Positions 1-64,000 of a stretch of 64,000 nt of DNA are shown here, one piece after another. The translations under genes were made by a program, and so were the position numbers. The DNA comes from Proteinivorax tanatarense. GTDB taxonomy: Bacteria > Bacillota > Proteinivoracia > Proteinivoracales > Proteinivoracaceae. Positions within the stretch are counted from its first letter, which is position 1. Every line of letters starts with the position of its first letter. The notes beneath the pieces are model-generated. The model searched no databases. It saw only the letters and a program-made list of their open reading frames with translations, and was not told the DNA's origin. The stretch is from positions 1,488,001 through 1,552,000 of the forward strand of contig NZ_CP158367.1 in NCBI RefSeq assembly GCF_040267685.1. Direction: 5' to 3'.

Positions 1-549
1 GGCAACCATGATTCACCAGCGGTAATAGAGAGATTGGAAGAGATGGATAATGTCACAGTGTTAGTTGATGATGTGGTTGAGGTTAATGGCTTAGTAATTG
101 CTGGTATAGCTGATCCTTCTTCACAGTCAACAGCTATGGCAGTAGAGCCTGATGAGGTTTACTTAAAGCAAGTAGAGCAACTACAACAAACTATTGAGGA
201 AAGTGGGAAGGAGCCATTTATAATTAACACTCATCATCCAATAATATCTGAAGAGCTTCAGGGCCAATATCCCTTACTTTTTCAAGGACACACTCATCGG
301 CTTGAAATCAATGCTTCAAATGAAGAAAGTATAATAATTAATCCAGGCAGTACTGGCGCTTCAGGGATAAGGGGACTTTTAAGTAAAAACGAAGTCCCTT
401 ATAGCTTAGTGTTGATACACCTTAAAGAGGATGAACAAGGAAACCACAAAGTAGTCGCTGTTGATTCAATAGATGTTTTTAATCTTAGTTCAGGATTTTC
501 TTTAAATAGACAGTTAATAATAACTGACTGGGATAATAACCTTGATTAA
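1..549 (+). CDS. Metallophosphoesterase, C-terminal part (cut by window edge)
   Basis: The reading frame is open from base 1, so the gene begins before the window; 182 residues are visible. It starts with the metal-ligand motif GNHD, followed by NTHHP and QGHTHR, which are later metal-binding blocks of calcineurin-like phosphoesterases. The tail has the usual beta-strand NPGS block. The family hydrolyses phosphodiesters or phosphomonoesters at a dinuclear metal centre; the substrate here cannot be told. The gene ends 56 bases before recA, and the recA promoter begins inside its last codons. A TTG at 34 is not the real start because GNHD lies upstream of it. Confidence 0.85.
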   Translation, partial: GNHDSPAVIERLEEMDNVTVLVDDVVEVNGLVIAGIADPSSQSTAMAVEPDEVYLKQVEQLQQTIEESGKEPFIINTHHPIISEELQGQYPLLFQGHTHRLEINASNEESIIINPGSTGASGIRGLLSKNEVPYSLVLIHLKEDEQGNHKVVAVDSIDVFNLSSGFSLNRQLIITDWDNNLD

Positions 550-570
550 ATCGAAAATATGTTCTATAAT
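542..570 (+). promoter_or_regulatory. recA promoter with LexA box in the spacer
   Basis: TTGATT (542-547), a 17-base spacer and TATAAT (565-570) form a sigma-A type promoter. Within the spacer, 552-565 reads CGAAAATATGTTCT, one base away from the GAAC-N4-GTTC core of the Firmicutes LexA site. Binding there would block RNA polymerase. lexA itself is at 27.9 kb, so SOS control of recA is a strong inference. Confidence 0.8.
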
Positions 571-605
571 GGGAGTAAGTTGAATTTAGTGGGGAGGAGT
601 TACAT

Positions 606-1628
606 ATGGAAAAGAAAAAAGCGTTGGATATGGCTTTGCACCAAATTGAAAGGCAGTTTGGCAAAGGATCAGTTATGAAGTTAGGGGAAAATACTAACTT
701 CTCAGTGTCTACAGTGCCTTCAGGTTGCCTTGACTTAGATATAGCCTTAGGAACAGGGGGTTTCCCAAGGGGGAGAATCATTGAAATTTATGGACCAGAA
801 TCTTCAGGTAAAACTACTGTAGCTTTGCATGCAATAGCAGAAGCCCAAAAGAATGGTGGTACGGCAGCTTTTATTGACGCCGAGCATGCTTTAGATCCGG
901 TCTATGCAAAAGCTTTAGGTGTTAATATTGACGAGTTATATGTGTCTCAACCAGATACAGGGGAACAAGCATTGGAAATTGCAGAAGCTTTGGTGCGAAG
1001 TGGGGCTATTGATATTGTAGTAGTAGATTCTGTTGCTGCATTAGTTCCAAAAGCAGAAATTGAAGGGGAGATGGGTGATTCCCACGTAGGCCTTCAAGCT
1101 AGATTGATGAGTCAAGCACTGCGAAAACTATCAGGAGCTATTAGCAAATCAAAAACGACAGCTATTTTTATTAACCAATTACGTGAAAAAGTAGGAGTTA
1201 TGTTTGGGAACCCAGAAACTACTACTGGAGGGAGAGCCCTTAAATTTTACTCTTCGGTAAGGTTAGATGTAAGAAGAATTGAAACTTTAAAGCAAGGTCA
1301 AGATATGGTAGGAAATAGGACAAGAGTAAAGATTGTAAAAAATAAATTAGCACCACCTTTTAAAAAGGCTGAGTTTGATATAATGTATGGTGAGGGAATT
1401 TCTAAAGAGGGATGCATCTTAGATTTAGGAGCGGGGCTTGATATTGTAAATAAAAGTGGTGCATGGTATTCTTTTGATAAAGAACGTTTAGGTCAAGGAA
1501 GGGAGAATGCCAAGCAGTATTTAAAGGATAATCCTGATATTCTCCAAACCATAGAACAAAAAATAAGAAAACACTATAACCTTTCGGTTGATGCCCAAGA
1601 GGAAGCAGAGACTGAACAGGCAGAGTAA
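606..1628 (+). CDS. recA: Recombinase RecA
   Basis: RecA forms ATP-dependent filaments on single-stranded DNA, catalyses strand exchange and triggers LexA self-cleavage. The 340-residue length is typical. Walker A GPESSGKT lies at residues 63-70, and the family blocks IDAEHALDP and the L2-loop region [22 protein letters not shown] are present. The C-terminus is acidic (EEAETEQAE), as in most RecA proteins. The ATG at 606 follows a strong GGGGAGGAG site. A LexA box upstream indicates damage induction. An intrinsic terminator separates it from recX. Confidence 0.98.
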
Positions 1629-1633
1629 AGAGA

Positions 1634-1680
1634 AAAAGCCCAGCACGTAGCGCAATGACGCTAAGTAGCTGGGCTTTTAT
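1634..1680 (+). terminator. Terminator between recA and recX
   Basis: AAAAGCCCAGC (1634-1644) pairs with GCTGGGCTTTT (1668-1678). A second short stem (TAGCG/CGCTA) lies in the loop. The hairpin ends in a T-run. It would reduce but need not abolish read-through into recX. Confidence 0.85.
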
Positions 1681-1710
1681 ATTACATGGTTTAGGAGGTA
1701 TACTTAAAAG

Positions 1711-2145
1711 ATGAAAAAAGCAATAGGAAAAGCTTTGCGATATTTAAGTTATAGGGCGAGAACAGAACTAGAGCTAAAAAACTATTTAGACAAGAAAGGT
1801 GTTCCTCAACGGGATATAGAAGAAATAATAAGTGAACTTAAGAATTACGGATATATAAACGATGATGAATATGCTACTCAGTTTATTAACTATCAAGCTT
1901 TTACCAAGTTAAAGGGACCTCAAAAAATAAAGTTTGAACTTACTAAAAGAGGAATTAGCAGAGAAACTATGGACAGTGTCTTTGAATCATTGGAAATTGA
2001 CTTTTTAGAAATAGCGAAAAAAGTTACTGTTAAAAAAAAATCTACAAAAACAGCCCAACAGCTATATGGACATCTTATTCGTAGAGGTTTTTACCATAAT
2101 CACGCTATGTATGCAATAAAAGCTTTAGAGAAGGAAGAGGGATAA
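1711..2145 (+). CDS. recX: Regulatory protein RecX
   Basis: RecX modulates RecA filaments, usually by capping or inhibiting them. At 144 residues the protein is short but shows the helical three-repeat pattern of the family, including LSYRARTELELKNYL near residue 13, and LIRRGF near the end. It begins at ATG 1711 behind AGGAGGT. It follows recA after a terminator, the common recA-recX arrangement, and its stop lies one base before the next ATG, suggesting coupling to the downstream nuclease operon. Confidence 0.9.
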   Translation: MKKAIGKALRYLSYRARTELELKNYLDKKGVPQRDIEEIISELKNYGYINDDEYATQFINYQAFTKLKGPQKIKFELTKRGISRETMDSVFESLEIDFLEIAKKVTVKKKSTKTAQQLYGHLIRRGFYHNHAMYAIKALEKEEG

Positions 2146-2146
2146 T

Positions 2147-3127
2147 ATGAAGATTGTTTATATTACCGATACTCACTTTAGGGGCGGGGGCCCTAGAAGT
2201 AGAACTGACGATTTTGTTAATACTTGTTATGATAAGTTAAACGAAGTTGTAAACTATTGTAATGAAAATAAGGTAGATTTATTGCTACATGGAGGGGACT
2301 TCTTTGATAGACCTGACATTTCGTTAGCAGTATTAGGGGAGATAGTTGGGATACTAAAAGGATGCAATTGTCCGATTAAGGGTATAGCAGGTAATCACGA
2401 TATCTATGGACATAACCCTAAAACTTTACCTAGAACCATGCTAGGACTTTTAGATAAACTTGGAATTATAAAATTAATTGATGAAAATGGCGTGCTTTAT
2501 GCAGCTAATGGCGTGAAACTTCAGTTAACAGGAAAAAACTATGTACATGACTATGAGCAGAAAGAAAGTTATATAGCAAAAAAGAAATTAGAGACTGATT
2601 TTAGTATCCACTTAGTTCATGGTATGTTGCTACCTAAAAAAAATATCCCAATTGATAAAATGACTTTGATTGAGACTATTGGTAGCACAGAAGCTGATAT
2701 TACCTTGTCTGGACACTATCATCAAGGTTTTGGATCTGTAGAATTTGGAGGAAAACTATTTATCAATCCTGGTGCATTATTACGGGTAGATAATAGTTAT
2801 TCAGAATTGAATAGAAAACCTCAAATACTACAAGTAACTTTAACTAAAAATAAAGAACCTAAAGTTGAATTTATCCCCTTAAAAACAGCTAAACGTGGTG
2901 ATCTTGTTTTAGATAGAACCAAACTAGAAGAAAAAGTTATTCAACAAAACAAGCTGGATAATTTTTTAACAAACATTACCGATATAACTTCAAACCAATA
3001 CATAACTGCTGAAGAAATAGTTACATCAATAGCTAATAATGAAAACATATCTGTAGATGTGAAAGAAAAGGCGTTATCTATAATATCAAACATGCAAGAG
3101 AGTTTTAATAAAGATGAAATTGACTAG
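2147..3127 (+). CDS. SbcD/Mre11-like DNA repair phosphoesterase
   Basis: This 326-residue protein has the full set of Mre11/SbcD-type metal motifs: D8-x-H10 (TDTHF), GGDFFD at 49-54, GNHD at 82-85, LVHG and SGHYHQ. Mre11/SbcD nucleases act with an SMC-like ATPase to process DNA ends and hairpins. That partner appears to be encoded by the next genes. It starts one base after recX, so recX and this gene are probably co-translated. It is shorter than typical SbcD and closer in size to phage-type repair exonucleases. The exact activity is inferred from family and context. Confidence 0.85.
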   Translation: MKIVYITDTHFRGGGPRSRTDDFVNTCYDKLNEVVNYCNENKVDLLLHGGDFFDRPDISLAVLGEIVGILKGCNCPIKGIAGNHDIYGHNPKTLPRTMLGLLDKLGIIKLIDENGVLYAANGVKLQLTGKNYVHDYEQKESYIAKKKLETDFSIHLVHGMLLPKKNIPIDKMTLIETIGSTEADITLSGHYHQGFGSVEFGGKLFINPGALLRVDNSYSELNRKPQILQVTLTKNKEPKVEFIPLKTAKRGDLVLDRTKLEEKVIQQNKLDNFLTNITDITSNQYITAEEIVTSIANNENISVDVKEKALSIISNMQESFNKDEID

Positions 3128-3146
3128 CTAAAGGAGGTGGTCAACG

Positions 3147-4595
3147 ATGGCAGCCCTAGAATCAATACATCTAATTAATTTTCAGTCTCATACAAACAGT
3201 GTTCTTAAATTTCATAAAGGAGTTAATGTAATAACAGGACCTTCAGATCAAGGTAAGTCTTCAATCATCAGAGCTCTCAGGTGGGTTCTTTATAACCAGC
3301 CAAAAGGTGGAGATATCATTCACTATGGTCAGTCACATTGTTCGGTGACAGTAACCCTTGATGATGGGACAAGTGTAACAAGAGAGAGGAGAAGGAATAG
3401 TAACAGGTATGTAATTGAAAAAGATGGTGAAAGAAATGAGTATTCCAGCGTCAGTAGTGAAATTTTAAAAATTGTCCAAGGGGTATTAAAAATAACGCCT
3501 GTTTTTTTGGATAAAGATCAGAAACCTGAAATAAATATAGCCCGACAGTTAGAGCCCCCCTTTTTGTTAAGTGGCACAGGAAGTCTTAGGGCAAAAGCCA
3601 TAGGTACTATTGTGGGAGTACACTTTATTGATGCAGCCTCTAGAAGTGTATCGGGAAACATAAAAGAGTTAAGCTCTAAACTAAACTATAAAGATGAAGA
3701 ATTAAAAAACTTAAACGAGCAATTAACTGCTTACCAAGAGTTGAACAATCAAAAGATAAAGACTGAAAAAGCCAATAATGCTTATCTAAAAGTGGAAAAT
3801 AAAATAACTAAATATATTAACTTAAAAATTAAAAGAGAAAAATTATATAAAATTAATGATGAAATTAACGCTCTTTCGTTAACTTTAAAACAGACTAAAA
3901 ATATAAAGCCAGCTTTAGAGCTTATAGAAGAAGTAAAATCATTACAAAGTAGGTATATATTGTTAAAAGATATAAGTAGAAAGCTAAACTATACTAATCA
4001 AGAAATCGACAAACTTAATAGTTTACTCCAAAACACAGAATTTTTAAATGACGGAATAAAGAAAATTGAAAGTGCTGACTTAAAACTAGAGAAATTGACG
4101 AGTATAATCAAATCCAAATCCAAGTTAAATAACATCAATAAAAACTTAAAAGCTTGCAATATTGTTTTATCAAATACCAGTAATTTACCTGCTAGTATAG
4201 AAAAAATTAGCGTTATACAAACATTAAATGAAAAATTAACTAACTATAAAAGGTACCACAACCAATTATCATCTATTAACAAAGATATTAGCCTTAACAT
4301 CAATAATAGAATTGATAAAGGCTTAGAAAGCCAACTTATCCACCGGATAAACATAATTGAAGACAAAATTAAAAAATTAGATAAGTTAAAAGATTGTATG
4401 AAGAACATAAGAACTATTGAAACTAGAAGAAAAAATGGTGCTAAATATATTTCTGAGCTTAATCTAAAGTATAATTCGTTAATAAATAAACTTAATAGTA
4501 AAATTGAAAACCTTAATAAGTGCCCTATATGTGAGCAAGAAATACCCCAATCTCACAAGCATGTGTTGTTAGATAGATGGAAGGGAGAGATGTAA
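3147..4595 (+). CDS. Rad50/SbcC-like ATPase, N-terminal half ending in a zinc hook
   Basis: The 482-residue protein opens like Rad50: LINFQSH, then Walker A GPSDQGKSS at 31-39. A long Lys/Asn/Glu-rich coiled coil fills about residues 165-450. Near the C-terminus is CPIC (C459, C462), the zinc-hook signature of Rad50, and the protein ends 20 residues later. The descending coil, ABC signature and Walker B are therefore missing here and are found in the separate gene at 4854. RBS AAAGGAGGTGG precedes ATG 3147. It probably forms a split complex with the neighbouring nuclease. Confidence 0.85.
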   Translation: MAALESIHLINFQSHTNSVLKFHKGVNVITGPSDQGKSSIIRALRWVLYNQPKGGDIIHYGQSHCSVTVTLDDGTSVTRERRRNSNRYVIEKDGERNEYSSVSSEILKIVQGVLKITPVFLDKDQKPEINIARQLEPPFLLSGTGSLRAKAIGTIVGVHFIDAASRSVSGNIKELSSKLNYKDEELKNLNEQLTAYQELNNQKIKTEKANNAYLKVENKITKYINLKIKREKLYKINDEINALSLTLKQTKNIKPALELIEEVKSLQSRYILLKDISRKLNYTNQEIDKLNSLLQNTEFLNDGIKKIESADLKLEKLTSIIKSKSKLNNINKNLKACNIVLSNTSNLPASIEKISVIQTLNEKLTNYKRYHNQLSSINKDISLNINNRIDKGLESQLIHRINIIEDKIKKLDKLKDCMKNIRTIETRRKNGAKYISELNLKYNSLINKLNSKIENLNKCPICEQEIPQSHKHVLLDRWKGEM

Positions 4596-4598
4596 AAT

Positions 4599-4841
4599 AT
4601 GTCAATGACAAACGAAATAAATACTTTAAAAAAAGAGTTAGAAAAGCTAAGAGCAGATAGATATAAAGCCGAAGCTAAAATGGATTCTTTAAAACATCAA
4701 AAAGAGGATTTAGTTAGTGAAATAAAAAAAATGGGGGTAGACCCTGAGGATTTAGATAAAGAAATAATAAAGCTTGAGAAAGAAATAAATGATTTGATTG
4801 AGGAAGTTAAAGAAATGATTCCTAACGAATTACTTAAGTAG
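4599..4841 (+). CDS. Small coiled-coil protein between the two Rad50 halves
   Basis: The 80-residue product is almost entirely predicted coiled coil, with heptad-like Leu and charged residues (INTLKKELEKLRADRYKAEA). It has no catalytic motif. It has its own site (GGAAGGGAGA) and starts 3 bases after the upstream stop, so it is an independent gene and not a frameshifted remnant. Lying between the N- and C-terminal Rad50-like halves, it may supply or brace the descending coil. That role is inference. Confidence 0.7.
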   Translation: MSMTNEINTLKKELEKLRADRYKAEAKMDSLKHQKEDLVSEIKKMGVDPEDLDKEIIKLEKEINDLIEEVKEMIPNELLK

Positions 4842-4853
4842 GGGGAATTGCTT

Positions 4854-5531
4854 ATGGAGTCTAAATTAACATCGCTAAAAAATCAACTTGATATTGCTAA
4901 CACAAAACTTGCCATGATAGAAGGGCAGAGGAATCAACTGTTAAAACATAAAGGTTTAGTTGAAACTGAAATAAAACAATTAAAAGGTGAGTTAGATATT
5001 TATTACCAAGTAAGGGCTTTACTCAATAAGTCATCGGACCACGGGCGAAATCAAGCCAAGCGACAAATAGAAATACTTGTTACTAATGCTTTACAGTTTA
5101 TATTTGATGAAACTTATAGTTTTAAAATAGAATTTAAAGAAGTGAGAAATAGAGTGGAAGCTCAATTTCTAGTGTGTTCAGAGTACAATGGTAAAAAAAT
5201 AAAAACCAACCCTGAAGAAGCCAGAGGTGGTGGAATTGTAGATATAGTTTCATTAGCACTAAGGATTGCTATTTTACAAACTTATAGACCGACCTTGGAG
5301 GGGCCTTTAGTGTTAGATGAACCGGCTAAGCATGTAAGTGAAGAATATGTCAATAAAGTTGTAGAGTTTTTAAATCATGTGAGTAGTGGATTTGACAGAC
5401 AGATTATACTAATTACCCATAACCCTTACTTGATGGAAGCATCGGATAAATCTTTTCAAGTAGAGTTAAGAAATGGGATAACCACTGTACGGGAAGGTAA
5501 CTTACTTGACACTATCTGTAAAAAACTATAA
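4854..5531 (+). CDS. Rad50/SbcC-like ATPase, C-terminal half
   Basis: The start is set at ATG 4854, because AGGGGGA at 4840-4846 fits it and would sit too close to the TTG at 4848. The 225-residue protein has a short N-terminal coiled coil, then the ABC signature region ARGGGIVDIVSLALRIA, Walker B GPLVLDEPAKHV and the switch block ILITHNP. These are the C-terminal half of an SMC/Rad50 ATP-binding head. Walker A is absent and lies in the gene at 3147, so a working ATPase needs both products. The operon ends here. Confidence 0.85.
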   Translation: MESKLTSLKNQLDIANTKLAMIEGQRNQLLKHKGLVETEIKQLKGELDIYYQVRALLNKSSDHGRNQAKRQIEILVTNALQFIFDETYSFKIEFKEVRNRVEAQFLVCSEYNGKKIKTNPEEARGGGIVDIVSLALRIAILQTYRPTLEGPLVLDEPAKHVSEEYVNKVVEFLNHVSSGFDRQIILITHNPYLMEASDKSFQVELRNGITTVREGNLLDTICKKL

Positions 5532-5650
5532 AATGTAAAGAGGTTATATTCGTGATATAATAAATTATTAGAATTAACACACATATGTGTAAGTTCGTTG
5601 TATAACCTAAAAGTTCATATTATTGTTATAGTTTTATTTTTATTAAGGGG

Positions 5651-7201
5651 GTGAACATAATTTCAACAACATTAATTTGGATAATCATTCCCTTGGCTTT
5701 GTTGATTGGCTTAGGGTTAGGTTATTTGATACGTAAAGCTATTGCAGAAGCAAAGATTGCATCTGCTGAGCAGGAAGCTAAAAATATTTTATCTGATGCA
5801 AAAAGAGAGGCAGAAGGCAAAAGGCGTGAAATGATACTTGAAGCAAAAGAGGAAATATTAAAGCTTCGTAGTGAATTTGAGAAAGAATCAAAAGAACGCA
5901 GACAAGAGGTTCAGCGGCTTGAAAAAAGAGTTATGCAAAAAGAAGAATCTCTAGACAGAAAAACAGACAGTATTGAAAAAAGAGAAGAGAATTTAGCAAA
6001 CCGAGAAAATCAAATCAAAAAACAAGAAGAACAAGTGAAAAATGCTCAAAAAGAGCAAGTTAAAGAACTGGAAAGAATATCTTCTTTAACAACTGATGAA
6101 GCGAGAGAGCAACTATTATCCGATGTTGAAAAAGAGTTACAACATGAAATGGCTGTTATGGTTAAAGAGGCTGAGAATCAAGCAAAGCAAGACGCAGAAA
6201 AGAAAGCTAATCGCATTATATCTACTGCTATACAGCGCTGTGCTGCAGATCATGTAGCAGAAAGTACAGTCTCAGTAGTACCTCTTCCCAACGACGAAAT
6301 GAAAGGTCGAATAATAGGGCGTGAAGGTAGGAATATTAGGGCTTTAGAGACTTTAACTGGTATTGATCTTATTATTGATGATACTCCAGAAGCTGTGATT
6401 TTATCAGGGTTTGACCCAGTAAGAAGAGAAATTGCCAGAGTTGCATTAGAAAAGCTTATATTAGATGGAAGAATTCATCCAGGGCGAATCGAAGAAATGG
6501 TTAATAAAGCCAAAAAAGAAGTGGACAACCAGATCCGCGAAGAAGGTGAACAAGCTACTTTTGAAACCGGTGTACATGGCATCCATCCTGAGCTTGTAAA
6601 ATTATTAGGAAGACTAAAGTTTAGAACAAGCTATGGACAAAATATCCTAAAGCACTCTTTAGAGGTGGCTCATCTGGCAGGAATTATGGCTGCTGAATTA
6701 AATGCAGATATCAAACTAGCTAAACGCGGAGGCTTACTACATGACATAGGAAAAGCTGTCGACCATGAGATGGAAGGTCCACACGTAGCTATTGGAGCAG
6801 AATTAGCTAAAAAGTATAAAGAGTCTCGAGAGGTTATACATGCCATCGCTGCTCATCATGGAGATGTAGAAGCACAGACAGTAGAAGCCGTTATTGTTCA
6901 AGCAGCGGATGCCATTTCAGCTGCAAGACCGGGGGCTCGAAGAGAAACTTTAGAAAACTATATTAAGCGTTTAGAAAACCTTGAAAATATAGCTGATTCT
7001 TTTGAAGGGGTAGAAAAGAGTTTTGCAATACAAGCTGGTAGGGAAGTAAGAATAATGGTACAACCTGACCAAATTGACGACGCAATGGCTACTTCTATTG
7101 CTAGAGATATAACCAAAAGAATAGAAGACGAACTGGAATATCCCGGTCAAATAAAGGTTATTTTAATAAGAGAAACAAGAGTTGTAGAATACGCAAAATA
7201 A
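5651..7201 (+). CDS. rny: Ribonuclease Y
   Basis: RNase Y is the membrane-bound endoribonuclease that starts mRNA decay in many Firmicutes. The 516-residue protein has an N-terminal membrane helix (about 5-25), a long charged coiled coil to about 190, a KH domain ([15 protein letters not shown]) and an HD domain with [12 protein letters not shown]. The start is uncertain: GTG 5651 is the first canonical codon, but AAGGGGGTGA overlaps it and is ideally spaced for an ATT at 5660. A hairpin terminator follows. Confidence 0.95.
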
Positions 7202-7226
7202 AGGGAGAAATCCCTTTATTTTTTTA
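7199..7226 (+). terminator. Terminator after rny
   Basis: TAAAGGGA (7199-7206) and TCCCTTTA (7211-7218) form a stem with a GAAA loop, followed by eight T residues. The stem begins in the rny stop codon. Confidence 0.85.
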
Positions 7227-7248
7227 CACAAAATATGGAGGTATTATA

Positions 7249-8007
7249 ATGAAAATAATTTTTATTGGTGATATTGTAGGTAAACCTGGTCGTAAAATAC
7301 TAAAAAATAAACTTCCAAGCTTAATTGAAAAGTATAGCCCTGACCTTATAATAGCTAATGGTGAAAATGCTGCTGGAGGTAAAGGCTTGAACCAAAGAGT
7401 TGCTGATGAACTATTTGAGTCTGGTATTGATATTTTAACAATGGGAAACCATGTATGGGATAAAAAGGAGATCTTTAATTTTATACAAGGTGACAAAAGA
7501 ATAGTAAGACCAGCTAACTATCCTAAGGGGACCCCTGGCAGTGGTTTTACAAAGGTTGAAGTTAATGGGAAAATAATATTAATACTTAACCTTTCTGGTA
7601 TAGTTTATATGCCACCATTAGATTGTCCGTTTAAAGTTATTGACGAGATGTTAAATGTAGATGATTATGATTATAGCTTGTTAGATTTTCATGGAGAAGC
7701 CACTTCAGAAAAGATTGCCATGGGATGGTACTTAAATGGAAAAATTGATGCAGTAGTAGGAACTCACACTCATGTGCAAACATCCGACTACCGTAGACTT
7801 GATAAAGGGACATTATACATAACCGATGTTGGAATGACCGGCCCATATAACGGAGTTTTGGGTGTTAAAAAAGAAGATGTTATAAAAAAATTTGTCACTA
7901 AAATGCCTACGCGGTTTAATATAGAAACTGATGGACCAAAACAATTAAATGCCGTTTATTTAGACTTAAATTCTGAAAAGATTTATCCTATAAAAGAAAT
8001 AGAATAG
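7249..8007 (+). CDS. ymdB: YmdB-type 2',3'-cyclic-nucleotide phosphodiesterase
   Basis: The 252-residue length and blocks match YmdB: FIGDIVGKPGR at the start, ANGENAAGGKG, MGNHVWD, and VGTHTHVQTSD. YmdB proteins are metallophosphoesterases that hydrolyse cyclic nucleotides and in Bacillus affect biofilm and sporulation decisions. Placement directly after rny is the conserved Firmicutes arrangement. It starts at ATG 7249 behind GGAGG. Confidence 0.93.
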   Translation: MKIIFIGDIVGKPGRKILKNKLPSLIEKYSPDLIIANGENAAGGKGLNQRVADELFESGIDILTMGNHVWDKKEIFNFIQGDKRIVRPANYPKGTPGSGFTKVEVNGKIILILNLSGIVYMPPLDCPFKVIDEMLNVDDYDYSLLDFHGEATSEKIAMGWYLNGKIDAVVGTHTHVQTSDYRRLDKGTLYITDVGMTGPYNGVLGVKKEDVIKKFVTKMPTRFNIETDGPKQLNAVYLDLNSEKIYPIKEIE

Positions 8008-8027
8008 AAAAATTTGCAAAAAAAAGC

Positions 8028-8054
8028 AGGTATTTTTTTCCCGCCGTTGAATAT
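8028..8054 (+). promoter_or_regulatory. Possible sigma-H promoter of spoVS
   Basis: AGGTATT at 8028-8034 and GAATAT at 8049-8054 resemble the sigma-H elements AGGAWWT and GAATWW at a suitable distance. spoVS is sigma-H dependent in Bacillus subtilis. The -35 differs from consensus at one key base, so this is tentative. Confidence 0.35.
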
Positions 8055-8100
8055 ATATTACAGAGAAGTAACCAAATAACTACAGAGGGGGAAATATCTA

Positions 8101-8361
8101 GTGGAAGTATTAAAAGTATCAGCAAAATCAAATCCTAATTCAGTCGCAGGTGCTTTAGCTGGAGTATTAAGAGAAAAAGGAGGAGCAGAGATTCAAGCAA
8201 TTGGTGCAGGAGCTTTAAATCAAGCGGTAAAAGCGGTAGCTATTGCAAGAGGCTTTGTAGCCCCTAGTGGTGTTGACTTAATTTGCATACCTGCATTTAC
8301 CGATATTCAAATTGATGGTGAAGAGAGGACTGCAATTAAGTTAATCGTTGAACCTCGCTAA
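8101..8361 (+). CDS. spoVS: Stage V sporulation protein S
   Basis: The 86-residue protein begins MEVLKVSAKSNPNSVAGAL, the highly conserved SpoVS opening, and ends KLIVEPR. SpoVS is an Alba-fold, nucleic-acid-binding regulator needed for spore coat assembly and septation control. GTG 8101 follows AGAGGGGG. It is monocistronic, with a terminator immediately after. Its presence supports a spore-forming host. Confidence 0.96.
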   Translation: MEVLKVSAKSNPNSVAGALAGVLREKGGAEIQAIGAGALNQAVKAVAIARGFVAPSGVDLICIPAFTDIQIDGEERTAIKLIVEPR

Positions 8362-8365
8362 TAAC

Positions 8366-8400
8366 AAAGACCTGTTTACATTGTAAACAGGTCTTTATCT
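8366..8400 (+). terminator. Terminator after spoVS
   Basis: AAAGACCTGTTTACA (8366-8380) pairs perfectly with TGTAAACAGGTCTTT (8382-8396) around one base. The U-tail is modest (ATCTTATTT). Confidence 0.75.
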
Positions 8401-8575
8401 TATTTATTGCAGTTTAACTGAAGATAGGATCAGATTAACACTCAGTGAATTTAAAAATAATGTTTCTATTTAAAAAATAACAATCAATGGGGTAAGGAAT
8501 TTATACTTCTAGAAAATTAACCATGTTGATGATAAAATATACTATATAAAAAAGGTCAAGAGGAGGAAATTTTTA

Positions 8576-9520
8576 ATGAGTAAAAAGATTCCCATTATTG
8601 ATGGACATTGTGACACCGCCTTACTGCTCGAGGAAGAAAATTATGACTTTTTTGGCAAAAACCAGCTGGGGCATATAGATTTTAATCGCTTAAAAGAGGC
8701 TGATGTTAGGTTACAGTTTTTTGCTGTTTTTGTAAATCCTCAAATTAATCAGTTTAATATTTTGGAGAAAGGTTTAGATAAATTAAACCAAATTCTTAAA
8801 GTTATAGAAGATGATGAAGATATTTTTTTGGTTAAAAATAAAGCAGATTTAAACAAATTGCAAAAAGGCAAATTGGGGATATTAATAAGTGTAGAAGGTG
8901 GAGATGTTATAGGAAAAAATATTCAAATCCTGGATATTTTTTATAGACTTGGAATGCGTTCTTTGACTCTTACATGGAGTAACAACAATTTCATATCCGA
9001 TGGAATTTCTGATAGTAGAAACGGCGGTTTGACTAGCTTTGGTAAAGAAGTTATTCAAGAGATGCATGAGAAAAATATTATTTTAGATGTTTCCCATTTA
9101 TCTGTTGCAGGTTTTTGGGATGTTGTAGATAACTATAAAAAACCTATAATAGCTTCTCATTCAAACTGTAAAACGGTTTTTAGCCACAAACGTAGTTTAG
9201 ATGATAAGCAAATAAAGGCGATTGCAAACTCCAATGGACTTATAGGTATAAATTTTGCGCCACATCAACTTTGGAAAGAAGGGAATGCAGATTTAGATAT
9301 TATCATAAGGCATATGAAACATCTAAAAAATCTAATTGGGGTCAAGCATATAGCTTTAGGAAGTGATTTTGATGGAGTGTCAAAGTTGCCAAAGGGAATA
9401 AAAGATGTAACATCTTTCCAAAGGTTATTTTCATCAATGGAAAAAAACGGTTTTTCTGAAGTTGAAGTTGAACACATAGCTTACAATAACTATTACAATT
9501 TTTTAAATACTAACCTGTAG
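8576..9520 (+). CDS. Membrane dipeptidase (peptidase M19) family
   Basis: The M19 family contains zinc dipeptidases with an amidohydrolase fold. The 314-residue sequence shows the metal ligands in order: DGHCDT near residue 10, ISVEGGD, LDVSHLS, ASHSNC and LGSDFDG. No signal peptide is seen, so it is probably cytoplasmic, as are bacterial relatives that cleave dipeptides. ATG 8576 has AAGAGGAGG upstream. The PHP gene follows by 16 bases, so the two are probably one operon. The substrate is unknown. Confidence 0.88.
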   Translation: MSKKIPIIDGHCDTALLLEEENYDFFGKNQLGHIDFNRLKEADVRLQFFAVFVNPQINQFNILEKGLDKLNQILKVIEDDEDIFLVKNKADLNKLQKGKLGILISVEGGDVIGKNIQILDIFYRLGMRSLTLTWSNNNFISDGISDSRNGGLTSFGKEVIQEMHEKNIILDVSHLSVAGFWDVVDNYKKPIIASHSNCKTVFSHKRSLDDKQIKAIANSNGLIGINFAPHQLWKEGNADLDIIIRHMKHLKNLIGVKHIALGSDFDGVSKLPKGIKDVTSFQRLFSSMEKNGFSEVEVEHIAYNNYYNFLNTNL

Positions 9521-9536
9521 ATAATGGAGGATATAT

Positions 9537-10367
9537 ATGGATCTGCATATTCATTCAACTTGTTCTGATGGTTCTTTAACGCCAGAAGAGATTGTAAAAA
9601 AAGCTAGTGAAAAAAAATTAAAAATCATATCTATTACTGACCACGATGAAATTTCTGCTTATAAGTTAGCAAAACCAAAGGCTGATAAGTTAGATATAAA
9701 ACTAATACCAGGAGTAGAAATAAACACAGAAGTCAACAAAAAAGAGGTACATATCTTAGGGTACTTTATAGACGTAAATAATAAGTACTTAATTGAAGGG
9801 TTAGAGAAGTTAAGAGAACAAAGAGAGTTAAGGGTCAAAAAGATAAGTGAAAAATTAACTCATCTGGGTTATCCATTAACTTATGATGAAGTCTGTCAGG
9901 TTTCCCAAGGGAAGTCAATAGGAAGGGTACATGTAGCAGAAGCAATGATAAAAAAGGGATATGTTTCAAGTATAAGGGAAGCATTTAATAGCTTTTTAGC
10001 GACTAGCGAGAAAGCTTATGTGCCTAGGTATAAGCTTTCTCCAAATCAAGCTATAAAACTAATACATAAAGCTGGAGGGGTAGCAGTATTAGCACATCCT
10101 GTACAAATTCAAGATGACCAATTAGTTACGGAGTTGACAAAGTTTGTAGATGGAATTGAAGTGTATCATAGTGATCATAGTTCAGAAGACATAAAAAAAT
10201 ACTTGTCATATGCTGAAAAAAGTAGTTTAATAGTATCAGGAGGCTCAGACTGTCATGGAAGTTCAAAAGGTATGCCGTTTCTGATGGGTACTGTGCTGAT
10301 ACCTGAATCAGTTAAAATACCATGGAAATTGGGAAAGGAGGAGCTGTTATCACCAAGTTTAGAATAG
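9537..10367 (+). CDS. PHP-domain phosphoesterase
   Basis: The 276-residue PHP protein has metal ligands DLHIHSTCSDG (residues 2-12), ITDHDE, GVEINTE, LAHPVQ and GGSDCHG. This pattern matches stand-alone PHP phosphatases and 5'-3' exonucleases of the YciV/RNase AM type, which act on short nucleic acids or nucleoside bisphosphates. Which of these applies is not decided by sequence. Its last 46 bases overlap the annotated start of the GntR regulator, and AAGGAGGAG at 10335-10343 lies inside its coding end. Confidence 0.88.
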   Translation: MDLHIHSTCSDGSLTPEEIVKKASEKKLKIISITDHDEISAYKLAKPKADKLDIKLIPGVEINTEVNKKEVHILGYFIDVNNKYLIEGLEKLREQRELRVKKISEKLTHLGYPLTYDEVCQVSQGKSIGRVHVAEAMIKKGYVSSIREAFNSFLATSEKAYVPRYKLSPNQAIKLIHKAGGVAVLAHPVQIQDDQLVTELTKFVDGIEVYHSDHSSEDIKKYLSYAEKSSLIVSGGSDCHGSSKGMPFLMGTVLIPESVKIPWKLGKEELLSPSLE

Positions 10368-11350
10368 AAAAAAATGCAAAAATACCATTATATGTACAGG
10401 TAAAAAACAATATAAAAGAGTTAATTAAAAAAGGAGAATTAAAACCTGGTACAAAAATTCCTACAGAAAGAGAGCTTTCTAAGGAATTAAATGTCAGCAG
10501 AAACACTGTTAGCGTAGCCTTTCAAGAGCTAGAAAGTGAAGGTTATTTAGATTGTAAGCAAGGTAAGGGTACCTTTGTTTCCGAAATAGACGAGGCATTG
10601 AAGAAAGAAAGCAGAAAAGAAAGATTGTTAAAAATGATAGATATCACTTTAGATGAAGGTAGGTCTTTAGGATTTTCCATAGACGAGATTTTAGCAATAG
10701 CCCATGTCCGTGGCCGTGAAAAAAAAGAGATTCTTCATAAAATTAAAGTTTTATTTATAGAATGTAACAAAGAGCAAGGTGAGTATATTTCAAAACAATT
10801 ATCTACTGACTTAAGCATCAATGTAGAGCCCATAGTGCTTGATAATCTTTTAGCTAATCCTGAAAAGTACGAATTCTTGATATCTCAGTCAACTATAATA
10901 ATAACAACTTTTTTCCATATAGAACAAGTTAAAAAACTTAGCGATTTTGCTGGCAAAGATGTCATTCCTATAGCTTTATCACCTCACTTAGAAACAATTG
11001 TTAAAATAGCAAGATTCCCTGCGGATCAGAAAGTGCTATTAGTTTGCAAATCACAAACTTTTGCTAATAAAGTAATTTCTAGCCTAAAAAGTGCAGGTAT
11101 CTCCCACTTAGAAATAGATACCTTTCTACAAGCGAGAAATAAACAAAGCGAATTTGAGAAAGTTATTGATGATTACAAATATATAATTACCTCTCCTGGA
11201 CACCAGCATATGACTTCAAAAAAAGCTAAAATGGAAAATGGCAATAAAGAAGTTTTAGAGTTTAACTTTAAACCCGATTTGGCATCTATAAACTTATTAA
11301 AAAGTGCACTACTAGAACAAAGAGATAAAAAAAACTCAATATCATTATAA
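10322..11350 (+). CDS. GntR-family transcriptional regulator
   Basis: The N-terminal 75 residues are a GntR winged helix: IPLYVQVKNNIKELI, then PTERELSKELNVSRNTV and a wing ending GKGTFV. The C-terminal 250 residues match neither the FadR, HutC nor aminotransferase classes that I recognise; they look like an alpha/beta sensor (VLFIECNKEQGEYISKQL). The first ATG (10322) has no ribosome site, whereas AAGGAGGAG is correctly spaced for a non-standard ATC at 10349, so the true start may be 27 bases later. Target genes are unknown; the upstream PHP gene is a candidate. Confidence 0.85.
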   Translation: MEIGKGGAVITKFRIEKNAKIPLYVQVKNNIKELIKKGELKPGTKIPTERELSKELNVSRNTVSVAFQELESEGYLDCKQGKGTFVSEIDEALKKESRKERLLKMIDITLDEGRSLGFSIDEILAIAHVRGREKKEILHKIKVLFIECNKEQGEYISKQLSTDLSINVEPIVLDNLLANPEKYEFLISQSTIIITTFFHIEQVKKLSDFAGKDVIPIALSPHLETIVKIARFPADQKVLLVCKSQTFANKVISSLKSAGISHLEIDTFLQARNKQSEFEKVIDDYKYIITSPGHQHMTSKKAKMENGNKEVLEFNFKPDLASINLLKSALLEQRDKKNSISL

Positions 11351-11362
11351 ATACGTATATTT

Positions 11363-11404
11363 AAATCACCTCTTTGATAAATAATAAAAGGGGTGATTTT
11401 TTTT
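11363..11404 (+). terminator. Terminator-like hairpin covering the VanW gene start
   Basis: A 13-bp stem (11363-11375 with 11387-11399, one G-U pair) with an 11-base loop runs into eight T residues (11397-11404). Its 3' arm contains AAGGGGTGA, the ribosome site of the next gene, and the TTG start lies at the end of the T-run. It could terminate the GntR transcript and also hide the VanW start. Confidence 0.75.
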
Positions 11405-12740
11405 GAAAAAAATCCATAATCACATTAAAATTTCTTTTGTTATTTTTTTGGCAGTGTTGATCTTAACTTGTATAACACACAAAATCTATTATAGAAATGT
11501 TTTTTTTACAGGTACTTATATTAATAATAACTATGTTGGAAAAATGTCTATAGAGGAGAGTTTAACGTTTTTTAAGGAGGAACATTTTAAAGAAGAAAAT
11601 GTTACTTTAACTTTAGATGAGCAAAAATGGGAGGTACCATTAGAGCAGTTTTTATTAGCAGATTTCAATGATTTAAATTTAGCCCTTGTCAACATAAAAA
11701 GAGAGCAGAGGGTTATCAATCCTTTAAAATACTTCACAATAATAAGAAATCATAAAAAAGAACATGCGAAATATAACTTAGATCTTTTTGATAACCAAGC
11801 TATTAAAAAAAAGTTAGATGAAATTGCACAGGAGGTAAATTATGAACCTTTAGATGCAAATATGTCTGTACGAAATGGTGACGTTGAAATTTCTAATCAT
11901 CAACGAGGTAAAGTGTTAAATATTGAACAAACTAAGGCTGTTATAATTTCTAACATGCAAGCAGGTTTATATACAACAAATGTCGAGCTAAAAGTAAAAG
12001 AACCGGAAGTTACTGCAGACGATCTTAAAACACTAAATGTCACCGATAAAGTTACTTCGGTTTCAAGCAATTTTACAGATAGCACCGAAAACAGAATTTA
12101 CAATATAAAGAAGGCTGGAAATAAAATTGACCATTTTCTTTTATGGCCTGGGCAAGAATTTTCTTTTAATGAGGTAGTAGGTAAGGCAAACAAGGAAAAT
12201 GGATATAAGGAATCTTTAATTATAGTAGATAGTGAGTTTGTTCCTGGATATGGTGGTGGAGTTTGCCAAGTGTCATCAAATTTGTACAATGCAGCTCTTA
12301 AAACTAATCTTGAAATAATTGAAAGACATAACCATGGCAGACCAGTAAGCTATTTTGATTTAGGATGGGACGCAACCATTGCGTATCCCTACCTAGACCT
12401 TAAATTTAAAAATAATTCACCTTACGGTGTTTTAATTGACATACATTACACAGAAACGGAGATAATTACTGACTTTTACAGTTTTCCACCAGCCTTCCCA
12501 AAAGTAGAGCTTGTCCAATCAGATTACGAAAAAGTGGAATTTGAAGTAAAGTATAAAAAAAATATTGAACTGGAGCCAGGGGAGGAGTCGGTAGTTTCTG
12601 AAGGAAAAGATGGTTATAAAATTTCAACTTGGAGAAATATTATTTTTTCTGATGGAAGTGTTTATAAAGAAAAACTATTTAGTGATTTTTACAAACCTGT
12701 TCCAAAGGTTATAGAAAAAAACCCCGAGGATATGGAATAA
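11403..12740 (+). CDS. VanW-family wall protein with G5 domain
   Basis: The 445-residue protein has an N-terminal membrane anchor (about 9-26), a YoaR-like peptidoglycan-binding region (about 55-200), a VanW domain with VPGYGGGVCQVSS and ERHNHGRPV, and a C-terminal G5-type module (about 370-430). It should face the cell wall. VanW proteins accompany glycopeptide-resistance loci in some bacteria but are common in spore-formers without them, and the biochemical role is not known. The start is TTG 11403, inside the T-run of a terminator hairpin. Confidence 0.88.
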   Translation: MKKIHNHIKISFVIFLAVLILTCITHKIYYRNVFFTGTYINNNYVGKMSIEESLTFFKEEHFKEENVTLTLDEQKWEVPLEQFLLADFNDLNLALVNIKREQRVINPLKYFTIIRNHKKEHAKYNLDLFDNQAIKKKLDEIAQEVNYEPLDANMSVRNGDVEISNHQRGKVLNIEQTKAVIISNMQAGLYTTNVELKVKEPEVTADDLKTLNVTDKVTSVSSNFTDSTENRIYNIKKAGNKIDHFLLWPGQEFSFNEVVGKANKENGYKESLIIVDSEFVPGYGGGVCQVSSNLYNAALKTNLEIIERHNHGRPVSYFDLGWDATIAYPYLDLKFKNNSPYGVLIDIHYTETEIITDFYSFPPAFPKVELVQSDYEKVEFEVKYKKNIELEPGEESVVSEGKDGYKISTWRNIIFSDGSVYKEKLFSDFYKPVPKVIEKNPEDME

Positions 12741-12856
12741 AACTTATCTAAAAAAACTGTTCTATATCTTGAATTCATAACTGTTTCATGTAATAATCTA
12801 GGTATGAACCGAAGAAAATAAAAGTAAATCGGTTAAAATGATAAGGGGGTTATTTT

Positions 12857-13429
12857 ATGTCAAATAAAGTTCCGGTAGGTGTATCTAATCGACATCTTCA
12901 TTTATCTACAAAGGATATTGAAACGCTATTTGGGAAGGGTTATGAGTTAAAGCCCTTAAAAGATCTTTCTCAGCCAGGTCAGTATGCAGCAGAGGAGGTA
13001 GTTACTGTAGAAGGTTCAAAAGGACAAATTGAAAAAGTAAGAGTTCTTGGTCCTGCTAGACAACAAACCCAAGTAGAAGTCTCAAAAACAGATTCTTTCA
13101 AATTAGGGATTAAACCTCCTGTCAGAGATTCAGGAGATATTGCTGACAGTTCGAGTGTAGTTTTGAAAGGCCCAAAAGGTCAAGTTCAATTAAATGAAGG
13201 TGCTATAATAGCTCAAAGGCATATACATATGCATACTTCAGATGCCCAAAAATTAGGCCTTAAAGATAAAGAATTAGTATCTGTAAAAACAGAAGGAAAA
13301 CGATCAGTTACCTTCAATAATGTACTGATTAGGGTTAAGGACTCATTTGCTTTAGAATTTCACATTGATACAGATGAGGCTAATTGTGCTGAATTAAAAA
13401 ATGGGGAACAGGTGGAAGTTCACAAATAA
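12857..13429 (+). CDS. pduL: PduL-type phosphate acyltransferase
   Basis: PduL-type phosphotransacylases exchange CoA and phosphate on acetyl or propanoyl groups using a di-zinc site. The 190-residue sequence shows the family order: VGVSNRHLHLS near residue 5, the central LGPAR block, then AQRHIHMH and the C-terminal FHIDTDEANC. The His-rich motifs are the metal ligands. No microcompartment gene or encapsulation helix is visible, so it is probably the housekeeping phosphotransacetylase. ATG 12857 follows AAGGGGGT. A terminator follows at once. Confidence 0.92.
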   Translation: MSNKVPVGVSNRHLHLSTKDIETLFGKGYELKPLKDLSQPGQYAAEEVVTVEGSKGQIEKVRVLGPARQQTQVEVSKTDSFKLGIKPPVRDSGDIADSSSVVLKGPKGQVQLNEGAIIAQRHIHMHTSDAQKLGLKDKELVSVKTEGKRSVTFNNVLIRVKDSFALEFHIDTDEANCAELKNGEQVEVHK

Positions 13430-13460
13430 AAAAAGAGGTGGCTATATCCACCTCTTTTTT
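13430..13460 (+). terminator. Terminator after pduL
   Basis: AAAAAGAGGTGG and CCACCTCTTTTTT flank a 6-base loop; the 3' arm is a T-run. Confidence 0.9.
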
Positions 13461-13463
13461 GTT

Positions 13464-13541
13464 GATGAAAAAGACTTGCGTCTACAGCTTTAGTTTAAAG
13501 TATATCTATTCCTGCAGGAACACGCTATCGCCTTTTTCATC
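13464..13541. repeat. Inverted repeat enclosing a palindrome
   Basis: GATGAAAAAG at 13464-13473 pairs with CTTTTTCATC at 13532-13541. The 58-base interior holds a CCTGCAGG palindrome. It may be a structured leader, a mobile-element remnant or chance. The rest of 13461-13844 has no ORF. Confidence 0.4.
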
Positions 13542-13674
13542 TTCATTTATAGGGTTTACAGTTTAACAATTAAATAAACAAACAAATATAGGAAAATGTA
13601 CAATAATGAAGAAATACATAGAAATCAAGAGAAAACAACTCATATTTTACAAAACAAGCTAAAATTTGTTAAAA

Positions 13675-13710
13675 CTAGTACTTCTATACTAGAAACACAT
13701 GTGGTATAAT
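13675..13710 (+). promoter_or_regulatory. Extended -10 promoter and inverted repeat before the FMN-binding lipoprotein
   Basis: TGGTATAAT at 13702-13710 is an extended -10 element. No good -35 is present; that position is covered by the inverted repeat CTAGTA-N6-TACTAG (13675-13692), a possible operator or activator site. The start codon is 135 bases downstream, leaving a long AT-rich leader. Confidence 0.5.
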
Positions 13711-13844
13711 TATAGACGAAGAATGAATGTGAATTGAAGAACAAAATTTTAATTTAATTAACATCTGATTCTATTTAATCTGTAATAAAAGGCAATAGCC
13801 TTTTATATAATAAAATTTTTTATTTAATTGGGAGGAGATTTATT

Positions 13845-14600
13845 ATGAAGAAGTTTTTAATCATGGCAGTAGTGTCAGTAATGGCACTAGGCTTATTTGC
13901 AGGCTGCTCAGGGGAAAGTATGTACGAAGACGGTACTTATGTAGCGTATTCAACAGATAATAACTGGAGAGGATACCTTGAAACTACAGTTGTTATTGAA
14001 GATGATGAAATTGTTTCTATTGATGTGACTGAATACAACAACTTAGGTGAAGTTAAAGATTACGCTTCTTACGGAAGTGAAGAAGCTGGCTTTACAGGTG
14101 AAACCTTAGAAGAGGCACATACTACTGTTGCCCAAAACATCATTGATAGTAACTCAACTGATGTTGATGGTTTTACAGGCGCAACTAGCTCTAGCGATAA
14201 GATTGTAGATGCAGTAGAAGCAGCATTAGCTAAAGCTGACGGTTCTGCTGAAGGAGAATATTTTGATGGTTCTTTCTTTGGTGAGTATTCTAGCTATAGC
14301 GAAGATAGAGAAACAACCACATATTATACTGCAGTAGTTACAGTAGAGAACGACAGTATAGTAGATGTTGAACTAAGAGAATTCCAAAAGCCAGATGGTG
14401 AAGAGGTTATAGAAAAAGACGAAGAATATGCAGAAGGTACCCCATTTGAAGGAGAATGGCAAGAAGCAGTAGCAGAAATGCCAGGTAGATTTGTGGAAGC
14501 AGACGCTGCTGAGGTAGAAGTGTTTACTGGTGCCACAAGTTCTTCTGAAGGATGGATGCAAGCTGTTGAAAAAGCTTTAGAAAGAGCTTCAATAAACTAA
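13845..14600 (+). CDS. Lipoprotein with two FMN-binding domains
   Basis: A signal peptide ends in the lipobox LFAGC, giving a lipidated Cys21 at the outer face of the membrane. Two tandem FMN-binding domains follow, each ending in a covalent flavinylation-type motif: GFTGATSSS and VFTGATSSS. In this family the Thr or Ser in the motif carries FMN attached by ApbE. The mature protein is strongly acidic. It probably carries electrons extracellularly, as in flavin-based electron transfer systems. No ApbE or electron-transfer partner is visible nearby. It has its own promoter and terminator. Confidence 0.88.
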   Translation: MKKFLIMAVVSVMALGLFAGCSGESMYEDGTYVAYSTDNNWRGYLETTVVIEDDEIVSIDVTEYNNLGEVKDYASYGSEEAGFTGETLEEAHTTVAQNIIDSNSTDVDGFTGATSSSDKIVDAVEAALAKADGSAEGEYFDGSFFGEYSSYSEDRETTTYYTAVVTVENDSIVDVELREFQKPDGEEVIEKDEEYAEGTPFEGEWQEAVAEMPGRFVEADAAEVEVFTGATSSSEGWMQAVEKALERASIN

Positions 14601-14607
14601 TAAATAC

Positions 14608-14640
14608 TAAAACCCTTGTTAACTAAACAAGGGTTTTTTA
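14608..14640 (+). terminator. Terminator after the FMN-binding lipoprotein
   Basis: AAACCCTTGTT (14610-14620), a 5-base loop and AACAAGGGTTTTTT (14626-14639). Confidence 0.9.
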
Positions 14641-14996
14641 TGTGCACTCATCATATACTAACTTGGCGACGAAAGCCGAGAACTTAGTAGTATGAACGGT
14701 TAATCAAAGCAAAGGTGTTTATTAAAGCGTTAATTGGTCACTAAAACGTCGAAATCCATTGCTTAATTGGGGGAAGATAGGGCCTTGAAACTAGATGTGA
14801 TCCTGATTTGTAAGATTTTTAAACACATCATAAAAACTTATTTTAAATAATCCAAGGCTAGTACCAAATACAATTATAAGATAAACAAATTCTATAATTG
14901 ACCAAAATGTAGCTAGTTTTGAAAAAAATTTAGTCCCATCATGTGGCTAATTTATATGTTTTCGTGGACATATTTTAAAAAGATAAATAAGTGCAC
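14641..14996. other. Gene-free stretch
   Basis: No convincing ORF on either strand. The segment 14653-14695 has an imperfect inverted repeat (CATATACTAA against TTAGTAGTATG) around a GC-richer loop, which may fold. I could not match it to a riboswitch class I know. Confidence 0.4.
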
Positions 14997-15033
14997 AAAA
15001 AAGGTTATAGGCTCTTGAGCCATAGCCTTTTTT
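14997..15033 (+). terminator. Stand-alone terminator hairpin
   Basis: AAAAAAGG-TTATAGGCTC pairs with GAGCC-ATAGCC-TTTTTT with one bulge. It is about 395 bases downstream of the FMN-binding gene, which has its own terminator, so an unrecognised short transcript may end here. Confidence 0.6.
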
Positions 15034-15182
15034 GTATAGAAGTTGAGTAAATAGATTTTTTGTCATTAGACATCAAAGGAGATTATAGAATGCTGTTTAC
15101 GTGTGGGAGTAAGGAAAACTTGATAAAATTTTCTTGCTCCACAATTTTAACAAGGGTTTGTTTTAAATTTTACTGTATATTA

Positions 15183-15191
15183 TGTTATAAT
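15183..15191 (+). promoter_or_regulatory. Extended -10 element upstream of miaB
   Basis: TGTTATAAT, 48 bases before the miaB start. The -35 match is poor, as expected for extended -10 promoters. Confidence 0.45.
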
Positions 15192-15239
15192 AAAGTGTAA
15201 TATAGCAAAATGTTGATATAAATGGAGGAATAGTAGATA

Positions 15240-16580
15240 ATGAATGATAGTATAGATAAGCAGTTTAAAATTCTTACATACGGTTGTCAGATGAATGTTC
15301 ACGATAGCGAAATCTTAGCTGGCATGTTAGGCCAACTGGGATATAGAGAATCACTTAACGAGGACGATGCTGATATTATTTTAATTAACACTTGTTCTAT
15401 AAGAGATAAAGCAGAGCAAAAAGTTTTTGGAAAAGTAGGCGCGTTGAAAAAATTAAAGGCTAAAAAACCTGAACTAATAATCGGGATTTGCGGTTGTATG
15501 ATTCAGCAACAACAGGTTGCTAAAAGAATTCAAAAAGATTTTCCCCATGTAGACTTATTGTTTGGAACTCATAATATACATCAACTTCCACAAATGATTG
15601 AAAAAGTTCTAGCCAAAAAAGAACGAGTGCTTGAAATTTGGAACGAAGAGGGAGAAGTTATTGAAGGTCTACCAAAACTTAGAGAAGATGGCATAACGGC
15701 GTGGATTACAATTACATACGGATGTAATAATTTTTGCACTTATTGTATAGTGCCCCATGTAAGGGGAAGAGAGCGTAGTAGACAGCCTAGTGATATAATT
15801 TCTGAAATTGAAGATATAGTAGCTAAAGGCTATAAAGAAGTAACTTTACTTGGTCAAAATGTAAACAGTTACGGTAAGGATTTTGACAATGAATATGATT
15901 TTGCAGACTTGCTCTGTGAAGTGTCTAAAATCAAAGAGTTAAAAAGAGTTAGATATATGACTCCCCATCCTAGAGACTTTACTGATAAACTTATAGATGT
16001 TATTGCATCTCATGATAAAATATGTAATCATTTTCACCTACCCGTTCAATCCGGAAGTAGTAGGGTTTTAAAATCAATGAATCGAGGTTATGATCAGCAA
16101 AAATATCTCAGTCTTATTGATAAGATTAAAAATAAAGTTAATGATTTTTCGATAACTACCGATATTATAGTTGGATTTCCTGGGGAGACCGAAAAAGATT
16201 TTTTAGAGACCATAAAAGTTGTAGAAGCAGTAAAATATGACTCAGCGTTTACATTTGCTTACTCACCTCGTCAAGGGACACCTGCCTCAAAGATGGAAGT
16301 TCAAGTTCCACAACAGGAAAAAAGTCAACGTTTACAAAGGTTAATAGAAACCCAAAATAATATCTCCAAACAAATTAATGATTCATATGTAGGGCAGGTA
16401 TGGGATGTACTTGTAGAAGGCACTAGTAAAAATGACCCCAGCTATATTTCGGGACGAACTAAAACAGCAAAAATAGTTAACTTTGCTGGTGATAAAACCC
16501 TAATTGGCAAGGAAGTAAAGGTTAAAATAACAGATAGTCAGACATGGAGTCTCACTGGTAAAATATTAGAAGAAGAGTAG
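15240..16580 (+). CDS. miaB: tRNA-2-methylthio-N6-dimethylallyladenosine synthase MiaB
   Basis: MiaB is a radical-SAM methylthiotransferase that completes ms2i6A at tRNA position 37. The 446 residues contain the N-terminal methylthiotransferase cysteines (YGCQMN, NTCSIR, GICGC), the radical-SAM triad CNNFCTYC, the VRGRERSR block typical of MiaB, and a C-terminal TRAM domain. miaA, which makes the substrate modification, is in the same gene group 5 kb downstream. ATG 15240 follows GGAGG. Confidence 0.97.
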   Translation: MNDSIDKQFKILTYGCQMNVHDSEILAGMLGQLGYRESLNEDDADIILINTCSIRDKAEQKVFGKVGALKKLKAKKPELIIGICGCMIQQQQVAKRIQKDFPHVDLLFGTHNIHQLPQMIEKVLAKKERVLEIWNEEGEVIEGLPKLREDGITAWITITYGCNNFCTYCIVPHVRGRERSRQPSDIISEIEDIVAKGYKEVTLLGQNVNSYGKDFDNEYDFADLLCEVSKIKELKRVRYMTPHPRDFTDKLIDVIASHDKICNHFHLPVQSGSSRVLKSMNRGYDQQKYLSLIDKIKNKVNDFSITTDIIVGFPGETEKDFLETIKVVEAVKYDSAFTFAYSPRQGTPASKMEVQVPQQEKSQRLQRLIETQNNISKQINDSYVGQVWDVLVEGTSKNDPSYISGRTKTAKIVNFAGDKTLIGKEVKVKITDSQTWSLTGKILEEE

Positions 16581-16609
16581 TTATAAGCCGGAGTATTCCG
16601 GCTTATAAC
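16580..16609. repeat. Perfect hairpin between miaB and mutS
   Basis: GTTATAAGCCGGA (16580-16592) and TCCGGCTTATAAC (16597-16609) form a 13-bp stem with a 4-base loop. There is no U-run, so it is probably an RNA processing or stability element, not a terminator. It begins in the miaB stop codon. Confidence 0.7.
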
Positions 16610-16645
16610 GTTATATGATTTTAAATGTTAGGAGGTACTGAAATA

Positions 16646-19192
16646 GTGGCTAAATCAAGTATTACACCTATGATTCAACAATATATAGATATAAAAAACG
16701 AGCATAAAGACTGCTTACTTTTATTTAGGGTAGGGGATTTTTACGAACTATTCTTTGAGGATGCTAAAATTGGTGCTAAAGCTTTGGAAATTGCCCTCAC
16801 ATCCAGAGACGGTGAAGACGGGATACCTCTTGCAGGCATACCTTGTCATGCTCTTGATACTTATCTAGCTAAGCTGTTAAGACAAGGTTATAAGGTTGCT
16901 ATATGTGACCAAGTTGAAGACCCTAAGCAGGCTAAAGGTATTGTAAAAAGGGAAGTAGTAAAAATAGTAACTCCCGGTACAATAATCGATGAAAACTTAC
17001 TTGATGCTAAAGACAACAACTTTATGTGTGCTTTAGCTTGCTATGGAAACAAAGCTGGATTGGCATTTGTAGATAATTCAACTGGCCAGTTTTTTTATAC
17101 AGAAGGGCGGTTAAGTTTTGAAAGCATAAATAGAATTATTTCTAAATATCTTCCTTCTGAATGTATAGTTAGTTCTGAGTTTCCACTTTTATCAAAGCTA
17201 CGTCGACTCACCTTAAATATTTCAATCCATGAAGTTAATGCAGAAGTCACTTCAGATTTTAATCCACTACTTGAACAAATTATTAACCATAAAGCTGGTC
17301 TGGAAGCTGTCAAATTACTAATCTGTTACTTAGCAGAGACTCAAAAAAACTCTTTAGCCCATCTTAATAAAATAGACTATATAAACCTAAATCAGTATAT
17401 GAATTTAGATTATACATCTATAAGGAACTTAGAGCTTATAACTACAATTAAAGAAAATAGAAAAAAAGGTTCCCTTCTTTCTGTTATCGATAAGACCGAA
17501 AGTGCTATGGGCGGTAGGAAGCTAAAACAATGGCTTTTAAGCCCTCTATTGAATATTGAAGAAATAAACCATCGTTTAAATATGGTTGATTCGTTATTAG
17601 AAGATGGGTTGCTTTTAAAAAACTTAAAAGACTGCATTGGTCAAATTTATGACTTAGAACGATTGTCAACTAAAGTGGCATACCAAACAGTAAACCCCAA
17701 GGACTTAGTGGCTTTAAAAAATTCACTACAAAAAATACCTCAAATAAAAGAACTACTTATAAAGTCAAACACAAAAAGTTTAGTTAGTTTAGCTAACAGA
17801 TTATGCAGCTTAGATAGATTGGCTAACATTATAGAACAAGGGATTGTTTCTTCGCCACCCACTACGATAAAAGACGGAGGAGTTATTAAACCAGGATTTA
17901 ACAAAGAATTAGATGATTTAATTTACACAGCAAATAATGGCAGAAAATTATTAGCAGAATATGAGGAAGAAGAAAAAACGAAAACTGGCATTAAATCTCT
18001 AAAAGTGCGGTATAATAAAGTTTTTGGATACTATATTGAAGTAACCAAAAGCAACTTAGATCTTGTTCCAGAAAGCTATATCAGAAAACAAACCTTAACT
18101 AATGCAGAAAGATATTATACCGAAAACTTAAAAAGATATGAGGAACTGATATTAGGAGCATCCGAAAAAATAATCCAGTTAGAATATGAACTTTTTTGTG
18201 AGATAAGAAGCTCTGTATTAGAATGTATTGAGGAAATACAAAACAATAGTAATGTTTTAGGAGAACTAGATTGTTTGTGCTCCTTCGCTACCTTGTCTAT
18301 AGATAATAACTACTGCAAGCCTAGGTTAAGTAATGACGATGAGATTTCCATAGTTAACGGAAGGCATCCAGTAATAGAAGAGACTATTGGGAGAAAAAAT
18401 TTCATATCTAACAACACTTTATTAGATTGTCAAGATAATCAGGTATTAGTAATCACAGGTCCCAATATGGCTGGCAAATCAACATATATGAGACAAGTTG
18501 CACTAATCACCCTTCTTGCACAAATTGGTTGTTACGTACCTGCTGAAGAAGCAAAGATTGGTATTGTAGACAGAATTTTTACTAGGGTAGGTGCAAGTGA
18601 TGACTTATCTTCTGGGCAAAGTACTTTTATGGTAGAAATGACAGAGTTGGCAAATATACTAAAAAATGCTACTTCCAAAAGTTTAATTTTATTAGATGAA
18701 GTAGGGCGAGGAACAAGCACTTTTGATGGCATGAGTATAGCACAAAGTGCCATAGAGTATTTACTAGAAAAAGATAAAATTGGTGCTAAAACTTTATTTG
18801 CTACCCACTATCATCAGTTAACTTCTTTGGAGGACAAGTTTAACGGGGTTAAAAACTATTCGATTGCCGTTCAAGAGAAAAATGATTCTATTACTTTTTT
18901 ACACTCTATTAAAAAAGGGGGAAGTGATAGAAGCTACGGTATACAAGTGGCCAAACTTGCAGGGGTTCCCTCTCCAGTAATTCAACGTTCCAATGATATT
19001 TTAAAAGTCATAGAAGAAGACTCTGTTACTAAAAAACAGGTAAGCACTACACAGCAAGATATATTTGATTTGATTGATAATAAAAATCAAGAGTTTATAA
19101 ATGAAATTAAAGATATTAATGTTGATGAAATTACACCTATGGAAGCGCTAATTATCTTACAGAAGTTACAAAAAAAGGTTAAAAATTGTTAA
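16646..19192 (+). CDS. mutS: DNA mismatch repair protein MutS
   Basis: MutS recognises mismatches and recruits MutL. The start is GTG 16646, because AGGAGGT (16630-16636) fits it; an in-frame ATG at 16625 lies upstream of that site. The 848 residues have the mismatch-wedge motif GDFYELFFEDA near residue 30, Walker A GPNMAGKST, LLDEVGRGTST and ATHYHQL. Length and order are normal for MutS1. mutL follows 14 bases later, so they are cotranscribed. Confidence 0.98.
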   Translation: MAKSSITPMIQQYIDIKNEHKDCLLLFRVGDFYELFFEDAKIGAKALEIALTSRDGEDGIPLAGIPCHALDTYLAKLLRQGYKVAICDQVEDPKQAKGIVKREVVKIVTPGTIIDENLLDAKDNNFMCALACYGNKAGLAFVDNSTGQFFYTEGRLSFESINRIISKYLPSECIVSSEFPLLSKLRRLTLNISIHEVNAEVTSDFNPLLEQIINHKAGLEAVKLLICYLAETQKNSLAHLNKIDYINLNQYMNLDYTSIRNLELITTIKENRKKGSLLSVIDKTESAMGGRKLKQWLLSPLLNIEEINHRLNMVDSLLEDGLLLKNLKDCIGQIYDLERLSTKVAYQTVNPKDLVALKNSLQKIPQIKELLIKSNTKSLVSLANRLCSLDRLANIIEQGIVSSPPTTIKDGGVIKPGFNKELDDLIYTANNGRKLLAEYEEEEKTKTGIKSLKVRYNKVFGYYIEVTKSNLDLVPESYIRKQTLTNAERYYTENLKRYEELILGASEKIIQLEYELFCEIRSSVLECIEEIQNNSNVLGELDCLCSFATLSIDNNYCKPRLSNDDEISIVNGRHPVIEETIGRKNFISNNTLLDCQDNQVLVITGPNMAGKSTYMRQVALITLLAQIGCYVPAEEAKIGIVDRIFTRVGASDDLSSGQSTFMVEMTELANILKNATSKSLILLDEVGRGTSTFDGMSIAQSAIEYLLEKDKIGAKTLFATHYHQLTSLEDKFNGVKNYSIAVQEKNDSITFLHSIKKGGSDRSYGIQVAKLAGVPSPVIQRSNDILKVIEEDSVTKKQVSTTQQDIFDLIDNKNQEFINEIKDINVDEITPMEALIILQKLQKKVKNC

Positions 19193-19206
19193 ATGGAGTT
19201 GGTCTG

Positions 19207-21084
19207 ATGAAAAATATCAATATACTCCCTTCAAGTGTAGCTAATAAAATTGCTGCAGGGGAAGTGGTTGAGCGCCCTGCCTCCATCGTAAAAGAACTTG
19301 TGGAAAACTCCATTGATGGACAAAGCAGTTTTATTGAAGTTTATGTTGAAAATGGAGGAAAAGATAAAATTGAGGTAGTGGATAATGGCATAGGCATAAC
19401 GAGCAAAGAAATCTCTTTAGCTTTTAAGCGTCATGCCACAAGTAAAATACAAAGTGAAAATGATTTAGATGGCATAAACTCTTTAGGTTTTAGAGGTGAA
19501 GCACTTCCTTCAATAGCTGCTGTAAGTAAGGTTGAGGTTCTAAGTAAAACAGCTTATGAAGATACAGGTGTTAAATTTAAGTTAGAAGGTGGAATCAATG
19601 AAGAGATTTTGCCTGCTCCTGCAAATGAAGGCACTAGATTTTTAGTTAATGACCTTTTTTTTAATACCCCAGCTAGAAAAAAATTTCTTAAAACAACGGC
19701 AACAGAACTGGGATATATAACAGATATTATAGGGAGATTTGTGCTATCTAATCCCGATATTTCTTTTAAACTCTATCATAATGATAGGAGACTTTTATCA
19801 TCAAGTGGAAATGGTAGCTTAAAGCAAGCTATTGCTGATGTATTAGGGGCAGCCACAGCCGAAAATACTTTAAAAGTAAACAGTAAGTCCGAAAAAATAG
19901 ATATTCAAGGCTATGTTGTAAAACCATCTATAACTAAAAGCAATAGAAGTGGTCAGTTTATTTTTATTAATAATAGAATTATAAAAAGCAAATTGCTAAC
20001 TAAAGCTATAGAAGATGGATACAAAACATTATTACCTCAGCATAGGTATCCAATTGCAGTTTTGAAATTATGGCTTCCTCCTAACATAATAGACGTTAAT
20101 GTTCATCCCTCAAAACAAGAAGTTAAATTTGATAATGAACGAACAATTTATCAATGTTTAAAAGCTGCAATTGATTCAGCCTTAATGGACAAACCTCTAG
20201 TGACAGAGTATAAATACTCCAAACTAAATAAAAGTGATAAGGGTAGCTTAACTAATAGTAACTCTTCAAAACCCACCTTTTCCCATCGGAATAATAATCG
20301 TTTGACAACCGAAAATAATGTGACGGAACAGTTATCTTATTTAGAAAAGTTAACTAAAAATAATTTTTCCAAAGATAAAGAATTTCATACTGACAGTTCT
20401 ACTGTACATGAAGGCGTAAATAATGATTTATCAACAAAGTCTGAAAAGTTACCAACAAAGCCTATATCTAAAAGTAAAATACAAACCCCTGAAATTATAA
20501 ATCCTTTTTTTACTTCGTTGCAAATATTGGGGCAGTTTAGCCAAACATATATTATATGCAAAGATACAGACAATATATATTTAATAGATCAACATGCTGC
20601 TCAAGAAAAAATATATTATGAAAAAGCTATTAGTCAATTAGGAAAACAAGTTTCCATTCAAACTGTAATACCAGAAACTATAAAATTAAATGGTGCACAA
20701 ATAAATATTATCGAAGAAAATAACTTAACTTTGAAAAAGCTTGGATTTGATATAGAAGTAATGGATGGTAATAACATTATGATAAGAGGGTTACCTTTTT
20801 TCGTTAACAAAACAGTGAGTATACAATTAATGCTAGATTCTTTGGAGGAAATATTTATTAATGATGAACTAAGTAGCTTAAAAAAATTTAAAGATGCCGT
20901 TTTAGCGCTAATCTCATGCAAAGGAGCTATTAAAGCTAACCATAAGCTGACCCACGAAGAAATGCAAAGTCTTTTAAATCAATTAAGCTATACAAGTAAC
21001 CCTTATAGTTGCCCCCATGGTAGACCAACGGTGGTATCTTTGGATAAAAAAAGTATAGAAAAGATGTTCAAACGGGTGAAATAA
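19207..21084 (+). CDS. mutL: DNA mismatch repair protein MutL, with endonuclease motif
   Basis: The start is ATG 19207 after GGAG, giving 625 residues. The N-terminal GHKL ATPase shows IAAGEVVERPASIVKELVENS, DNGIG and GFRGEAL. A variable Ser/Lys/Asn-rich linker occupies about 335-440. The C-terminal domain has DQHAAQEKIYYE, which fits the DQHA(x)2E(x)4E metal site of nicking MutL proteins, and CPHGRP. MutL should therefore nick DNA, as expected in bacteria lacking MutH. Confidence 0.97.
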   Translation: MKNINILPSSVANKIAAGEVVERPASIVKELVENSIDGQSSFIEVYVENGGKDKIEVVDNGIGITSKEISLAFKRHATSKIQSENDLDGINSLGFRGEALPSIAAVSKVEVLSKTAYEDTGVKFKLEGGINEEILPAPANEGTRFLVNDLFFNTPARKKFLKTTATELGYITDIIGRFVLSNPDISFKLYHNDRRLLSSSGNGSLKQAIADVLGAATAENTLKVNSKSEKIDIQGYVVKPSITKSNRSGQFIFINNRIIKSKLLTKAIEDGYKTLLPQHRYPIAVLKLWLPPNIIDVNVHPSKQEVKFDNERTIYQCLKAAIDSALMDKPLVTEYKYSKLNKSDKGSLTNSNSSKPTFSHRNNNRLTTENNVTEQLSYLEKLTKNNFSKDKEFHTDSSTVHEGVNNDLSTKSEKLPTKPISKSKIQTPEIINPFFTSLQILGQFSQTYIICKDTDNIYLIDQHAAQEKIYYEKAISQLGKQVSIQTVIPETIKLNGAQINIIEENNLTLKKLGFDIEVMDGNNIMIRGLPFFVNKTVSIQLMLDSLEEIFINDELSSLKKFKDAVLALISCKGAIKANHKLTHEEMQSLLNQLSYTSNPYSCPHGRPTVVSLDKKSIEKMFKRVK

Positions 21085-21854
21085 TGGGTATAATATGCAC
21101 AACTTCACAAAAGCCAACAGAAAAAATGAAACAAACTTCTAAAAAGATAGCTGAACTGGTTGACGGTAAATACGTACCAAGAAAGAACCTGGGGTCCCTA
21201 AATAGACACACTTATGTACTGGTAGTTACAAAATCTGCTGTTAATGCTTATAATAATGGAAAAAAATTCACTTTCCATCCTAGTATGGCAATGTTAAGAA
21301 TCAAAAGAATTGACAACAATGAAATAGATACTTTTACAAAGTTATTAGGAGACATATCAGGTTGGCGAGTTTTAGATTGTACTTTGGGATTAGGAGCAGA
21401 TACTTTAGTATTAAGTAAATTAGTAGGAAACACAGGTTTTGTAACCTCCCTTGAAAAATCCAAAATAATATACCAGGTTGTAAAAAGTGGATTTGAAAAC
21501 ATTATTTATAACTACCCAGAACTATACAGTTTATCCCGAAACGTCCGTTTAACGAATATTGACTTTAACAGGTATTTAGATAATGTAGAAAGGAATTCTT
21601 ATGATTTAATTTACTTTGATCCTATGTTTCAGAAGCCTTTAGAAAATTCCGCAGCAATTTCTTCTTTGCGAGGTATTGCTCACAGTAGCCGCAATTTAAG
21701 GCAAAGTATAACAAAAGCAAAAAGAGTAGCTAAAGAGGCGGTAGTTGTAAAAAATAACAAAAATTATCCTTTTAATTCTATAGGTCTTGATAATACTTTT
21801 ACCCTTCCCTCAAGTTCAGTTAGTTATGGAATTTACATAAAAAAGGAGGATTAG
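21084..21854 (+). CDS. Class I SAM-dependent methyltransferase
   Basis: The 256-residue protein has a Rossmann-type SAM motif LDCTLGLGADTLVLSK at about 98 and a catalytic-like YFDPMFQKP at about 178. The layout resembles the RsmJ/DUF548 group of rRNA or small-RNA methyltransferases, but the N-terminal 90 residues are different and the target is not assignable. It overlaps the mutL stop (TAATG), so it is translationally coupled, and miaA follows 2 bases later. Confidence 0.78.
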   Translation: MGIICTTSQKPTEKMKQTSKKIAELVDGKYVPRKNLGSLNRHTYVLVVTKSAVNAYNNGKKFTFHPSMAMLRIKRIDNNEIDTFTKLLGDISGWRVLDCTLGLGADTLVLSKLVGNTGFVTSLEKSKIIYQVVKSGFENIIYNYPELYSLSRNVRLTNIDFNRYLDNVERNSYDLIYFDPMFQKPLENSAAISSLRGIAHSSRNLRQSITKAKRVAKEAVVVKNNKNYPFNSIGLDNTFTLPSSSVSYGIYIKKED

Positions 21855-21856
21855 CT

Positions 21857-22786
21857 TTGGAAGAAAACTATTCTGTTATCTTAGGCCCAACTGCCAGTGG
21901 TAAAAGTTCTTTAGCTATGGATCTAGCTAAAGAAATAGATGGAGAGATTATTTCTGCTGATTCTGCACAAGTTTATAAATATATGGATATAGGAACGGCA
22001 AAACCCACTTCAAAAGAACAGTCACAGATACCTCATCATATAATTGATGTTATAGCACCAAATGAAATATTTAGCGTCTATGATTTCCAAAATCTAAGCC
22101 AAAAAGTTATTACTGAAATTAAAAAAAGAGGCAACTATCCAATAGTGGTAGGCGGTACTGGTCTTTTTGTTAGGGCACTTACAGAGGATTTTTCTCTGGT
22201 AGAAGTACCAGAAGATAAAGAGATAAGGTTCAAATATCAAGATATTGGTCAAAAAAAAGGTAATTATTATTTACATAGTCTTTTAAAAGACAAAGATGAA
22301 TATGCTTATAAAAAGTTACATCCTAATGATTGGCGACGTGTTATAAGAGCATTAGAAGTTTATGAACTAACTGGAAAGTCCATTTATCAACTTCAACAAA
22401 AAGATGAAGACATAGAGAACAAGCAGATAAATTTCTATGGTTTATGGATGAACCGTCAGCGTTTATACAGTAGAATAAATGCTAGGGTAGATCAAATGAT
22501 AAATGATGGATTAGTTGAAGAAGTAAAAACACTTTTGAAACTTGGTTTTTCTAAGGAGAGTAATGCTTTAAAGGCTATTGGATATCGGCAAGTTATTATG
22601 TATTTAGATAACCAAGTAGATTATAATGAAATGGTACGCTTGATTAAACGAGACACAAGACGATATGCCAAAAGACAACTTACCTGGTTTAGAAAAATGA
22701 ATAATATTACATGGTTTGACCTTGATCAGCGCAGTATCACAGAAGTAAAAACAGAAATTTTAAAGCAGCTGCAGGAAAAGTCATAA
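21857..22786 (+). CDS. miaA: tRNA dimethylallyltransferase MiaA
   Basis: MiaA transfers the dimethylallyl group to A37 of tRNAs reading UNN codons; MiaB then thiomethylates it. The 309 residues have the P-loop GPTASGKSSL, DSAQVYKYMDIGTAKP, GGTGLFVRAL and the C-terminal TRRYAKRQLTWFR block. TTG 21857 follows AAAGGAGG at a good distance. Genes flanking it (mutL, hfq) match the common bacterial order. Confidence 0.97.
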   Translation: MEENYSVILGPTASGKSSLAMDLAKEIDGEIISADSAQVYKYMDIGTAKPTSKEQSQIPHHIIDVIAPNEIFSVYDFQNLSQKVITEIKKRGNYPIVVGGTGLFVRALTEDFSLVEVPEDKEIRFKYQDIGQKKGNYYLHSLLKDKDEYAYKKLHPNDWRRVIRALEVYELTGKSIYQLQQKDEDIENKQINFYGLWMNRQRLYSRINARVDQMINDGLVEEVKTLLKLGFSKESNALKAIGYRQVIMYLDNQVDYNEMVRLIKRDTRRYAKRQLTWFRKMNNITWFDLDQRSITEVKTEILKQLQEKS

Positions 22787-22858
22787 TAAAAAAAGAATAT
22801 AAATAATAATAATTTCATGAAGGTTAAGAAAATTATGATTTAATTAGGAGGGAGCAGT

Positions 22859-23083
22859 ATGGGTAAAGCTCATAACCTGCAAGACTATTTTCTTAATTAT
22901 GTAAGAAGAGATAGTATCAAAGTTACTCTTTTATTAACAACTGGACAACAAATTAAAGGACTAGTAAAAGGTTTTGATCCATTTACAGTAGTCATCGAAG
23001 ATGGAGAGAAACAACAATTGGTTTATAAGCATGCTATATCCACCGTGATTCCCGAAAAAGAAGTAAATTTGATAAAAAATTAA
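22859..23083 (+). CDS. hfq: RNA chaperone Hfq
   Basis: The 74-residue Sm-like protein begins [18 protein letters not shown] and has the Sm2-type [10 protein letters not shown] motif, as in Gram-positive Hfq. It forms RNA-binding hexamers that pair small RNAs with mRNAs. The C-terminal tail is short. It sits in the conserved miaA-hfq order and ends in its own terminator. Confidence 0.97.
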
Positions 23084-23115
23084 GACTTAGGCATATGCCT
23101 AGGTCTTAATTTTTA
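23080..23115 (+). terminator. Terminator after hfq
   Basis: A 15-bp stem (23080-23094 with 23095-23109, one T-G pair at the 5' arm) overlaps the hfq stop and is followed by a T-run. Confidence 0.85.
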
Positions 23116-23177
23116 CTTTTGTTACATATACATTATTATGCAATGTAAAAACTTAATTACTATATGGAGATGGCTTT

Positions 23178-24101
23178 ATGAATAAAAATAAAATCTTGGC
23201 TAATGTAGAAAATGGGAAAATATCCCCAGTTTTTGCTTTAAAACAACTCAGAGGGGAGGATGAGCATAGAAACCACGCTTGCAAAGAGCAGCTTTGGGAA
23301 CTTGATCCTATTAAAGAATTGAACCAACTTGTTGGATTAGATAATGTAAAGCAACTAGTAACAGAAGTAACGGCCTTTTTATCAATCCAGAAACGTAGAA
23401 AGGAAGAAGGTCTCATAGCTGAACCAGTAGTAATGCACATGATTTTTAAAGGTAATCCAGGAACTGGGAAAACAACAGTAGCTAGAATATTTGGAAAAAT
23501 ATTTAAACACCTTAACTTTTTAGAAAAAGGGCATTTGGTAGAAGTAGAAAGAGCTGACTTGGTTGGGGAATACATTGGTCATACAGCCCAAAGAACTAAA
23601 GAAAAAATCAATGAAAGTTTAGGCGGAATTTTGTTTATTGATGAAGCTTACTCTTTAGCTCGAGGAGGTGAAAAGGATTTTGGCAAAGAGGCTATAGATA
23701 CATTAGTAAAAGCAATGGAAGATAAAAAAGATGAATTTATTTTAATATTAGCTGGGTACAGCTATCAAATGAACAATTTTCTCAACACAAATCCCGGCTT
23801 GAAATCGCGATTTCCAATTCATTTGAACTTTGATGATTACTCCGTCGCTAATTTAATGGAAATAGCAGATATGATGTTAAAAAATAGGCAGTATAAAATG
23901 TCTTCAAAAGCCAAAATAAAGTTATTTAAAATGCTTAAACAAAAAGAACAGCAAGATTTTTATAACTTTGCCAATGCTAGATTGGTTCGTAATATTATAG
24001 AAAAGGCTATTAGGCTACAAGCAGTGAGATTAGTTAACAAAAAGACTATAACCAAGGAAGAATTGTTAACTATTAATGAGATAGATATAAAGGACGAATA
24101 G
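23178..24101 (+). CDS. spoVK: Stage V sporulation protein K-like AAA+ ATPase
   Basis: SpoVK is a CbxX/CfxQ-type AAA+ protein needed for spore maturation. The 307 residues show LVGLDNVKQ, Walker A GNPGTGKT at about 95, the pore-type block VGEYIGHTAQRT, Walker B ILFIDEAYSL and a sensor with LKSRFP. The gene follows hfq, as in Bacillus. It is followed 12 bases later by a GTPase gene, probably in one operon. Confidence 0.92.
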   Translation: MNKNKILANVENGKISPVFALKQLRGEDEHRNHACKEQLWELDPIKELNQLVGLDNVKQLVTEVTAFLSIQKRRKEEGLIAEPVVMHMIFKGNPGTGKTTVARIFGKIFKHLNFLEKGHLVEVERADLVGEYIGHTAQRTKEKINESLGGILFIDEAYSLARGGEKDFGKEAIDTLVKAMEDKKDEFILILAGYSYQMNNFLNTNPGLKSRFPIHLNFDDYSVANLMEIADMMLKNRQYKMSSKAKIKLFKMLKQKEQQDFYNFANARLVRNIIEKAIRLQAVRLVNKKTITKEELLTINEIDIKDE

Positions 24102-24113
24102 GAGGAATATCTA

Positions 24114-24701
24114 TTGAAAGTGCTAGTGACTGGAAAACCAAATGTTGGAAAGACGATGTTTGTTCTAAATTTGGCCCAACACTATAATGTAAAAAATTTA
24201 ATATATATAATGAAATCAACAAATGGGATAAGTCATAAACGAAAACTGTCAATAAGAGACTGTAAAAAGTTATTAATCGATGACAAACCTAATTCCACCA
24301 AAAGCATATATGACTTTAAAATCCCAATAAAAAAAGGAAAAGGATATATTGAACTTTCAATGATGGATTCATGCGGAATCACTTCAGAAATCCACTCAGA
24401 CAAAATAGTTAGAGCTGGTATCGCTCAAGCAATTAGCCATTATAATAATAGTGACGCATTATTTCATGTGGTAGATAGTCATAATTACACAAAAATGTCA
24501 CCGGTTGATGAAGAAATATATGGTTTTGGAAGTGAATTAGGGTATTATCTTGTTCTTGCTAATAAAATTGATTTATTAAGTTCTGAAATGGCCCTTTCAA
24601 AAGTAAAAAATGATTTTAAAAACGCAATAGTTATACCAATTTCTGCAAAAGAAGGCAAAGGGTTTAAGGAGGTGTCTTACTATGTTAATAAAATTCTTTA
24701 G
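24114..24701 (+). CDS. Small TRAFAC-type GTPase of unknown role
   Basis: The 195-residue protein has the G1 loop GKPNVGKT at 7-14, a G3-like DSCG at about 84, G4 NKID at about 152 and G5 ISAKEG. The middle is divergent. It sits where Bacillus has the HflX GTPase (ynbA) between spoVK and ynbB, but it lacks the HflX N-terminal domain and glycine linker, so it is not HflX. It is closer in size to EutP-like GTPases, without clear membership. TTG 24114 follows AGGAGG. Its end overlaps the next gene. Confidence 0.75.
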   Translation: MKVLVTGKPNVGKTMFVLNLAQHYNVKNLIYIMKSTNGISHKRKLSIRDCKKLLIDDKPNSTKSIYDFKIPIKKGKGYIELSMMDSCGITSEIHSDKIVRAGIAQAISHYNNSDALFHVVDSHNYTKMSPVDEEIYGFGSELGYYLVLANKIDLLSSEMALSKVKNDFKNAIVIPISAKEGKGFKEVSYYVNKIL

Positions 24702-25245
24702 CTTACTATTAGTTTATATCTTTACAGGTATAGTTATAAAATATCTAGATGACTTTGTCGATGGTGATGCTGATAAAGATAATTTCCCGTATTTTTTGGT
24801 TCTATTTAGCTGTGCTACGCTAATATATGCTGAGTTAGCAATTTGTCTTTTATGGGCAGCATATGGGATTGGGATGATTCCAAACTTGAAAATAAAATAT
24901 GCTTATAATTTAAATGGCCTAATTGAATTGACAGTAATAACAATTGCTGGGTGCTTTGTTTTTGGGTTCTTAAATTTTATTTTTTATCTAATTTTGATGA
25001 TGTTTATTCAATTAACCGATGACTTGCTTGATCTACCTATCGATAAATTTGACAATAACTATGCTAAAAAGTATGGCGTTATAGAAATATCACTTCTTTC
25101 AGTAAACTGTTTGTTAATATTACTTTACTTAAATTTTTTGTATACTGTAGTTGCTCTTGTGGCATATGTGCTATTGCAGTGCTATTACTACTATAGGAGG
25201 CGAGCAAATGATGGGCAAAGTGATTTTAACCTTTTTAATGCTTAA
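24682..25245 (+). CDS. Integral membrane protein with acidic motifs
   Basis: The 187-residue protein has about five membrane helices. Two loops carry acid-rich stretches, YLDDFVDGDADKDN (about 21-34) and TDDLLDLPIDKFDN (about 112-125), which resemble the paired Asp motifs of UbiA-type prenyltransferases. It is shorter than that family (nine helices), so this is only a likeness. It overlaps the GTPase gene by 20 bases and its C-terminus overlaps the next small gene, indicating tight coupling. Confidence 0.65.
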   Translation: MLIKFFSLLLVYIFTGIVIKYLDDFVDGDADKDNFPYFLVLFSCATLIYAELAICLLWAAYGIGMIPNLKIKYAYNLNGLIELTVITIAGCFVFGFLNFIFYLILMMFIQLTDDLLDLPIDKFDNNYAKKYGVIEISLLSVNCLLILLYLNFLYTVVALVAYVLLQCYYYYRRRANDGQSDFNLFNA

Positions 25246-25408
25246 TACCGTCTTTTTAATTGGATATAGTGTAGGACGGAGAATGGGTTTAAAGCAAGGG
25301 GAAAAACAAGGGTACAACCAAGGGAAAGCCCTATTACGATTAAAAGCTAACACTAGTAGAACATGTCCAATTTGTAATAAAACCGCTTCAGGGGTAACCC
25401 GAAATTAG
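25208..25408 (+). CDS. Small membrane protein with a CPIC motif
   Basis: The start is ATG 25208, 7 bases after AGGAGG; a longer frame from 25151 lacks a ribosome site. The 66-residue product has one N-terminal membrane helix (about 4-18), a basic Lys/Gln/Gly-rich region (MGLKQGEKQGYNQGKA) and CPIC near the end, half of a zinc site. It could dimerise around a metal. It overlaps the upstream membrane gene by 38 bases. The function is unknown. Confidence 0.6.
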   Translation: MMGKVILTFLMLNTVFLIGYSVGRRMGLKQGEKQGYNQGKALLRLKANTSRTCPICNKTASGVTRN

Positions 25409-25437
25409 AGAAAATATTAAACTTAGCCATTATCCTA

Positions 25438-25446
25438 TGTTATAAT
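25438..25446 (+). promoter_or_regulatory. Extended -10 promoter of the YnbB-type gene
   Basis: TGTTATAAT, 33 bases before the start. The -35 region is weak. Confidence 0.5.
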
Positions 25447-25479
25447 AATATATAAACTAAATTTAATGGAGGGTTTAAC

Positions 25480-26736
25480 TTGCACAGTTGGGTAGATGAA
25501 ATTAAAAATAATAAACTTCGTTTTTTAATAAGAGATTCCAACAATTACTTAAAAAAAGTATATGATAACATAGATGAAAACTTAGAAAATAATCAGCATA
25601 AAGTTTTAAAAGCATTTCAGAAACATAAGATAACAGAAAACCATTTATTAGGATCTACAGGTTATGGATATGGAGACTTAGGGAGAGATGGATTAGATGA
25701 TATTTATGCCACTGTTTTTGGAGGGGAAAAAGGATTAGTAAGATCTCAATTTGTATCGGGTACTCACTGTCTTTCTTGTTGCTTAAATGCTCTGCTATCC
25801 AGAGGAGATGAATTACTTTATGTAACTGGAGATCCTTATGACACATTAGAAAAAGTAATCGGCATAAATCCTCATGCTAATTCTTTGATTTCAAAAGGGG
25901 TAACGTATAGTTCAGTAGAACTAAAGAATAATATGGAGTTAGATTTTGAACAAATAGAAAAAGCCATAACTCCTAAAACAAAGGTGATAGGAGTTCAGCG
26001 CTCTAAAGGTTATTCATTAAGAAGTTCTATTGCAGTAGCTGAAGTTGAAGCCTTAGTAAGATATATTAAAAGAATTAAAAAAGACTTGATTGTATTTGTA
26101 GATAATTGCTATGGAGAGTTTGTGGAAGGTAGAGAACCTGCAGAGGTAGGAGCTGATGTAGTTGCGGGTAGTCTTACAAAAAATCCCGGGGGAGGCTTAG
26201 CCAAGACAGGCGGCTATGTTGTAGGGAAAAAAGAATACATAGAAAAGGTAGCAGAAAGTTTAACAGCAGCTGGCTTAGGAAGTGATATTGGAGCTTCCTT
26301 GCAAAATAATTTGGACTTTTATCAAGGCTTTTTCAAAAGTCCTAAAATAGTCTCTGATAGTCTAAAAACAGCTGTGTTTATAAGTTTTTTAGCACAGAAA
26401 CTTGGATTTGAAGCTACTCCTAACTTCAATAGCTTTAGATATGATATTGTACAAACTGTAACTTTTAAAGATAAAGATAAGTTATTATCTTTTTGTAGAG
26501 GGATTCAAAAGCACTCACCTATTAACTCTTTTGTTTCTCCTATACCTGATTATTTGCCTGGATATCAAGACCCAGTGATAATGGCAGCCGGTACTTTTAT
26601 TCAAGGATCATCCATTGAACTTAGTGCTGATGCACCCATAAAACCCCCTTATACAGTTTTTGTACAAGGTTCTTTATCTTTTGAACATGGGAAAATTGCT
26701 GCTGCTATGGCTTTTGATGAGTTATTAGAGACGTAG
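25480..26736 (+). CDS. ynbB: YnbB-type PLP enzyme (methionine gamma-lyase/aluminium resistance family)
   Basis: The 418-residue protein belongs to the fold-type I PLP family annotated as aluminium resistance or methionine gamma-lyase. Landmarks are LLGSTGYGYGDLGRDGLD, VSGTHCL, FVDNCYGEF and the PLP-lysine block AGSLTKNPGGG. The physiological substrate is not established. The hfq-spoVK-ynbB order is as in Bacillus. TTG 25480 follows GGAGGG. Confidence 0.88.
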   Translation: MHSWVDEIKNNKLRFLIRDSNNYLKKVYDNIDENLENNQHKVLKAFQKHKITENHLLGSTGYGYGDLGRDGLDDIYATVFGGEKGLVRSQFVSGTHCLSCCLNALLSRGDELLYVTGDPYDTLEKVIGINPHANSLISKGVTYSSVELKNNMELDFEQIEKAITPKTKVIGVQRSKGYSLRSSIAVAEVEALVRYIKRIKKDLIVFVDNCYGEFVEGREPAEVGADVVAGSLTKNPGGGLAKTGGYVVGKKEYIEKVAESLTAAGLGSDIGASLQNNLDFYQGFFKSPKIVSDSLKTAVFISFLAQKLGFEATPNFNSFRYDIVQTVTFKDKDKLLSFCRGIQKHSPINSFVSPIPDYLPGYQDPVIMAAGTFIQGSSIELSADAPIKPPYTVFVQGSLSFEHGKIAAAMAFDELLET

Positions 26737-26842
26737 ATAAGACTGCTAAATGGCCTAGACAGTTCGTGGACTTTATAAAAACACTGCTATGCTGTAGAAC
26801 AGTATAATTGTCTAAAGTTACTTAAGTAAGGAGGGCAGACAG

Positions 26843-27445
26843 TTGCAATTAGGTGAAAGCTTTTATACAAAAAGCGCATTATATGTAGCTAAAAACCTTA
26901 TAGGGAAAAAATTAGTTAGAAGAGTTAATGATAATAAAGTTTTAGTAAGCAGAATTGTAGAAACAGAAGCTTATATCGGGCCCGAAGATAAGGCGTGTCA
27001 TGCTTATAATAATAAACGAACCAATAGAACTGAAAATATGTTTTTAGAAGGTGGATTAGCATATATATATCTTATATATGGGTTACACCATTGTTTAAAT
27101 GTAGTGACTGGTCCTATTGATAAACCAGAAGCAGTATTGATTAGGGCCGTAGAGCCGTTAGAAGGTAAAGAAATTATGAAATATAATAGAAAAGTTAATA
27201 TCAGTGATATTAAAAAATTGACAAATGGCCCAGGTAAGCTTTGTCAAGCTTTACAAATTGACATGAGTTTAAACGGATATAACTTAGTAAATGGTACTGC
27301 TTTATATATAACAGAAGATAAGGGTAATCAGGTAAATTTGGATATCGCTGCAGCTAAAAGGATAAATATAGACTATGCACAGGAATACAAAGATAATCTA
27401 TGGCGTTTTTACCTGAAAGGAAATAAATTTGTTTCTTTACTATGA
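26843..27445 (+). CDS. 3-methyladenine DNA glycosylase (AAG/MPG family)
   Basis: This enzyme excises alkylated purines and hypoxanthine. The 200 residues carry the family blocks VETEAYIGPEDKACHAYN (catalytic Glu and Tyr), GLAYIYLIYGLHHCLNVV and LTNGPGKLCQAL. Length is normal for the bacterial form. TTG 26843 follows AAGGAGGG. It converges with lexA across a bidirectional terminator. No LexA box is seen upstream. Confidence 0.95.
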   Translation: MQLGESFYTKSALYVAKNLIGKKLVRRVNDNKVLVSRIVETEAYIGPEDKACHAYNNKRTNRTENMFLEGGLAYIYLIYGLHHCLNVVTGPIDKPEAVLIRAVEPLEGKEIMKYNRKVNISDIKKLTNGPGKLCQALQIDMSLNGYNLVNGTALYITEDKGNQVNLDIAAAKRINIDYAQEYKDNLWRFYLKGNKFVSLL

Positions 27446-27732
27446 AAAGAGAGAGAAGCTTAACTGCATCTTTCTTTTTTAACTTATTGTCCTTCTATCA
27501 CTGCCAAGTATGGGTTCTATAAGATATTTAGGCGTCATAAAAAGTCTAATCTTACTAATCAAAGGCTAGTAGGGGATACAATTAAAAGTTATCCCCATAT
27601 TCTATGACTGGCCAAGCATGTAGCTACTTTATTCGTTTGTATAATTAAGAATTTAGATCGCCATAATGTTTTTTCTAGGTTGTTGTCTTCTTCCAATGTA
27701 GGAACCCCTAATTTAGAAGGATGTACTGAGGT
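27446..27732. other. Gene-free stretch after the glycosylase gene
   Basis: No plausible ORF. A weak hairpin with a T-run at 27447-27481 may terminate the glycosylase transcript. The rest is featureless. Confidence 0.4.
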
Positions 27733-27780
27733 AACACAAGAAAAGGCTACTGGCGTTTAGCCCATAGCCTTTTCTTGTTA
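27733..27780. terminator. Bidirectional terminator between the glycosylase gene and lexA
   Basis: A long stem of 27733-27753 with 27761-27779 is nearly perfect, and both arms end in T/A-rich runs, so it can stop transcripts from both converging genes. Confidence 0.75.
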
Positions 27781-27925
27781 GATATTAAAAGTAGGATGAT
27801 ATGTATACCATAATAATTTTGTTATATTTAAACGTATATTATTAACTAATCAAATTTATTGTTAAATAACTAATCCCTTGTTAATTTAAGTTAGATTTTT
27901 AAGTTAATATTTGTTGGTTATTAAA

Positions 27926-28552
27926 CTAGAACTTTCTAAAAAGGCCGGTTACTTTCCCTAAGATTAAAGCCTCTTTTACAAGAATGGGTTCATAAAAATC
28001 ATTTTCAGGCTGCAGTCTAATACAGTCTTTATCTTTGTAAAACCTCTTAACAGTGGCTTCATTATCGAGTAAAGCAACAACAATTTCTCCATTTTTAGCA
28101 GTATTGGTTTGTCTTACAAGAACTAGATCACCATCATAAATGCCTGCATTTATCATACTATCTCCTTTGATTGATAGGGCAAACAAATTATCAGAATCAT
28201 GAGAAAAACTGGGGGGCAGAGGAAAGTAACCTTCAATTTTTTCTTCTGCTAAGATAGGTTCCCCTGCTGTGACATCTCCAACTATTGGGGCAAAACTTGG
28301 TCTATAGTTGACTTCATCATCGAAATTATTTTCTGAAAAGTTGGCCAAGATTTCTATTGCTCTAGGTTTAGTAGCATCTTTTTTTATGTATCCTTTTTGC
28401 TCTAACTTCGCCAAATGAGAGTGTACTGTTGAGCTAGACTTTAACCCTACTGCCAATCCAATTTCACGTACAGAAGGAGGATATCCTTTTTCCTTCACCA
28501 TCTTATAAATAAACTCAAAAACTTCTTTTTGTCTAGTAGTTAAATTTTCCAT
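27926..28552 (-). CDS. lexA: SOS repressor LexA
   Basis: The start is the ATG at 28552-28550 behind GGAGGTGAG; the frame open to 28609 is longer but lacks a site and would include promoter. The 208 residues have the winged helix [18 protein letters not shown] at 26-43, the cleavage site Ala96-Gly97 (VTAGEP), Ser132 (KGDSM) and Lys169 (ATVKRF) of the self-cleaving protease. Its promoter holds a LexA box, so it is autoregulated. The divergent neighbours match the Bacillus lexA-yneAB locus. Confidence 0.97.
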
Positions 28553-28580
28553 ATACTCACCTCCAAGCTCCTTTATATCA

Positions 28581-28620
28581 ATTATAACACTTGGTAATTT
28601 TTTGTGCAAACATTAGTTCG
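28581..28620 (-). promoter_or_regulatory. lexA promoter with LexA box
   Basis: On the minus strand, TTGCAC (28609-28604), a 17-base spacer and TATAAT (28586-28581) form the promoter. The box at 28607-28620 reads CGAACTAATGTTTG on the minus strand, one base from CGAAC-N4-GTTCG, and overlaps the -35. The same box is 101 bases from the divergent M23 gene. Confidence 0.85.
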
Positions 28621-28720
28621 AAAGCAAGAATTAAAAAAATATATATAAAAAGAGGTTTTTTAATTCTAATGTGGAATATAAAAAATGGTAATTATTTAAA
28701 TATAAGCGTGGTGATATTGA

Positions 28721-30333
<1,613 letters not shown>

Positions 30334-30347
30334 ATTAGCTTGCAATA

Positions 30348-30396
30348 AAAGATCCTAGTGATTACTTAGTAATAAGTATAACTAGGATCTTTTTAT
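30348..30396 (+). terminator. Terminator after the YneB-like gene
   Basis: AAAGATCCTAGT (30348-30359) and ACTAGGATCTTT (30381-30392) with a 21-base loop and a T-run. Confidence 0.85.
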
Positions 30397-30476
30397 TGTT
30401 TTTGGAACAAAATATATGCATTATTTTAGCGAGTAATTCAAACAATATCATTAGATAAGAAAGGGGTTAATAAATC

Positions 30477-31326
<850 letters not shown>

Positions 31327-31640
31327 TTATAAAAAGTGTTCATGTAATAATAGTATGCCATCAACTTGAGTATTAAAAAGATATAAGTCCGAACAATAAA
31401 GATTTACTGGGACTTGATTCGAAGAAAGAGAAACGCCATCTAAAAATAGAGTAACAGCAGCTTTAGCTTGCTCTCTTTCACTTGTATAAATAGACTCAGT
31501 TGCAGGTGTAATATTTACTTGAGCCCTGGTTACTTCTGGAAAAAGTCAATATTCCTCGTTATCTCCTCTTGCAATGCCTGTAAATGTAATACCTGTCTCT
31601 CAGATTACTGAAGTAAAGCCAGAGTTATTTCTATGCAATA
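31327..31640 (-). pseudogene. Broken gene remnant, unknown family
   Basis: Read on the minus strand, one frame stays protein-like for about 100 codons (for example ITFTGIARGDNEEY and FPEVTRAQVNITPATESIY), but it is interrupted by at least two stops and has no start. It abuts and slightly overlaps the SpoIIM-like remnant in another frame, so it may be the shifted continuation of the same gene or a second gene. I do not recognise the family. Confidence 0.55.
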
Positions 31641-31995
31641 ACAAAAGTTACTAACAGACATAGTACTTATAACACTGCTGCCAGCTGGTAGCACAATTAA
31701 CGGTATAAAGCCTAGCAACACCATGAAGGCAGATACCCTTAAATTATTCATTAAGATTACCCTAAATAATTCGCTATGGCTAAAATATAACCCTCTATGG
31801 ATTAAAACTTCTTCTACAACTCCCTCGAAATTTAACATAAGACCATCTAATGCCTCTATCAAAATATCTTGATTTACTAAAAAGAAAAATAACCTGCAAT
31901 TGATAATACGATCGAAGTTATCGCCACTAAAGTTGTGGGTTTAGCATAACTAGCCTTAAATAGTGCCACTGCCTTTTATAAATTTTTGTTAACAT
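31605..31995 (-). pseudogene. SpoIIM-like membrane protein, frameshifted
   Basis: An ATG at 31995-31993 has a good AGGAGGTG site, then the coding sense moves frame twice: first within the opening codons, then near 31890, where a run of T and A separates AGYFSF-stop from FFLVNQDILIEALDG. The rest reads through LFRVILMNNLRVSAFMVLLGFIPLIVLP, which resembles the conserved NNLKVA segment of the SpoIIM/DUF95 membrane family. The intact ribosome site and start suggest recent decay. Sequencing error could also give such shifts, but two or more in 400 bases makes decay more likely. Confidence 0.6.
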
Positions 31996-32142
31996 TGTAC
32001 ACCTCCTATACCAAACGTATCGGGATTTAAAACTAATCATTTTACAAATTACCTACCAAAACTTGTTTACCGCTACCAAGCATACCCGAGCTGTATAAAC
32101 TTATATTTTCTTAAATTTTTCATGCATCATTTACTTATTAGT

Positions 32143-32313
32143 CGAAAATTCGTTGCACCCTTCAGCATTTTCCTTTTTTCTTTATGCTTTGCATTTTAAG
32201 TTGCAAAATTTGAGCAATATCGCTTAATTCTACATAAACTGGATAGGAATTTTAATGAAAAGAGTAATATATGTAGAATTGTGACGAACGTTTGTTCCCC
32301 AGGAAATAATTTT
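32143..32313. repeat. Intergenic repeat, copy A, with LexA-like palindrome
   Basis: It shares its order with copy C at 33085: a C/T-rich block, AAAATTTGAGCAATATC, an inverted repeat (AATTCTACATA at 32226-32236 with TATGTAGAATT at 32270-32280), then TGACGAACG and CCCCAGGAAATAAT. The palindrome CGAACGTTTGTTCC at 32285-32298 fits the LexA box. On the minus strand it lies 290 bases upstream of the SpoIIM-like remnant. Confidence 0.65.
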
Positions 32314-32432
32314 ACCGATAGCTTGTGAGTTATCTTCTAGAACCCTCCCCTCTCTTTTATCATGTACTTCTCTTGCTTCGTATTGTTCATCTTATGTGAG
32401 TCTAAATTTTCTCACATTCTACCTTCTTCAAA

Positions 32433-32523
32433 AACCCGTTGTATCCTTCAAAATTTTCCTTTTTTTCTACCTACTTACCTATCTTAAACCACAAAATTAG
32501 CAATTCACGCACATCTACAATGT
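32433..32523. repeat. Intergenic repeat, copy B, truncated
   Basis: It matches the first half of copies A and C (GTTGTATCCTTCAAAATTTTCC, then a region like AAATTAGCAATT and ending CATCTACA) but stops at the first stem arm; the LexA-like palindrome is missing. Confidence 0.5.
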
Positions 32524-32603
32524 TTACAATCAACAGAGAAATTTATGAAAGTCTAAATAGGCTTTACAACCTCCCTCCTTTCTATCAAACAATCCCGCTA
32601 AAC

Positions 32604-32631
32604 AAAAAAGCAACCATTAAGGCTACTTTTT
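32604..32631. terminator. Terminator-like hairpin in the decayed region
   Basis: AAAAAAGCAACC and GGCTACTTTTT pair through two G-U pairs around ATTAA, with A and T runs on both sides. It could end a minus-strand transcript from the 49-residue ORF. Confidence 0.45.
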
Positions 32632-32875
32632 AGTTGATTGAGAACGCCTGTTCTTTTATTCTTATAAATCCACTTTTTCAATAAGTCAGCAACTTTCTTA
32701 TCATAGCTGCTTAAGCACTTATTAAAGCAGTTATTCGGTTCTGAATAGGATATTATGAATTTAGTTTCTTTTTATATAGCAATATTCAGTCTTGGAGCTA
32801 GTTAATCTCCCCCTAGTATTGTTAAATAACTCTAAAAAAATTTTCACTGCTGTCTTATAGGGCAATAACACTTTA

Positions 32876-33025
32876 TTATTTACTTATAATTTTTCTCCAA
32901 AGCTCTATGAGAAATCGTCTTATATTCTCGCCAGCTTTATTAGCAAAATTCATCCAAACTCTTACGATAATAAATAACATGAAAATAAAAGTTACTACTT
33001 GTAAAATCGCCCTTAAATCATCCAC
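32876..33025 (-). CDS. Small one-helix membrane protein, 49 residues
   Basis: Read on the minus strand, GTG 33025 follows AAGGGTGA at a good distance and the frame ends at TAA 32878-32876. The product has a hydrophobic helix at about residues 7-23 (ILQVVTFIFMLFIIVRV) and then a basic amphipathic tail (FANKAGENIRRFLIELWRKI). That is the layout of small membrane toxins and membrane-associated stress peptides such as TisB. The LexA-like palindrome of copy C lies 186 bases upstream. No family is recognised, and no antisense RNA was identified. It is the only clean frame in the decayed stretch. Confidence 0.45.
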   Translation of the reverse strand: MDDLRAILQVVTFIFMLFIIVRVWMNFANKAGENIRRFLIELWRKIISK

Positions 33026-33084
33026 TTAGATCACCCTTTTTTATATTTTTTACATTACCGACAGGACTACCTCTAAAATAAGAA

Positions 33085-33236
33085 AGGATACAATGACCTG
33101 AGACTCTATATTTTCCTTTCCCTTGCTATTATAAGCTACAAAATTTGACCAATATCTCTCATTTCTACAGGCTTTTTTTAATAAACAAAGGGATTACTGT
33201 AGAAACATGACGAACGTGTGTTCCCCGGGAAATAAT
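33085..33236. repeat. Intergenic repeat, copy C, with LexA-like palindrome
   Basis: Same order as copy A: a C/T-rich block, AAAATTTGACCAATATC, an inverted repeat (TTTCTACAG at 33163-33171 with CTGTAGAAA at 33197-33205), then TGACGAACG and CCCCGGGAAATAAT. The stem bases differ from copy A on both arms, so pairing is preserved. The palindrome CGAACGTGTGTTCC is at 33211-33224. Confidence 0.65.
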
Positions 33237-33247
33237 ATTAACAACAA

Positions 33248-33308
33248 TAGTAGAACAATAGTAAAACCATCGTTCAACTATTGTTCTACTACTGTTCAAC
33301 TACTGTTC
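33248..33308. repeat. 11-bp tandem repeats and inverted repeat at the addA 3' end
   Basis: Four 11-base units ending in GTTC run from 33265 to 33308: AACCATCGTTC, AACTATTGTTC, TACTACTGTTC, AACTACTGTTC. The last unit enters the addA coding end. Upstream, TAGTAGAACAATAGT is the inverse of part of the array, making a 15-bp hairpin that could terminate addA. Confidence 0.7.
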
Positions 33309-36300
33309 CTCAAGACTTCTCCATAATTGGGTCATCTCTTTAATTGCTGCTTCAACTTCTTTTTCGTAAGTTGCTTCTGGCTTCAACTTGATGATTCCTT
33401 TTTCTCCGAAGTTCATAAAAAATAGCGATACCTCTTCTACTTCTACACCCATCTCTTTTTCATATGCCATTTTATAAAGGGTAACTTGGGGTTTATAGCT
33501 ATCTGTGTCAATGGTTTTATTAGTTTTTAGATCCATTAGCGAGTGTTTGCCGTCTTTTACAAAAACTTTATCAATCTCACATATAACATAGGCCCCAGCA
33601 ATCTCAACAGCAAAGCTCCATTCGCTACTTATATGATCCTTGGGGATTTGACTTTCTATCTTTTTATAATTTTCTAGCTGCTTCATCACTCTTAATTTAA
33701 TTTCTTTAATATTAGTGGGGATTTCATCGTCATCAAATAAAACAGATATTGCTTCTAACACAGCCTCATCCTCACCAAACCCCTGGTCATAAAGTTCGCA
33801 AGCTCTATGGACCACCGTACCAAAATCTGTAGCTGAGATAATAAACTTATCCTGTTTATCATCGGCTTTTACTTTATCGTCAGCTTTTATTTCATCCTCT
33901 CTTAACCAATCAGGATGCAATTTAAGCACGTAACTTTCGTAATACTTTTGCCGATCATTCATAAAGTCCATAATTTCTGAAACCGAAAAGGTGTAAGGCG
34001 CCACCTTTTCTTCCGATACTGTTTGAGCAACAAACTCATCTTTTGTCTGCTCCCATTTACTTTGTTTTACAACTTGACTTTGATTTTTTCGTATCATACA
34101 TTTTAAAATACCGGGGTTTGTATCTAAGCTTTCTAAAAGCATCTCATACCAAGAGTTCTTTTGCAATCTGCCCTTAGCAGACATAATTAAATAATCTCGT
34201 GCTCGTGTAGCAGCGACATAGAACAAACGTTTGGTTTCCTCTGCTGCTGCTATATCATTTTCGCTTTTCACTATATTAAACCCAGGCGTAACTATTTCTT
34301 CATCTGAAAAAGGATTATTCTTTTTTTCCTGAGTAAATTTAGCAACAAGCCTCATTTTATCGTCAAATCTAAAAGAGCCGCTATCTTTTTGTAACTGGCG
34401 ATTAAGTCTGGGCAGGCAAACTATGGGGAACTCTAGACCTTTAGAAGCATGAACCGTCATTATGTGAACCATGTTCCCTTCAGGCAACTCAGCTTCCGCC
34501 TCCCCCTCTCTGTCCCCTAGCATAGCTAAAACATCAATCTTTTCTAAAAGCTCCTCTAAAGAACTGGGATTTTGCTCGTCCATAATTTCTATTAGCTTTT
34601 CAACGTTTTTGATAAGTTGTAGCGAGTTTGGTTGCATAAGCAAGGTCTGTTTTAATCCGCTGTTGTTAAAAACTTCATATAAGGTATCCGAAAACGCTCG
34701 CTGTGGGGTTAGAGGTACAAAAATAGAAAATAAATTATAAAACTTATTTAGTTTAGCCTTAGTTTGTGTAGCTAGCCCACTTTCATTGAAATAGCATCTA
34801 TTATAAATAAAGTCTGCAAAACCTTGCCAATTATCTACATCGCCACATGCTTTTATGGCAAACATCTCATCTAACGTGATACCTATAATAGGGCTTCTCA
34901 GAACAGCAGCAATATAGGTAGATTCCCAGGGCCTTGCAATCCACCTAAGTAATGCCAGCATGTCTTTTACCTCTTGTTTTGCGAAAAAACCTATACCACC
35001 ATGTACCACAAAGGGTATGTTCTTATCTTGAAGGCACTTTTCCAACTCTATAAGTCCTGTTCTAGACGGAACTAAGATTGCAAAGTCTCTCCATTGAGCT
35101 TTGCGCCAAACACCTGTGTCCTTTTCTCTTACAAGCTTTTTCTTACTTTGGGCGATTTCAAGCATACGCTCTGTTAGCATATCAAACTCACTGTCATAAC
35201 AATCTACTTCGCTTATCTGTGAGTCATCATCTATTTCTATTTCTATTTCTTCCTCGTCATTTTCAGTCATCTCTATAAGCTCTACTTTTACCTCTTGCTC
35301 CTCTTTATCATCCCGATTACTAACTAAAGGACTGTAGTTAATGCTGTAAGGAGCATTGTCTTCCGACTCTCTCATAACCTCAGAGAAGATGGCATTTACA
35401 AAACCGATTATAGAATGACAGTTTCGATAATTTCTGTTCATATTAATATATCCATCAGATTGCTTAACCTTATTTTGCAATCCTCTCATTACCGTTACGT
35501 CAGCACCTCTAAATCTATAAATAGACTGCTTTTCATCACCTACGATAAACTGAAATCTAGGCTGGATATAGTCTAACATCTTCATCTGTAGTTTATTTGT
35601 ATCTTGAAATTCATCAACCATAAAATGCTTAAATTCCTGCCTGCAAGTTGCCCTAACATCCTCGTTTTCTAATAAATTGATGGCCTTTTTTTGTAAGTCA
35701 GAAAAATCCAAAGCTCCTTTTTCTATCTTTTTCTTTGTATATTTTTCATCAAAAGTACAAAGCATTTCTGCAAAGCAACTAATAATACTTAGAAACTGCT
35801 CTCTTTTCTCTGTGGGAAAATCAGGTATGTTTTTCCATTTTTGTTTTAAGGGGTTATAGATATCTACATATAGCTCAAACAAAGCAGGGCATTTATCCTC
35901 CCAGCTACTTACCTTCCTTTTAGGCATTACCTCCTGCAACAACTCATAACACTCATCATAATCTATGTTGTTAAGGTCAACTTTTCCAAAATGATTAGAT
36001 ATATTTTCCACATACTCCTGTAACTTACCCTTTAACTCACTAGATGAGGGAAATTCTTCTACACATGGCTGAGCCGACTGATAAAACTTTTCAAGTAATG
36101 AAGCCTTTTGTTTTACTAATAAATCTTGTTGCAGAGCTAAGATCTCTTCCGCTTCAAAAAAAGTTTTTATATCGATTTGCTCTGGCGCTTCACATATCTG
36201 TGCATATACGGAATTTATAGCTCTTTTTAGCTGCTCTTTTGAGTAGTAAATAAAAGCATCCTTCCATTTATAGTAGTTTGTTTTATCAGCAAACATTTCA

Positions 36301-36776
36301 TCTAAACACTCGCTTTGAAGCAAGGTGGAGTCTATATCATCTAGCATGGTAAATGTGGGAGGCAAGTCAGCTTTAAAAGCAAACCTAGTTAGCAGCTTAT
36401 GACAAAAACTATGAAAAGTTGTTATATAAGCGTTATCTAAGTCTTCCTTTTGTTGTTGCCAAAACTTTTTAGCTATATTTACATTCTTTTCATCCTCTAG
36501 CTTGTCTAGCTCTTCTAACTTTTTATTTAGTTCCCCTCTGATTCTTTCCTTCATTTCTCTAGCTGCCTTTTCCGTAAAGGTAATGGCCACTATTTCTTTT
36601 ACCGTAGCACCTATATCAGAAGTTGACCCCTCTAAAAATTCGTTTAGTTTTTGCTGGCATATATTTAAAAACCTTTCAGTTAGCACACGGGTTTTACCAG
36701 AGCCCGCTCCAGCTGAAATAAGTATCAAAGGATTTTCGCTGTAAATGGCTTCTTTTTGTTCAGGGTTAAAATTCAT
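33300..36776 (-). CDS. addA: ATP-dependent helicase/nuclease subunit AddA
   Basis: AddA is the UvrD-like helicase and one nuclease of the AddAB end-resection enzyme. The start is ATG 36776, which overlaps the addB stop (ATGA) and is spaced for GGGGGAG; an in-frame GTG at 36782 is too close. The 1158 residues show Walker A SAGAGSGKT, ITFTEKAAREM, DEFQDTN, GDEKQSIYRFRGAD, VMTVHASKGLEFP-like text (IMTVHASKGLEFP), VAATRARDYL and the C-terminal nuclease motif LMDLKTNKT. It acts with AddB in double-strand break repair. Confidence 0.97.
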   Translation of the reverse strand: MNFNPEQKEAIYSENPLILISAGAGSGKTRVLTERFLNICQQKLNEFLEGSTSDIGATVKEIVAITFTEKAAREMKERIRGELNKKLEELDKLEDEKNVNIAKKFWQQQKEDLDNAYITTFHSFCHKLLTRFAFKADLPPTFTMLDDIDSTLLQSECLDEMFADKTNYYKWKDAFIYYSKEQLKRAINSVYAQICEAPEQIDIKTFFEAEEILALQQDLLVKQKASLLEKFYQSAQPCVEEFPSSSELKGKLQEYVENISNHFGKVDLNNIDYDECYELLQEVMPKRKVSSWEDKCPALFELYVDIYNPLKQKWKNIPDFPTEKREQFLSIISCFAEMLCTFDEKYTKKKIEKGALDFSDLQKKAINLLENEDVRATCRQEFKHFMVDEFQDTNKLQMKMLDYIQPRFQFIVGDEKQSIYRFRGADVTVMRGLQNKVKQSDGYINMNRNYRNCHSIIGFVNAIFSEVMRESEDNAPYSINYSPLVSNRDDKEEQEVKVELIEMTENDEEEIEIEIDDDSQISEVDCYDSEFDMLTERMLEIAQSKKKLVREKDTGVWRKAQWRDFAILVPSRTGLIELEKCLQDKNIPFVVHGGIGFFAKQEVKDMLALLRWIARPWESTYIAAVLRSPIIGITLDEMFAIKACGDVDNWQGFADFIYNRCYFNESGLATQTKAKLNKFYNLFSIFVPLTPQRAFSDTLYEVFNNSGLKQTLLMQPNSLQLIKNVEKLIEIMDEQNPSSLEELLEKIDVLAMLGDREGEAEAELPEGNMVHIMTVHASKGLEFPIVCLPRLNRQLQKDSGSFRFDDKMRLVAKFTQEKKNNPFSDEEIVTPGFNIVKSENDIAAAEETKRLFYVAATRARDYLIMSAKGRLQKNSWYEMLLESLDTNPGILKCMIRKNQSQVVKQSKWEQTKDEFVAQTVSEEKVAPYTFSVSEIMDFMNDRQKYYESYVLKLHPDWLREDEIKADDKVKADDKQDKFIISATDFGTVVHRACELYDQGFGEDEAVLEAISVLFDDDEIPTNIKEIKLRVMKQLENYKKIESQIPKDHISSEWSFAVEIAGAYVICEIDKVFVKDGKHSLMDLKTNKTIDTDSYKPQVTLYKMAYEKEMGVEVEEVSLFFMNFGEKGIIKLKPEATYEKEVEAAIKEMTQLWRSLEEQ

Positions 36777-39649
36777 TTCCACTCCCCCTCTGCTTCTTCA
36801 ATTAATTCATCGGTTACGCGACACACTATATTATAGGGGCACCCTCCATAGCATTTAAGTGGAGTCACAGAATAGTCATACCTTATTTTTTCAAATAATT
36901 CCCCTATCCTAGCGGTAAGATTATATTTATCAAAAAGTACATCTGAGTTTAAACATTCCTCTTTGTTTGCAGCTGAACTTGCCTTAAATTTTGAGCCCCT
37001 TTGAGCATGTTCACTTTGCCAAACACTATTTGTCGCCCGTTTGTGAGGCTCTTTTAAAGAAATATAAGCTGCCCCATAAGCTGTTTTTTCAAGCCTTTCC
37101 TCTATAGCTAGCATATATAACGGCAGCTGCAACTTAAGTCCACAGGCTACGTCTTTTTCAAAGTTAAACCTAACAGTAGAGGACTTATAGTCATAAATTA
37201 CAAACCCATTATCGTCAATATCTAGTCTGTCAACTTTGCCAGTTAGCACAACGGTATTTTCTGAGTCAACCTCCAAATGAATGGTCAAAGGCTGTTCTAG
37301 GCTGTGTAATTTCATATCCTTAATTTTATCGTTATTCCAAAACATCATAAGCTCAGCCTTCCACCACTTGCTGAGCTTTTTTTGCCAGCGCTCTTTTTCT
37401 AGCTCCAAATCTAAATCCGTCAACTCATAATGGGCGTTAACGATTTTTGCCCATTCCTGCTCGAAAATATCCATCAAAATACCTTCGCCATCAAGCTTAA
37501 CTTCCTCCGTTAAACTTCCAAAAGGCTTACCTATGGCGTCTATACTTTTATAAAATCTCTCTATTACCCTGTGCAACATCGACCCTGTTTGCATTGGGTC
37601 AAGTTTATCCTGTTTTTTATCTGGCTCTTTGACTTGTAGCAATGTTTCTAACCCATATCTAAAAGGGCAGGAGACGTATCTCTCCAAAGAGGTAACGGGA
37701 ATCTCCTCTTTTATAAGTCCTTGTGTCCACTTTTGCTCTACTTCCTCTACCCCTTTTTCTAAGCGTTTAATAAAACCAAGGTGCTCATAAAGATGCTTAG
37801 CACCCTTTTTAACATCTTTTCCCACACCCATCATGTATGCAGATTGTTCAACTGCCTCTAGATTTGTAATTACTTCCTTTTTGTTATACCTTTTTTCTGC
37901 AGAAAGATACTGATCTTTTTGTTTACTACAATATTCTTCGATAAAAGGAGAAGGAAGATATTCATGCTCTGGATCGCACCCTGACACATATGAAAAAGTT
38001 AAATTACTAGCCTTATAAAACAGTTGCAAAAATAGAGCTGCATCTTTTTTTCTAAATGTAGCTGAATTGGGCATTCCATAAGGTATTGGTAGCTCCTTTA
38101 AATCACTTTCCTGAAAATACCCCCCTAACTTATGTAGGCTTGGAAAGGTACCTTCATTCATTCCCAGTACATACAGAGTATCACCTTCAAAGAGAGCGGT
38201 ATCCCTAAAGGAGTGTAAAGATAGACCAACTGCAGGCCTTCTTTGGATATATATGCTTTTACTTTTTATTAACTCATCAAGCCATTCAGAAAATAGGTTG
38301 TGATTGATAGTAAGATCAACAAGACCCTGACCTTCTAAGCTTTCTTTCTTATCCTCTAGTAAACCTTTTAACGCGTCAAACACGGCCCATTCTAGTCTTA
38401 TCTGTTGCCCTTTCTTGGTATCTACCCCACATTTAAGGTTCTCACGCCAAGATTTCGACAACTCTAGCTCATCTAAAAAGCTTAAAAGGGCGCCTATCCT
38501 CTCTACCAGCGAGACCTTGCTAGATAGGCTCTGCCTAAAACTCACACAACGAAGAAACTTTTCCTCAACATCCTCTGGTAAAGTACCGTTACTCATAAAC
38601 TCTTTTTTTAATTCCCAATACTTTTGGTTATCATAAAAAAGAAGCTGAAATAGCTGATCTACTAAAGCTACTTTTTCCCACTTATTTGCAAATGACTGTT
38701 GTCTTAGAGTAAGTGTTAGGGTTTTATAAAGCATAGAGTGGGATACAGACGCCTTTTTGGTTATTTTGAGAGGCAGGTTATACTCTTTACAAAACCTTTC
38801 TATTTGAGGCATATAACTATCATCTGCTGGTAACAGTCCAATATAGTTAATATCAGCGCCACTTTTAACCTTTGCATCTATCTCTGCTAACACTCCTCTT
38901 ATTTCTTCCTCTGTAGAAGCTGCCTTTTTCACAGAAACTTTTGGGTTGAGGTAATAACTTGATGCTTCATCCCTTTTGGAAAATCCAATATCCATCAAGT
39001 TTTTTATAGTTTCATCTATTATTTTCGCATCTTTGACGTCGGGAATAAATACAGTTACAGGTATCCCCTGGCTATACAAACAGCGTAGCAATAAGTACTG
39101 TAACGGACTAAAGTCCATATACCCATCTATAACCACGTGACTAATAGGCAGCTGCTCTTTTTCTGATAAACTAACGGCTTTATGAATTCTGTTTTCTGGA
39201 TCTAACAGCCCTTTATCTTCAACCCACTTATCTTCATACTCTTTAAGTATAGGCTTAATATTGAGTAAGCTTTTAGGTAGATCATCTATTTTTAAGCCTA
39301 ATCTTTTAAGCTGACCATAAGTCTGTGCATATGCCTTACCTTTATATAAATCTTCTTTCTCCCCTTTGTTATCACCTGAAACAAGCTGTTGAAAAAAAAG
39401 CATACGCTCACTTTCAGATACCGATAAATAGCTGGCATTTGACTTGCGCAGAATTAATTCCGCCACATCATCAAAGGTTTTAAATGCCATTTGGGGTTGC
39501 CTTTTCCGCGCAGCATTTAACCACTTAACTGAAGGAAGTAAGTAATATATAGGATGCTTTTTCTTTTTTTGTAGTTTATAAAAATCTCGCAACCGCTCAG
39601 CACTTGCTAAGTCATCAAGAGAAGATATAACAACTTTGTAATCTGCCAA
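36773..39649 (-). CDS. addB: ATP-dependent helicase/nuclease subunit AddB, reduced form
   Basis: AddB supplies the second nuclease and an iron-sulfur domain. TTG 39649 is chosen because GAGGTG fits it; an ATG at 39664 lies upstream of that site. The 958 residues are about 200 shorter than Bacillus AddB. The N-terminus (MADYKVVISSLDDL) lacks the Walker A motif seen there. The nuclease motif YDYKSS is present. Four cysteines, in SCPFRY and CYGGCPYNIVC, fit the 4Fe-4S site, though with three residues between the second and third Cys. Confidence 0.93.
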   Translation of the reverse strand: MADYKVVISSLDDLASAERLRDFYKLQKKKKHPIYYLLPSVKWLNAARKRQPQMAFKTFDDVAELILRKSNASYLSVSESERMLFFQQLVSGDNKGEKEDLYKGKAYAQTYGQLKRLGLKIDDLPKSLLNIKPILKEYEDKWVEDKGLLDPENRIHKAVSLSEKEQLPISHVVIDGYMDFSPLQYLLLRCLYSQGIPVTVFIPDVKDAKIIDETIKNLMDIGFSKRDEASSYYLNPKVSVKKAASTEEEIRGVLAEIDAKVKSGADINYIGLLPADDSYMPQIERFCKEYNLPLKITKKASVSHSMLYKTLTLTLRQQSFANKWEKVALVDQLFQLLFYDNQKYWELKKEFMSNGTLPEDVEEKFLRCVSFRQSLSSKVSLVERIGALLSFLDELELSKSWRENLKCGVDTKKGQQIRLEWAVFDALKGLLEDKKESLEGQGLVDLTINHNLFSEWLDELIKSKSIYIQRRPAVGLSLHSFRDTALFEGDTLYVLGMNEGTFPSLHKLGGYFQESDLKELPIPYGMPNSATFRKKDAALFLQLFYKASNLTFSYVSGCDPEHEYLPSPFIEEYCSKQKDQYLSAEKRYNKKEVITNLEAVEQSAYMMGVGKDVKKGAKHLYEHLGFIKRLEKGVEEVEQKWTQGLIKEEIPVTSLERYVSCPFRYGLETLLQVKEPDKKQDKLDPMQTGSMLHRVIERFYKSIDAIGKPFGSLTEEVKLDGEGILMDIFEQEWAKIVNAHYELTDLDLELEKERWQKKLSKWWKAELMMFWNNDKIKDMKLHSLEQPLTIHLEVDSENTVVLTGKVDRLDIDDNGFVIYDYKSSTVRFNFEKDVACGLKLQLPLYMLAIEERLEKTAYGAAYISLKEPHKRATNSVWQSEHAQRGSKFKASSAANKEECLNSDVLFDKYNLTARIGELFEKIRYDYSVTPLKCYGGCPYNIVCRVTDELIEEAEGEWK

Positions 39650-39753
39650 TTTAACACACCTCATCTATCCATTAAAATTAGTTAATATAATATACTTCAA
39701 CTTACAAAGCACAAATCCTGCAATTAGCAGTTGAATATGATATATCGCGATAC

Positions 39754-39780
39754 AGTTAGTAGTTAGTAGCTAGTAGTTAG
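39754..39780. repeat. Short tandem repeat TTAGTAG
   Basis: About four imperfect copies of TTAGTAG/CTAGTAG upstream of addB. Nothing else recognisable lies between addB and 39883. Confidence 0.5.
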
Positions 39781-39883
39781 CAAAAGTAAATTCTGCTAGG
39801 CAGACCAAGTCGCCTTGATCTCCTGTCCAACATTCCACTGCCCCTAACGCAGAACCAATACACGGTAAACATGACAAAACAAT

Positions 39884-40140
39884 CTACATGCTTGATCCAA
39901 GCCCTTTCATATATGTCATCCATATTGGAAAGCCCCTGTAAGACACACTAGTAATGTGAACCACTATAATCAAATAGGGAACTTTCATTAATTGAAAAGT
40001 CATCCTGAGGAACACCGAAGGATCTAGCTCATAAGAGCGCAAGACCCACAAAACGAACTCCACTTTCTACTTTATTAACCTACCTGCCCCCAGCAGAATA
40101 AGCATATTTATACGATTTCGCGGCAAATTGCTTTTAAACG
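39884..40140. repeat. Direct repeat, copy 1 (about 260 bp)
   Basis: It matches 40351-40621 at roughly 80-85 percent by eye, from CTACATGCTTGATCCAAGCC to TTTCGCGGCAAATTGCT. It includes GTCATCCTGAGG and CGAAGGATCT, a phrase found in dispersed intergenic repeats of many bacteria. No ORF. Confidence 0.8.
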
Positions 40141-40258
40141 TTTTTTTGCACGACCTTTCTTTAACATTGAAACCATAAGCAAAGCACCGGCCCCTAATTG
40201 ACCACTGGCTGTGGTTGTTTTTGGTGGTCATTACCATAATGGCTAGCCATTTGCTGAT

Positions 40259-40280
40259 GGGTTGACACAGGGGTCAACCC
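40259..40280. repeat. Perfect hairpin between the direct repeats
   Basis: GGGTTGAC (40259-40266) and GTCAACCC (40273-40280) with a 6-base loop. Confidence 0.6.
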
Positions 40281-40350
40281 CTACCTCTACGAGGGGTTAT
40301 TACTAAAACCATAAAAGCTTAATTTGCCACGAGAACGATAACGAGATTAG

Positions 40351-40621
40351 CTACATGCTTGATCCAAGCCATTTCATATATGGCATCCATGTTGGAAAGA
40401 CCCTGTAAGACACACTAGTAATGTGAACCACCATAACCAAATAGGGAACTCTTATTAATTATAAAGTCATCCTGAGGCACGCCGAAGGATCTAGCCCGCA
40501 AGGGCGCAGGACCCACACAACGAACTTCAATTTCCTTTTTCCACCTTCCACTTTATTAACCTACCTGCCCCTAGCAGCATTAGCAAATTTATACGTTTTC
40601 GCGACAAATTGCTCTTAAGCG
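40351..40621. repeat. Direct repeat, copy 2 (about 270 bp)
   Basis: Second copy of the 39884 repeat, same orientation, 467 bases away. Small insertions distinguish it. Together the pair fills the gap between addB and the transporter terminator. Confidence 0.8.
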
Positions 40622-40632
40622 GTTTCATTTAG

Positions 40633-40676
40633 TAAAAAACGGTTCCTATCATCAAAAGTTGATGATAGGAACCGTT
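40633..40676 (-). terminator. Terminator of the AbgT-type transporter gene
   Basis: A perfect 17-bp stem (40638-40654 with 40660-40676) with a 5-base loop; on the minus strand it is followed by TTTTTT. Confidence 0.9.
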
Positions 40677-40714
40677 CTCTTTATTTGTTTTGGATATATA
40701 TCAGCCTTTTAATA

Positions 40715-42259
40715 TTAGTAAATTACTGGAGTTTCAGGTCCAATTGGCAAACCAATTAACATCCAAATAGTTAGCATAATCATCCAAGCAATCATAAATG
40801 CTATAGAGTATGGCACCATTGTAGATATCAAAGTACCGATACCCAATTTTTTATCGTATTTCTGAGCGAAAGCTACGATGATAGCGAAGTACGGCATAAG
40901 TGGTGAAATAATGTTAGTTGTAGAATCTCCAATACGGTATGCAAGCTGAGCAACCTCTGGTGAATACCCCATTGTCATTAACATGGGTACAAACACAGGA
41001 GCCATTATAGCCCACTTAGCAGAAGCACTACCAACAAATAGATTGATGATACCACTTACAAATATAAAAGCTAAAATAAGGGGTATCCCAGTTAAATTAA
41101 TAGCTTGTAAAAACTCAGCCCCACTAATAGCTAAAATAAGTCCAATGTTTGACCATTCGAAATATGCAACAAACTGAGCTGCAGCAAAGGCTAATACGAT
41201 ATATCCACCCATTGTAGACATTGTTTCTTCCATAAACTTAGCTACATCTTTATCCTTTCTTATGGTTCCAGCACTGATACCATAAGCAAGTCCCGGGATG
41301 AAAAATGATGCTGAAATCAGTGGTATCATAGCTCCTATAAACGGTGATGCTGGATCATCTAATAGAGCCCCTTCATCAGTTCTTAATATACCTGTTTCTG
41401 GAATTGTCATTAACGCCACAACTGCTATAAAACCAATAAGAGCTAGTAAAGCAATCTTCAAACTTTTTATTTCTCTTGGAGTTATAGGTTCAAGGTCTTG
41501 TTTATATGAGCCAGTATATGTCCCTAGTCTAGGTTCTACCACTTTCTCAGTTATAAGCACACCTATACAAGTAATTAACACAGTTGAAGCCATCATGAAG
41601 TAAAGGTTTGCAGCTGGCGTAACAGAATATGTTGCGTCAAACATACGGGCTGCTTCCTGAGTAAATCCACCCAATAGAGGGTCGATCATTGTAATGATTA
41701 AGTTTGAACTAAATCCACCAGACACTCCAGCAAAAGCAGCTGCCAATCCGGCGATAGGATGCCTTCCTTTTGCTAAAAATATTACAGCACCAAGAGGTAC
41801 TAATACTACGTATCCTGCATCTGATGCCATCGAAGACATAACTCCTGCAAATACAACAACAGCAGTAACTAACTTATCTGGTGCTCCCATAACAATCTTT
41901 TTAAGCATCGCAGCAATAAGTCCAGATCTTTCTGCAACTCCTACACCTAGCATTGCCACTAAAACAACACCTAATGGAGCAAACCCTGTGAAGTTACCTA
42001 CAGCTCCAGTTAGGATATCCCTAATTCCTTCCCTAGATAGAAGGTTTATTACCTTAATTGGTTCTTCAATATCAGGGTCTGGATGTTGTGCTGATACGTC
42101 AAACGCGCTTAATACAAAAGATAAAACTAGAACTGTGGCAGCAAAAATAAAAAACAGAGTAACAGGATGGGGTAATTTGTTACCGGTTTTTTCTACTACA
42201 TTTAGAAATTTATCTCCCCAGTTTTGCTTAGGTTTTTGATTGCCTGTTGATGATTTCAT
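40715..42259 (-). CDS. AbgT-family transporter
   Basis: The start is ATG 42259 after GGGGAGG, giving 514 residues; the frame upstream of it has no site. The protein has about 12 membrane helices and the AbgT-type opening VEKTGNKLPHPVTLFFIFA, plus GVGVAERSGL and the C-terminal SPLMPYFAIIVAFAQKY. AbgT proteins import p-aminobenzoyl-glutamate or export antifolates; the substrate is not decided here. It stands alone behind a near-consensus promoter. Confidence 0.92.
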   Translation of the reverse strand: MKSSTGNQKPKQNWGDKFLNVVEKTGNKLPHPVTLFFIFAATVLVLSFVLSAFDVSAQHPDPDIEEPIKVINLLSREGIRDILTGAVGNFTGFAPLGVVLVAMLGVGVAERSGLIAAMLKKIVMGAPDKLVTAVVVFAGVMSSMASDAGYVVLVPLGAVIFLAKGRHPIAGLAAAFAGVSGGFSSNLIITMIDPLLGGFTQEAARMFDATYSVTPAANLYFMMASTVLITCIGVLITEKVVEPRLGTYTGSYKQDLEPITPREIKSLKIALLALIGFIAVVALMTIPETGILRTDEGALLDDPASPFIGAMIPLISASFFIPGLAYGISAGTIRKDKDVAKFMEETMSTMGGYIVLAFAAAQFVAYFEWSNIGLILAISGAEFLQAINLTGIPLILAFIFVSGIINLFVGSASAKWAIMAPVFVPMLMTMGYSPEVAQLAYRIGDSTTNIISPLMPYFAIIVAFAQKYDKKLGIGTLISTMVPYSIAFMIAWMIMLTIWMLIGLPIGPETPVIY

Positions 42260-42376
42260 GATATTTCCTCCCCTTGTATTAAATTTATTGTGCAATTCTT
42301 TGCTTACAAATTTTGCAATTTGCTTTAAAAGTAATGTTTGTTGAATTTGTAAACACAAAAAGCAGAACAAATATTA

Positions 42377-42404
42377 ATTATAGAGAGTTTAGTGGAATTG
42401 TCAA
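42377..42404 (-). promoter_or_regulatory. Strong promoter of the AbgT-type gene
   Basis: On the minus strand, perfect TTGACA (42404-42399) and TATAAT (42382-42377) are separated by 16 bases. The leader of about 110 bases contains an inverted repeat TTTACAAATT/AATTTGTAA. Confidence 0.8.
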
Positions 42405-42624
42405 TGCATAAAATTTCATGAAAGACAATGGACATATAACAAACCATGGTTTAATTTAGTGAAATTGCTTGTTTACATTTATATGACAATATTAAAATTA
42501 CAGCAATTAACAAATTTGTTACTAAATAATCAAACTTTAAAATTTAGAACGTGTATTAAGGAAAACTACTTCCTGTTTTGTCACAATTCACTTTGCAGGA
42601 TTTATAAAGTTATTTTTTATAACA

Positions 42625-42678
42625 ATAAAGATGCTGTCTTAATCATCTTTTAGGATAATTTAAGACAGCATCTTTATA
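42625..42678 (-). terminator. Terminator of the LD-carboxypeptidase gene
   Basis: AAAGATGCTGTCTTAA (42627-42642) pairs perfectly with 42660-42675; the minus-strand side runs into T residues. The interval 42405-42624 holds only a doubtful 64-codon ORF. Confidence 0.85.
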
Positions 42679-42703
42679 AAAACTTAATCATTGAGTTCTA
42701 ATA

Positions 42704-43681
42704 TTAGTGATCTAAAATTTCTATTATTGCTTTATTATCATCAGCCTTCATTTTAACTTTACCACCAATTGGCATGGTAGCTCTGGGTGTCGTGTGACTT
42801 ATATCAACGTCTGCTATTATTGGTATACCCTTCAACTCTTTTTTACTTTTAATACTTTTTTGCAGTAAATCAGTTGTAAAACGAGACCTTCTTTCAAAGC
42901 GTCCAATAATAAGTCCTCGTACTTTGTCAAAATTAGGTTGGTGTATTATGGATTGCAAGTCTCTATCAAAAATTTGGGGGTTAGTTTCATAATCATCTTC
43001 AATAAATATAATTTTATCAGTTAAATCAGGCATGAATTCCGTACCATGCAATAAGTTAAAAGTACAGAGATTTCCTCCTACAACTACTCCTTCTGCCTCT
43101 CCTGTATTAACTATTTTAAATCCACGGCTCTCTCTAAATTTTCGGTTCTGTTGATCCATAAACCATAAATCATCACTCCAGTAACTGCTGGGAACTAACT
43201 CAAAGGAATTTTCTTTCATAAGACATTTTTCGAAATTTTCTACAGTATAGTCAATCCCCTTAAGCATGCCTAAAGATGAAAAATGTGGTCCTGAGTATCC
43301 CACCAAACCTGTTTTATGGTATATAGCATTGCTGAGTGCTGTTATGTCAGAAAAGCCACATAACACTTTAGGATTATCTTTTATCAACGAATAATCGATA
43401 TACTTTAATAACTGATTACAGTTGTATCCACCCAATGTTGTTAGTATACCTTTTACATTTTTATCTTTAAAAGCATTATGTAAATCATCAATTCTAGATT
43501 TAATAGATGAAGACATAAAGTCATCCATTTCTTCCGCATTTTTAGAAAAGGTAACATTTAACCCTAATTTATTTAATCTTTTTATAGCTAATTCCCTTTG
43601 TTCTGGAGCTATCACCTTAAGACTACTAGCCGGTGAGATAACTCTAACCTCATCGCCCTTTTGCAATTTTTTCGGTATCAT
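42704..43681 (-). CDS. LD-carboxypeptidase/MccF-like S66 peptidase
   Basis: The S66 family cleaves an L,D bond in muropeptides or inactivates peptide-nucleotide antibiotics. The 325 residues show VRVISPASS, the nucleophile elbow LCGFSDITAL, GGNLCTFNLLHGTE, LFIEDDYE-like text (IIFIEDDYE) and the His block SHTTPRATMPIGG. Length suits both LdcA and MccF types, so the substrate is open. ATG 43681 follows GGAGGAG. It is divergent from tRNA-Trp. Confidence 0.9.
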   Translation of the reverse strand: MIPKKLQKGDEVRVISPASSLKVIAPEQRELAIKRLNKLGLNVTFSKNAEEMDDFMSSSIKSRIDDLHNAFKDKNVKGILTTLGGYNCNQLLKYIDYSLIKDNPKVLCGFSDITALSNAIYHKTGLVGYSGPHFSSLGMLKGIDYTVENFEKCLMKENSFELVPSSYWSDDLWFMDQQNRKFRESRGFKIVNTGEAEGVVVGGNLCTFNLLHGTEFMPDLTDKIIFIEDDYETNPQIFDRDLQSIIHQPNFDKVRGLIIGRFERRSRFTTDLLQKSIKSKKELKGIPIIADVDISHTTPRATMPIGGKVKMKADDNKAIIEILDH

Positions 43682-43781
43682 AGTTCTCCTCCTTTGCTCT
43701 TAATTATTATTCTAGACAAGCCTACTATATTCCTTTAAAATTAATAGCTATAAGTACTTTCAAAAAAATAATAAAAATCCC

Positions 43782-43810
43782 TTGCAAAATTCTAGATTCT
43801 ATTATATAAT
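43782..43810 (+). promoter_or_regulatory. tRNA-Trp promoter
   Basis: TTGCAA (43782-43787), a 17-base spacer and TATAAT (43805-43810), 12 bases before the tRNA. Confidence 0.85.
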
Positions 43811-43822
43811 ATTCATTGTTGC

Positions 43823-43898
43823 AGGGGAGTAGCTCAATTGGTAGAGTAGTGGTCTCCAAAACCATTGGTTGCGGGTTCAAGTCCTGTCTCCCCTGCCA
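43823..43898 (+). tRNA. tRNA-Trp (anticodon CCA)
   Basis: Acceptor arms AGGGGAG and CTCCCCT pair, the discriminator is G and the CCA tail is encoded. The anticodon stem-loop GTGGT-CTCCAAA-ACCAT gives anticodon CCA. A TTCAAGT T-loop and a D-loop with TTGGTAGAG are present. The 76-base length is normal. It is a single tRNA, not part of an array. Confidence 0.96.
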
Positions 43899-44023
43899 TA
43901 ATAGTAAATATAAATTTAAGATGTGGCATATATGTCATATCTTTTTTTGATAACTTAACTAAGTTGAACTATTAACTTTAATTAACACAAGTTCCTAAAG
44001 ATAAATAGCATTTATTCCCCTAT

Positions 44024-44066
44024 ATAACCCAGTGAAAACTTCTGTTTACACTGGGTTATTTTTTTA
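44024..44066 (+). terminator. Terminator after tRNA-Trp
   Basis: ATAACCCAGTG (44024-44034) and CACTGGGTTAT (44049-44059) followed by seven T residues. It touches the end of the convergent small gene. Confidence 0.8.
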
Positions 44067-44324
44067 TATCTTATACAAATACCACTTACCTTTAAAGTCA
44101 TATTTAAGCTCATACAACTTTTCATAATTTCCTACCACACTTTGACACCTAATAATAAGCATCGGATTTCCCGCTAAACGTTCCTCCTCTTTAGAAATAA
44201 CCTTTTGCACCTTTACAACCTTATATTCCCCCTCTTTCCCTTTGACTCTATATCGCAAGGGATTTACGTTTCCTTCCTTATCAAACCATGCAATCATATC
44301 TATAGGCTTCATTAAAACCTTCAA
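44064..44324 (-). CDS. Small protein paired with DinB, unknown function
   Basis: The 86-residue protein begins MKVLMKPIDMIAWFDKEG and has alternating basic and hydrophobic beta-type segments ending KYDFKGKWYLYKI. It has no cysteine pair or membrane helix. TTG 44324 follows GGGAGGGG. It lies 15 bases after dinB and is surely cotranscribed with it, so SOS induction is expected. A role in DNA polymerase IV handling or DNA binding is possible but unproven. Confidence 0.7.
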   Translation of the reverse strand: MKVLMKPIDMIAWFDKEGNVNPLRYRVKGKEGEYKVVKVQKVISKEEERLAGNPMLIIRCQSVVGNYEKLYELKYDFKGKWYLYKI

Positions 44325-44339
44325 TATAACCCCTCCCTA

Positions 44340-45584
44340 TTACAGCACGCTAGAGACCATAGGATAGTCTTCATTATCAATTACCCCTCCTTCTAAAGGC
44401 TTTATGCCAGAATGTAAAAAGCATGATCTAAATACAGCCTTTGCTCCATACCTTTTTCGAATATTGTCTACGGTTTTATCCAACATTCTTTTTGTTTTAT
44501 CATCTTCTTCCCAAAAGGTAATTTGCTCATAATCAGAAGTATATATATCTCCTAATGCTACTCCCATTTTTCTAATAGGTTTTTTATGCCATACTTCTAA
44601 AAAAAGTTCTTTTACTACACTATATATAGCATCCGTTGATTGAATTGGATTAACAACTTTTCTTTGGTGAGAAAAAGTGAAAAAGTCTTTATCCTTTATA
44701 TGAATTTTTATAACTTTTGCCCTAAAATTTCCCCTCCTAAGCCTAGTAGCAACAGTTTCTGTTAGCGATAAAAGCAGCATCAGCGCTTCTTTTTCACTAC
44801 AAACATCAAAAGAAAAAGTAGATGAATTTCCTAAACCTTTTATAGGCATAGGCTCATTGCGAACTTTGGAATTCTCTAAACCGTTGGCATAATTATGTAT
44901 TAGTACACCGTGACTTTTAAATATTTTATATAATTTAGAGATATCCTCTGTAGCAAGGTCACCTATAGTCTTAATGCCTAAGACATCAAGTTTTTTAGCA
45001 GTTCTGCCTCCCACCATAAATAATTTATTTACAGGTAATGGCCACATTTTTTCAAAGATTTCATCAAAAAACAAAGTGTGAACCCTGTCTGGTTTCTTTA
45101 ACCCCGATGCCATTTTAGCCAGCAACTTATTGGGTCCTACTCCTACATTTACAGTAAAGCCAAGTTCTTTTTTTATTTGTCTTTTTATAGTGTAAGCAGC
45201 ATCTATGGCATTACCGAATTTTTTTTCCATGTTGGTGTAATCTATAAACATCTCATCAATAGAGTAAAACTGTACATTAGGAGAATATCGTTTTAGCAAC
45301 TCCTCCATTTCTTGGCTACATTTCATATAAATATGATACCTAGGGGGAACGACCTCTAACTCTGGACATTTAAGTCTAGCAGAAAAAAGTGTTTCTCCAG
45401 TTTGTATACCATACTTTTTAGCAGGAATTGACTTTGCCAGCACAATTCCATGTCGATTTTCCTCATTACCTCCTACTACAGAAGGAATTTCTCGCAAATC
45501 TTTTTTTTCCCCCATTTGCAATCTGTACACTGCCTCCCAAGATAAATAGGCAGAATTTACATCAACATGAAATATATTATTCAT
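44340..45584 (-). CDS. dinB: Y-family DNA polymerase (DinB/Pol IV type)
   Basis: The start is ATG 45584 behind GAGGGTGA; a GTG at 45596 overlaps that site. The 414 residues show the Y-family opening FHVDVNSAYLSWEA, where the usual DMDAFFASVE text is modified as in a clostridial subgroup, the catalytic SIDEMFIDYT, and VGVGPNKLLAKMASGLKKPD. It performs error-prone bypass of DNA lesions. The promoter holds a near-perfect LexA box in its spacer. Confidence 0.94.
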   Translation of the reverse strand: MNNIFHVDVNSAYLSWEAVYRLQMGEKKDLREIPSVVGGNEENRHGIVLAKSIPAKKYGIQTGETLFSARLKCPELEVVPPRYHIYMKCSQEMEELLKRYSPNVQFYSIDEMFIDYTNMEKKFGNAIDAAYTIKRQIKKELGFTVNVGVGPNKLLAKMASGLKKPDRVHTLFFDEIFEKMWPLPVNKLFMVGGRTAKKLDVLGIKTIGDLATEDISKLYKIFKSHGVLIHNYANGLENSKVRNEPMPIKGLGNSSTFSFDVCSEKEALMLLLSLTETVATRLRRGNFRAKVIKIHIKDKDFFTFSHQRKVVNPIQSTDAIYSVVKELFLEVWHKKPIRKMGVALGDIYTSDYEQITFWEEDDKTKRMLDKTVDNIRKRYGAKAVFRSCFLHSGIKPLEGGVIDNEDYPMVSSVL

Positions 45585-45618
45585 CTTTAAAGTCACCCTC
45601 TTTGAAGTTTATATCTTC

Positions 45619-45647
45619 AGTATAAACGAACAAACGTTCTATGTAAA
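45619..45647 (-). promoter_or_regulatory. dinB promoter with LexA box in the spacer
   Basis: On the minus strand, TTTACA (45647-45642), a 17-base spacer and TATACT (45624-45619). The spacer is almost filled by AGAACGTTTGTTCG (45640-45627), a near-perfect LexA site. The layout copies that of recA. Confidence 0.88.
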
Positions 45648-45708
45648 GAATTTTTGTATTGTCCCCACTAGCAATTTGTGTTAACTTTATTAAGTAGGAG
45701 GTGATTAT

Positions 45709-46872
45709 TTGGACTTAGAGAAACAATATAAAAATCTTTCTATCATAGCTATTATTTTTGTATTTATCATAATATTATTTTTTGCAATTATGCATATCAG
45801 CTCAAACTTTTCTCCAGGCCATATATCTATAAACGTAAATGTTGGTGACGTGGATGGCGGAACTGTATTAGGTAGTGGTCAATATAAAAAAGGAGAAACA
45901 GTAACTATCCAAGCCTTTCCTAGGAAAAACTACAAGTTTAAGGGCTGGAAAATAGATGACCAAGTTATTTCAAATAAAAAACAATATCAGTTTATGTTAG
46001 AGGAACAAAAAGATATTACTGCTATATTTGAAGAAGTCTTCACCTTTACAGTTAAAGAGGGTACAATCCCTGGCGGAACCGTAGAAGGTGGCGGACAATT
46101 TAAAAAAGGTGAAGATGTAACAGCACAAGCAACCCCTAACCCAGGTTATGAATTTGTAGGATGGAAACAAAATAATGAAATAATCTCTACAAATCAAAAC
46201 CTTGAGCTAACTTTAGAAGGTAGTAAAAAGATAATCGCCAAGTTTAAATTGCTGGATTCCCCAATTGAAAATAATTTAGTGATAACAGATGGCGACTATC
46301 TTAAAGCGCTAGTTACTAAAGATACTTACCTAGGCAGATATCATCCCGAAGATTTAAAACAGATTCCACTAGAATATACTCATAATAATATACAACTTCA
46401 GCTGAGAGAAGAAGCGCTAAAACATTTGATAAAACTTTTTAAAGCTGCTGAAAAAGGGGAACTTAACCAACTAACAGTTATGTCAGCGTATAGAGGCTAT
46501 AATTATCAACAAAGAATATTTACCAACAACGCTTCTCGCCATGGTAGAGAACAGGCAAATAAATTCAGCGCAAAACCTGGTCAATCAGAGCACCAGCTAG
46601 GTACAGCCGTTGACTTTAGTGATGGTAGCGGTTCACTTTCTCAAGACTTTGCTGATACTCCCGAAGGCAAGTGGTTGGCAAAAAATGCCCATAAATACGG
46701 TTTTATCATGAGTTATCCAGAAGGCAAAGCTAATATAACAGGATATATCTATGAACCATGGCATTTCAGATACATAGGTATAGAAACAGCTGAAAAATTT
46801 AAACAATCAGATTACAAAACTTTAACAGAATTTTTAGAGGAAAAACCTCAATATTTTGAAGAAATGAATTAA
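45709..46872 (+). CDS. VanY-type D-Ala-D-Ala carboxypeptidase with two repeat modules
   Basis: The 387-residue protein has an N-terminal membrane anchor (about 10-30), two tandem modules of about 70 residues with the pattern GGTV-GxGQxKKGExVT-GYxFxGW (about 40-105 and 110-175), and an M15B peptidase domain. Zinc motifs are SEHQLGTAVDFSDG and EPWHFRYIG. It should trim the pentapeptide D-Ala at the wall. The modules resemble listerial B-repeat or bacterial repeat domains used in surface proteins. TTG 45709 follows AGGAGGTGA. It is divergent from dinB. Confidence 0.92.
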   Translation: MDLEKQYKNLSIIAIIFVFIIILFFAIMHISSNFSPGHISINVNVGDVDGGTVLGSGQYKKGETVTIQAFPRKNYKFKGWKIDDQVISNKKQYQFMLEEQKDITAIFEEVFTFTVKEGTIPGGTVEGGGQFKKGEDVTAQATPNPGYEFVGWKQNNEIISTNQNLELTLEGSKKIIAKFKLLDSPIENNLVITDGDYLKALVTKDTYLGRYHPEDLKQIPLEYTHNNIQLQLREEALKHLIKLFKAAEKGELNQLTVMSAYRGYNYQQRIFTNNASRHGREQANKFSAKPGQSEHQLGTAVDFSDGSGSLSQDFADTPEGKWLAKNAHKYGFIMSYPEGKANITGYIYEPWHFRYIGIETAEKFKQSDYKTLTEFLEEKPQYFEEMN

Positions 46873-46912
46873 AAATAAGAGCAGTGCTAATCAGCACTGC
46901 TCTTATTTAATA
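46871..46912. terminator. Terminator after the VanY gene
   Basis: A 16-bp perfect stem (46873-46888 with 46893-46908) starts at the stop codon and is A/T-flanked on both sides, so it may work in both directions. Confidence 0.85.
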
Positions 46913-46927
46913 GTAACTTTATTCATA

Positions 46928-46980
46928 GGGCTTCCTTCCCTACCTACTGATTGTTATTTAACCAATTAAAATTTTACTAA
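46928..46980. repeat. Dispersed about 50-bp repeat, copy 1
   Basis: CTTCCTTCCC-TACCTACTGATTGTTA-TTTAACCAAT followed by ATTTTACT is close to 57501-57554. A weaker relative may lie near 47738-47780. Confidence 0.45.
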
Positions 46981-47042
46981 ATGTTGATCTTCCACCTACG
47001 ATTAAATTTGCTGATCTATAACCAGTTAACCTTTAAAAAAAA

Positions 47043-47621
47043 TTAGCTAAAGAGCATTTTTCTTTCCTTTAATACATATTCCCTCTTATTGTTTTTACTT
47101 GCCTTTAAAACATCTTCTTTTAATAAAACCAATATAAGAGCATAAACTACTTGACCAGATGAGTTAGAATTATAAGTTGTTTGTTCTATAATTTCTCTTT
47201 CAAACTTTTTCAAAATATCAGATCTCTTAATGACTTTATTTTCATCAACAAATTCAAAAATAAAATTTACAATTTCTCTAGCTAAAGAAACGGGAAACCT
47301 AATTGTAGTAGCATACTTACTATTGGGTCTTCGAATAGCAATAGTTATAATATTATTATGGATAGTCCATGAAGTTCTTTTTGATGGTTCGTCATCTTCA
47401 ACCTTTTCACCGGTACTATATAACATCCACTCTCTTAAAAATTGATGATAATGTTGTATCGCCCGCTCTAAATGTAATATTTTCTTTTGACAATCAGATA
47501 AAAAGCTAGTTAAATCATTAGTATTATCCATATTTCCTTTAATTTTATTAACCTCTATAGTTCTCATAGAAACTAATTGCTTCAGTATATCTTCAAGGTC
47601 TTCCTTATTGAAATCCTTCAA
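47043..47621 (-). CDS. Hypothetical helical protein
   Basis: TTG 47621 is preferred because AAGGGGTGA precedes it; the frame is open to a GTG at 47651 without a site. The product of about 192 residues is mostly helical and charged, with a middle beta-rich piece (SWTIHNNIITIAIRRPNSKY) and a C-terminal part that resembles a winged helix (IIEQTTYNSNSSGQVVYALILVLLKEDVL). It has no membrane helix or catalytic motif. It may bind nucleic acid. I do not recognise the family. Confidence 0.6.
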   Translation of the reverse strand: MKDFNKEDLEDILKQLVSMRTIEVNKIKGNMDNTNDLTSFLSDCQKKILHLERAIQHYHQFLREWMLYSTGEKVEDDEPSKRTSWTIHNNIITIAIRRPNSKYATTIRFPVSLAREIVNFIFEFVDENKVIKRSDILKKFEREIIEQTTYNSNSSGQVVYALILVLLKEDVLKASKNNKREYVLKERKMLFS

Positions 47622-47843
47622 CGCCCTCACCCCTTCGTCCACGTAATCCACACTTTAGTACTATGTATATGCAAAACCTATCACTTTAGACGTAAGTTAG
47701 CAGTTACTATATTATAAAGTGAAACTTCAATCAACAAGAGTTGACTATTAGCTAAACCAATGGAGAATTTACTGAATGTTGCTCCACTTACAATTCTTAG
47801 ATTTTTTTCTAGTTATTAAGCAAAAATCTCACAAAGGATTAAC

Positions 47844-47876
47844 AAAAAAGCTGGAGCGCTAGGCTCCAGCTTTTTG
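47844..47876 (-). terminator. Terminator of the M42 peptidase gene
   Basis: AAAAAGCTGGAGC (47845-47857) and GCTCCAGCTTTTT (47863-47875); T-runs on both sides. Confidence 0.9.
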
Positions 47877-47877
47877 A

Positions 47878-48912
47878 CTATAAACTAAAATCTCCCTTAT
47901 GAACATTTTCTAAAAACTTTGCAAGTAAATCTATTGTAGCTTGTAAATCTTTTTTATTAGCGGTTTCAACATTGCTGTGAACATATCTAGTTGGAAGGGA
48001 TAAAGTTATAACAGGACAACCAGTATGAGCACGTTCCATAGCACCTGCGTCAGTACCACCTCTAGGTAGAATCTCCATCTGATACTTTATATCGTTGTCC
48101 TCAGCTAAATCCCTCATAAAATCAACTAGTTTATAATTAGAAATAGCCGCAGAATCCATCAACTTGATTGCTGCACCATCGCCTAGTTTAGTAACTACAG
48201 AATCAGGACTTCCCCCTGGCACATCTCCAGCAATAGTCACATCTAAAGCAAGACCAACATCTGGTCTAACACCATAAGCTCCTGTAGTAGCTCCACGCAA
48301 TCCTTGCTCTTCTTGCACTGTAGCTACAGCATAAATATCTACATCATGACTTTGAAGTTTCCTTATAGCCTCTAACATAATATAAACCCCAGCTCTATCA
48401 TCCAAAGCTTTAGCAGAAAAATTGTCTCCAATTTCTTCAAAATTTCTATCTAAAGTAACAAAGTCACCTATTCTAACAAGCTTTTCTACCTCTTCTTTTG
48501 TTCTTCCTAAATCTATAAAAAAGTCTTGAACTCGTAAAGTTCTTTTTGCTTCTTCTGGAGTCATTAAATGAGCCGGCTTAATTCCTGGCATAAGAACTCC
48601 CTTCAAATCTTCTCTACCATGAACATTTACTCTCTGGGCTACTAAAGTTCGAGGATCAAAACCACCAACAGGATTTAAACGCAAAAATCCTTTATCATCT
48701 ATATGAGACACAATAAAGCCTATCTCATCCATATGCCCACATAACATGACTTTTTTATTTCCTTTTCCTTTTTTAACACCGATTACATTTCCCATAGCAT
48801 CAACATTAACTTCATCCATCATACTTTTCATTTCTGTAATAACAATCTCTCTAATTCTTTCCTCTCTACCTGGTATACCATTAGCCTCTGTTAGTTTTTT
48901 TAATAGTTCCAA
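47878..48912 (-). CDS. M42 family metallopeptidase (glutamyl aminopeptidase/endoglucanase type)
   Basis: M42 peptidases are cytosolic dinuclear aminopeptidases that form large hollow dodecamers and finish peptide breakdown. The 344 residues show LCGHMDEIGFIV, KALDDRAGVY, the general base TVQEEQGLRGA, LDVTIAGDVPG and the C-terminal RYVHSNVETAN. TTG 48912 follows AGGGGGT. It is monocistronic. Confidence 0.94.
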   Translation of the reverse strand: MELLKKLTEANGIPGREERIREIVITEMKSMMDEVNVDAMGNVIGVKKGKGNKKVMLCGHMDEIGFIVSHIDDKGFLRLNPVGGFDPRTLVAQRVNVHGREDLKGVLMPGIKPAHLMTPEEAKRTLRVQDFFIDLGRTKEEVEKLVRIGDFVTLDRNFEEIGDNFSAKALDDRAGVYIMLEAIRKLQSHDVDIYAVATVQEEQGLRGATTGAYGVRPDVGLALDVTIAGDVPGGSPDSVVTKLGDGAAIKLMDSAAISNYKLVDFMRDLAEDNDIKYQMEILPRGGTDAGAMERAHTGCPVITLSLPTRYVHSNVETANKKDLQATIDLLAKFLENVHKGDFSL

Positions 48913-49126
48913 AATATTACCCCCTATTTTTTTATTTTAGCCCACCATCACTTTAATAGTAAAGCTATAAACTTTCTTTTTATAATATTTCCACAAACGA
49001 AACAAAATACCTGCAAAAATCAGAAAAAGTTAGCAAATTGAGCAAATTTTTACTAAACCTAATGCCAGAGAAAGTTGACAGGTACTTTAGCTACAAATTA
49101 TAAACCGTAACAAATAAGTATCTAAA

Positions 49127-49186
49127 AAGAAAAAAAATGTAAAGATACCCGCCAGACGGTAGTGGCAGGTCTCAGTGCCGGGCATC
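49127..49186 (-). terminator. GC-rich hairpin with T-run; terminator or structured RNA
   Basis: On the minus strand, GATGCCCG pairs with CGGGTATC around a GC-rich interior that can form further pairs (GAGAC with GTCT, GGCA with TGCC), followed by a T-rich tail. It lies 210 bases after the FlhB-like gene. The GC content stands out in this AT-rich region. The remaining intergenic sequence from 48913 to 49396 has no ORF. Confidence 0.5.
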
Positions 49187-49396
49187 AATCAATGGACACC
49201 ACAAAAAGTTTTGTTTTTTTAATGACATTGTAAACTCATATCCCTTGCCTATAAACTATAGTCTAACTCAAACATTAATATAAAAATGCTTGGTCCCTAC
49301 GAAGTTGATTTTAAACTTTTCAAGAAACTACTTATTGCCTAGCTTAACTTGCTTCCTGTGCAACTAATCATCTGTCCGCTGTCCACCTGCCCCAAC

Positions 49397-49663
49397 TTAC
49401 TCCCTATCCATAGAATAAACAAACACCAACACTTCAGCGACGGCCTTATATAATTCCGGTGGAATCCGCTCTGAAACTTCCAACCTAATAAGCTGTTCTA
49501 CTAACTGCTTATCATTATAAAGAGGTATTTGATTTTCTTGAGCTACTTGTTGAATTTTTTCCGCTACAACCCCTCCCCCTCTAGCGACTACTTGAGGAGA
49601 CGCTTTCTCGCCTTTTTTATATTTTAAAGCTACTGCTTTATCTCTTTTTATTTTATCATCCAT
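49397..49663 (-). CDS. ylqH: FlhB-like C-terminal domain protein (YlqH type)
   Basis: The 88-residue protein matches the cytoplasmic C-terminal part of FlhB/YscU export proteins without the membrane part: AVALKYKKGEKASPQVVARGGG and IPLYNDKQLVEQL. The NPTH autocleavage loop of true FlhB is absent. Bacillus YlqH has the same form. Its role is unproven, perhaps linked to type III export. It is in one operon with the FliK-like gene upstream. Confidence 0.88.
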   Translation of the reverse strand: MDDKIKRDKAVALKYKKGEKASPQVVARGGGVVAEKIQQVAQENQIPLYNDKQLVEQLIRLEVSERIPPELYKAVAEVLVFVYSMDRE

Positions 49664-49676
49664 AACTAAAAGTCAC

Positions 49677-51197
49677 CTACACTCTTATATCAAGCTTGTT
49701 TAACTTAATGTTGTCACTCTTTTCTCTAGGTATAACCTCATCTTTAGCTTTCAGCTTAGCGTCTATATTTATTACTTTAAACTCATCATCTAACATTTCA
49801 TGAAGCCTGTAAAACTCACCCTTTAACATATCAACGGTTTTGCTATCTTCAACTTCAAAAATACAATTGAGATTGTTTTTATGAATATCAAGTTTGGAAA
49901 CTACATCACCTAAGTTTTTAGTTTTAACATTCACTGTTATAAAAGTTTTTCCTGTGTCATGGGAATCTTTACTTGCTTTTTTTTCCTGCTTTATATTTAT
50001 GTTGGCCATATGCAACTTACCTTTGTGCTCGATAGGTACATCGATGGTTAAGTTGTAATTATGGGTATCTGATGAGTTAGCTAACAATTGTACATCCATT
50101 GTCGCAAAATTTCTAGCCATGCCCACAATGGGACGAACTATTTGCTTTTCTTCTAACTCACTAACGAAAATTTGGCTTTTTTCAGTTAGATTTTCATGGG
50201 GCTTTAATTCAACTTGTTTTGATTCCAGTAAATTATTTGGCAATATAATATTTTTTATAAAGCTTTGCTCTGGCAATTGACTTTGTTGAGTAAGCCCCTC
50301 ACTACTAAATAAAGGTCTAAAAGACTCAAATCCCGTTTTAATTGAAAGTAAATTATGAGATTTTACCTCTACAAAACCTCGATTGTGTTCCAAAGAAACC
50401 TCTACATTTTTTAGCGAAGTTTCTGCCGGCATGTGTCTTTGTGAAGCAACCTTTGTCAATGTTTTAAAAACATTTTCAACTTTAGGCTGAGATACAAACT
50501 CTTTGATTTTTGGAGCTATGCTTTGCTTGTTTTCAATAACAACTTTATTTTCTTTTATAAATTTATTTATTTCTTTACTTATATTGCTTAAATTAATAGA
50601 ATTATTACGTTTATTTAAATTGGTCGCAACTTGCTGTAAGCTTTCCATATTCTCTGCCATATTCTGACCTACATCTATTCTCATAATCTCTACATTATCT
50701 TTAGACAAACTAGCGCCAACTTTAATTAGAGATACAAGTCTATGTAACATTTCTTTATTTTCACCTTTTGTGGGTAAAAGATTAGCTACTTTTTGAATAT
50801 CATTTCTATTTAAATTTACCCTAAGTTCCATCATCTTTTGAACAATCTCTCTAGCTTGCTGAGACTTAGGTAAATTTAGTTCAGTTAACACTCTATCTAA
50901 GGCCTGATGCTCCTGTTTATCATTTACTTTTAGACTATCACCTGGCTTAAAAACCATCTCTCCAGACTTACTTAATCCAGAGTATACAAAAGTCTGTTCA
51001 GCTCCTTCTCTAAGAGGAATATCCGAAGAACCTATATTAGCTGTCAAAAGCTTTCCTTGTAAGTTTAAAGTTACTTTCTGGGCATACACTTTTAAAACCT
51101 TAGCTTTAACTTTTTCCCCCACCTTAAGACGAAGAGCATCTCCTTTTTCATTACTTAACATCAATTGTGCAGTAAAACTTTTAATAGAGTTAAGCAA
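49677..51197 (-). CDS. FliK-like hook-length type protein (YlqG type)
   Basis: The start is TTG 51197, spaced for GGGAGGTG. The 506-residue protein has an N-terminal beta-rich part (VGEKVKAKVLKVYAQKVTLNLQGK), a long Gln/Asn/Ser-rich middle and a C-terminal domain that resembles FliK (KLHMANINIKQEK, VVSKLDIHKNNLNCIFEV). Pairing with the FlhB-like gene matches the FliK-FlhB partnership of flagellar export and the ylqG-ylqH pair of Bacillus. No other flagellar gene is in the window. Confidence 0.7.
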   Translation of the reverse strand: MLNSIKSFTAQLMLSNEKGDALRLKVGEKVKAKVLKVYAQKVTLNLQGKLLTANIGSSDIPLREGAEQTFVYSGLSKSGEMVFKPGDSLKVNDKQEHQALDRVLTELNLPKSQQAREIVQKMMELRVNLNRNDIQKVANLLPTKGENKEMLHRLVSLIKVGASLSKDNVEIMRIDVGQNMAENMESLQQVATNLNKRNNSINLSNISKEINKFIKENKVVIENKQSIAPKIKEFVSQPKVENVFKTLTKVASQRHMPAETSLKNVEVSLEHNRGFVEVKSHNLLSIKTGFESFRPLFSSEGLTQQSQLPEQSFIKNIILPNNLLESKQVELKPHENLTEKSQIFVSELEEKQIVRPIVGMARNFATMDVQLLANSSDTHNYNLTIDVPIEHKGKLHMANINIKQEKKASKDSHDTGKTFITVNVKTKNLGDVVSKLDIHKNNLNCIFEVEDSKTVDMLKGEFYRLHEMLDDEFKVINIDAKLKAKDEVIPREKSDNIKLNKLDIRV

Positions 51198-51284
51198 AAC
51201 CCCACCTCCCAACCTAAACGTTATTATCTATTTTCGCCAAAAACCACCAAAACTCCTGTTAAAAACCTTAAACATCTTAACCTA

Positions 51285-51338
51285 TTGTCGAAATTAAATA
51301 AGTGTATTATAATAGTAATTACTATTATAATACACTTA
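51285..51338. promoter_or_regulatory. Divergent promoter region with a 40-bp perfect palindrome
   Basis: The sequence 51299-51338 is a perfect palindrome with no spacer; each 20-base arm contains TATAAT-type elements readable on both strands. On the plus strand TTGTCG (51285-51290), a 17-base spacer and TATAAT (51308-51313) make a promoter for the chemoreceptor. A regulator bound to the palindrome would control both directions. Confidence 0.7.
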
Positions 51339-51362
51339 CACTAAAATATGGAGGTGCTAAAC

Positions 51363-53165
51363 TTGAAAGGAACAGTTATTTCTGCATGGATTAAATCTGC
51401 CAAAGAGTTATATGGTGAAAACTTGGTAGCGGAAGCTATGGAACAAGTTAACTGGGAAACAGATAAAGTTATTAAACCTACAGAAGATATTGACGAACAA
51501 ATTCCCTACAAAATCATTGACTACATCGCAAAAAAACAAAACAGCACTACAGGAGAAATATGGCAACAGATAGGACAAAAAAATATCTACTCTTTTTTCA
51601 ACTTATACCCTAGTTATTTTCAGCAAAAAAATTTATACTCTTTTTTAAGGTCTATGGATGATATCCATAACATAATTACAGAAAAAGTACCAAATGCTAC
51701 ACCTCCCCGCCTTATCATGGAAGTAGTATCTTCCCATGAGGCAACTATTAAGTACATATCTAAAAGAAAGATGTTTGACTATTTTATAGGTCTTATAAAA
51801 GGAGCTTCGGATTTCTTTAACGAACCAATAGAAGTAGAAACTCAAGAGCAAAAGGACCAAAGCATTACAATAAAAATAACTTTTTCTCAACAAATTCATT
51901 ACGTTAAAAACTTTCCTTTAAACAAAATTCTATCTTTAGGATTTATAAAAAGTAGTGAAACTAAATCAGCTCTATTGTCTACTGCTATAACAGCAGCTAT
52001 AGCGTATCCCTTCCAGTTGATGGTTCCACAAAATCTTTTTATACCGTCGCTTTTAATAAGCTTTTTTATAATTAACATAGCTAGTGCTAAACTAATCAAT
52101 CGACCGTTTAAAGAAGTTGTCAACTCTCTAGACAAAATGCTAAATAAAGATTATTACGTTTCTACGGAAATAAAAACCAATGACCAATACGAGGACTTGC
52201 AAAAAACAATAAGCAATTATAAAGGTAGCTTAGTTAAAGACTTAATTGGCTTTAAAGGTATAGCCGATGAAATGGACAGTTTTGGCTCCACCTTAACTGG
52301 TATATCTAATGACATGGATCAAACATCTTCAGAGATTTCAGACGTAGTAGAACAAGTGGCTGAAGGGGCTATAAATCAAGCAGAGGAAACCGAAAGCTCT
52401 GTATCAATCTTAAGTGATAATATATCTTCATTGCGGGAAATCGTAGATAAGGAAAACCAAAGCAAAGATTTACTTGAGGGTGTAGTAAGTGATATAAATC
52501 AAGGTTATAATGACGTACTACAAACTACCGAAAACATTCAAAAAATAGTATCCCAGTTTGCAACCTTAAAAGAAAATAGCGACAAATTAGAGCAACAAGC
52601 TGGAGATATAACAGAAATTGTAGAAGCAGTTACATCGATTTCGGAACAAACTAATCTTTTAGCTTTAAATGCTTCTATAGAGGCAGCTAGAGCGGGAGAA
52701 CAAGGAAAAGGTTTCTCTGTAGTAGCAGAAGAAATAAGAAAACTTGCAGAAGAATCTAAAACAGCTGCTTTAAGTATAAATGAGAATTTAAACACCTTTA
52801 GCGAAAGAATATTTGCCATTGTTAAAGATATCGAAGAGCAGTTTGGCATATTAAAAGAAGAAAGTCATAAGCTAAATAACGTTGCTGACTCCAATCAAAA
52901 AGCAACAGAAAGTATAGGTTCTGTAACCCAATCCATCATAGAAATGATTGACCAACTCACCTTGGAAACCGACTCTATATCCAATATCTATAATAAAATA
53001 GAAAGCTTAGCAGCTATAGCAGAAGAAAACTCAGCATCAAGCGAAGAAGTATCTGCTAGTGTTAACCAATATACAGATAGAATTAAAGATATGTCACAAA
53101 ACATAAAAGAGTTTAAAAAGCTAACCGGAGAATTTAAAGAAGATCTTCAAAAACATCAAATATAA
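51363..53165 (+). CDS. H-NOX domain methyl-accepting chemotaxis protein (oxygen sensor)
   Basis: The start is TTG 51363 (GGAGGTG at 51350-51356), giving 600 residues. Residues 1-185 are an H-NOX haem domain with proximal His102, Pro115, Y131-x-S133-x-R135 and a distal pocket Trp9, Asn74, Tyr140, matching the oxygen-binding Thermoanaerobacter Tar4 protein. Two membrane helices follow (about 205-250), then a HAMP-like linker and a signalling domain with [19 protein letters not shown]. It should report oxygen to CheA. No che gene is in the window. Confidence 0.93.
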
Positions 53166-53205
53166 AAAGAAGGTTTGTATCAATGATACAAACCTTCTTT
53201 TTATA
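53164..53205. terminator. Bidirectional terminator after the H-NOX receptor
   Basis: AAAAAGAAGGTTTGTATC (53164-53181) pairs with GATACAAACCTTCTTTTT; it serves both the receptor and the convergent small gene. Confidence 0.88.
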
Positions 53206-53412
53206 TTAAAAATTTTGCATTGCTTTATTGTATAAATCTTTATTACCGTTCAAACCACTATATATAGCAACTGGAATAATTCCTAAACCAAAAGAAAAAA
53301 TAATTATTGCAGCCATAACAATAGCTTTATCTATAATACCATGATAAAAATACCAAAAAACACTTAGCAAAAACGCTTTCCAGCTCCAACCTCGTTTATA
53401 CTTTCTTCTCAT
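53206..53412 (-). CDS. Small membrane protein (DUF2628-like)
   Basis: The 68-residue protein begins MRRKYKRGWSWKAFLLSVFW and has two membrane helices. The WSWKAFLLSVFWYFYHGI and YSGLNGNKDLYNKA pattern resembles short DUF2628-type proteins (W-x-AFL-FW-Y ... Y-G-GN-Y). It is monocistronic, and its function is unknown. Confidence 0.65.
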   Translation of the reverse strand: MRRKYKRGWSWKAFLLSVFWYFYHGIIDKAIVMAAIIIFSFGLGIIPVAIYSGLNGNKDLYNKAMQNF

Positions 53413-53560
53413 TTTTCATCCCCCTAAATACCTATTCCTTAAGTTAATTATAGGACTTACTGCCTAATTTTTCAAGATAAACTTATTGACTTTATTCGAC
53501 ACATATAAAGTTGATCATTTAGTTTACACACTAGATTGAACTTGACTTGTTTAAAGCCAT

Positions 53561-53588
53561 AAAAAAACAGCCGTTTTTAACGGCTGCT
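53561..53588 (-). terminator. Terminator of the capsule regulation operon
   Basis: CAGCCGTT (53568-53575) and AACGGCTG (53579-53586), followed on the minus strand by TTTTTTT. Confidence 0.85.
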
Positions 53589-53590
53589 AG

Positions 53591-54364
53591 CTATAAAATC
53601 CTTTTTAAAAAAGAAACAAACTTATTTCTTTTTGTTTGTGGTACCTTTGTCACTAATTCCTGGTTTTCTAATAATCTAAAACCATTATCCACTACCATTT
53701 TAGCGTCTTTAGTTCCAATCCAATTTTTTAAAAGAGATATAGAATCTTGCACTTTAGGAGAGCGACCTCTATGTGAGTGTGAATCAGTACCTAGCAAATG
53801 AATCATATCCCTTGTAGCAAGCTCTTTTACTACTTTTTGTACCTTGCTACCGAATCTACCTGTAATACTCATAGAATTTATTTGAGTAAAACATCCCATG
53901 TTAATCCATTCTTTAACTATATCTGGATTATTTATAACATATCCATAGCGTTCTGGATGAGCTATAACAGGTTTATAGCCTAACACCATAATACCGTGTA
54001 AAATATCATCAGCCCAAGAAGGTAGGGACATCATGGGAAATTCTATAAGCAAAAAATCAGTATTGGCTAATGGCAAAACATTATTATTCTTAATATCTTC
54101 TAAAAGATTAATGTTTGCATACAGTTCTTGACCAACTAAAATATCTATATCAATGCCGTTATCAACACAACTTTGATTTAAAAGCTTAGCAGCTTTTAGA
54201 ATACTTTCCTTAGAGGCATCTTGTCCTTCGCCTAAATAATGTGGGGTAGAGATAATTTTTGTAATATTTTCCTGTTGAGCAATCTTTGCCATTTCTATAG
54301 CTTGTTCTATACAGCTGGCCCCATCGTCAATTCCTGGCAAAATATGACTATGTACATCTATCAT
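53591..54364 (-). CDS. cpsB: Tyrosine-protein phosphatase, CpsB/YwqE PHP type
   Basis: CpsB-type phosphatases remove phosphate from the tyrosine cluster of the BY-kinase and so control polysaccharide polymerisation. The 257 residues have PHP metal motifs DVHSHILPGIDDG at the start, TPHY, GQELYAN, IAHPERY and LLGTDSHSHRGR. ATG 54364 overlaps the kinase stop (ATGA), showing coupling. Confidence 0.93.
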   Translation of the reverse strand: MIDVHSHILPGIDDGASCIEQAIEMAKIAQQENITKIISTPHYLGEGQDASKESILKAAKLLNQSCVDNGIDIDILVGQELYANINLLEDIKNNNVLPLANTDFLLIEFPMMSLPSWADDILHGIMVLGYKPVIAHPERYGYVINNPDIVKEWINMGCFTQINSMSITGRFGSKVQKVVKELATRDMIHLLGTDSHSHRGRSPKVQDSISLLKNWIGTKDAKMVVDNGFRLLENQELVTKVPQTKRNKFVSFLKRIL

Positions 54365-55098
54365 TTTTCCAATCTCCTTTTTGCCCTAGCTGAAGCCTTT
54401 TGTTTATAGTCATTACTATCCTCATAATAATCAGAGTAGTAATATTGAGCATAGTAACTTCCATCATCTACCGGTATCTTATTTAATACAACACCTAAAA
54501 TATTCGCATTTACATTAGTTAGTAGTTCTTTTGCCTTTTGTGCTCCATCAATAGCTACTTGTCCTGAAGCACAAACCAGTAATACCCCATCAGCGTTTTG
54601 GGATAAAATTGCTGCATCAGTTACTATAGCAGAAGGAGGGGTGTCTATAATGACATAATCATAATCTTCTTTTAACTGCCTTATAAAGTTTTTCATCTTT
54701 TGAGAAGACAGGATTTCTGAGGGATTAGGTGGAGTAGTGCCGGCTGTTATTAAATCCAAATTATCCACTTCGGTTACTATAACATCCTTTTTATAATCTA
54801 AATCATTTACTAATATATTAGTTACTCCACTAGAATTTATAGCTTTAAATATTTTATGTATCCTAGGCTTACGCAAATCAGCATCCACTATAACAACTTT
54901 TTCTTCTGTTTGGGCCAAAGCTGTTGCTAAATTTACGGAAGTTGTAGTTTTGCCCTCTCCTGGACCAGAACTTGTAACCATTATAGTTCTTACAGGCTTA
55001 TCTAAACTAGAAAATTGGATGTTAGTTCTCAGAGTTCTATAAGCTTCAGAAATTGGTGACTTAGGTTGAGCATGAGTTACAATATCAAGCTTTTGCAT
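54361..55098 (-). CDS. cpsD: Bacterial tyrosine kinase, CpsD type
   Basis: The 245-residue BY-kinase catalytic protein has Walker A SSGPGEGKTTTSVNLA, Walker A' VVIVDADLRKPRIH and Walker B DYVIIDTPPSA. The C-terminus carries the autophosphorylated cluster SYYAQYYYSDYYEDSNDY. It needs the membrane activator encoded upstream. No glycosyltransferases follow in the window, so the polysaccharide it controls is unknown. Confidence 0.94.
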   Translation of the reverse strand: MQKLDIVTHAQPKSPISEAYRTLRTNIQFSSLDKPVRTIMVTSSGPGEGKTTTSVNLATALAQTEEKVVIVDADLRKPRIHKIFKAINSSGVTNILVNDLDYKKDVIVTEVDNLDLITAGTTPPNPSEILSSQKMKNFIRQLKEDYDYVIIDTPPSAIVTDAAILSQNADGVLLVCASGQVAIDGAQKAKELLTNVNANILGVVLNKIPVDDGSYYAQYYYSDYYEDSNDYKQKASARAKRRLEK

Positions 55099-55107
55099 TA
55101 TCTATTC

Positions 55108-55794
55108 CTACCCTTCTTGATCATAGTAAGGTACAGTTCCTATAACTTCTAGTTCTAGGTGACGCTGCACATCTTTCTCAGACTTAATGGTGTTATCTAG
55201 ATATTCTAATAAAAACACTATAAACACGCTTGCCATCAATCCTAGGATTGCCGCTATAGCCATGTTAAGCCTAACCCTTGGACTTACAGGATTATCAGGT
55301 GCAATAGCTTCATCTAATATTTGTACATTATCAACATTCATTATTACCTGTACTTGTTCCATAAAAACCTCAGCCACTGTATTAGCAATCAAAGCAGCCT
55401 TCATAGGGTCATTATTTTTTGCCTCAATTTTAATAAATTCTGTATCTCTAACTTGATTAACTGTTAATTTATCTTGTAACTGGATGCTGGTAAGCTCAAG
55501 GTTCAAACGGGAGATTACTTCTTCAGTCACACTCCTACTATTTACTACCTGACCATAACTTTCCGCTAAGCGCCTATTAAGATCTAAATCAGACCTTTGT
55601 AAGTTTGTCCCCTCTTCCCAAGCTTTGCCAACCATTACAGTAGTTGTAGAGCTATAAGTAGGACTAATAAACAAACTAGAAACTATTCCACTGCTTATGA
55701 TAGCTAAGCAAGTAATTAACGTAACAAACCAGATTCTTTTTCGTATAACATAAAAAATATCTTTTAAATCTAATTCCATATCGTTATTTTCCAT
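55108..55794 (-). CDS. cpsC: Wzz-type chain-length protein/kinase activator, CpsC type
   Basis: The 228-residue protein has two membrane helices (about 18-40 and 175-197) flanking an extracellular Wzz domain. It begins DLKDIFYVIRKRIWF, and the second helix is preceded by the Pro-rich PDNPVSPRVRLNM. The short cytoplasmic C-terminus activates CpsD in this family. It starts the cpsC-cpsD-cpsB operon behind AGAGGTGG. Confidence 0.92.
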   Translation of the reverse strand: MENNDMELDLKDIFYVIRKRIWFVTLITCLAIISSGIVSSLFISPTYSSTTTVMVGKAWEEGTNLQRSDLDLNRRLAESYGQVVNSRSVTEEVISRLNLELTSIQLQDKLTVNQVRDTEFIKIEAKNNDPMKAALIANTVAEVFMEQVQVIMNVDNVQILDEAIAPDNPVSPRVRLNMAIAAILGLMASVFIVFLLEYLDNTIKSEKDVQRHLELEVIGTVPYYDQEG

Positions 55795-55831
55795 ACTATA
55801 TCCACCTCTTTCAAAAATTAACTCAACTTAT

Positions 55832-55860
55832 ATTATAGAACAACCTTTTTCAACTGGCAA
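55832..55860 (-). promoter_or_regulatory. Promoter of the cpsC-cpsD-cpsB operon
   Basis: On the minus strand TTGCCA (55860-55855), a 17-base spacer and TATAAT (55837-55832). Confidence 0.75.
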
Positions 55861-55897
55861 CTTATAAATTGCAATTTTTTTTATACAAGTCTCTAGT

Positions 55898-57427
55898 CTA
55901 TACAAACCCTTTAAACTTCTTTGGAAGCTTTTCTTTAATAGCTGCCCATAGCACGTCCACTTCTTCTATTTTCATAAAAAAGATAATTCCAAAATAGATT
56001 GTAGCACCAAACCCTATCGATAAAATTAACGTCAGTCTAGAACCCAAAAAGCCTATCAAAAAATCAAAAACGACTTTAGCAGCTATTCCCATTATACATG
56101 CCGAAAAAGCAATTTTGGCAAAAGAAATCAAAATGTTTTTCATTCCCAAATTACCTATTTTCTTTTTCAGACTTATAAATAACAAAAAGGAGCAAAAAAT
56201 AGCAGATATACTAGTGGCCAAGGCAAGTCCTCCTATGCCCATAGCTCTAAAGAAAATAATGTTAAGGACAATATTAACTCCCACCGCTATAGAAGCATTA
56301 ACCATCGGTGTCTTGGTATCCTGTAGCGAAAAGAAAACTCTAGATAATATTTCGCGCATTCCAAAGGCAACCATTCCTATAGAGTAGAAAAATAGGGCGG
56401 TACTTGTTAATTTAACCGCCTCAGGACTAAACTCTCCTCTTTCAAATAACATAGAGGTAATAGGTTCAGCAAATATCATAGCCCCTACTGTAGCGGGAAA
56501 AACTAATAAACTAATTCCAACAATAGATTCCGCCAATGTATTTTTAAGTCCTCTAAGATTGTTCTCTTTAGCCATTCTTGCTATCATTGGGTACATAACA
56601 GTGGCTATGGAAATAACAAAAATTCCGTTTATAAATCCATTAAGCCTATAAGCATAGTTTAAAGCTGACACTCCCCCTACAATTCCAGAAGCAAGATTCC
56701 TATCTACTAACTTATTGATTTGGTTTATAGATGTTCCAAACATTACTGGCATAGTTAAAAACATCAGCTTTTGAAGTCTAGGATCTTTTAAATTTAAAGT
56801 AGCTGTATACCTATATCCTTTCTTTAACAGGAACGGAATTAAAACAGCAAGCTGCACCATCACCGCAACTATTTTACCGTATCCTAACAACTCGGGGGTA
56901 TACAATGAGCTTAGCGCTATCGTAAGCATGATAATTAAACTCATGGGTATGCCGATGAGCTCAGGAGCTAAGAAGCTATTTTTTAAATTTAAATACCCAT
57001 TAAAAACATGGATCATTGCAGTGAAATAAATAGTAAAGATAGTAACTCTAGTAAATTTAACTGCATAGTACAACGATTCTCCCTCGAAACTACGTGCGAA
57101 AATAGTAACCACTGTTTCAGGAAAAACTTGCACTAATACGACTAATACAGTACAAATTACCATTAGCACAGTTATAATATTATTTGTAAATTTTATGGCT
57201 TCTTTTTCATTTTTTTCTCTTAAAATATCGCTACAAAGTGGGATATAAGTAGTCTTTATAGCAACCCCAAAAAAAGAAAAAATTATTGCAGGGATCGTTA
57301 ATGAGATAAAAAAAGCATCACTTATAGGAGAAGCGCCATAAAAATGTGCTAGAGTAATTTCTCTAGCAAACCCGAACACCTTTGAAGCAATTATAACTAT
57401 CATCAATAGTAAAGCGGTTTTTTTCAC
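55898..57427 (-). CDS. murJ: Lipid II flippase MurJ (MviN family)
   Basis: The 509-residue protein has about 14 membrane helices and the MurJ opening IASKVFGFAREITLAHFYGAS. SRVFFSLQDTKTPM and the Arg/Asp residues of the central cavity region are present. It flips lipid II for wall synthesis, or a related polysaccharide precursor, given the adjacent capsule genes. GTG 57427 follows GAGGTG. Confidence 0.92.
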   Translation of the reverse strand: MKKTALLLMIVIIASKVFGFAREITLAHFYGASPISDAFFISLTIPAIIFSFFGVAIKTTYIPLCSDILREKNEKEAIKFTNNIITVLMVICTVLVVLVQVFPETVVTIFARSFEGESLYYAVKFTRVTIFTIYFTAMIHVFNGYLNLKNSFLAPELIGIPMSLIIMLTIALSSLYTPELLGYGKIVAVMVQLAVLIPFLLKKGYRYTATLNLKDPRLQKLMFLTMPVMFGTSINQINKLVDRNLASGIVGGVSALNYAYRLNGFINGIFVISIATVMYPMIARMAKENNLRGLKNTLAESIVGISLLVFPATVGAMIFAEPITSMLFERGEFSPEAVKLTSTALFFYSIGMVAFGMREILSRVFFSLQDTKTPMVNASIAVGVNIVLNIIFFRAMGIGGLALATSISAIFCSFLLFISLKKKIGNLGMKNILISFAKIAFSACIMGIAAKVVFDFLIGFLGSRLTLILSIGFGATIYFGIIFFMKIEEVDVLWAAIKEKLPKKFKGFV

Positions 57428-57493
57428 GTAAACACCTCATATCAAAATCACGGCTATTAATAAACTAGGTAGCACAGTTATACCTGAAGCTTC

Positions 57494-57554
57494 AATCAGT
57501 GGGGATTTTCTTCCCCTTACTGATTGTTAGTTAAACCAATCCAGCTTTTACTGG
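57494..57554. repeat. Dispersed repeat, copy 2, with hairpin
   Basis: AATCAGTGGGGA and TCCCCTTACTGATT can pair (57494-57525). The segment TACTGATTGTTAGTTAAACC through TTTTACTGG resembles 46928-46980. No gene lies in 57428-57646. Confidence 0.45.
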
Positions 57555-57646
57555 CTATTAAGCCCATTTATAATTCTTTGACTTCTCGTTTTGTTGAAGG
57601 GATTTTAGCTAACCCCAATAAAAATCAATAATAAACACTGTAAACA

Positions 57647-58105
57647 TCACAACTTTATGCGGAAAAGACTTAGGAACCCTTTATAAAAAGCAATACCACC
57701 AGTTGCTCCCACACTATCAATTAAAACGTCCATCATTTCTCCACTTCTTCCTGGTACAAACAATTGATGTATTTCATCAGTGATGGCGTAAAGCACACAA
57801 ACCCCGAGAGACCACCAGATCCCTTTCCAACCTTTAATACCAGTCACTTGAAAGGCATTAAACACTAGAATTCCTAACACAAAGTAAATAAAAAGGTGAG
57901 CACCTTTTCTAATAAAAGTGTGTAAAGTATTAAAATCTAATATTGTAAAGGGAACTACTTTTTCTATGAATTCTGTAACAACCTCTGTCACTCCTCTGCT
58001 TAACTCTGCAGATTCTTTTGCCGGCTGAGCAGAAAAGAAAAAAATTAATCCCATCCAAAAAACAACAAAACTCCAAGATATAAATAATTTTAAATCTTTT
58101 TTCAC
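57647..58105 (-). CDS. VanZ-family membrane protein
   Basis: The 152-residue protein has four membrane helices and the VanZ signature FFFSAQPAKESAELS, GAHLFIYFVLGIL and ITDEIHQLFVPGRSGEMMDVLIDSVGA. VanZ proteins alter the envelope and raise teicoplanin tolerance in some hosts; the molecular function is not known. The start is GTG 58105, with a moderate GGAGCG site. Confidence 0.9.
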   Translation of the reverse strand: MKKDLKLFISWSFVVFWMGLIFFFSAQPAKESAELSRGVTEVVTEFIEKVVPFTILDFNTLHTFIRKGAHLFIYFVLGILVFNAFQVTGIKGWKGIWWSLGVCVLYAITDEIHQLFVPGRSGEMMDVLIDSVGATGGIAFYKGFLSLFRIKL

Positions 58106-58213
58106 AACACGATGCGCTCCTTAAATTTAGCTATAATATAATTTAATTCGACAAAACTTACTTAATTCCTCTAATCTAGAATGCGAATGCCATGTTTAGG
58201 AGCTTTTTGTGGC

Positions 58214-59953
58214 TTATATCACTTCCACCTTATCATTCATCCAAGCAATTATCTGCTTTAATAAGTTTTGGCTTGCTTTAAAAGAATCTTCTTTTACACC
58301 AACATAAATTTTTAGTTTAGGCTCAGTGCCGGAGGGCCTGAGAGCAACCCATGCCCCACCTTCTAGCAAAAACTTAACTACATTGGCTTTAGGCAAGTCC
58401 ATCTTTTCACTTCTATTTTCATTTAAGTGTATCCGTTGTTGTTGCTCATAATCTTCAAAGATTAAAACCTTCCTATCACTTATATAATTCATATTGCCTT
58501 TTCTAAAAAAGGTCATTATATCTTTTATTTGTTCAACGCCAGCCTTGCCCTCTAAAGTGATAGACTTTAAACCTTCTAAATAATAGCCGTACTTATCATA
58601 AAGTTCTAATAAAGCGTCATATAGGTTCATGCCTCTGTCATGGTAATAAGCAGCCATCTCACAAATTAACATGGAAGTTACTACAGCATCTTTATCTCTA
58701 GCATGAGTTCCTGCTAAATAGCCAAAGCTTTCTTCATATCCAAATAAAAATGATTTTTCTTTTGTGGCCTCAAACTCCTTAATTTTAGCTCCTATAAATT
58801 TAAAACCGGTTAAAGTATTCAAAGTATCAACACCATAACTTTTTGCAATATCTCTACCCATTTCACTAGTTACAACAGTTTTTATGATAACTCCATTAAT
58901 AGGTAGTTGTTTTTTTTCTTTTTTACTTTTTAAAATATAGTTTACTAATAGGGCACCAGTTTGATTGCCTGATAACACAATAAATTCTCCTTGGTGGTCC
59001 CGTACTACAGCTCCTACTCTATCACAATCTGGATCTGTACCTAAAATTAAATTGGCATCTTTTTGTTTCGCTAAGTTAATTGCTAACTCAAAGGCTTCTT
59101 TATCTTCTGGATTAGGGTATTTAACAGTGCTAAACTCGGAATCTGGCTTTTCCTGCTGGGGCACTACAAAAACATTATTAAAGCCTACCTCCTTTAACAC
59201 TCGTCTAACAGGAATATTACCGGTGCCATGTAAAGGAGTGTAAACAACTTTAAAGTCATCAGATACTTTTTTAATAATGTCCTCGCGCAAGGATTGCTTT
59301 TTGATTTCATTCATATAAGCGTTTTCGATTTTTTTATCTAACATTATAACAAGACCATTATCCTTGGCTTTTTCTACATCCATTACTTCAGCACAGCTAA
59401 AATCCTTTACTTTAGATATTGAAGCTATAATATCCTCAGCTTGTTCAGTAGCAATTTGAGCTCCATCTTCCCAATAAACCTTATACCCATTGTACTCCGG
59501 TGGATTATGGCTAGCTGTAACTACAATTCCAGATATACATTTTAAATACCTGATAGCAAAAGATAATTGAGGTGTTGCCCTTAAATCATCAAAAAGATAG
59601 GTTTTAATACCATTAGCTGCTAAAACAGCAGCAGCTTCTTTTGTAAACTCTCTAGACATCCTTCTATTGTCGTGAGCAATAACTACTCCCCTTTTTACTG
59701 CTTCTTGACCATTATCTTTTATATAATCAGCTAGACCTTGAGTTGACTTACGCACCACATATTTATTCATGCGATTCGTTCCAGCACCTATTATTCCTCT
59801 AAGGCCTGCTGTTCCAAACTCTAACTCTTTATAAAATCTATCTTCTATCTCTTTTGTATTACCCTTAATTTTTTTTAGTTCCTGTATTGTTTCTTGATCG
59901 AAGCACGGATCAGTCAACCAATCTTGATATCTTTTTTCAATAACACTATCCAT
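58214..59953 (-). CDS. Phospho-sugar mutase (phosphoglucomutase type, PgcA-like)
   Basis: The start is ATG 59953 after GGAGGG. The 579 residues match the long alpha-D-phosphohexomutase group: RGIIGAGTNRMN, the phospho-serine loop TASHNPPEYNGYKVYW, the metal loop DPDCDRVG, GYEESFGYL and the C-terminal phosphate-binding ALRPSGTEPKLKIY. It should interconvert glucose-1- and glucose-6-phosphate for envelope polysaccharide precursors. Confidence 0.94.
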   Translation of the reverse strand: MDSVIEKRYQDWLTDPCFDQETIQELKKIKGNTKEIEDRFYKELEFGTAGLRGIIGAGTNRMNKYVVRKSTQGLADYIKDNGQEAVKRGVVIAHDNRRMSREFTKEAAAVLAANGIKTYLFDDLRATPQLSFAIRYLKCISGIVVTASHNPPEYNGYKVYWEDGAQIATEQAEDIIASISKVKDFSCAEVMDVEKAKDNGLVIMLDKKIENAYMNEIKKQSLREDIIKKVSDDFKVVYTPLHGTGNIPVRRVLKEVGFNNVFVVPQQEKPDSEFSTVKYPNPEDKEAFELAINLAKQKDANLILGTDPDCDRVGAVVRDHQGEFIVLSGNQTGALLVNYILKSKKEKKQLPINGVIIKTVVTSEMGRDIAKSYGVDTLNTLTGFKFIGAKIKEFEATKEKSFLFGYEESFGYLAGTHARDKDAVVTSMLICEMAAYYHDRGMNLYDALLELYDKYGYYLEGLKSITLEGKAGVEQIKDIMTFFRKGNMNYISDRKVLIFEDYEQQQRIHLNENRSEKMDLPKANVVKFLLEGGAWVALRPSGTEPKLKIYVGVKEDSFKASQNLLKQIIAWMNDKVEVI

Positions 59954-60263
59954 TAAATATCCCTCCACAAAATAAAATAGTAGGCGATTGTAAATCTACA
60001 AAGCTTGATATGCCAGTATCTATATATAAATTCCACATGCCCTGAACTACCTAGGAACGTAATTCTGAGCCTAAAACAAAGAATCTTGAGTTTCTTCGCA
60101 CATTCCTGCTAAACCCAAAGTAATATAACTGATGTAGTTGGTTAAAAGTTAAGTTAACTTACAGTTATGCCTACTTTCTCAATATTAACATCTAAAGACT
60201 TTATATAAACTAAAGTACCATAAATATTATTCGACAAAAACTTTAAAACTCCTTTACTTTTTA
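59954..60263. other. Gene-free stretch
   Basis: No ORF with a ribosome site on either strand and no clear RNA fold. Confidence 0.4.
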
Positions 60264-60311
60264 GCATTAATAATGCTCACTGGGAATTATCACAGTGAGC
60301 ATTATTAATGC
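60264..60311. terminator. Long perfect hairpin after the DUF2500 gene
   Basis: A 19-bp perfect stem (60264-60282 with 60293-60311) lies two bases past the stop codon of the minus-strand gene. There is no true T-run, so it may be a processing signal instead of a terminator. Confidence 0.6.
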
Positions 60312-60312
60312 A

Positions 60313-60687
60313 TTAAAACCTATCAAACCCTTGATATCTGCTGCCTTGAAAAGTAAGGTAACCTTCGTCACCCTCAACTAAGGTGCCGTAGTCCTTATCT
60401 TTTACTTTGAACTCCTTTCTTTCACCGTCAGGAAGTTCAAAAGTAACAAAATACGTAGTAAAATTTCTTCTACCATGAGACTGGGCTCCTCTTCCATAAC
60501 TACTGACGTCAGTTCTTTTAGTAATAACCCTAGCTTTTTCACTTAAAACCGGCGAGCTAGAATCAGCCACCCATTTCCTCCCTGCTTTAATTACACGTAT
60601 AACTATCATTATAACCATAATCAAAAAAATAATAGTCATAATCAGAGGAACAGCTCTAAACATAACTTCTCCTGGATAATTGTGCAT
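60313..60687 (-). CDS. DUF2500-family membrane protein
   Basis: The 124-residue protein has one N-terminal membrane helix (about 13-32) and a beta-rich soluble domain with KARVITKRTDVSS, YFVTFELPDGERKEF and EGDEGYLTFQGSRYQGF, the pattern of DUF2500. The function is unknown. ATG 60687 follows AGGGGGAAG. Confidence 0.8.
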   Translation of the reverse strand: MHNYPGEVMFRAVPLIMTIIFLIMVIMIVIRVIKAGRKWVADSSSPVLSEKARVITKRTDVSSYGRGAQSHGRRNFTTYFVTFELPDGERKEFKVKDKDYGTLVEGDEGYLTFQGSRYQGFDRF

Positions 60688-60991
60688 ATATCTTCCCCCT
60701 AACTTTTAACAACCCCATATGACTCCTAGTATAACATCATTTTTATAGATAACTTCAAAAGCCCCGAACCAGAACAATCTAATGTGTCATACTTAACCTA
60801 AGGCCAAAAATCTAGGGATTACTAATGAATTATTAAAAACAAAAGCCAGCTTAAACCTTTTTATAATAGCTAAATTATAACAGTGATAGTTATTACCCTG
60901 CTGAATCAAGATATATTAACTTTTACCAAGCACCGCCTAATTGGACCACCAAACCATTTAAAACCTGCAATCAAACACTATGCTGAACAAT
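60688..60991. other. Gene-free stretch
   Basis: About 300 bases without a convincing ORF, promoter or RNA structure. Confidence 0.4.
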
Positions 60992-61735
60992 TTAACTAAA
61001 GTACCTTTTATATTTTTCAATATTCTCATCATTTAAAAATTCGTAAGCAGAACTAATTTTCTTAAACATCTCTGCGGCATTTTCCGACTTGTTCAAATCT
61101 GGATGATATTGCCTAGCTTTTTTTCTATAAGCTGCTTTAATTTGACTTTTATCAGCTGTATAGTCTACTCCTAACACGTCGCAACTTTTTTCATACCTTT
61201 GTTTAAAATCACCACTAGGGTTCGTGCTATATTGTCCGCCATAACTGCTATTTGAATAAGTTCTTTGATACCCATACCACTGATTAAACCTTTCTTCCCA
61301 AGCTCTTTGATGTTCTGCAAATCGTCGTTGTTGTTCCCTTCGTTTTCTTTCTTGCTCCTTATTTTTAAAATCTTGCCTATATTCAGCAAAAGTATCAAAT
61401 TTATAATATACCCCATTACTAAAATAATCCGCCCTATCAAACAGATATTCCGTAACACTGTATCTTATATACCTTAAATAGTACAAAATTATACTCCCTA
61501 AAATAGGGAACAAAGTCAAAAATAATAAAAACAACAACACAGTAGGTTGAATTATAACCACTACAAAAGCTATTAACAGTAAAAGGCAACCTCCTCTAGT
61601 TAAAAAAACAATTACTATTTTTGCTATTCCCTTAACAAAACTCACTACTGTGTCAGTTAACCAAATTAGTGCGTTAAAAAATAGCAAAAAAACACTAGAA
61701 ATAATAAATAATAACTTCCCCAAAATTTTTCTCAT
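60992..61735 (-). CDS. Membrane-anchored J-domain protein
   Basis: The 247-residue protein has two or three N-terminal membrane segments (about 8-30, 37-62 and 68-88), a charged Arg/Gln/Glu-rich helix with Tyr/Ser/Gly linker (about 120-175), and a C-terminal J domain (about 185-245) with the HPD motif in ARQYHPDLN. It would recruit DnaK to the membrane. It is not DnaJ itself: the zinc and C-terminal substrate domains are missing and the J domain is at the C-terminus. ATG 61735 follows GTGAGG. Confidence 0.85.
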   Translation of the reverse strand: MRKILGKLLFIISSVFLLFFNALIWLTDTVVSFVKGIAKIVIVFLTRGGCLLLLIAFVVVIIQPTVLLFLLFLTLFPILGSIILYYLRYIRYSVTEYLFDRADYFSNGVYYKFDTFAEYRQDFKNKEQERKRREQQRRFAEHQRAWEERFNQWYGYQRTYSNSSYGGQYSTNPSGDFKQRYEKSCDVLGVDYTADKSQIKAAYRKKARQYHPDLNKSENAAEMFKKISSAYEFLNDENIEKYKRYFS

Positions 61736-61822
61736 TTAAATTAACCTCACTTTATTTTCCTAAACAGCACCTACGACGCTATTCCAACCAGATAACTGTC
61801 TATATATGTTTCAACACCTAAA

Positions 61823-62215
61823 CTACGATTTTTTCGTAAACTTTTCCTTACATTTAGGACATGTAATCACAATTTTCCCCTTACCTTTTGGAACCCGTAA
61901 CTTAGCATTACACCTAGCACACTTAAAATATTTATGGGGCTTTCTATCTTTAAACCTTTTTTGCACAGTTTTAAAAAAAGAATAAACAGGACTCATAAAA
62001 ATAGCAAATTTATAATTTTCCAAGCTTCTCTTAGTTATATTTTTAGAAAACACCCTATAAAAAGCTAAAATTATAGGAATATAACCCAAATAAACTAAAA
62101 TGAAAACCCTTGTCATCTGACCTACTAAAGTCAAAAGCAAAGAAACCAGCAGCAGAAAAATAGAAAGCTGATCTCCGCCATATCTTCCGGCCATAAACTT
62201 TCTTAACCATTTCAT
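61823..62215 (-). CDS. Small membrane protein with a C-terminal zinc ribbon
   Basis: The 130-residue protein has two membrane helices (about 17-50) and a C-terminal treble of CARCNAKLRVPKGKG and CPKCKEKF, a CxxC-x(n)-CxxC zinc ribbon typical of RNA- or protein-binding ribbons. It is often found beside J-domain or membrane-stress proteins, but its function is unknown. It is on the same strand as the J-domain gene, 87 bases upstream. Confidence 0.75.
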   Translation of the reverse strand: MKWLRKFMAGRYGGDQLSIFLLLVSLLLTLVGQMTRVFILVYLGYIPIILAFYRVFSKNITKRSLENYKFAIFMSPVYSFFKTVQKRFKDRKPHKYFKCARCNAKLRVPKGKGKIVITCPKCKEKFTKKS

Positions 62216-62323
62216 TACCCAACACCCCTATTATTAAAAATTTTACTTCTTTTATTATACAAGAGCCAACAAAAAAAACCAACCATTACATACCAATCAT
62301 TACAATAAAACACAACCAAGTAA

Positions 62324-62718
62324 GGGAATTCATTCCCTGCCAATATACCGTAAAATAAAAATACAGCACCTCTATTAGCCTAACAACTACTAATACCCTT
62401 AAAGAAAATATCAAACCCCACTAAAACACCCAATGCAACCACGTAGCAGGGAATTCATTCCCTGCCAATATACCGTAAAATAAAAATACAGCACCTCTAA
62501 TTAGCCTAACAACTACCAATACCCTTAAAGAAAATAGCAAACCCCACTAAAACACCCAATGCAACCACGTAGCAGGGAATTCATTCCCTGCCAATATACC
62601 GTAAAATAAAAATACAGCACCTCTAATTAGCCTAACAACTACTAATACCCTTAAAGAAAATATCAAACCCCACTAAAACACCCAATGCAACCACGTAGCA
62701 GGGAATTCATTCCCTGCC
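62324..62718. repeat. Tandem repeat array, three units of 125-126 bp plus a partial fourth
   Basis: Units begin at 62324, 62449, 62575 and 62701 (the last only about 18 bases). Each begins with a palindrome, CAGGGAAT-TC-ATTCCCTG (the first lacks the leading CA match). Units differ at only a few bases, so the array is young or homogenised. The plus strand is C/A-rich and nearly lacks G. No ORF runs through it. Spacing and unit size exclude CRISPR. Confidence 0.92.
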
Positions 62719-62743
62719 CTAATCACCTTTTAGGATAAAATAA

Positions 62744-62780
62744 ATAAAAAAGATAAGGCAAAAACCTTATCTTTTTTGTG
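62744..62780 (-). terminator. Terminator of glnA
   Basis: AAAAAAGATAAGG and CCTTATCTTTTTT around a CAAAAA loop, just after the glnA stop; T-run on the minus strand. Confidence 0.9.
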
Positions 62781-62783
62781 CTA

Positions 62784-64000
62784 TTAATATGCTTTTAAAT
62801 AATGCTTAAGCTCCCAATCATGAATTTCCTCGCTATATAATCGCCATTCTTTCCGCTTAGCCTCAAGATACATATCAAATATATGTTTACCCAGCGAATC
62901 CTTCATAAGCTTACTGCTTTCAAACTCATCCAGCGCCTCTTTTAAACTTGACGGGAATTTTTTAACTTCTTCATCTCCATAGTTATCTCCGTTTTCATTA
63001 CAACAATCCGACGGAGTAATCTTATTTTTAATTCCCTCAAAGCCTGCTGAAAGTACAGCAGCCAGAGCAAGGTAATGGTTAGCAGTAGGATCTGGGTTTC
63101 TTAACTCAATTCTTGTTGCCGGCCCCCTATTGGCAGGGATTCTAATAAGAGGGCTTCTGCTGCCTGTTGCCCAGGTAACCTCCGTGGGTGCCTCATAACC
63201 AGGTACAAATCTTTTATATGAATTTACAGTAGCATTTGTTACTGCAGCATATTCCCTAGCATACTTAATTAGGCCACCTACAAAATAATAAGCATCTTCG
63301 CTTAGTCCCATAGGATCATCTTTACATTCAAAAATATTTTTCCCATCTTTATATAAAGACTGATTAAGGTGCAAACAAGAACCATGGGCATTTTTTAATG
63401 GTTTAGGCATAAATGTAGCATGCAATCCATGCTGTTTTGCTATAGTCTTAACAACTAGCTTAAAGGTTGATACTCTATCAGCTGAAGTCAAAGCTTCCCC
63501 ATATCTAAAGTCAATCTCATGTTGTCCCGGTGCCGCTTCATGATGTGAAGTTTCTATCTCAAAGCCCATTTCATCTAAAGCAAGGCAAATATCCCTTCTA
63601 GCATCTTCTCCTAAATCTGTAGGAGCATGATCAAAATATCCTGCTTTATCATGAATATCAGTAGTGGGCTTGCCATCTTCATCAGTTTCAAATAAAAAGA
63701 ACTCAACTTCGGGTCCTACATGATACTCGTAGCCATAATTTTTTAGCTTTTTTAAAACATTTTTTAAAACATTTCTTGGACAACCTTCAAAAGGTGTGCC
63801 ATCGGTATTATATACATCACATATCAAACGTGCGGTCTTTCCTTTCCCTTCTTTTGTCCACGGTAACACACTATAAGTAGATGGATCGGGGGCCAAGTAC
63901 ATATCAGACTCTTCAACTCGTACAAACCCCTTTATGGATGAACCGTCAAACATAATCTTATTGTCTAGAGCTTGGTCTAGCTGATAGGCGGGAATCGAAA
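62784..64000 (-). CDS. glnA: Glutamine synthetase type I, N-terminus outside the window
   Basis: Glutamine synthetase joins ammonia to glutamate with ATP. The frame stays open through 64000 (text IPAYQLDQALDNKIMFDGSS), so the gene starts beyond the window; about 405 residues are visible. Motifs include FDGSSIKGF, the metal/ATP site EVEFFLF, GQHEIDFR, HATFMPKP, the ATP-binding NSYKRFVPGYEAP, and IELRNPDPTANHYLA. The adenylylation Tyr site of GSI-beta is not seen, in keeping with the GSI-alpha form of Firmicutes. The terminator follows. Confidence 0.95.
   Translation of the reverse strand, partial: SIPAYQLDQALDNKIMFDGSSIKGFVRVEESDMYLAPDPSTYSVLPWTKEGKGKTARLICDVYNTDGTPFEGCPRNVLKNVLKKLKNYGYEYHVGPEVEFFLFETDEDGKPTTDIHDKAGYFDHAPTDLGEDARRDICLALDEMGFEIETSHHEAAPGQHEIDFRYGEALTSADRVSTFKLVVKTIAKQHGLHATFMPKPLKNAHGSCLHLNQSLYKDGKNIFECKDDPMGLSEDAYYFVGGLIKYAREYAAVTNATVNSYKRFVPGYEAPTEVTWATGSRSPLIRIPANRGPATRIELRNPDPTANHYLALAAVLSAGFEGIKNKITPSDCCNENGDNYGDEEVKKFPSSLKEALDEFESSKLMKDSLGKHIFDMYLEAKRKEWRLYSEEIHDWELKHYLKAY

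Follow-up and report, generated by a model that had tools for sequence, protein, structure and literature searches.

A Rad50-like ATPase encoded by separate genes beside recA in Proteinivorax tanatarense and its relatives

The window, i.e., the whole analysed stretch of 64,000 nucleotides from Proteinivorax tanatarense, carries four genes between recA-recX and the gene for ribonuclease Y, here called M, N, K, and C. The features considered are the following (positions in the window):
606-1628, + strand: recA (Pfam RecA, 2.1e-146)
1711-2145, + strand: recX (Pfam RecX_HTH1, 4.9e-16)
2147-3127, + strand: M, Mre11/SbcD-like metallophosphoesterase, 326 aa (Pfam Metallophos, 2.9e-15; PHROG SbcD-like, 3.4e-13)
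3147-4595, + strand: N, N-terminal half of a Rad50-like ATPase with rod and C-terminal zinc hook, 482 aa
3237-3260, + strand: Walker A motif GPSDQGKS, N residues 31-38 (from sequence)
3639-4520, + strand: N rod, approximately residues 165-458, built from recurring modules of about 47 residues (from length classes, self-similarity, and a module profile)
4521-4532, + strand: zinc-hook motif CPIC, N residues 459-462, 23 residues before the end of N (from sequence)
4599-4841, + strand: K, predicted helical hairpin, 80 aa (phrog_18563, 4.9e-8)
4734-4751, + strand: K turn G-V-D-P-E-D (P49 invariant in 105/105 K rows)
4854-5531, + strand: C, C-terminal half of a Rad50-like ATPase, 225 aa (phrog_15167, 8.4e-62)
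5223-5234, + strand: R-G-G-G, a degenerate form of the ABC signature, C residues 124-127 (aligned by HMMER with 3qkr_B and 1ii8_B)
5304-5321, + strand: end of Walker B, PLVLDE, with D155 and E156 (both in 108/108 C rows)
5651-7201, + strand: rny, ribonuclease Y (Pfam RNase_Y_N, 1.1e-68)

An earlier note on this DNA had described an Mre11-like nuclease and a Rad50-like ATPase spread over separate genes that follow recA-recX, with an 80-residue gene between the two ATPase parts. All four open reading frames were recovered at these positions and in this order, and sequence, relatives, and predicted structure support the description. The start of M lies one base further on from the recX stop. Each of the three ATPase genes had also been credited with its own ribosome site. 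Read from the sequence, candidates for such sites are the purine runs aaggaggtgg (3131-3140) ahead of N and gggag (about 4583-4587) ahead of K; a weaker candidate for C, ggggga, adjoins the K stop. For C, a TTG at 4848 is a possible alternative start. N matches Pfam AAA_23 (5.9e-14) and phrog_16465 (1.2e-63), and its match to Pfam Rad50_zn_hook (0.018) is under the cut-off of that model.

In M, the positions D8, H10, D51, N83, H84, H158, H190, and H192, which we take to be the metal ligands, are each kept in 104-105 of 105 aligned rows (11 of 116 M loci were dropped for length), as is characteristic of Mre11 metallophosphoesterases. G31, G36, and K37 of the Walker A motif are each present in all 101 rows of N (13 of 114 N loci were dropped for length), and Cys-Pro-x-Cys occurs in all 100 hook-bearing rows among them; the remaining row, L170, is an arm-less fusion without CxxC that falls on the first two columns of the hook by chance. 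At the hook, the profile aligns to the solved Rad50 pieces 1l8d and 6zff, the former being matched by fold as well, and N thus possesses the CPxC zinc hook of Mre11-Rad50. Neither CxxC nor a P-loop pattern was found in M, K, or C of the window. Walker A and zinc hook had been assigned to one protein, which holds for N, whereas the assignment of an ABC signature and Walker B to a second protein needs correction in its first half: Walker B (LVLDE) and also an H-loop are found in C, but the signature is degenerate. In the profile-to-Rad50 HMMER alignment, R-G-G-G-[VI] of C sits over L-S-G-G-E of Rad50, so that RGGG[VI] stands in place of the LSGG[E/Q] of SbcCD and Mre11-Rad50. Among 108 C rows, from which eight fused C were excluded, G125 replaces the signature serine in 108 and R124 is kept in 103, and ATP-driven head engagement may therefore differ from that of Rad50.

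Walker A, Q-loop, Walker B, and H-loop of an SMC/Rad50-type head are all present, distributed over two chains. The front of the SMC_N domain (Pfam) is matched only by N and its back only by C. The C profile matches C-half chains of Rad50 (3qkr_B, 1e-11; 1ii8_B, 2.6e-11), and in the two-chain Rad50 crystals 1ii8, 3qkr, 1f2t, and 1us8 its matches are B chains, those of the N profile (residues 3-44) being A chains. The predicted N+C head superposes on solved Rad50/SMC heads, i.e., 6qj1 (Z 29.7, rmsd 2.9 over 380), 3av0_B (Z 28.2, rmsd 5.3 over 354), and 3qku (Z 27.5, rmsd 6.0 over 342), in a model of pTM 0.52 whose chains were joined by read-through, which favours assembly.

Searches in relatives, as the earlier note had proposed, showed that 67 of the 80 best relatives carry the genes in the order M-N-K-C, 63 of them together with recA and 62 with both recA and rny, and the split set also occurs on phages and plasmids. 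When viral contigs were scanned with the C of the window alone, one weak locus, L021, was obtained. K accompanies rod and hook in every one of the 103 N loci with a hook that were counted, and in none of these are N and C joined in one chain. The single-chain orthologues in close relatives that would have marked the split as a recent break were looked for, and L022, from the same genus, and L023, from the same family, show the same split. In a scan of 398 genomes, 67 gave a match, of which a part was retrieved, and two odd long frames were inspected as possible single-chain exceptions: the 719-aa frame of G438 is N extended in frame into M, K and C being genes of their own, and the 999-aa frame of G205 belongs to a weak relative (976-aa ORF) without CxxC. 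Outside the 103 loci, L190 (G177) at a contig end has M and an N whose hook reads CPLC, and its 91-aa ORF at the place of K is not recognised by the K profile; the same holds for the ORF 4595-4879 at that place in the Microcystis phage locus L186 (CSQC). The split is older and more widespread than had been assumed.

SbcC was detected in one of 34 split-bearing genomes and in 77 of 165 others (Fisher p 1.9e-7), where absence means that none was detected at an E-limit at which only 9 of 14 control genomes were positive, three candidates being scored per genome; the genomes are not independent, with 21 families having the split set, 47 SbcC, and three both. M scores 26.6 bits with TIGR00619 (SbcD) against a curated cut-off of 77.65, and none of the proteins of the window reaches a curated NCBIfam cut-off among the matches listed. 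For TIGR00618 (SbcC), nothing in G000 exceeds the curated cut-off, a strict one that was passed in only one of 14 control genomes. The genome of the window encodes two further phosphoesterase/SMC-like pairs whose ATPase lacks CxxC. N exceeds the AAA_27 cut-off of 22 bits with 28.6 bits, through its P-loop part (residues 4-98), and scores higher with AAA_23 (53.6); a separate 407+983-aa pair in the same genome is a better fit to AAA_27 (58.1). An AAA_27-type ATPase in a single chain marks YhaO-YhaN-like pairs; N is not single-chain.

We consider it likely, with a probability of roughly 0.78, that the four genes encode one DNA-end-processing machine of the Mre11-Rad50 (SbcCD) type, a stand-in for SbcCD with an ATPase put together from separate chains. 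The basis for this reading is conservation, co-inheritance, motifs, and the near-exclusion of detectable SbcC. N would provide the Walker A lobe, rod, and zinc hook, and C a short coil along with the Walker B lobe; both lobes are predicted to fold into one head, and two such heads with an M dimer would form the usual nuclease headpiece, complex formation, nuclease activity, and the role in repair being inferred. K would be a dedicated arm component, probably a small helical hairpin that packs against the rod or close to the hook and forms part of the returning strand, its position and copy number being conjectural. The complex, presumably non-covalently assembled, would replace SbcCD in these genomes and do its job, acting probably before RecA on DNA ends that are broken or form hairpins.

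Other explanations were weighed against this one. That the split is a recent gene break or a sequencing error, or that one chain is made by read-through or frameshifting, can practically be dismissed. It is true that in the window N, K, and C lie in the same frame, interrupted only by TAA and TAG; however, with all three in one frame and stops between them a frameshift cannot account for the breaks, as the earlier note had maintained, and in 64 relatives all nine frame combinations occur, only three being fully in frame, so that read-through is not conserved. The same split in relatives, phages, and plasmids, and the 13 of 80 loci in which C stands apart from M, N, and K, also contradict it. 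Compared with its counterpart in L022, from the same genus, K shows purifying selection (pN 0.149, pS 0.807). It is very improbable that N and C belong to two different machines that are neighbours by chance, with K unrelated. This would agree with the separate C in Acetivibrio-type genomes and with the distance between N and C in phage Magritte, but N is retained in 12 of the 13 genomes with C apart, neither protein carries the nucleotide motif of the other, the SMC_N domain is divided between them, and N and C are fused in eight hook-less loci. In four of the genomes with fused N-C, M is joined as well, and on two plasmids (L039 and L040) an M-N fusion is followed by K and C, as expected of partner proteins. 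Somewhat less improbable, though distinctly unlikely, is a device mainly for defence or phage recombination instead of general end processing. The occurrence on phages and plasmids would suit it, as would the PADLOC matches of N to Lamassu LmuB (5.3e-17, best stretch residues 4-99) and of C to mad3 (3.6e-11); yet these matches are partial and fit any SMC/Rad50-like head, and both the adjoining recA and rny in most relatives and the near-exclusion of detectable SbcC speak for the end-processing machine.

Rad50 and SbcC are recognised by a single chain with an antiparallel intramolecular coil, and here three chains are found instead. The ascending strand in N comprises about 294 residues and the returning strand about 150, so that roughly half is covered. 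N rods vary in length by modules of about 47 residues (about 5, 6, or 7 of them), while K and C are constant, and helix breaks recur at about this spacing in predicted rod models. The helices of K lie at 488-528 and 533-557 in the model, and its invariant proline was counted after one of 106 rows was dropped for length. None of the eight hook-less N-C fusions has K; this one clade has lost rod, hook, and K and has re-fused N and C, four members including M. One natural arm-less fusion is 700 aa long. Compared with the PDB, the isolated rod model gives four matches with Z of 2 or more, the best being the Rad50 hook 1l8d (Z 5.1).

How the coil closes, the question raised by the earlier note, is genuine and sharper than it was put; the note had missed that too little coil leads back from the hook. 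A plausible though tentative answer is that two N rods pair with each other distally, as in rod-shaped Rad50 dimers, K and the C coil covering the proximal half only. Such pairing is consistent with the half-length returning strand, with single-module insertions and deletions in N at constant K and C, with the hydrophobic spacing of the rod profile, which we read as that of a two-stranded coil, and with a weak match of the hook half of the rod model to 5gox (Z 4.1, rmsd 21.6), whose title names a rod-shaped Rad50 dimer; however, the four PDB matches of the rod model all extend into the hook end and show no pairing mode. More doubtful, but worth stating, is a scaffold arm in which several free copies of K, about one per module of about 47 residues, supply the missing returning strand, so that arm length would be set by module number and the arm could be put together, opened up, or rebuilt with every covalent chain left intact; the clade that dropped arm, hook, and K and re-fused the heads would then offer natural hook-less, arm-less Mre11-Rad50 headpieces. 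It is unlikely that the N rod folds back on itself at its breaks, with K as a cap: the spacing of the predicted breaks would fit, but single-module changes among about 5, 6, and 7 modules would switch the end that bears the hook, and a Foldseek search with the rod yields nothing at E up to 0.001, which is weak evidence and not proof of a new fold.

The split set resembles SbcCD (TIGR00618, TIGR00619) in its phosphoesterase and its SMC-type ATPase with CPxC hook, and the near-exclusive distribution suggests the same job. In contrast, the coil halves of SbcC are nearly equal and belong to one chain (in one control, L121, the hook is at 526 and LSGGE at 954), whereas the split set has three chains, a short returning strand, and glycine for the signature serine. 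Head fold, Walker motifs, and hook are shared with archaeal and eukaryotic Mre11-Rad50, as profile and fold matches to solved Rad50 structures indicate; there Rad50 is a single chain, and we know of no counterpart of K. The two-chain catalytic-domain crystals (1ii8, 1f2t, 3qkr) likewise have N and C lobes as separate chains making one head, but their chains of 144-203 residues are too short for full rod and hook, and K is absent; the split set is the natural counterpart of this laboratory construct. Fusions of Mre11 and Rad50 were reported on plasmids and phages, two of them, from Anaerostipes and Bacillus phage 0305phi8-36, without one P-loop segment (Yoshida et al., 2011; PMC3175470). M is fused there to a Rad50 part, which is also the arrangement of L039 and L040, but the passages considered describe no separate C gene, whereas the plasmid M-N fusions found here continue with K and C. 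Among the matches listed in openly licensed literature, mostly abstract openings with passages from PMC3175470, PMC7824862, and PMC6375668, no description of a naturally split Rad50 was found. In PHROG, three separate families match N (16465, "exonuclease"), K (18563, unknown function), and C (15167, "ATPase"), with no stated link among them.

The Rad50 arm has been thought to need one chain running out to the hook and back. What is new here is a modular N rod with constant K and C, a returning strand of half length, and a re-fused, arm-less clade. A conserved, widespread system beside recA thus apparently works without a covalent link in its arm, which grows and shrinks by modules and is absent in one lineage. 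It makes two long-standing questions directly testable, namely what arm and hook are for and how strain or a signal travels through the coil from one of its ends, the hook, to the other, the head, and back. It also provides a naturally occurring form of the two-chain Rad50 known from crystals, and a likely function for three previously unlinked phage protein families.

Re-reading the window sequence bore out the open reading frames, motifs and gene order of the earlier note:

2147-3127, plus strand: M, an Mre11/SbcD-like phosphoesterase (326 aa) whose ORF starts one base past the recX stop codon
3147-4595, plus strand: N, the Rad50-like half with Walker A, rod and a CPIC zinc hook 23 residues before the chain end (482 aa)
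4599-4841, plus strand: K, a predicted helical hairpin (80 aa) matching phrog_18563 (4.9e-8), a family without label
4854-5531, plus strand: C, the Rad50-like half with Walker B, H-loop and a degenerate signature (225 aa), followed by rny

The claim that C carries both the ABC signature and Walker B stands for Walker B and needs correction for the signature, which is degenerate; its glycine in place of the serine may weaken or alter ATP-driven head closure. N matches phrog_16465 (1.2e-63, labelled 'exonuclease') and C matches phrog_15167 (8.4e-62, labelled 'ATPase'); with K, each of the three proteins falls into a phage family of its own. An inverted repeat with a T-rich end, read in the sequence at 1634-1678 directly after recA and not among the results of a consensus scan, suggests that recX-M-N-K-C may be a separate transcript.

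When N, K, and C are read through as one chain, a joining that helps prediction, the resulting model (mean pLDDT 77.3, pTM 0.52, ten-residue blocks of the head mostly 80-96) aligns to Rad50/SMC heads over a span that opens with its first residues (in N) and closes with its last (in C). The heads matched include 6qj1 (Z 29.7, rmsd 2.9 over 380 residues), 3av0_B (Z 28.2), and 3qku (Z 27.5); among the 50 structure matches listed, Z ranges from 25.1 to 30.4 and some rmsd values are large. Two-chain Rad50 crystals give evidence independent of the model: their B chains are hit by the C profile, and their A chains by the N profile (residues 3-44). The Rad50-like ATPase split over genes proposed previously is supported. 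Nearly every counted row keeps the eight ligand positions of M, Walker A and Q-loop of N, and Walker B and H-loop of C, rows of unusual length (11/116 M, 13/114 N, 1/106 K, and 8/116 C) being omitted from the counts.

The split is widespread. C shares 75% identity with a relative of the same genus and 55% with one of the same family, and strong relatives occur in further families of the phylum. A profile scan with one genome per species gave 287 relatives; among the best 80, M-N-K-C occur in this order in 67, with recA alongside in 63 and both recA and rny in 62, while in 13 loci C stands with none of M, N and K close by. Frame-broken M or N genes in four of the 67 loci (L071, L089, L113, and L119) were kept unaltered, and the recX profile is a single sequence whose lack of a match in many loci is not proof of absence. 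Hosts include Halalkalibacterium halodurans, Shouchella clausii, Alkalihalophilus pseudofirmus, Caloramator, and Thermoactinomycetaceae. Within the phylum, N matches 67 of 398 genomes (E up to 1e-20), including the weak match G205 and three arm-less forms, i.e., re-fused chains without rod, hook or K, and C matches 34 of 199 (E up to 1e-10).

The gene set also occurs on phages, where the earlier note advised a search, and on plasmids. Bacillus phage vB_BboS-125 (locus L036) has M placed after C and, between N and K, an AP2-domain gene (7164-7736) that we take to be probably a homing-type insertion; the record annotates no CDS for its M gene (9004-9984, 326 aa). The set is also carried by plasmids of Bacillus velezensis and Alkaliphilus, and M is fused to N on plasmids from Geobacillus and Paenibacillus (802 and 841 aa), with K and C downstream. 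An uncultured 485-kb phage has the order N (hook CPVC), M, K, C within 8.3 kb. Microcystis phage Mvi-JY20 encodes adjacent N (CSQC close to the end), M, a 94-aa ORF at K's place without K-profile match, and C, and in Microbacterium phage Magritte an N of 350 aa without CxxC is distant from C. Weak C-like and M-like matches lie about 100 kb apart in Tunturiibacter phage Tunturi_5 (PP885688.1, 19062-19655 and 124499-125380).

The 13 loci with C only belong to Acetivibrio, Pseudobacteroides, and uncultured Clostridia, and rny adjoins C in 10 of them. N is encoded elsewhere (E < 1e-117) in 12 of these genomes, the exception being G070, a 1.6-Mb assembly. In all 11 loci read from the 12 N-bearing genomes M, N, and K are adjacent, two adjoining recA and recX, and in genome G069 a single 54-kb contig holds both the C and the N locus, with about 21 kb between them according to the scan ranges. 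That both halves are kept after their separation is strong evidence that N and C act in trans.

Among 114 N loci, 103 have a CPxC hook (102 distinct N, as L027 and L087 share one) and all 103 have K; eight encode N-C single chains, all without hook, rod, and K, and in the remaining three N is frame-broken and K present. K is read as belonging to the arm. Its proline turn is invariant (105/105), and selective constraint on it is comparable to that on M and C. Outside the 103-locus count, as is the Microcystis phage, stands L190, where a short-rod N with CPLC hook, M, a helical-looking 91-aa ORF (2818-3093) without K-profile match, and a C-like start at the contig end (3059-3244) were observed. 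The eight fused loci (L034, 6652-8754; L164-L166, L168-L170, and L173) are of two kinds: in four, M, N and C make up one chain (684-783 aa), and in the other four an N-C ORF (373-524 aa) adjoins M, the longest such ORF including an in-frame stretch overlapping M. They stem from a 60-genome scan of one class, which gave 21 matching genomes and from which 20 loci were inspected. In an M tree of 58 sequences (short search, an outgroup of two very distant rows, no resolution of the deep forks) they form one group among the hook-bearing loci (SH-aLRT 97), so arm loss would most simply be one derived event. At L180 (3901-4692, 263 aa) and L181 (4439-5233, 264 aa) a lone M, unaccompanied by any match to N, K or C in the 9-10 kb read around it, is short by about 60 C-terminal residues; it is possibly a nuclease that lacks the end which binds the ATPase.

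From rod start to hook, 92 N/K/C sets fall into classes of 246-255 (14 sets), 291-305 (74), 341-346 (3), and 438 residues (1), whose means step by 46-48 residues or double that. The rod is most similar to itself at lag 47 (z 2.9 among lags), with lag 94 second, and an isolated rod model breaks near residues 251, 298, 345, and 391. In our reading, the modules share a hydrophobic spacing like that of two-stranded coils, and a junction resembling T-x-x-[LV]-x-x-[AW]-E recurs in several of them. In every class K averages 81-87 residues and the C coil 46-50; rod length does not correlate with K length (Spearman 0.07, p 0.51) and runs against K plus post-hook tail (Spearman -0.40, p 8.7e-5), the reverse of compensation. 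In the one canonical SbcC control (L121; hook at 526, LSGGE at 954) the strands are nearly equal by the same offsets, about 361 residues out and 350 back, whereas in the window about 294 ascend and at most about 150 (23 + 80 + 47) return. By these residue counts the returning strand lacks half its length, and N changes by single modules without partner change; both findings sit badly with a single K that pairs once along the rod. N-N pairing over the distal half, or several K copies, would fit; no locus among 106 has two K genes.

In Rad50, ATP is held at the interface of two heads, where the N lobe of one faces the C lobe of its partner. We infer complex formation, activity, and phenotype of M, N, K, and C: an M2(N.C)2 assembly would form the Mre11-Rad50 headpiece and bind ATP in the same way, N hooks would join two arms via zinc, and K would stabilize the arm. 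The parts are of known kind, and the set is filed as a variant of Mre11-Rad50, not SbcCD proper. Among the literature matches listed, none describes a conserved three-chain Rad50 with modular rod, dedicated K, and arm-less descendants. The two Mre11/Rad50 fusions that Yoshida et al. (2011; PMC3175470) report to lack one P-loop segment might be explained by a separate C gene.

SbcC (TIGR00618, E up to 1e-20) was detected in 78 of 199 genomes, the same draw as in the C search judging by size and handles; the search scored three candidates per genome and rang in nine of 14 control genomes, so absence means none detected. It occurs in one of 34 split-bearing genomes (G119) versus 77 of 165 others (Fisher p 1.9e-7, kinship ignored), and of 21 families with the split set and 47 with SbcC only three are common to both. 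In the window's genome SbcC gives no full match. It encodes two further phosphoesterase/SMC-like ATPase pairs of 372 + 799 and 407 + 983 aa (L150, 2607-6114; L151, 2803-6910), and since neither ATPase has a CxxC, a hook is present in just one of the three pairs seen there, the split set. The 799-aa ATPase has weak N-like stretches, and locus L152 of this genome holds tandem copies (1088-4035 and 6078-9025) of a cluster of three ABC-transporter-like genes, whose ORFs (325, 431, and 224 aa in each copy) are very similar. The place of the split set behind recA, together with its near-exclusion of SbcC, points to a putative role in end processing ahead of RecA-dependent repair.
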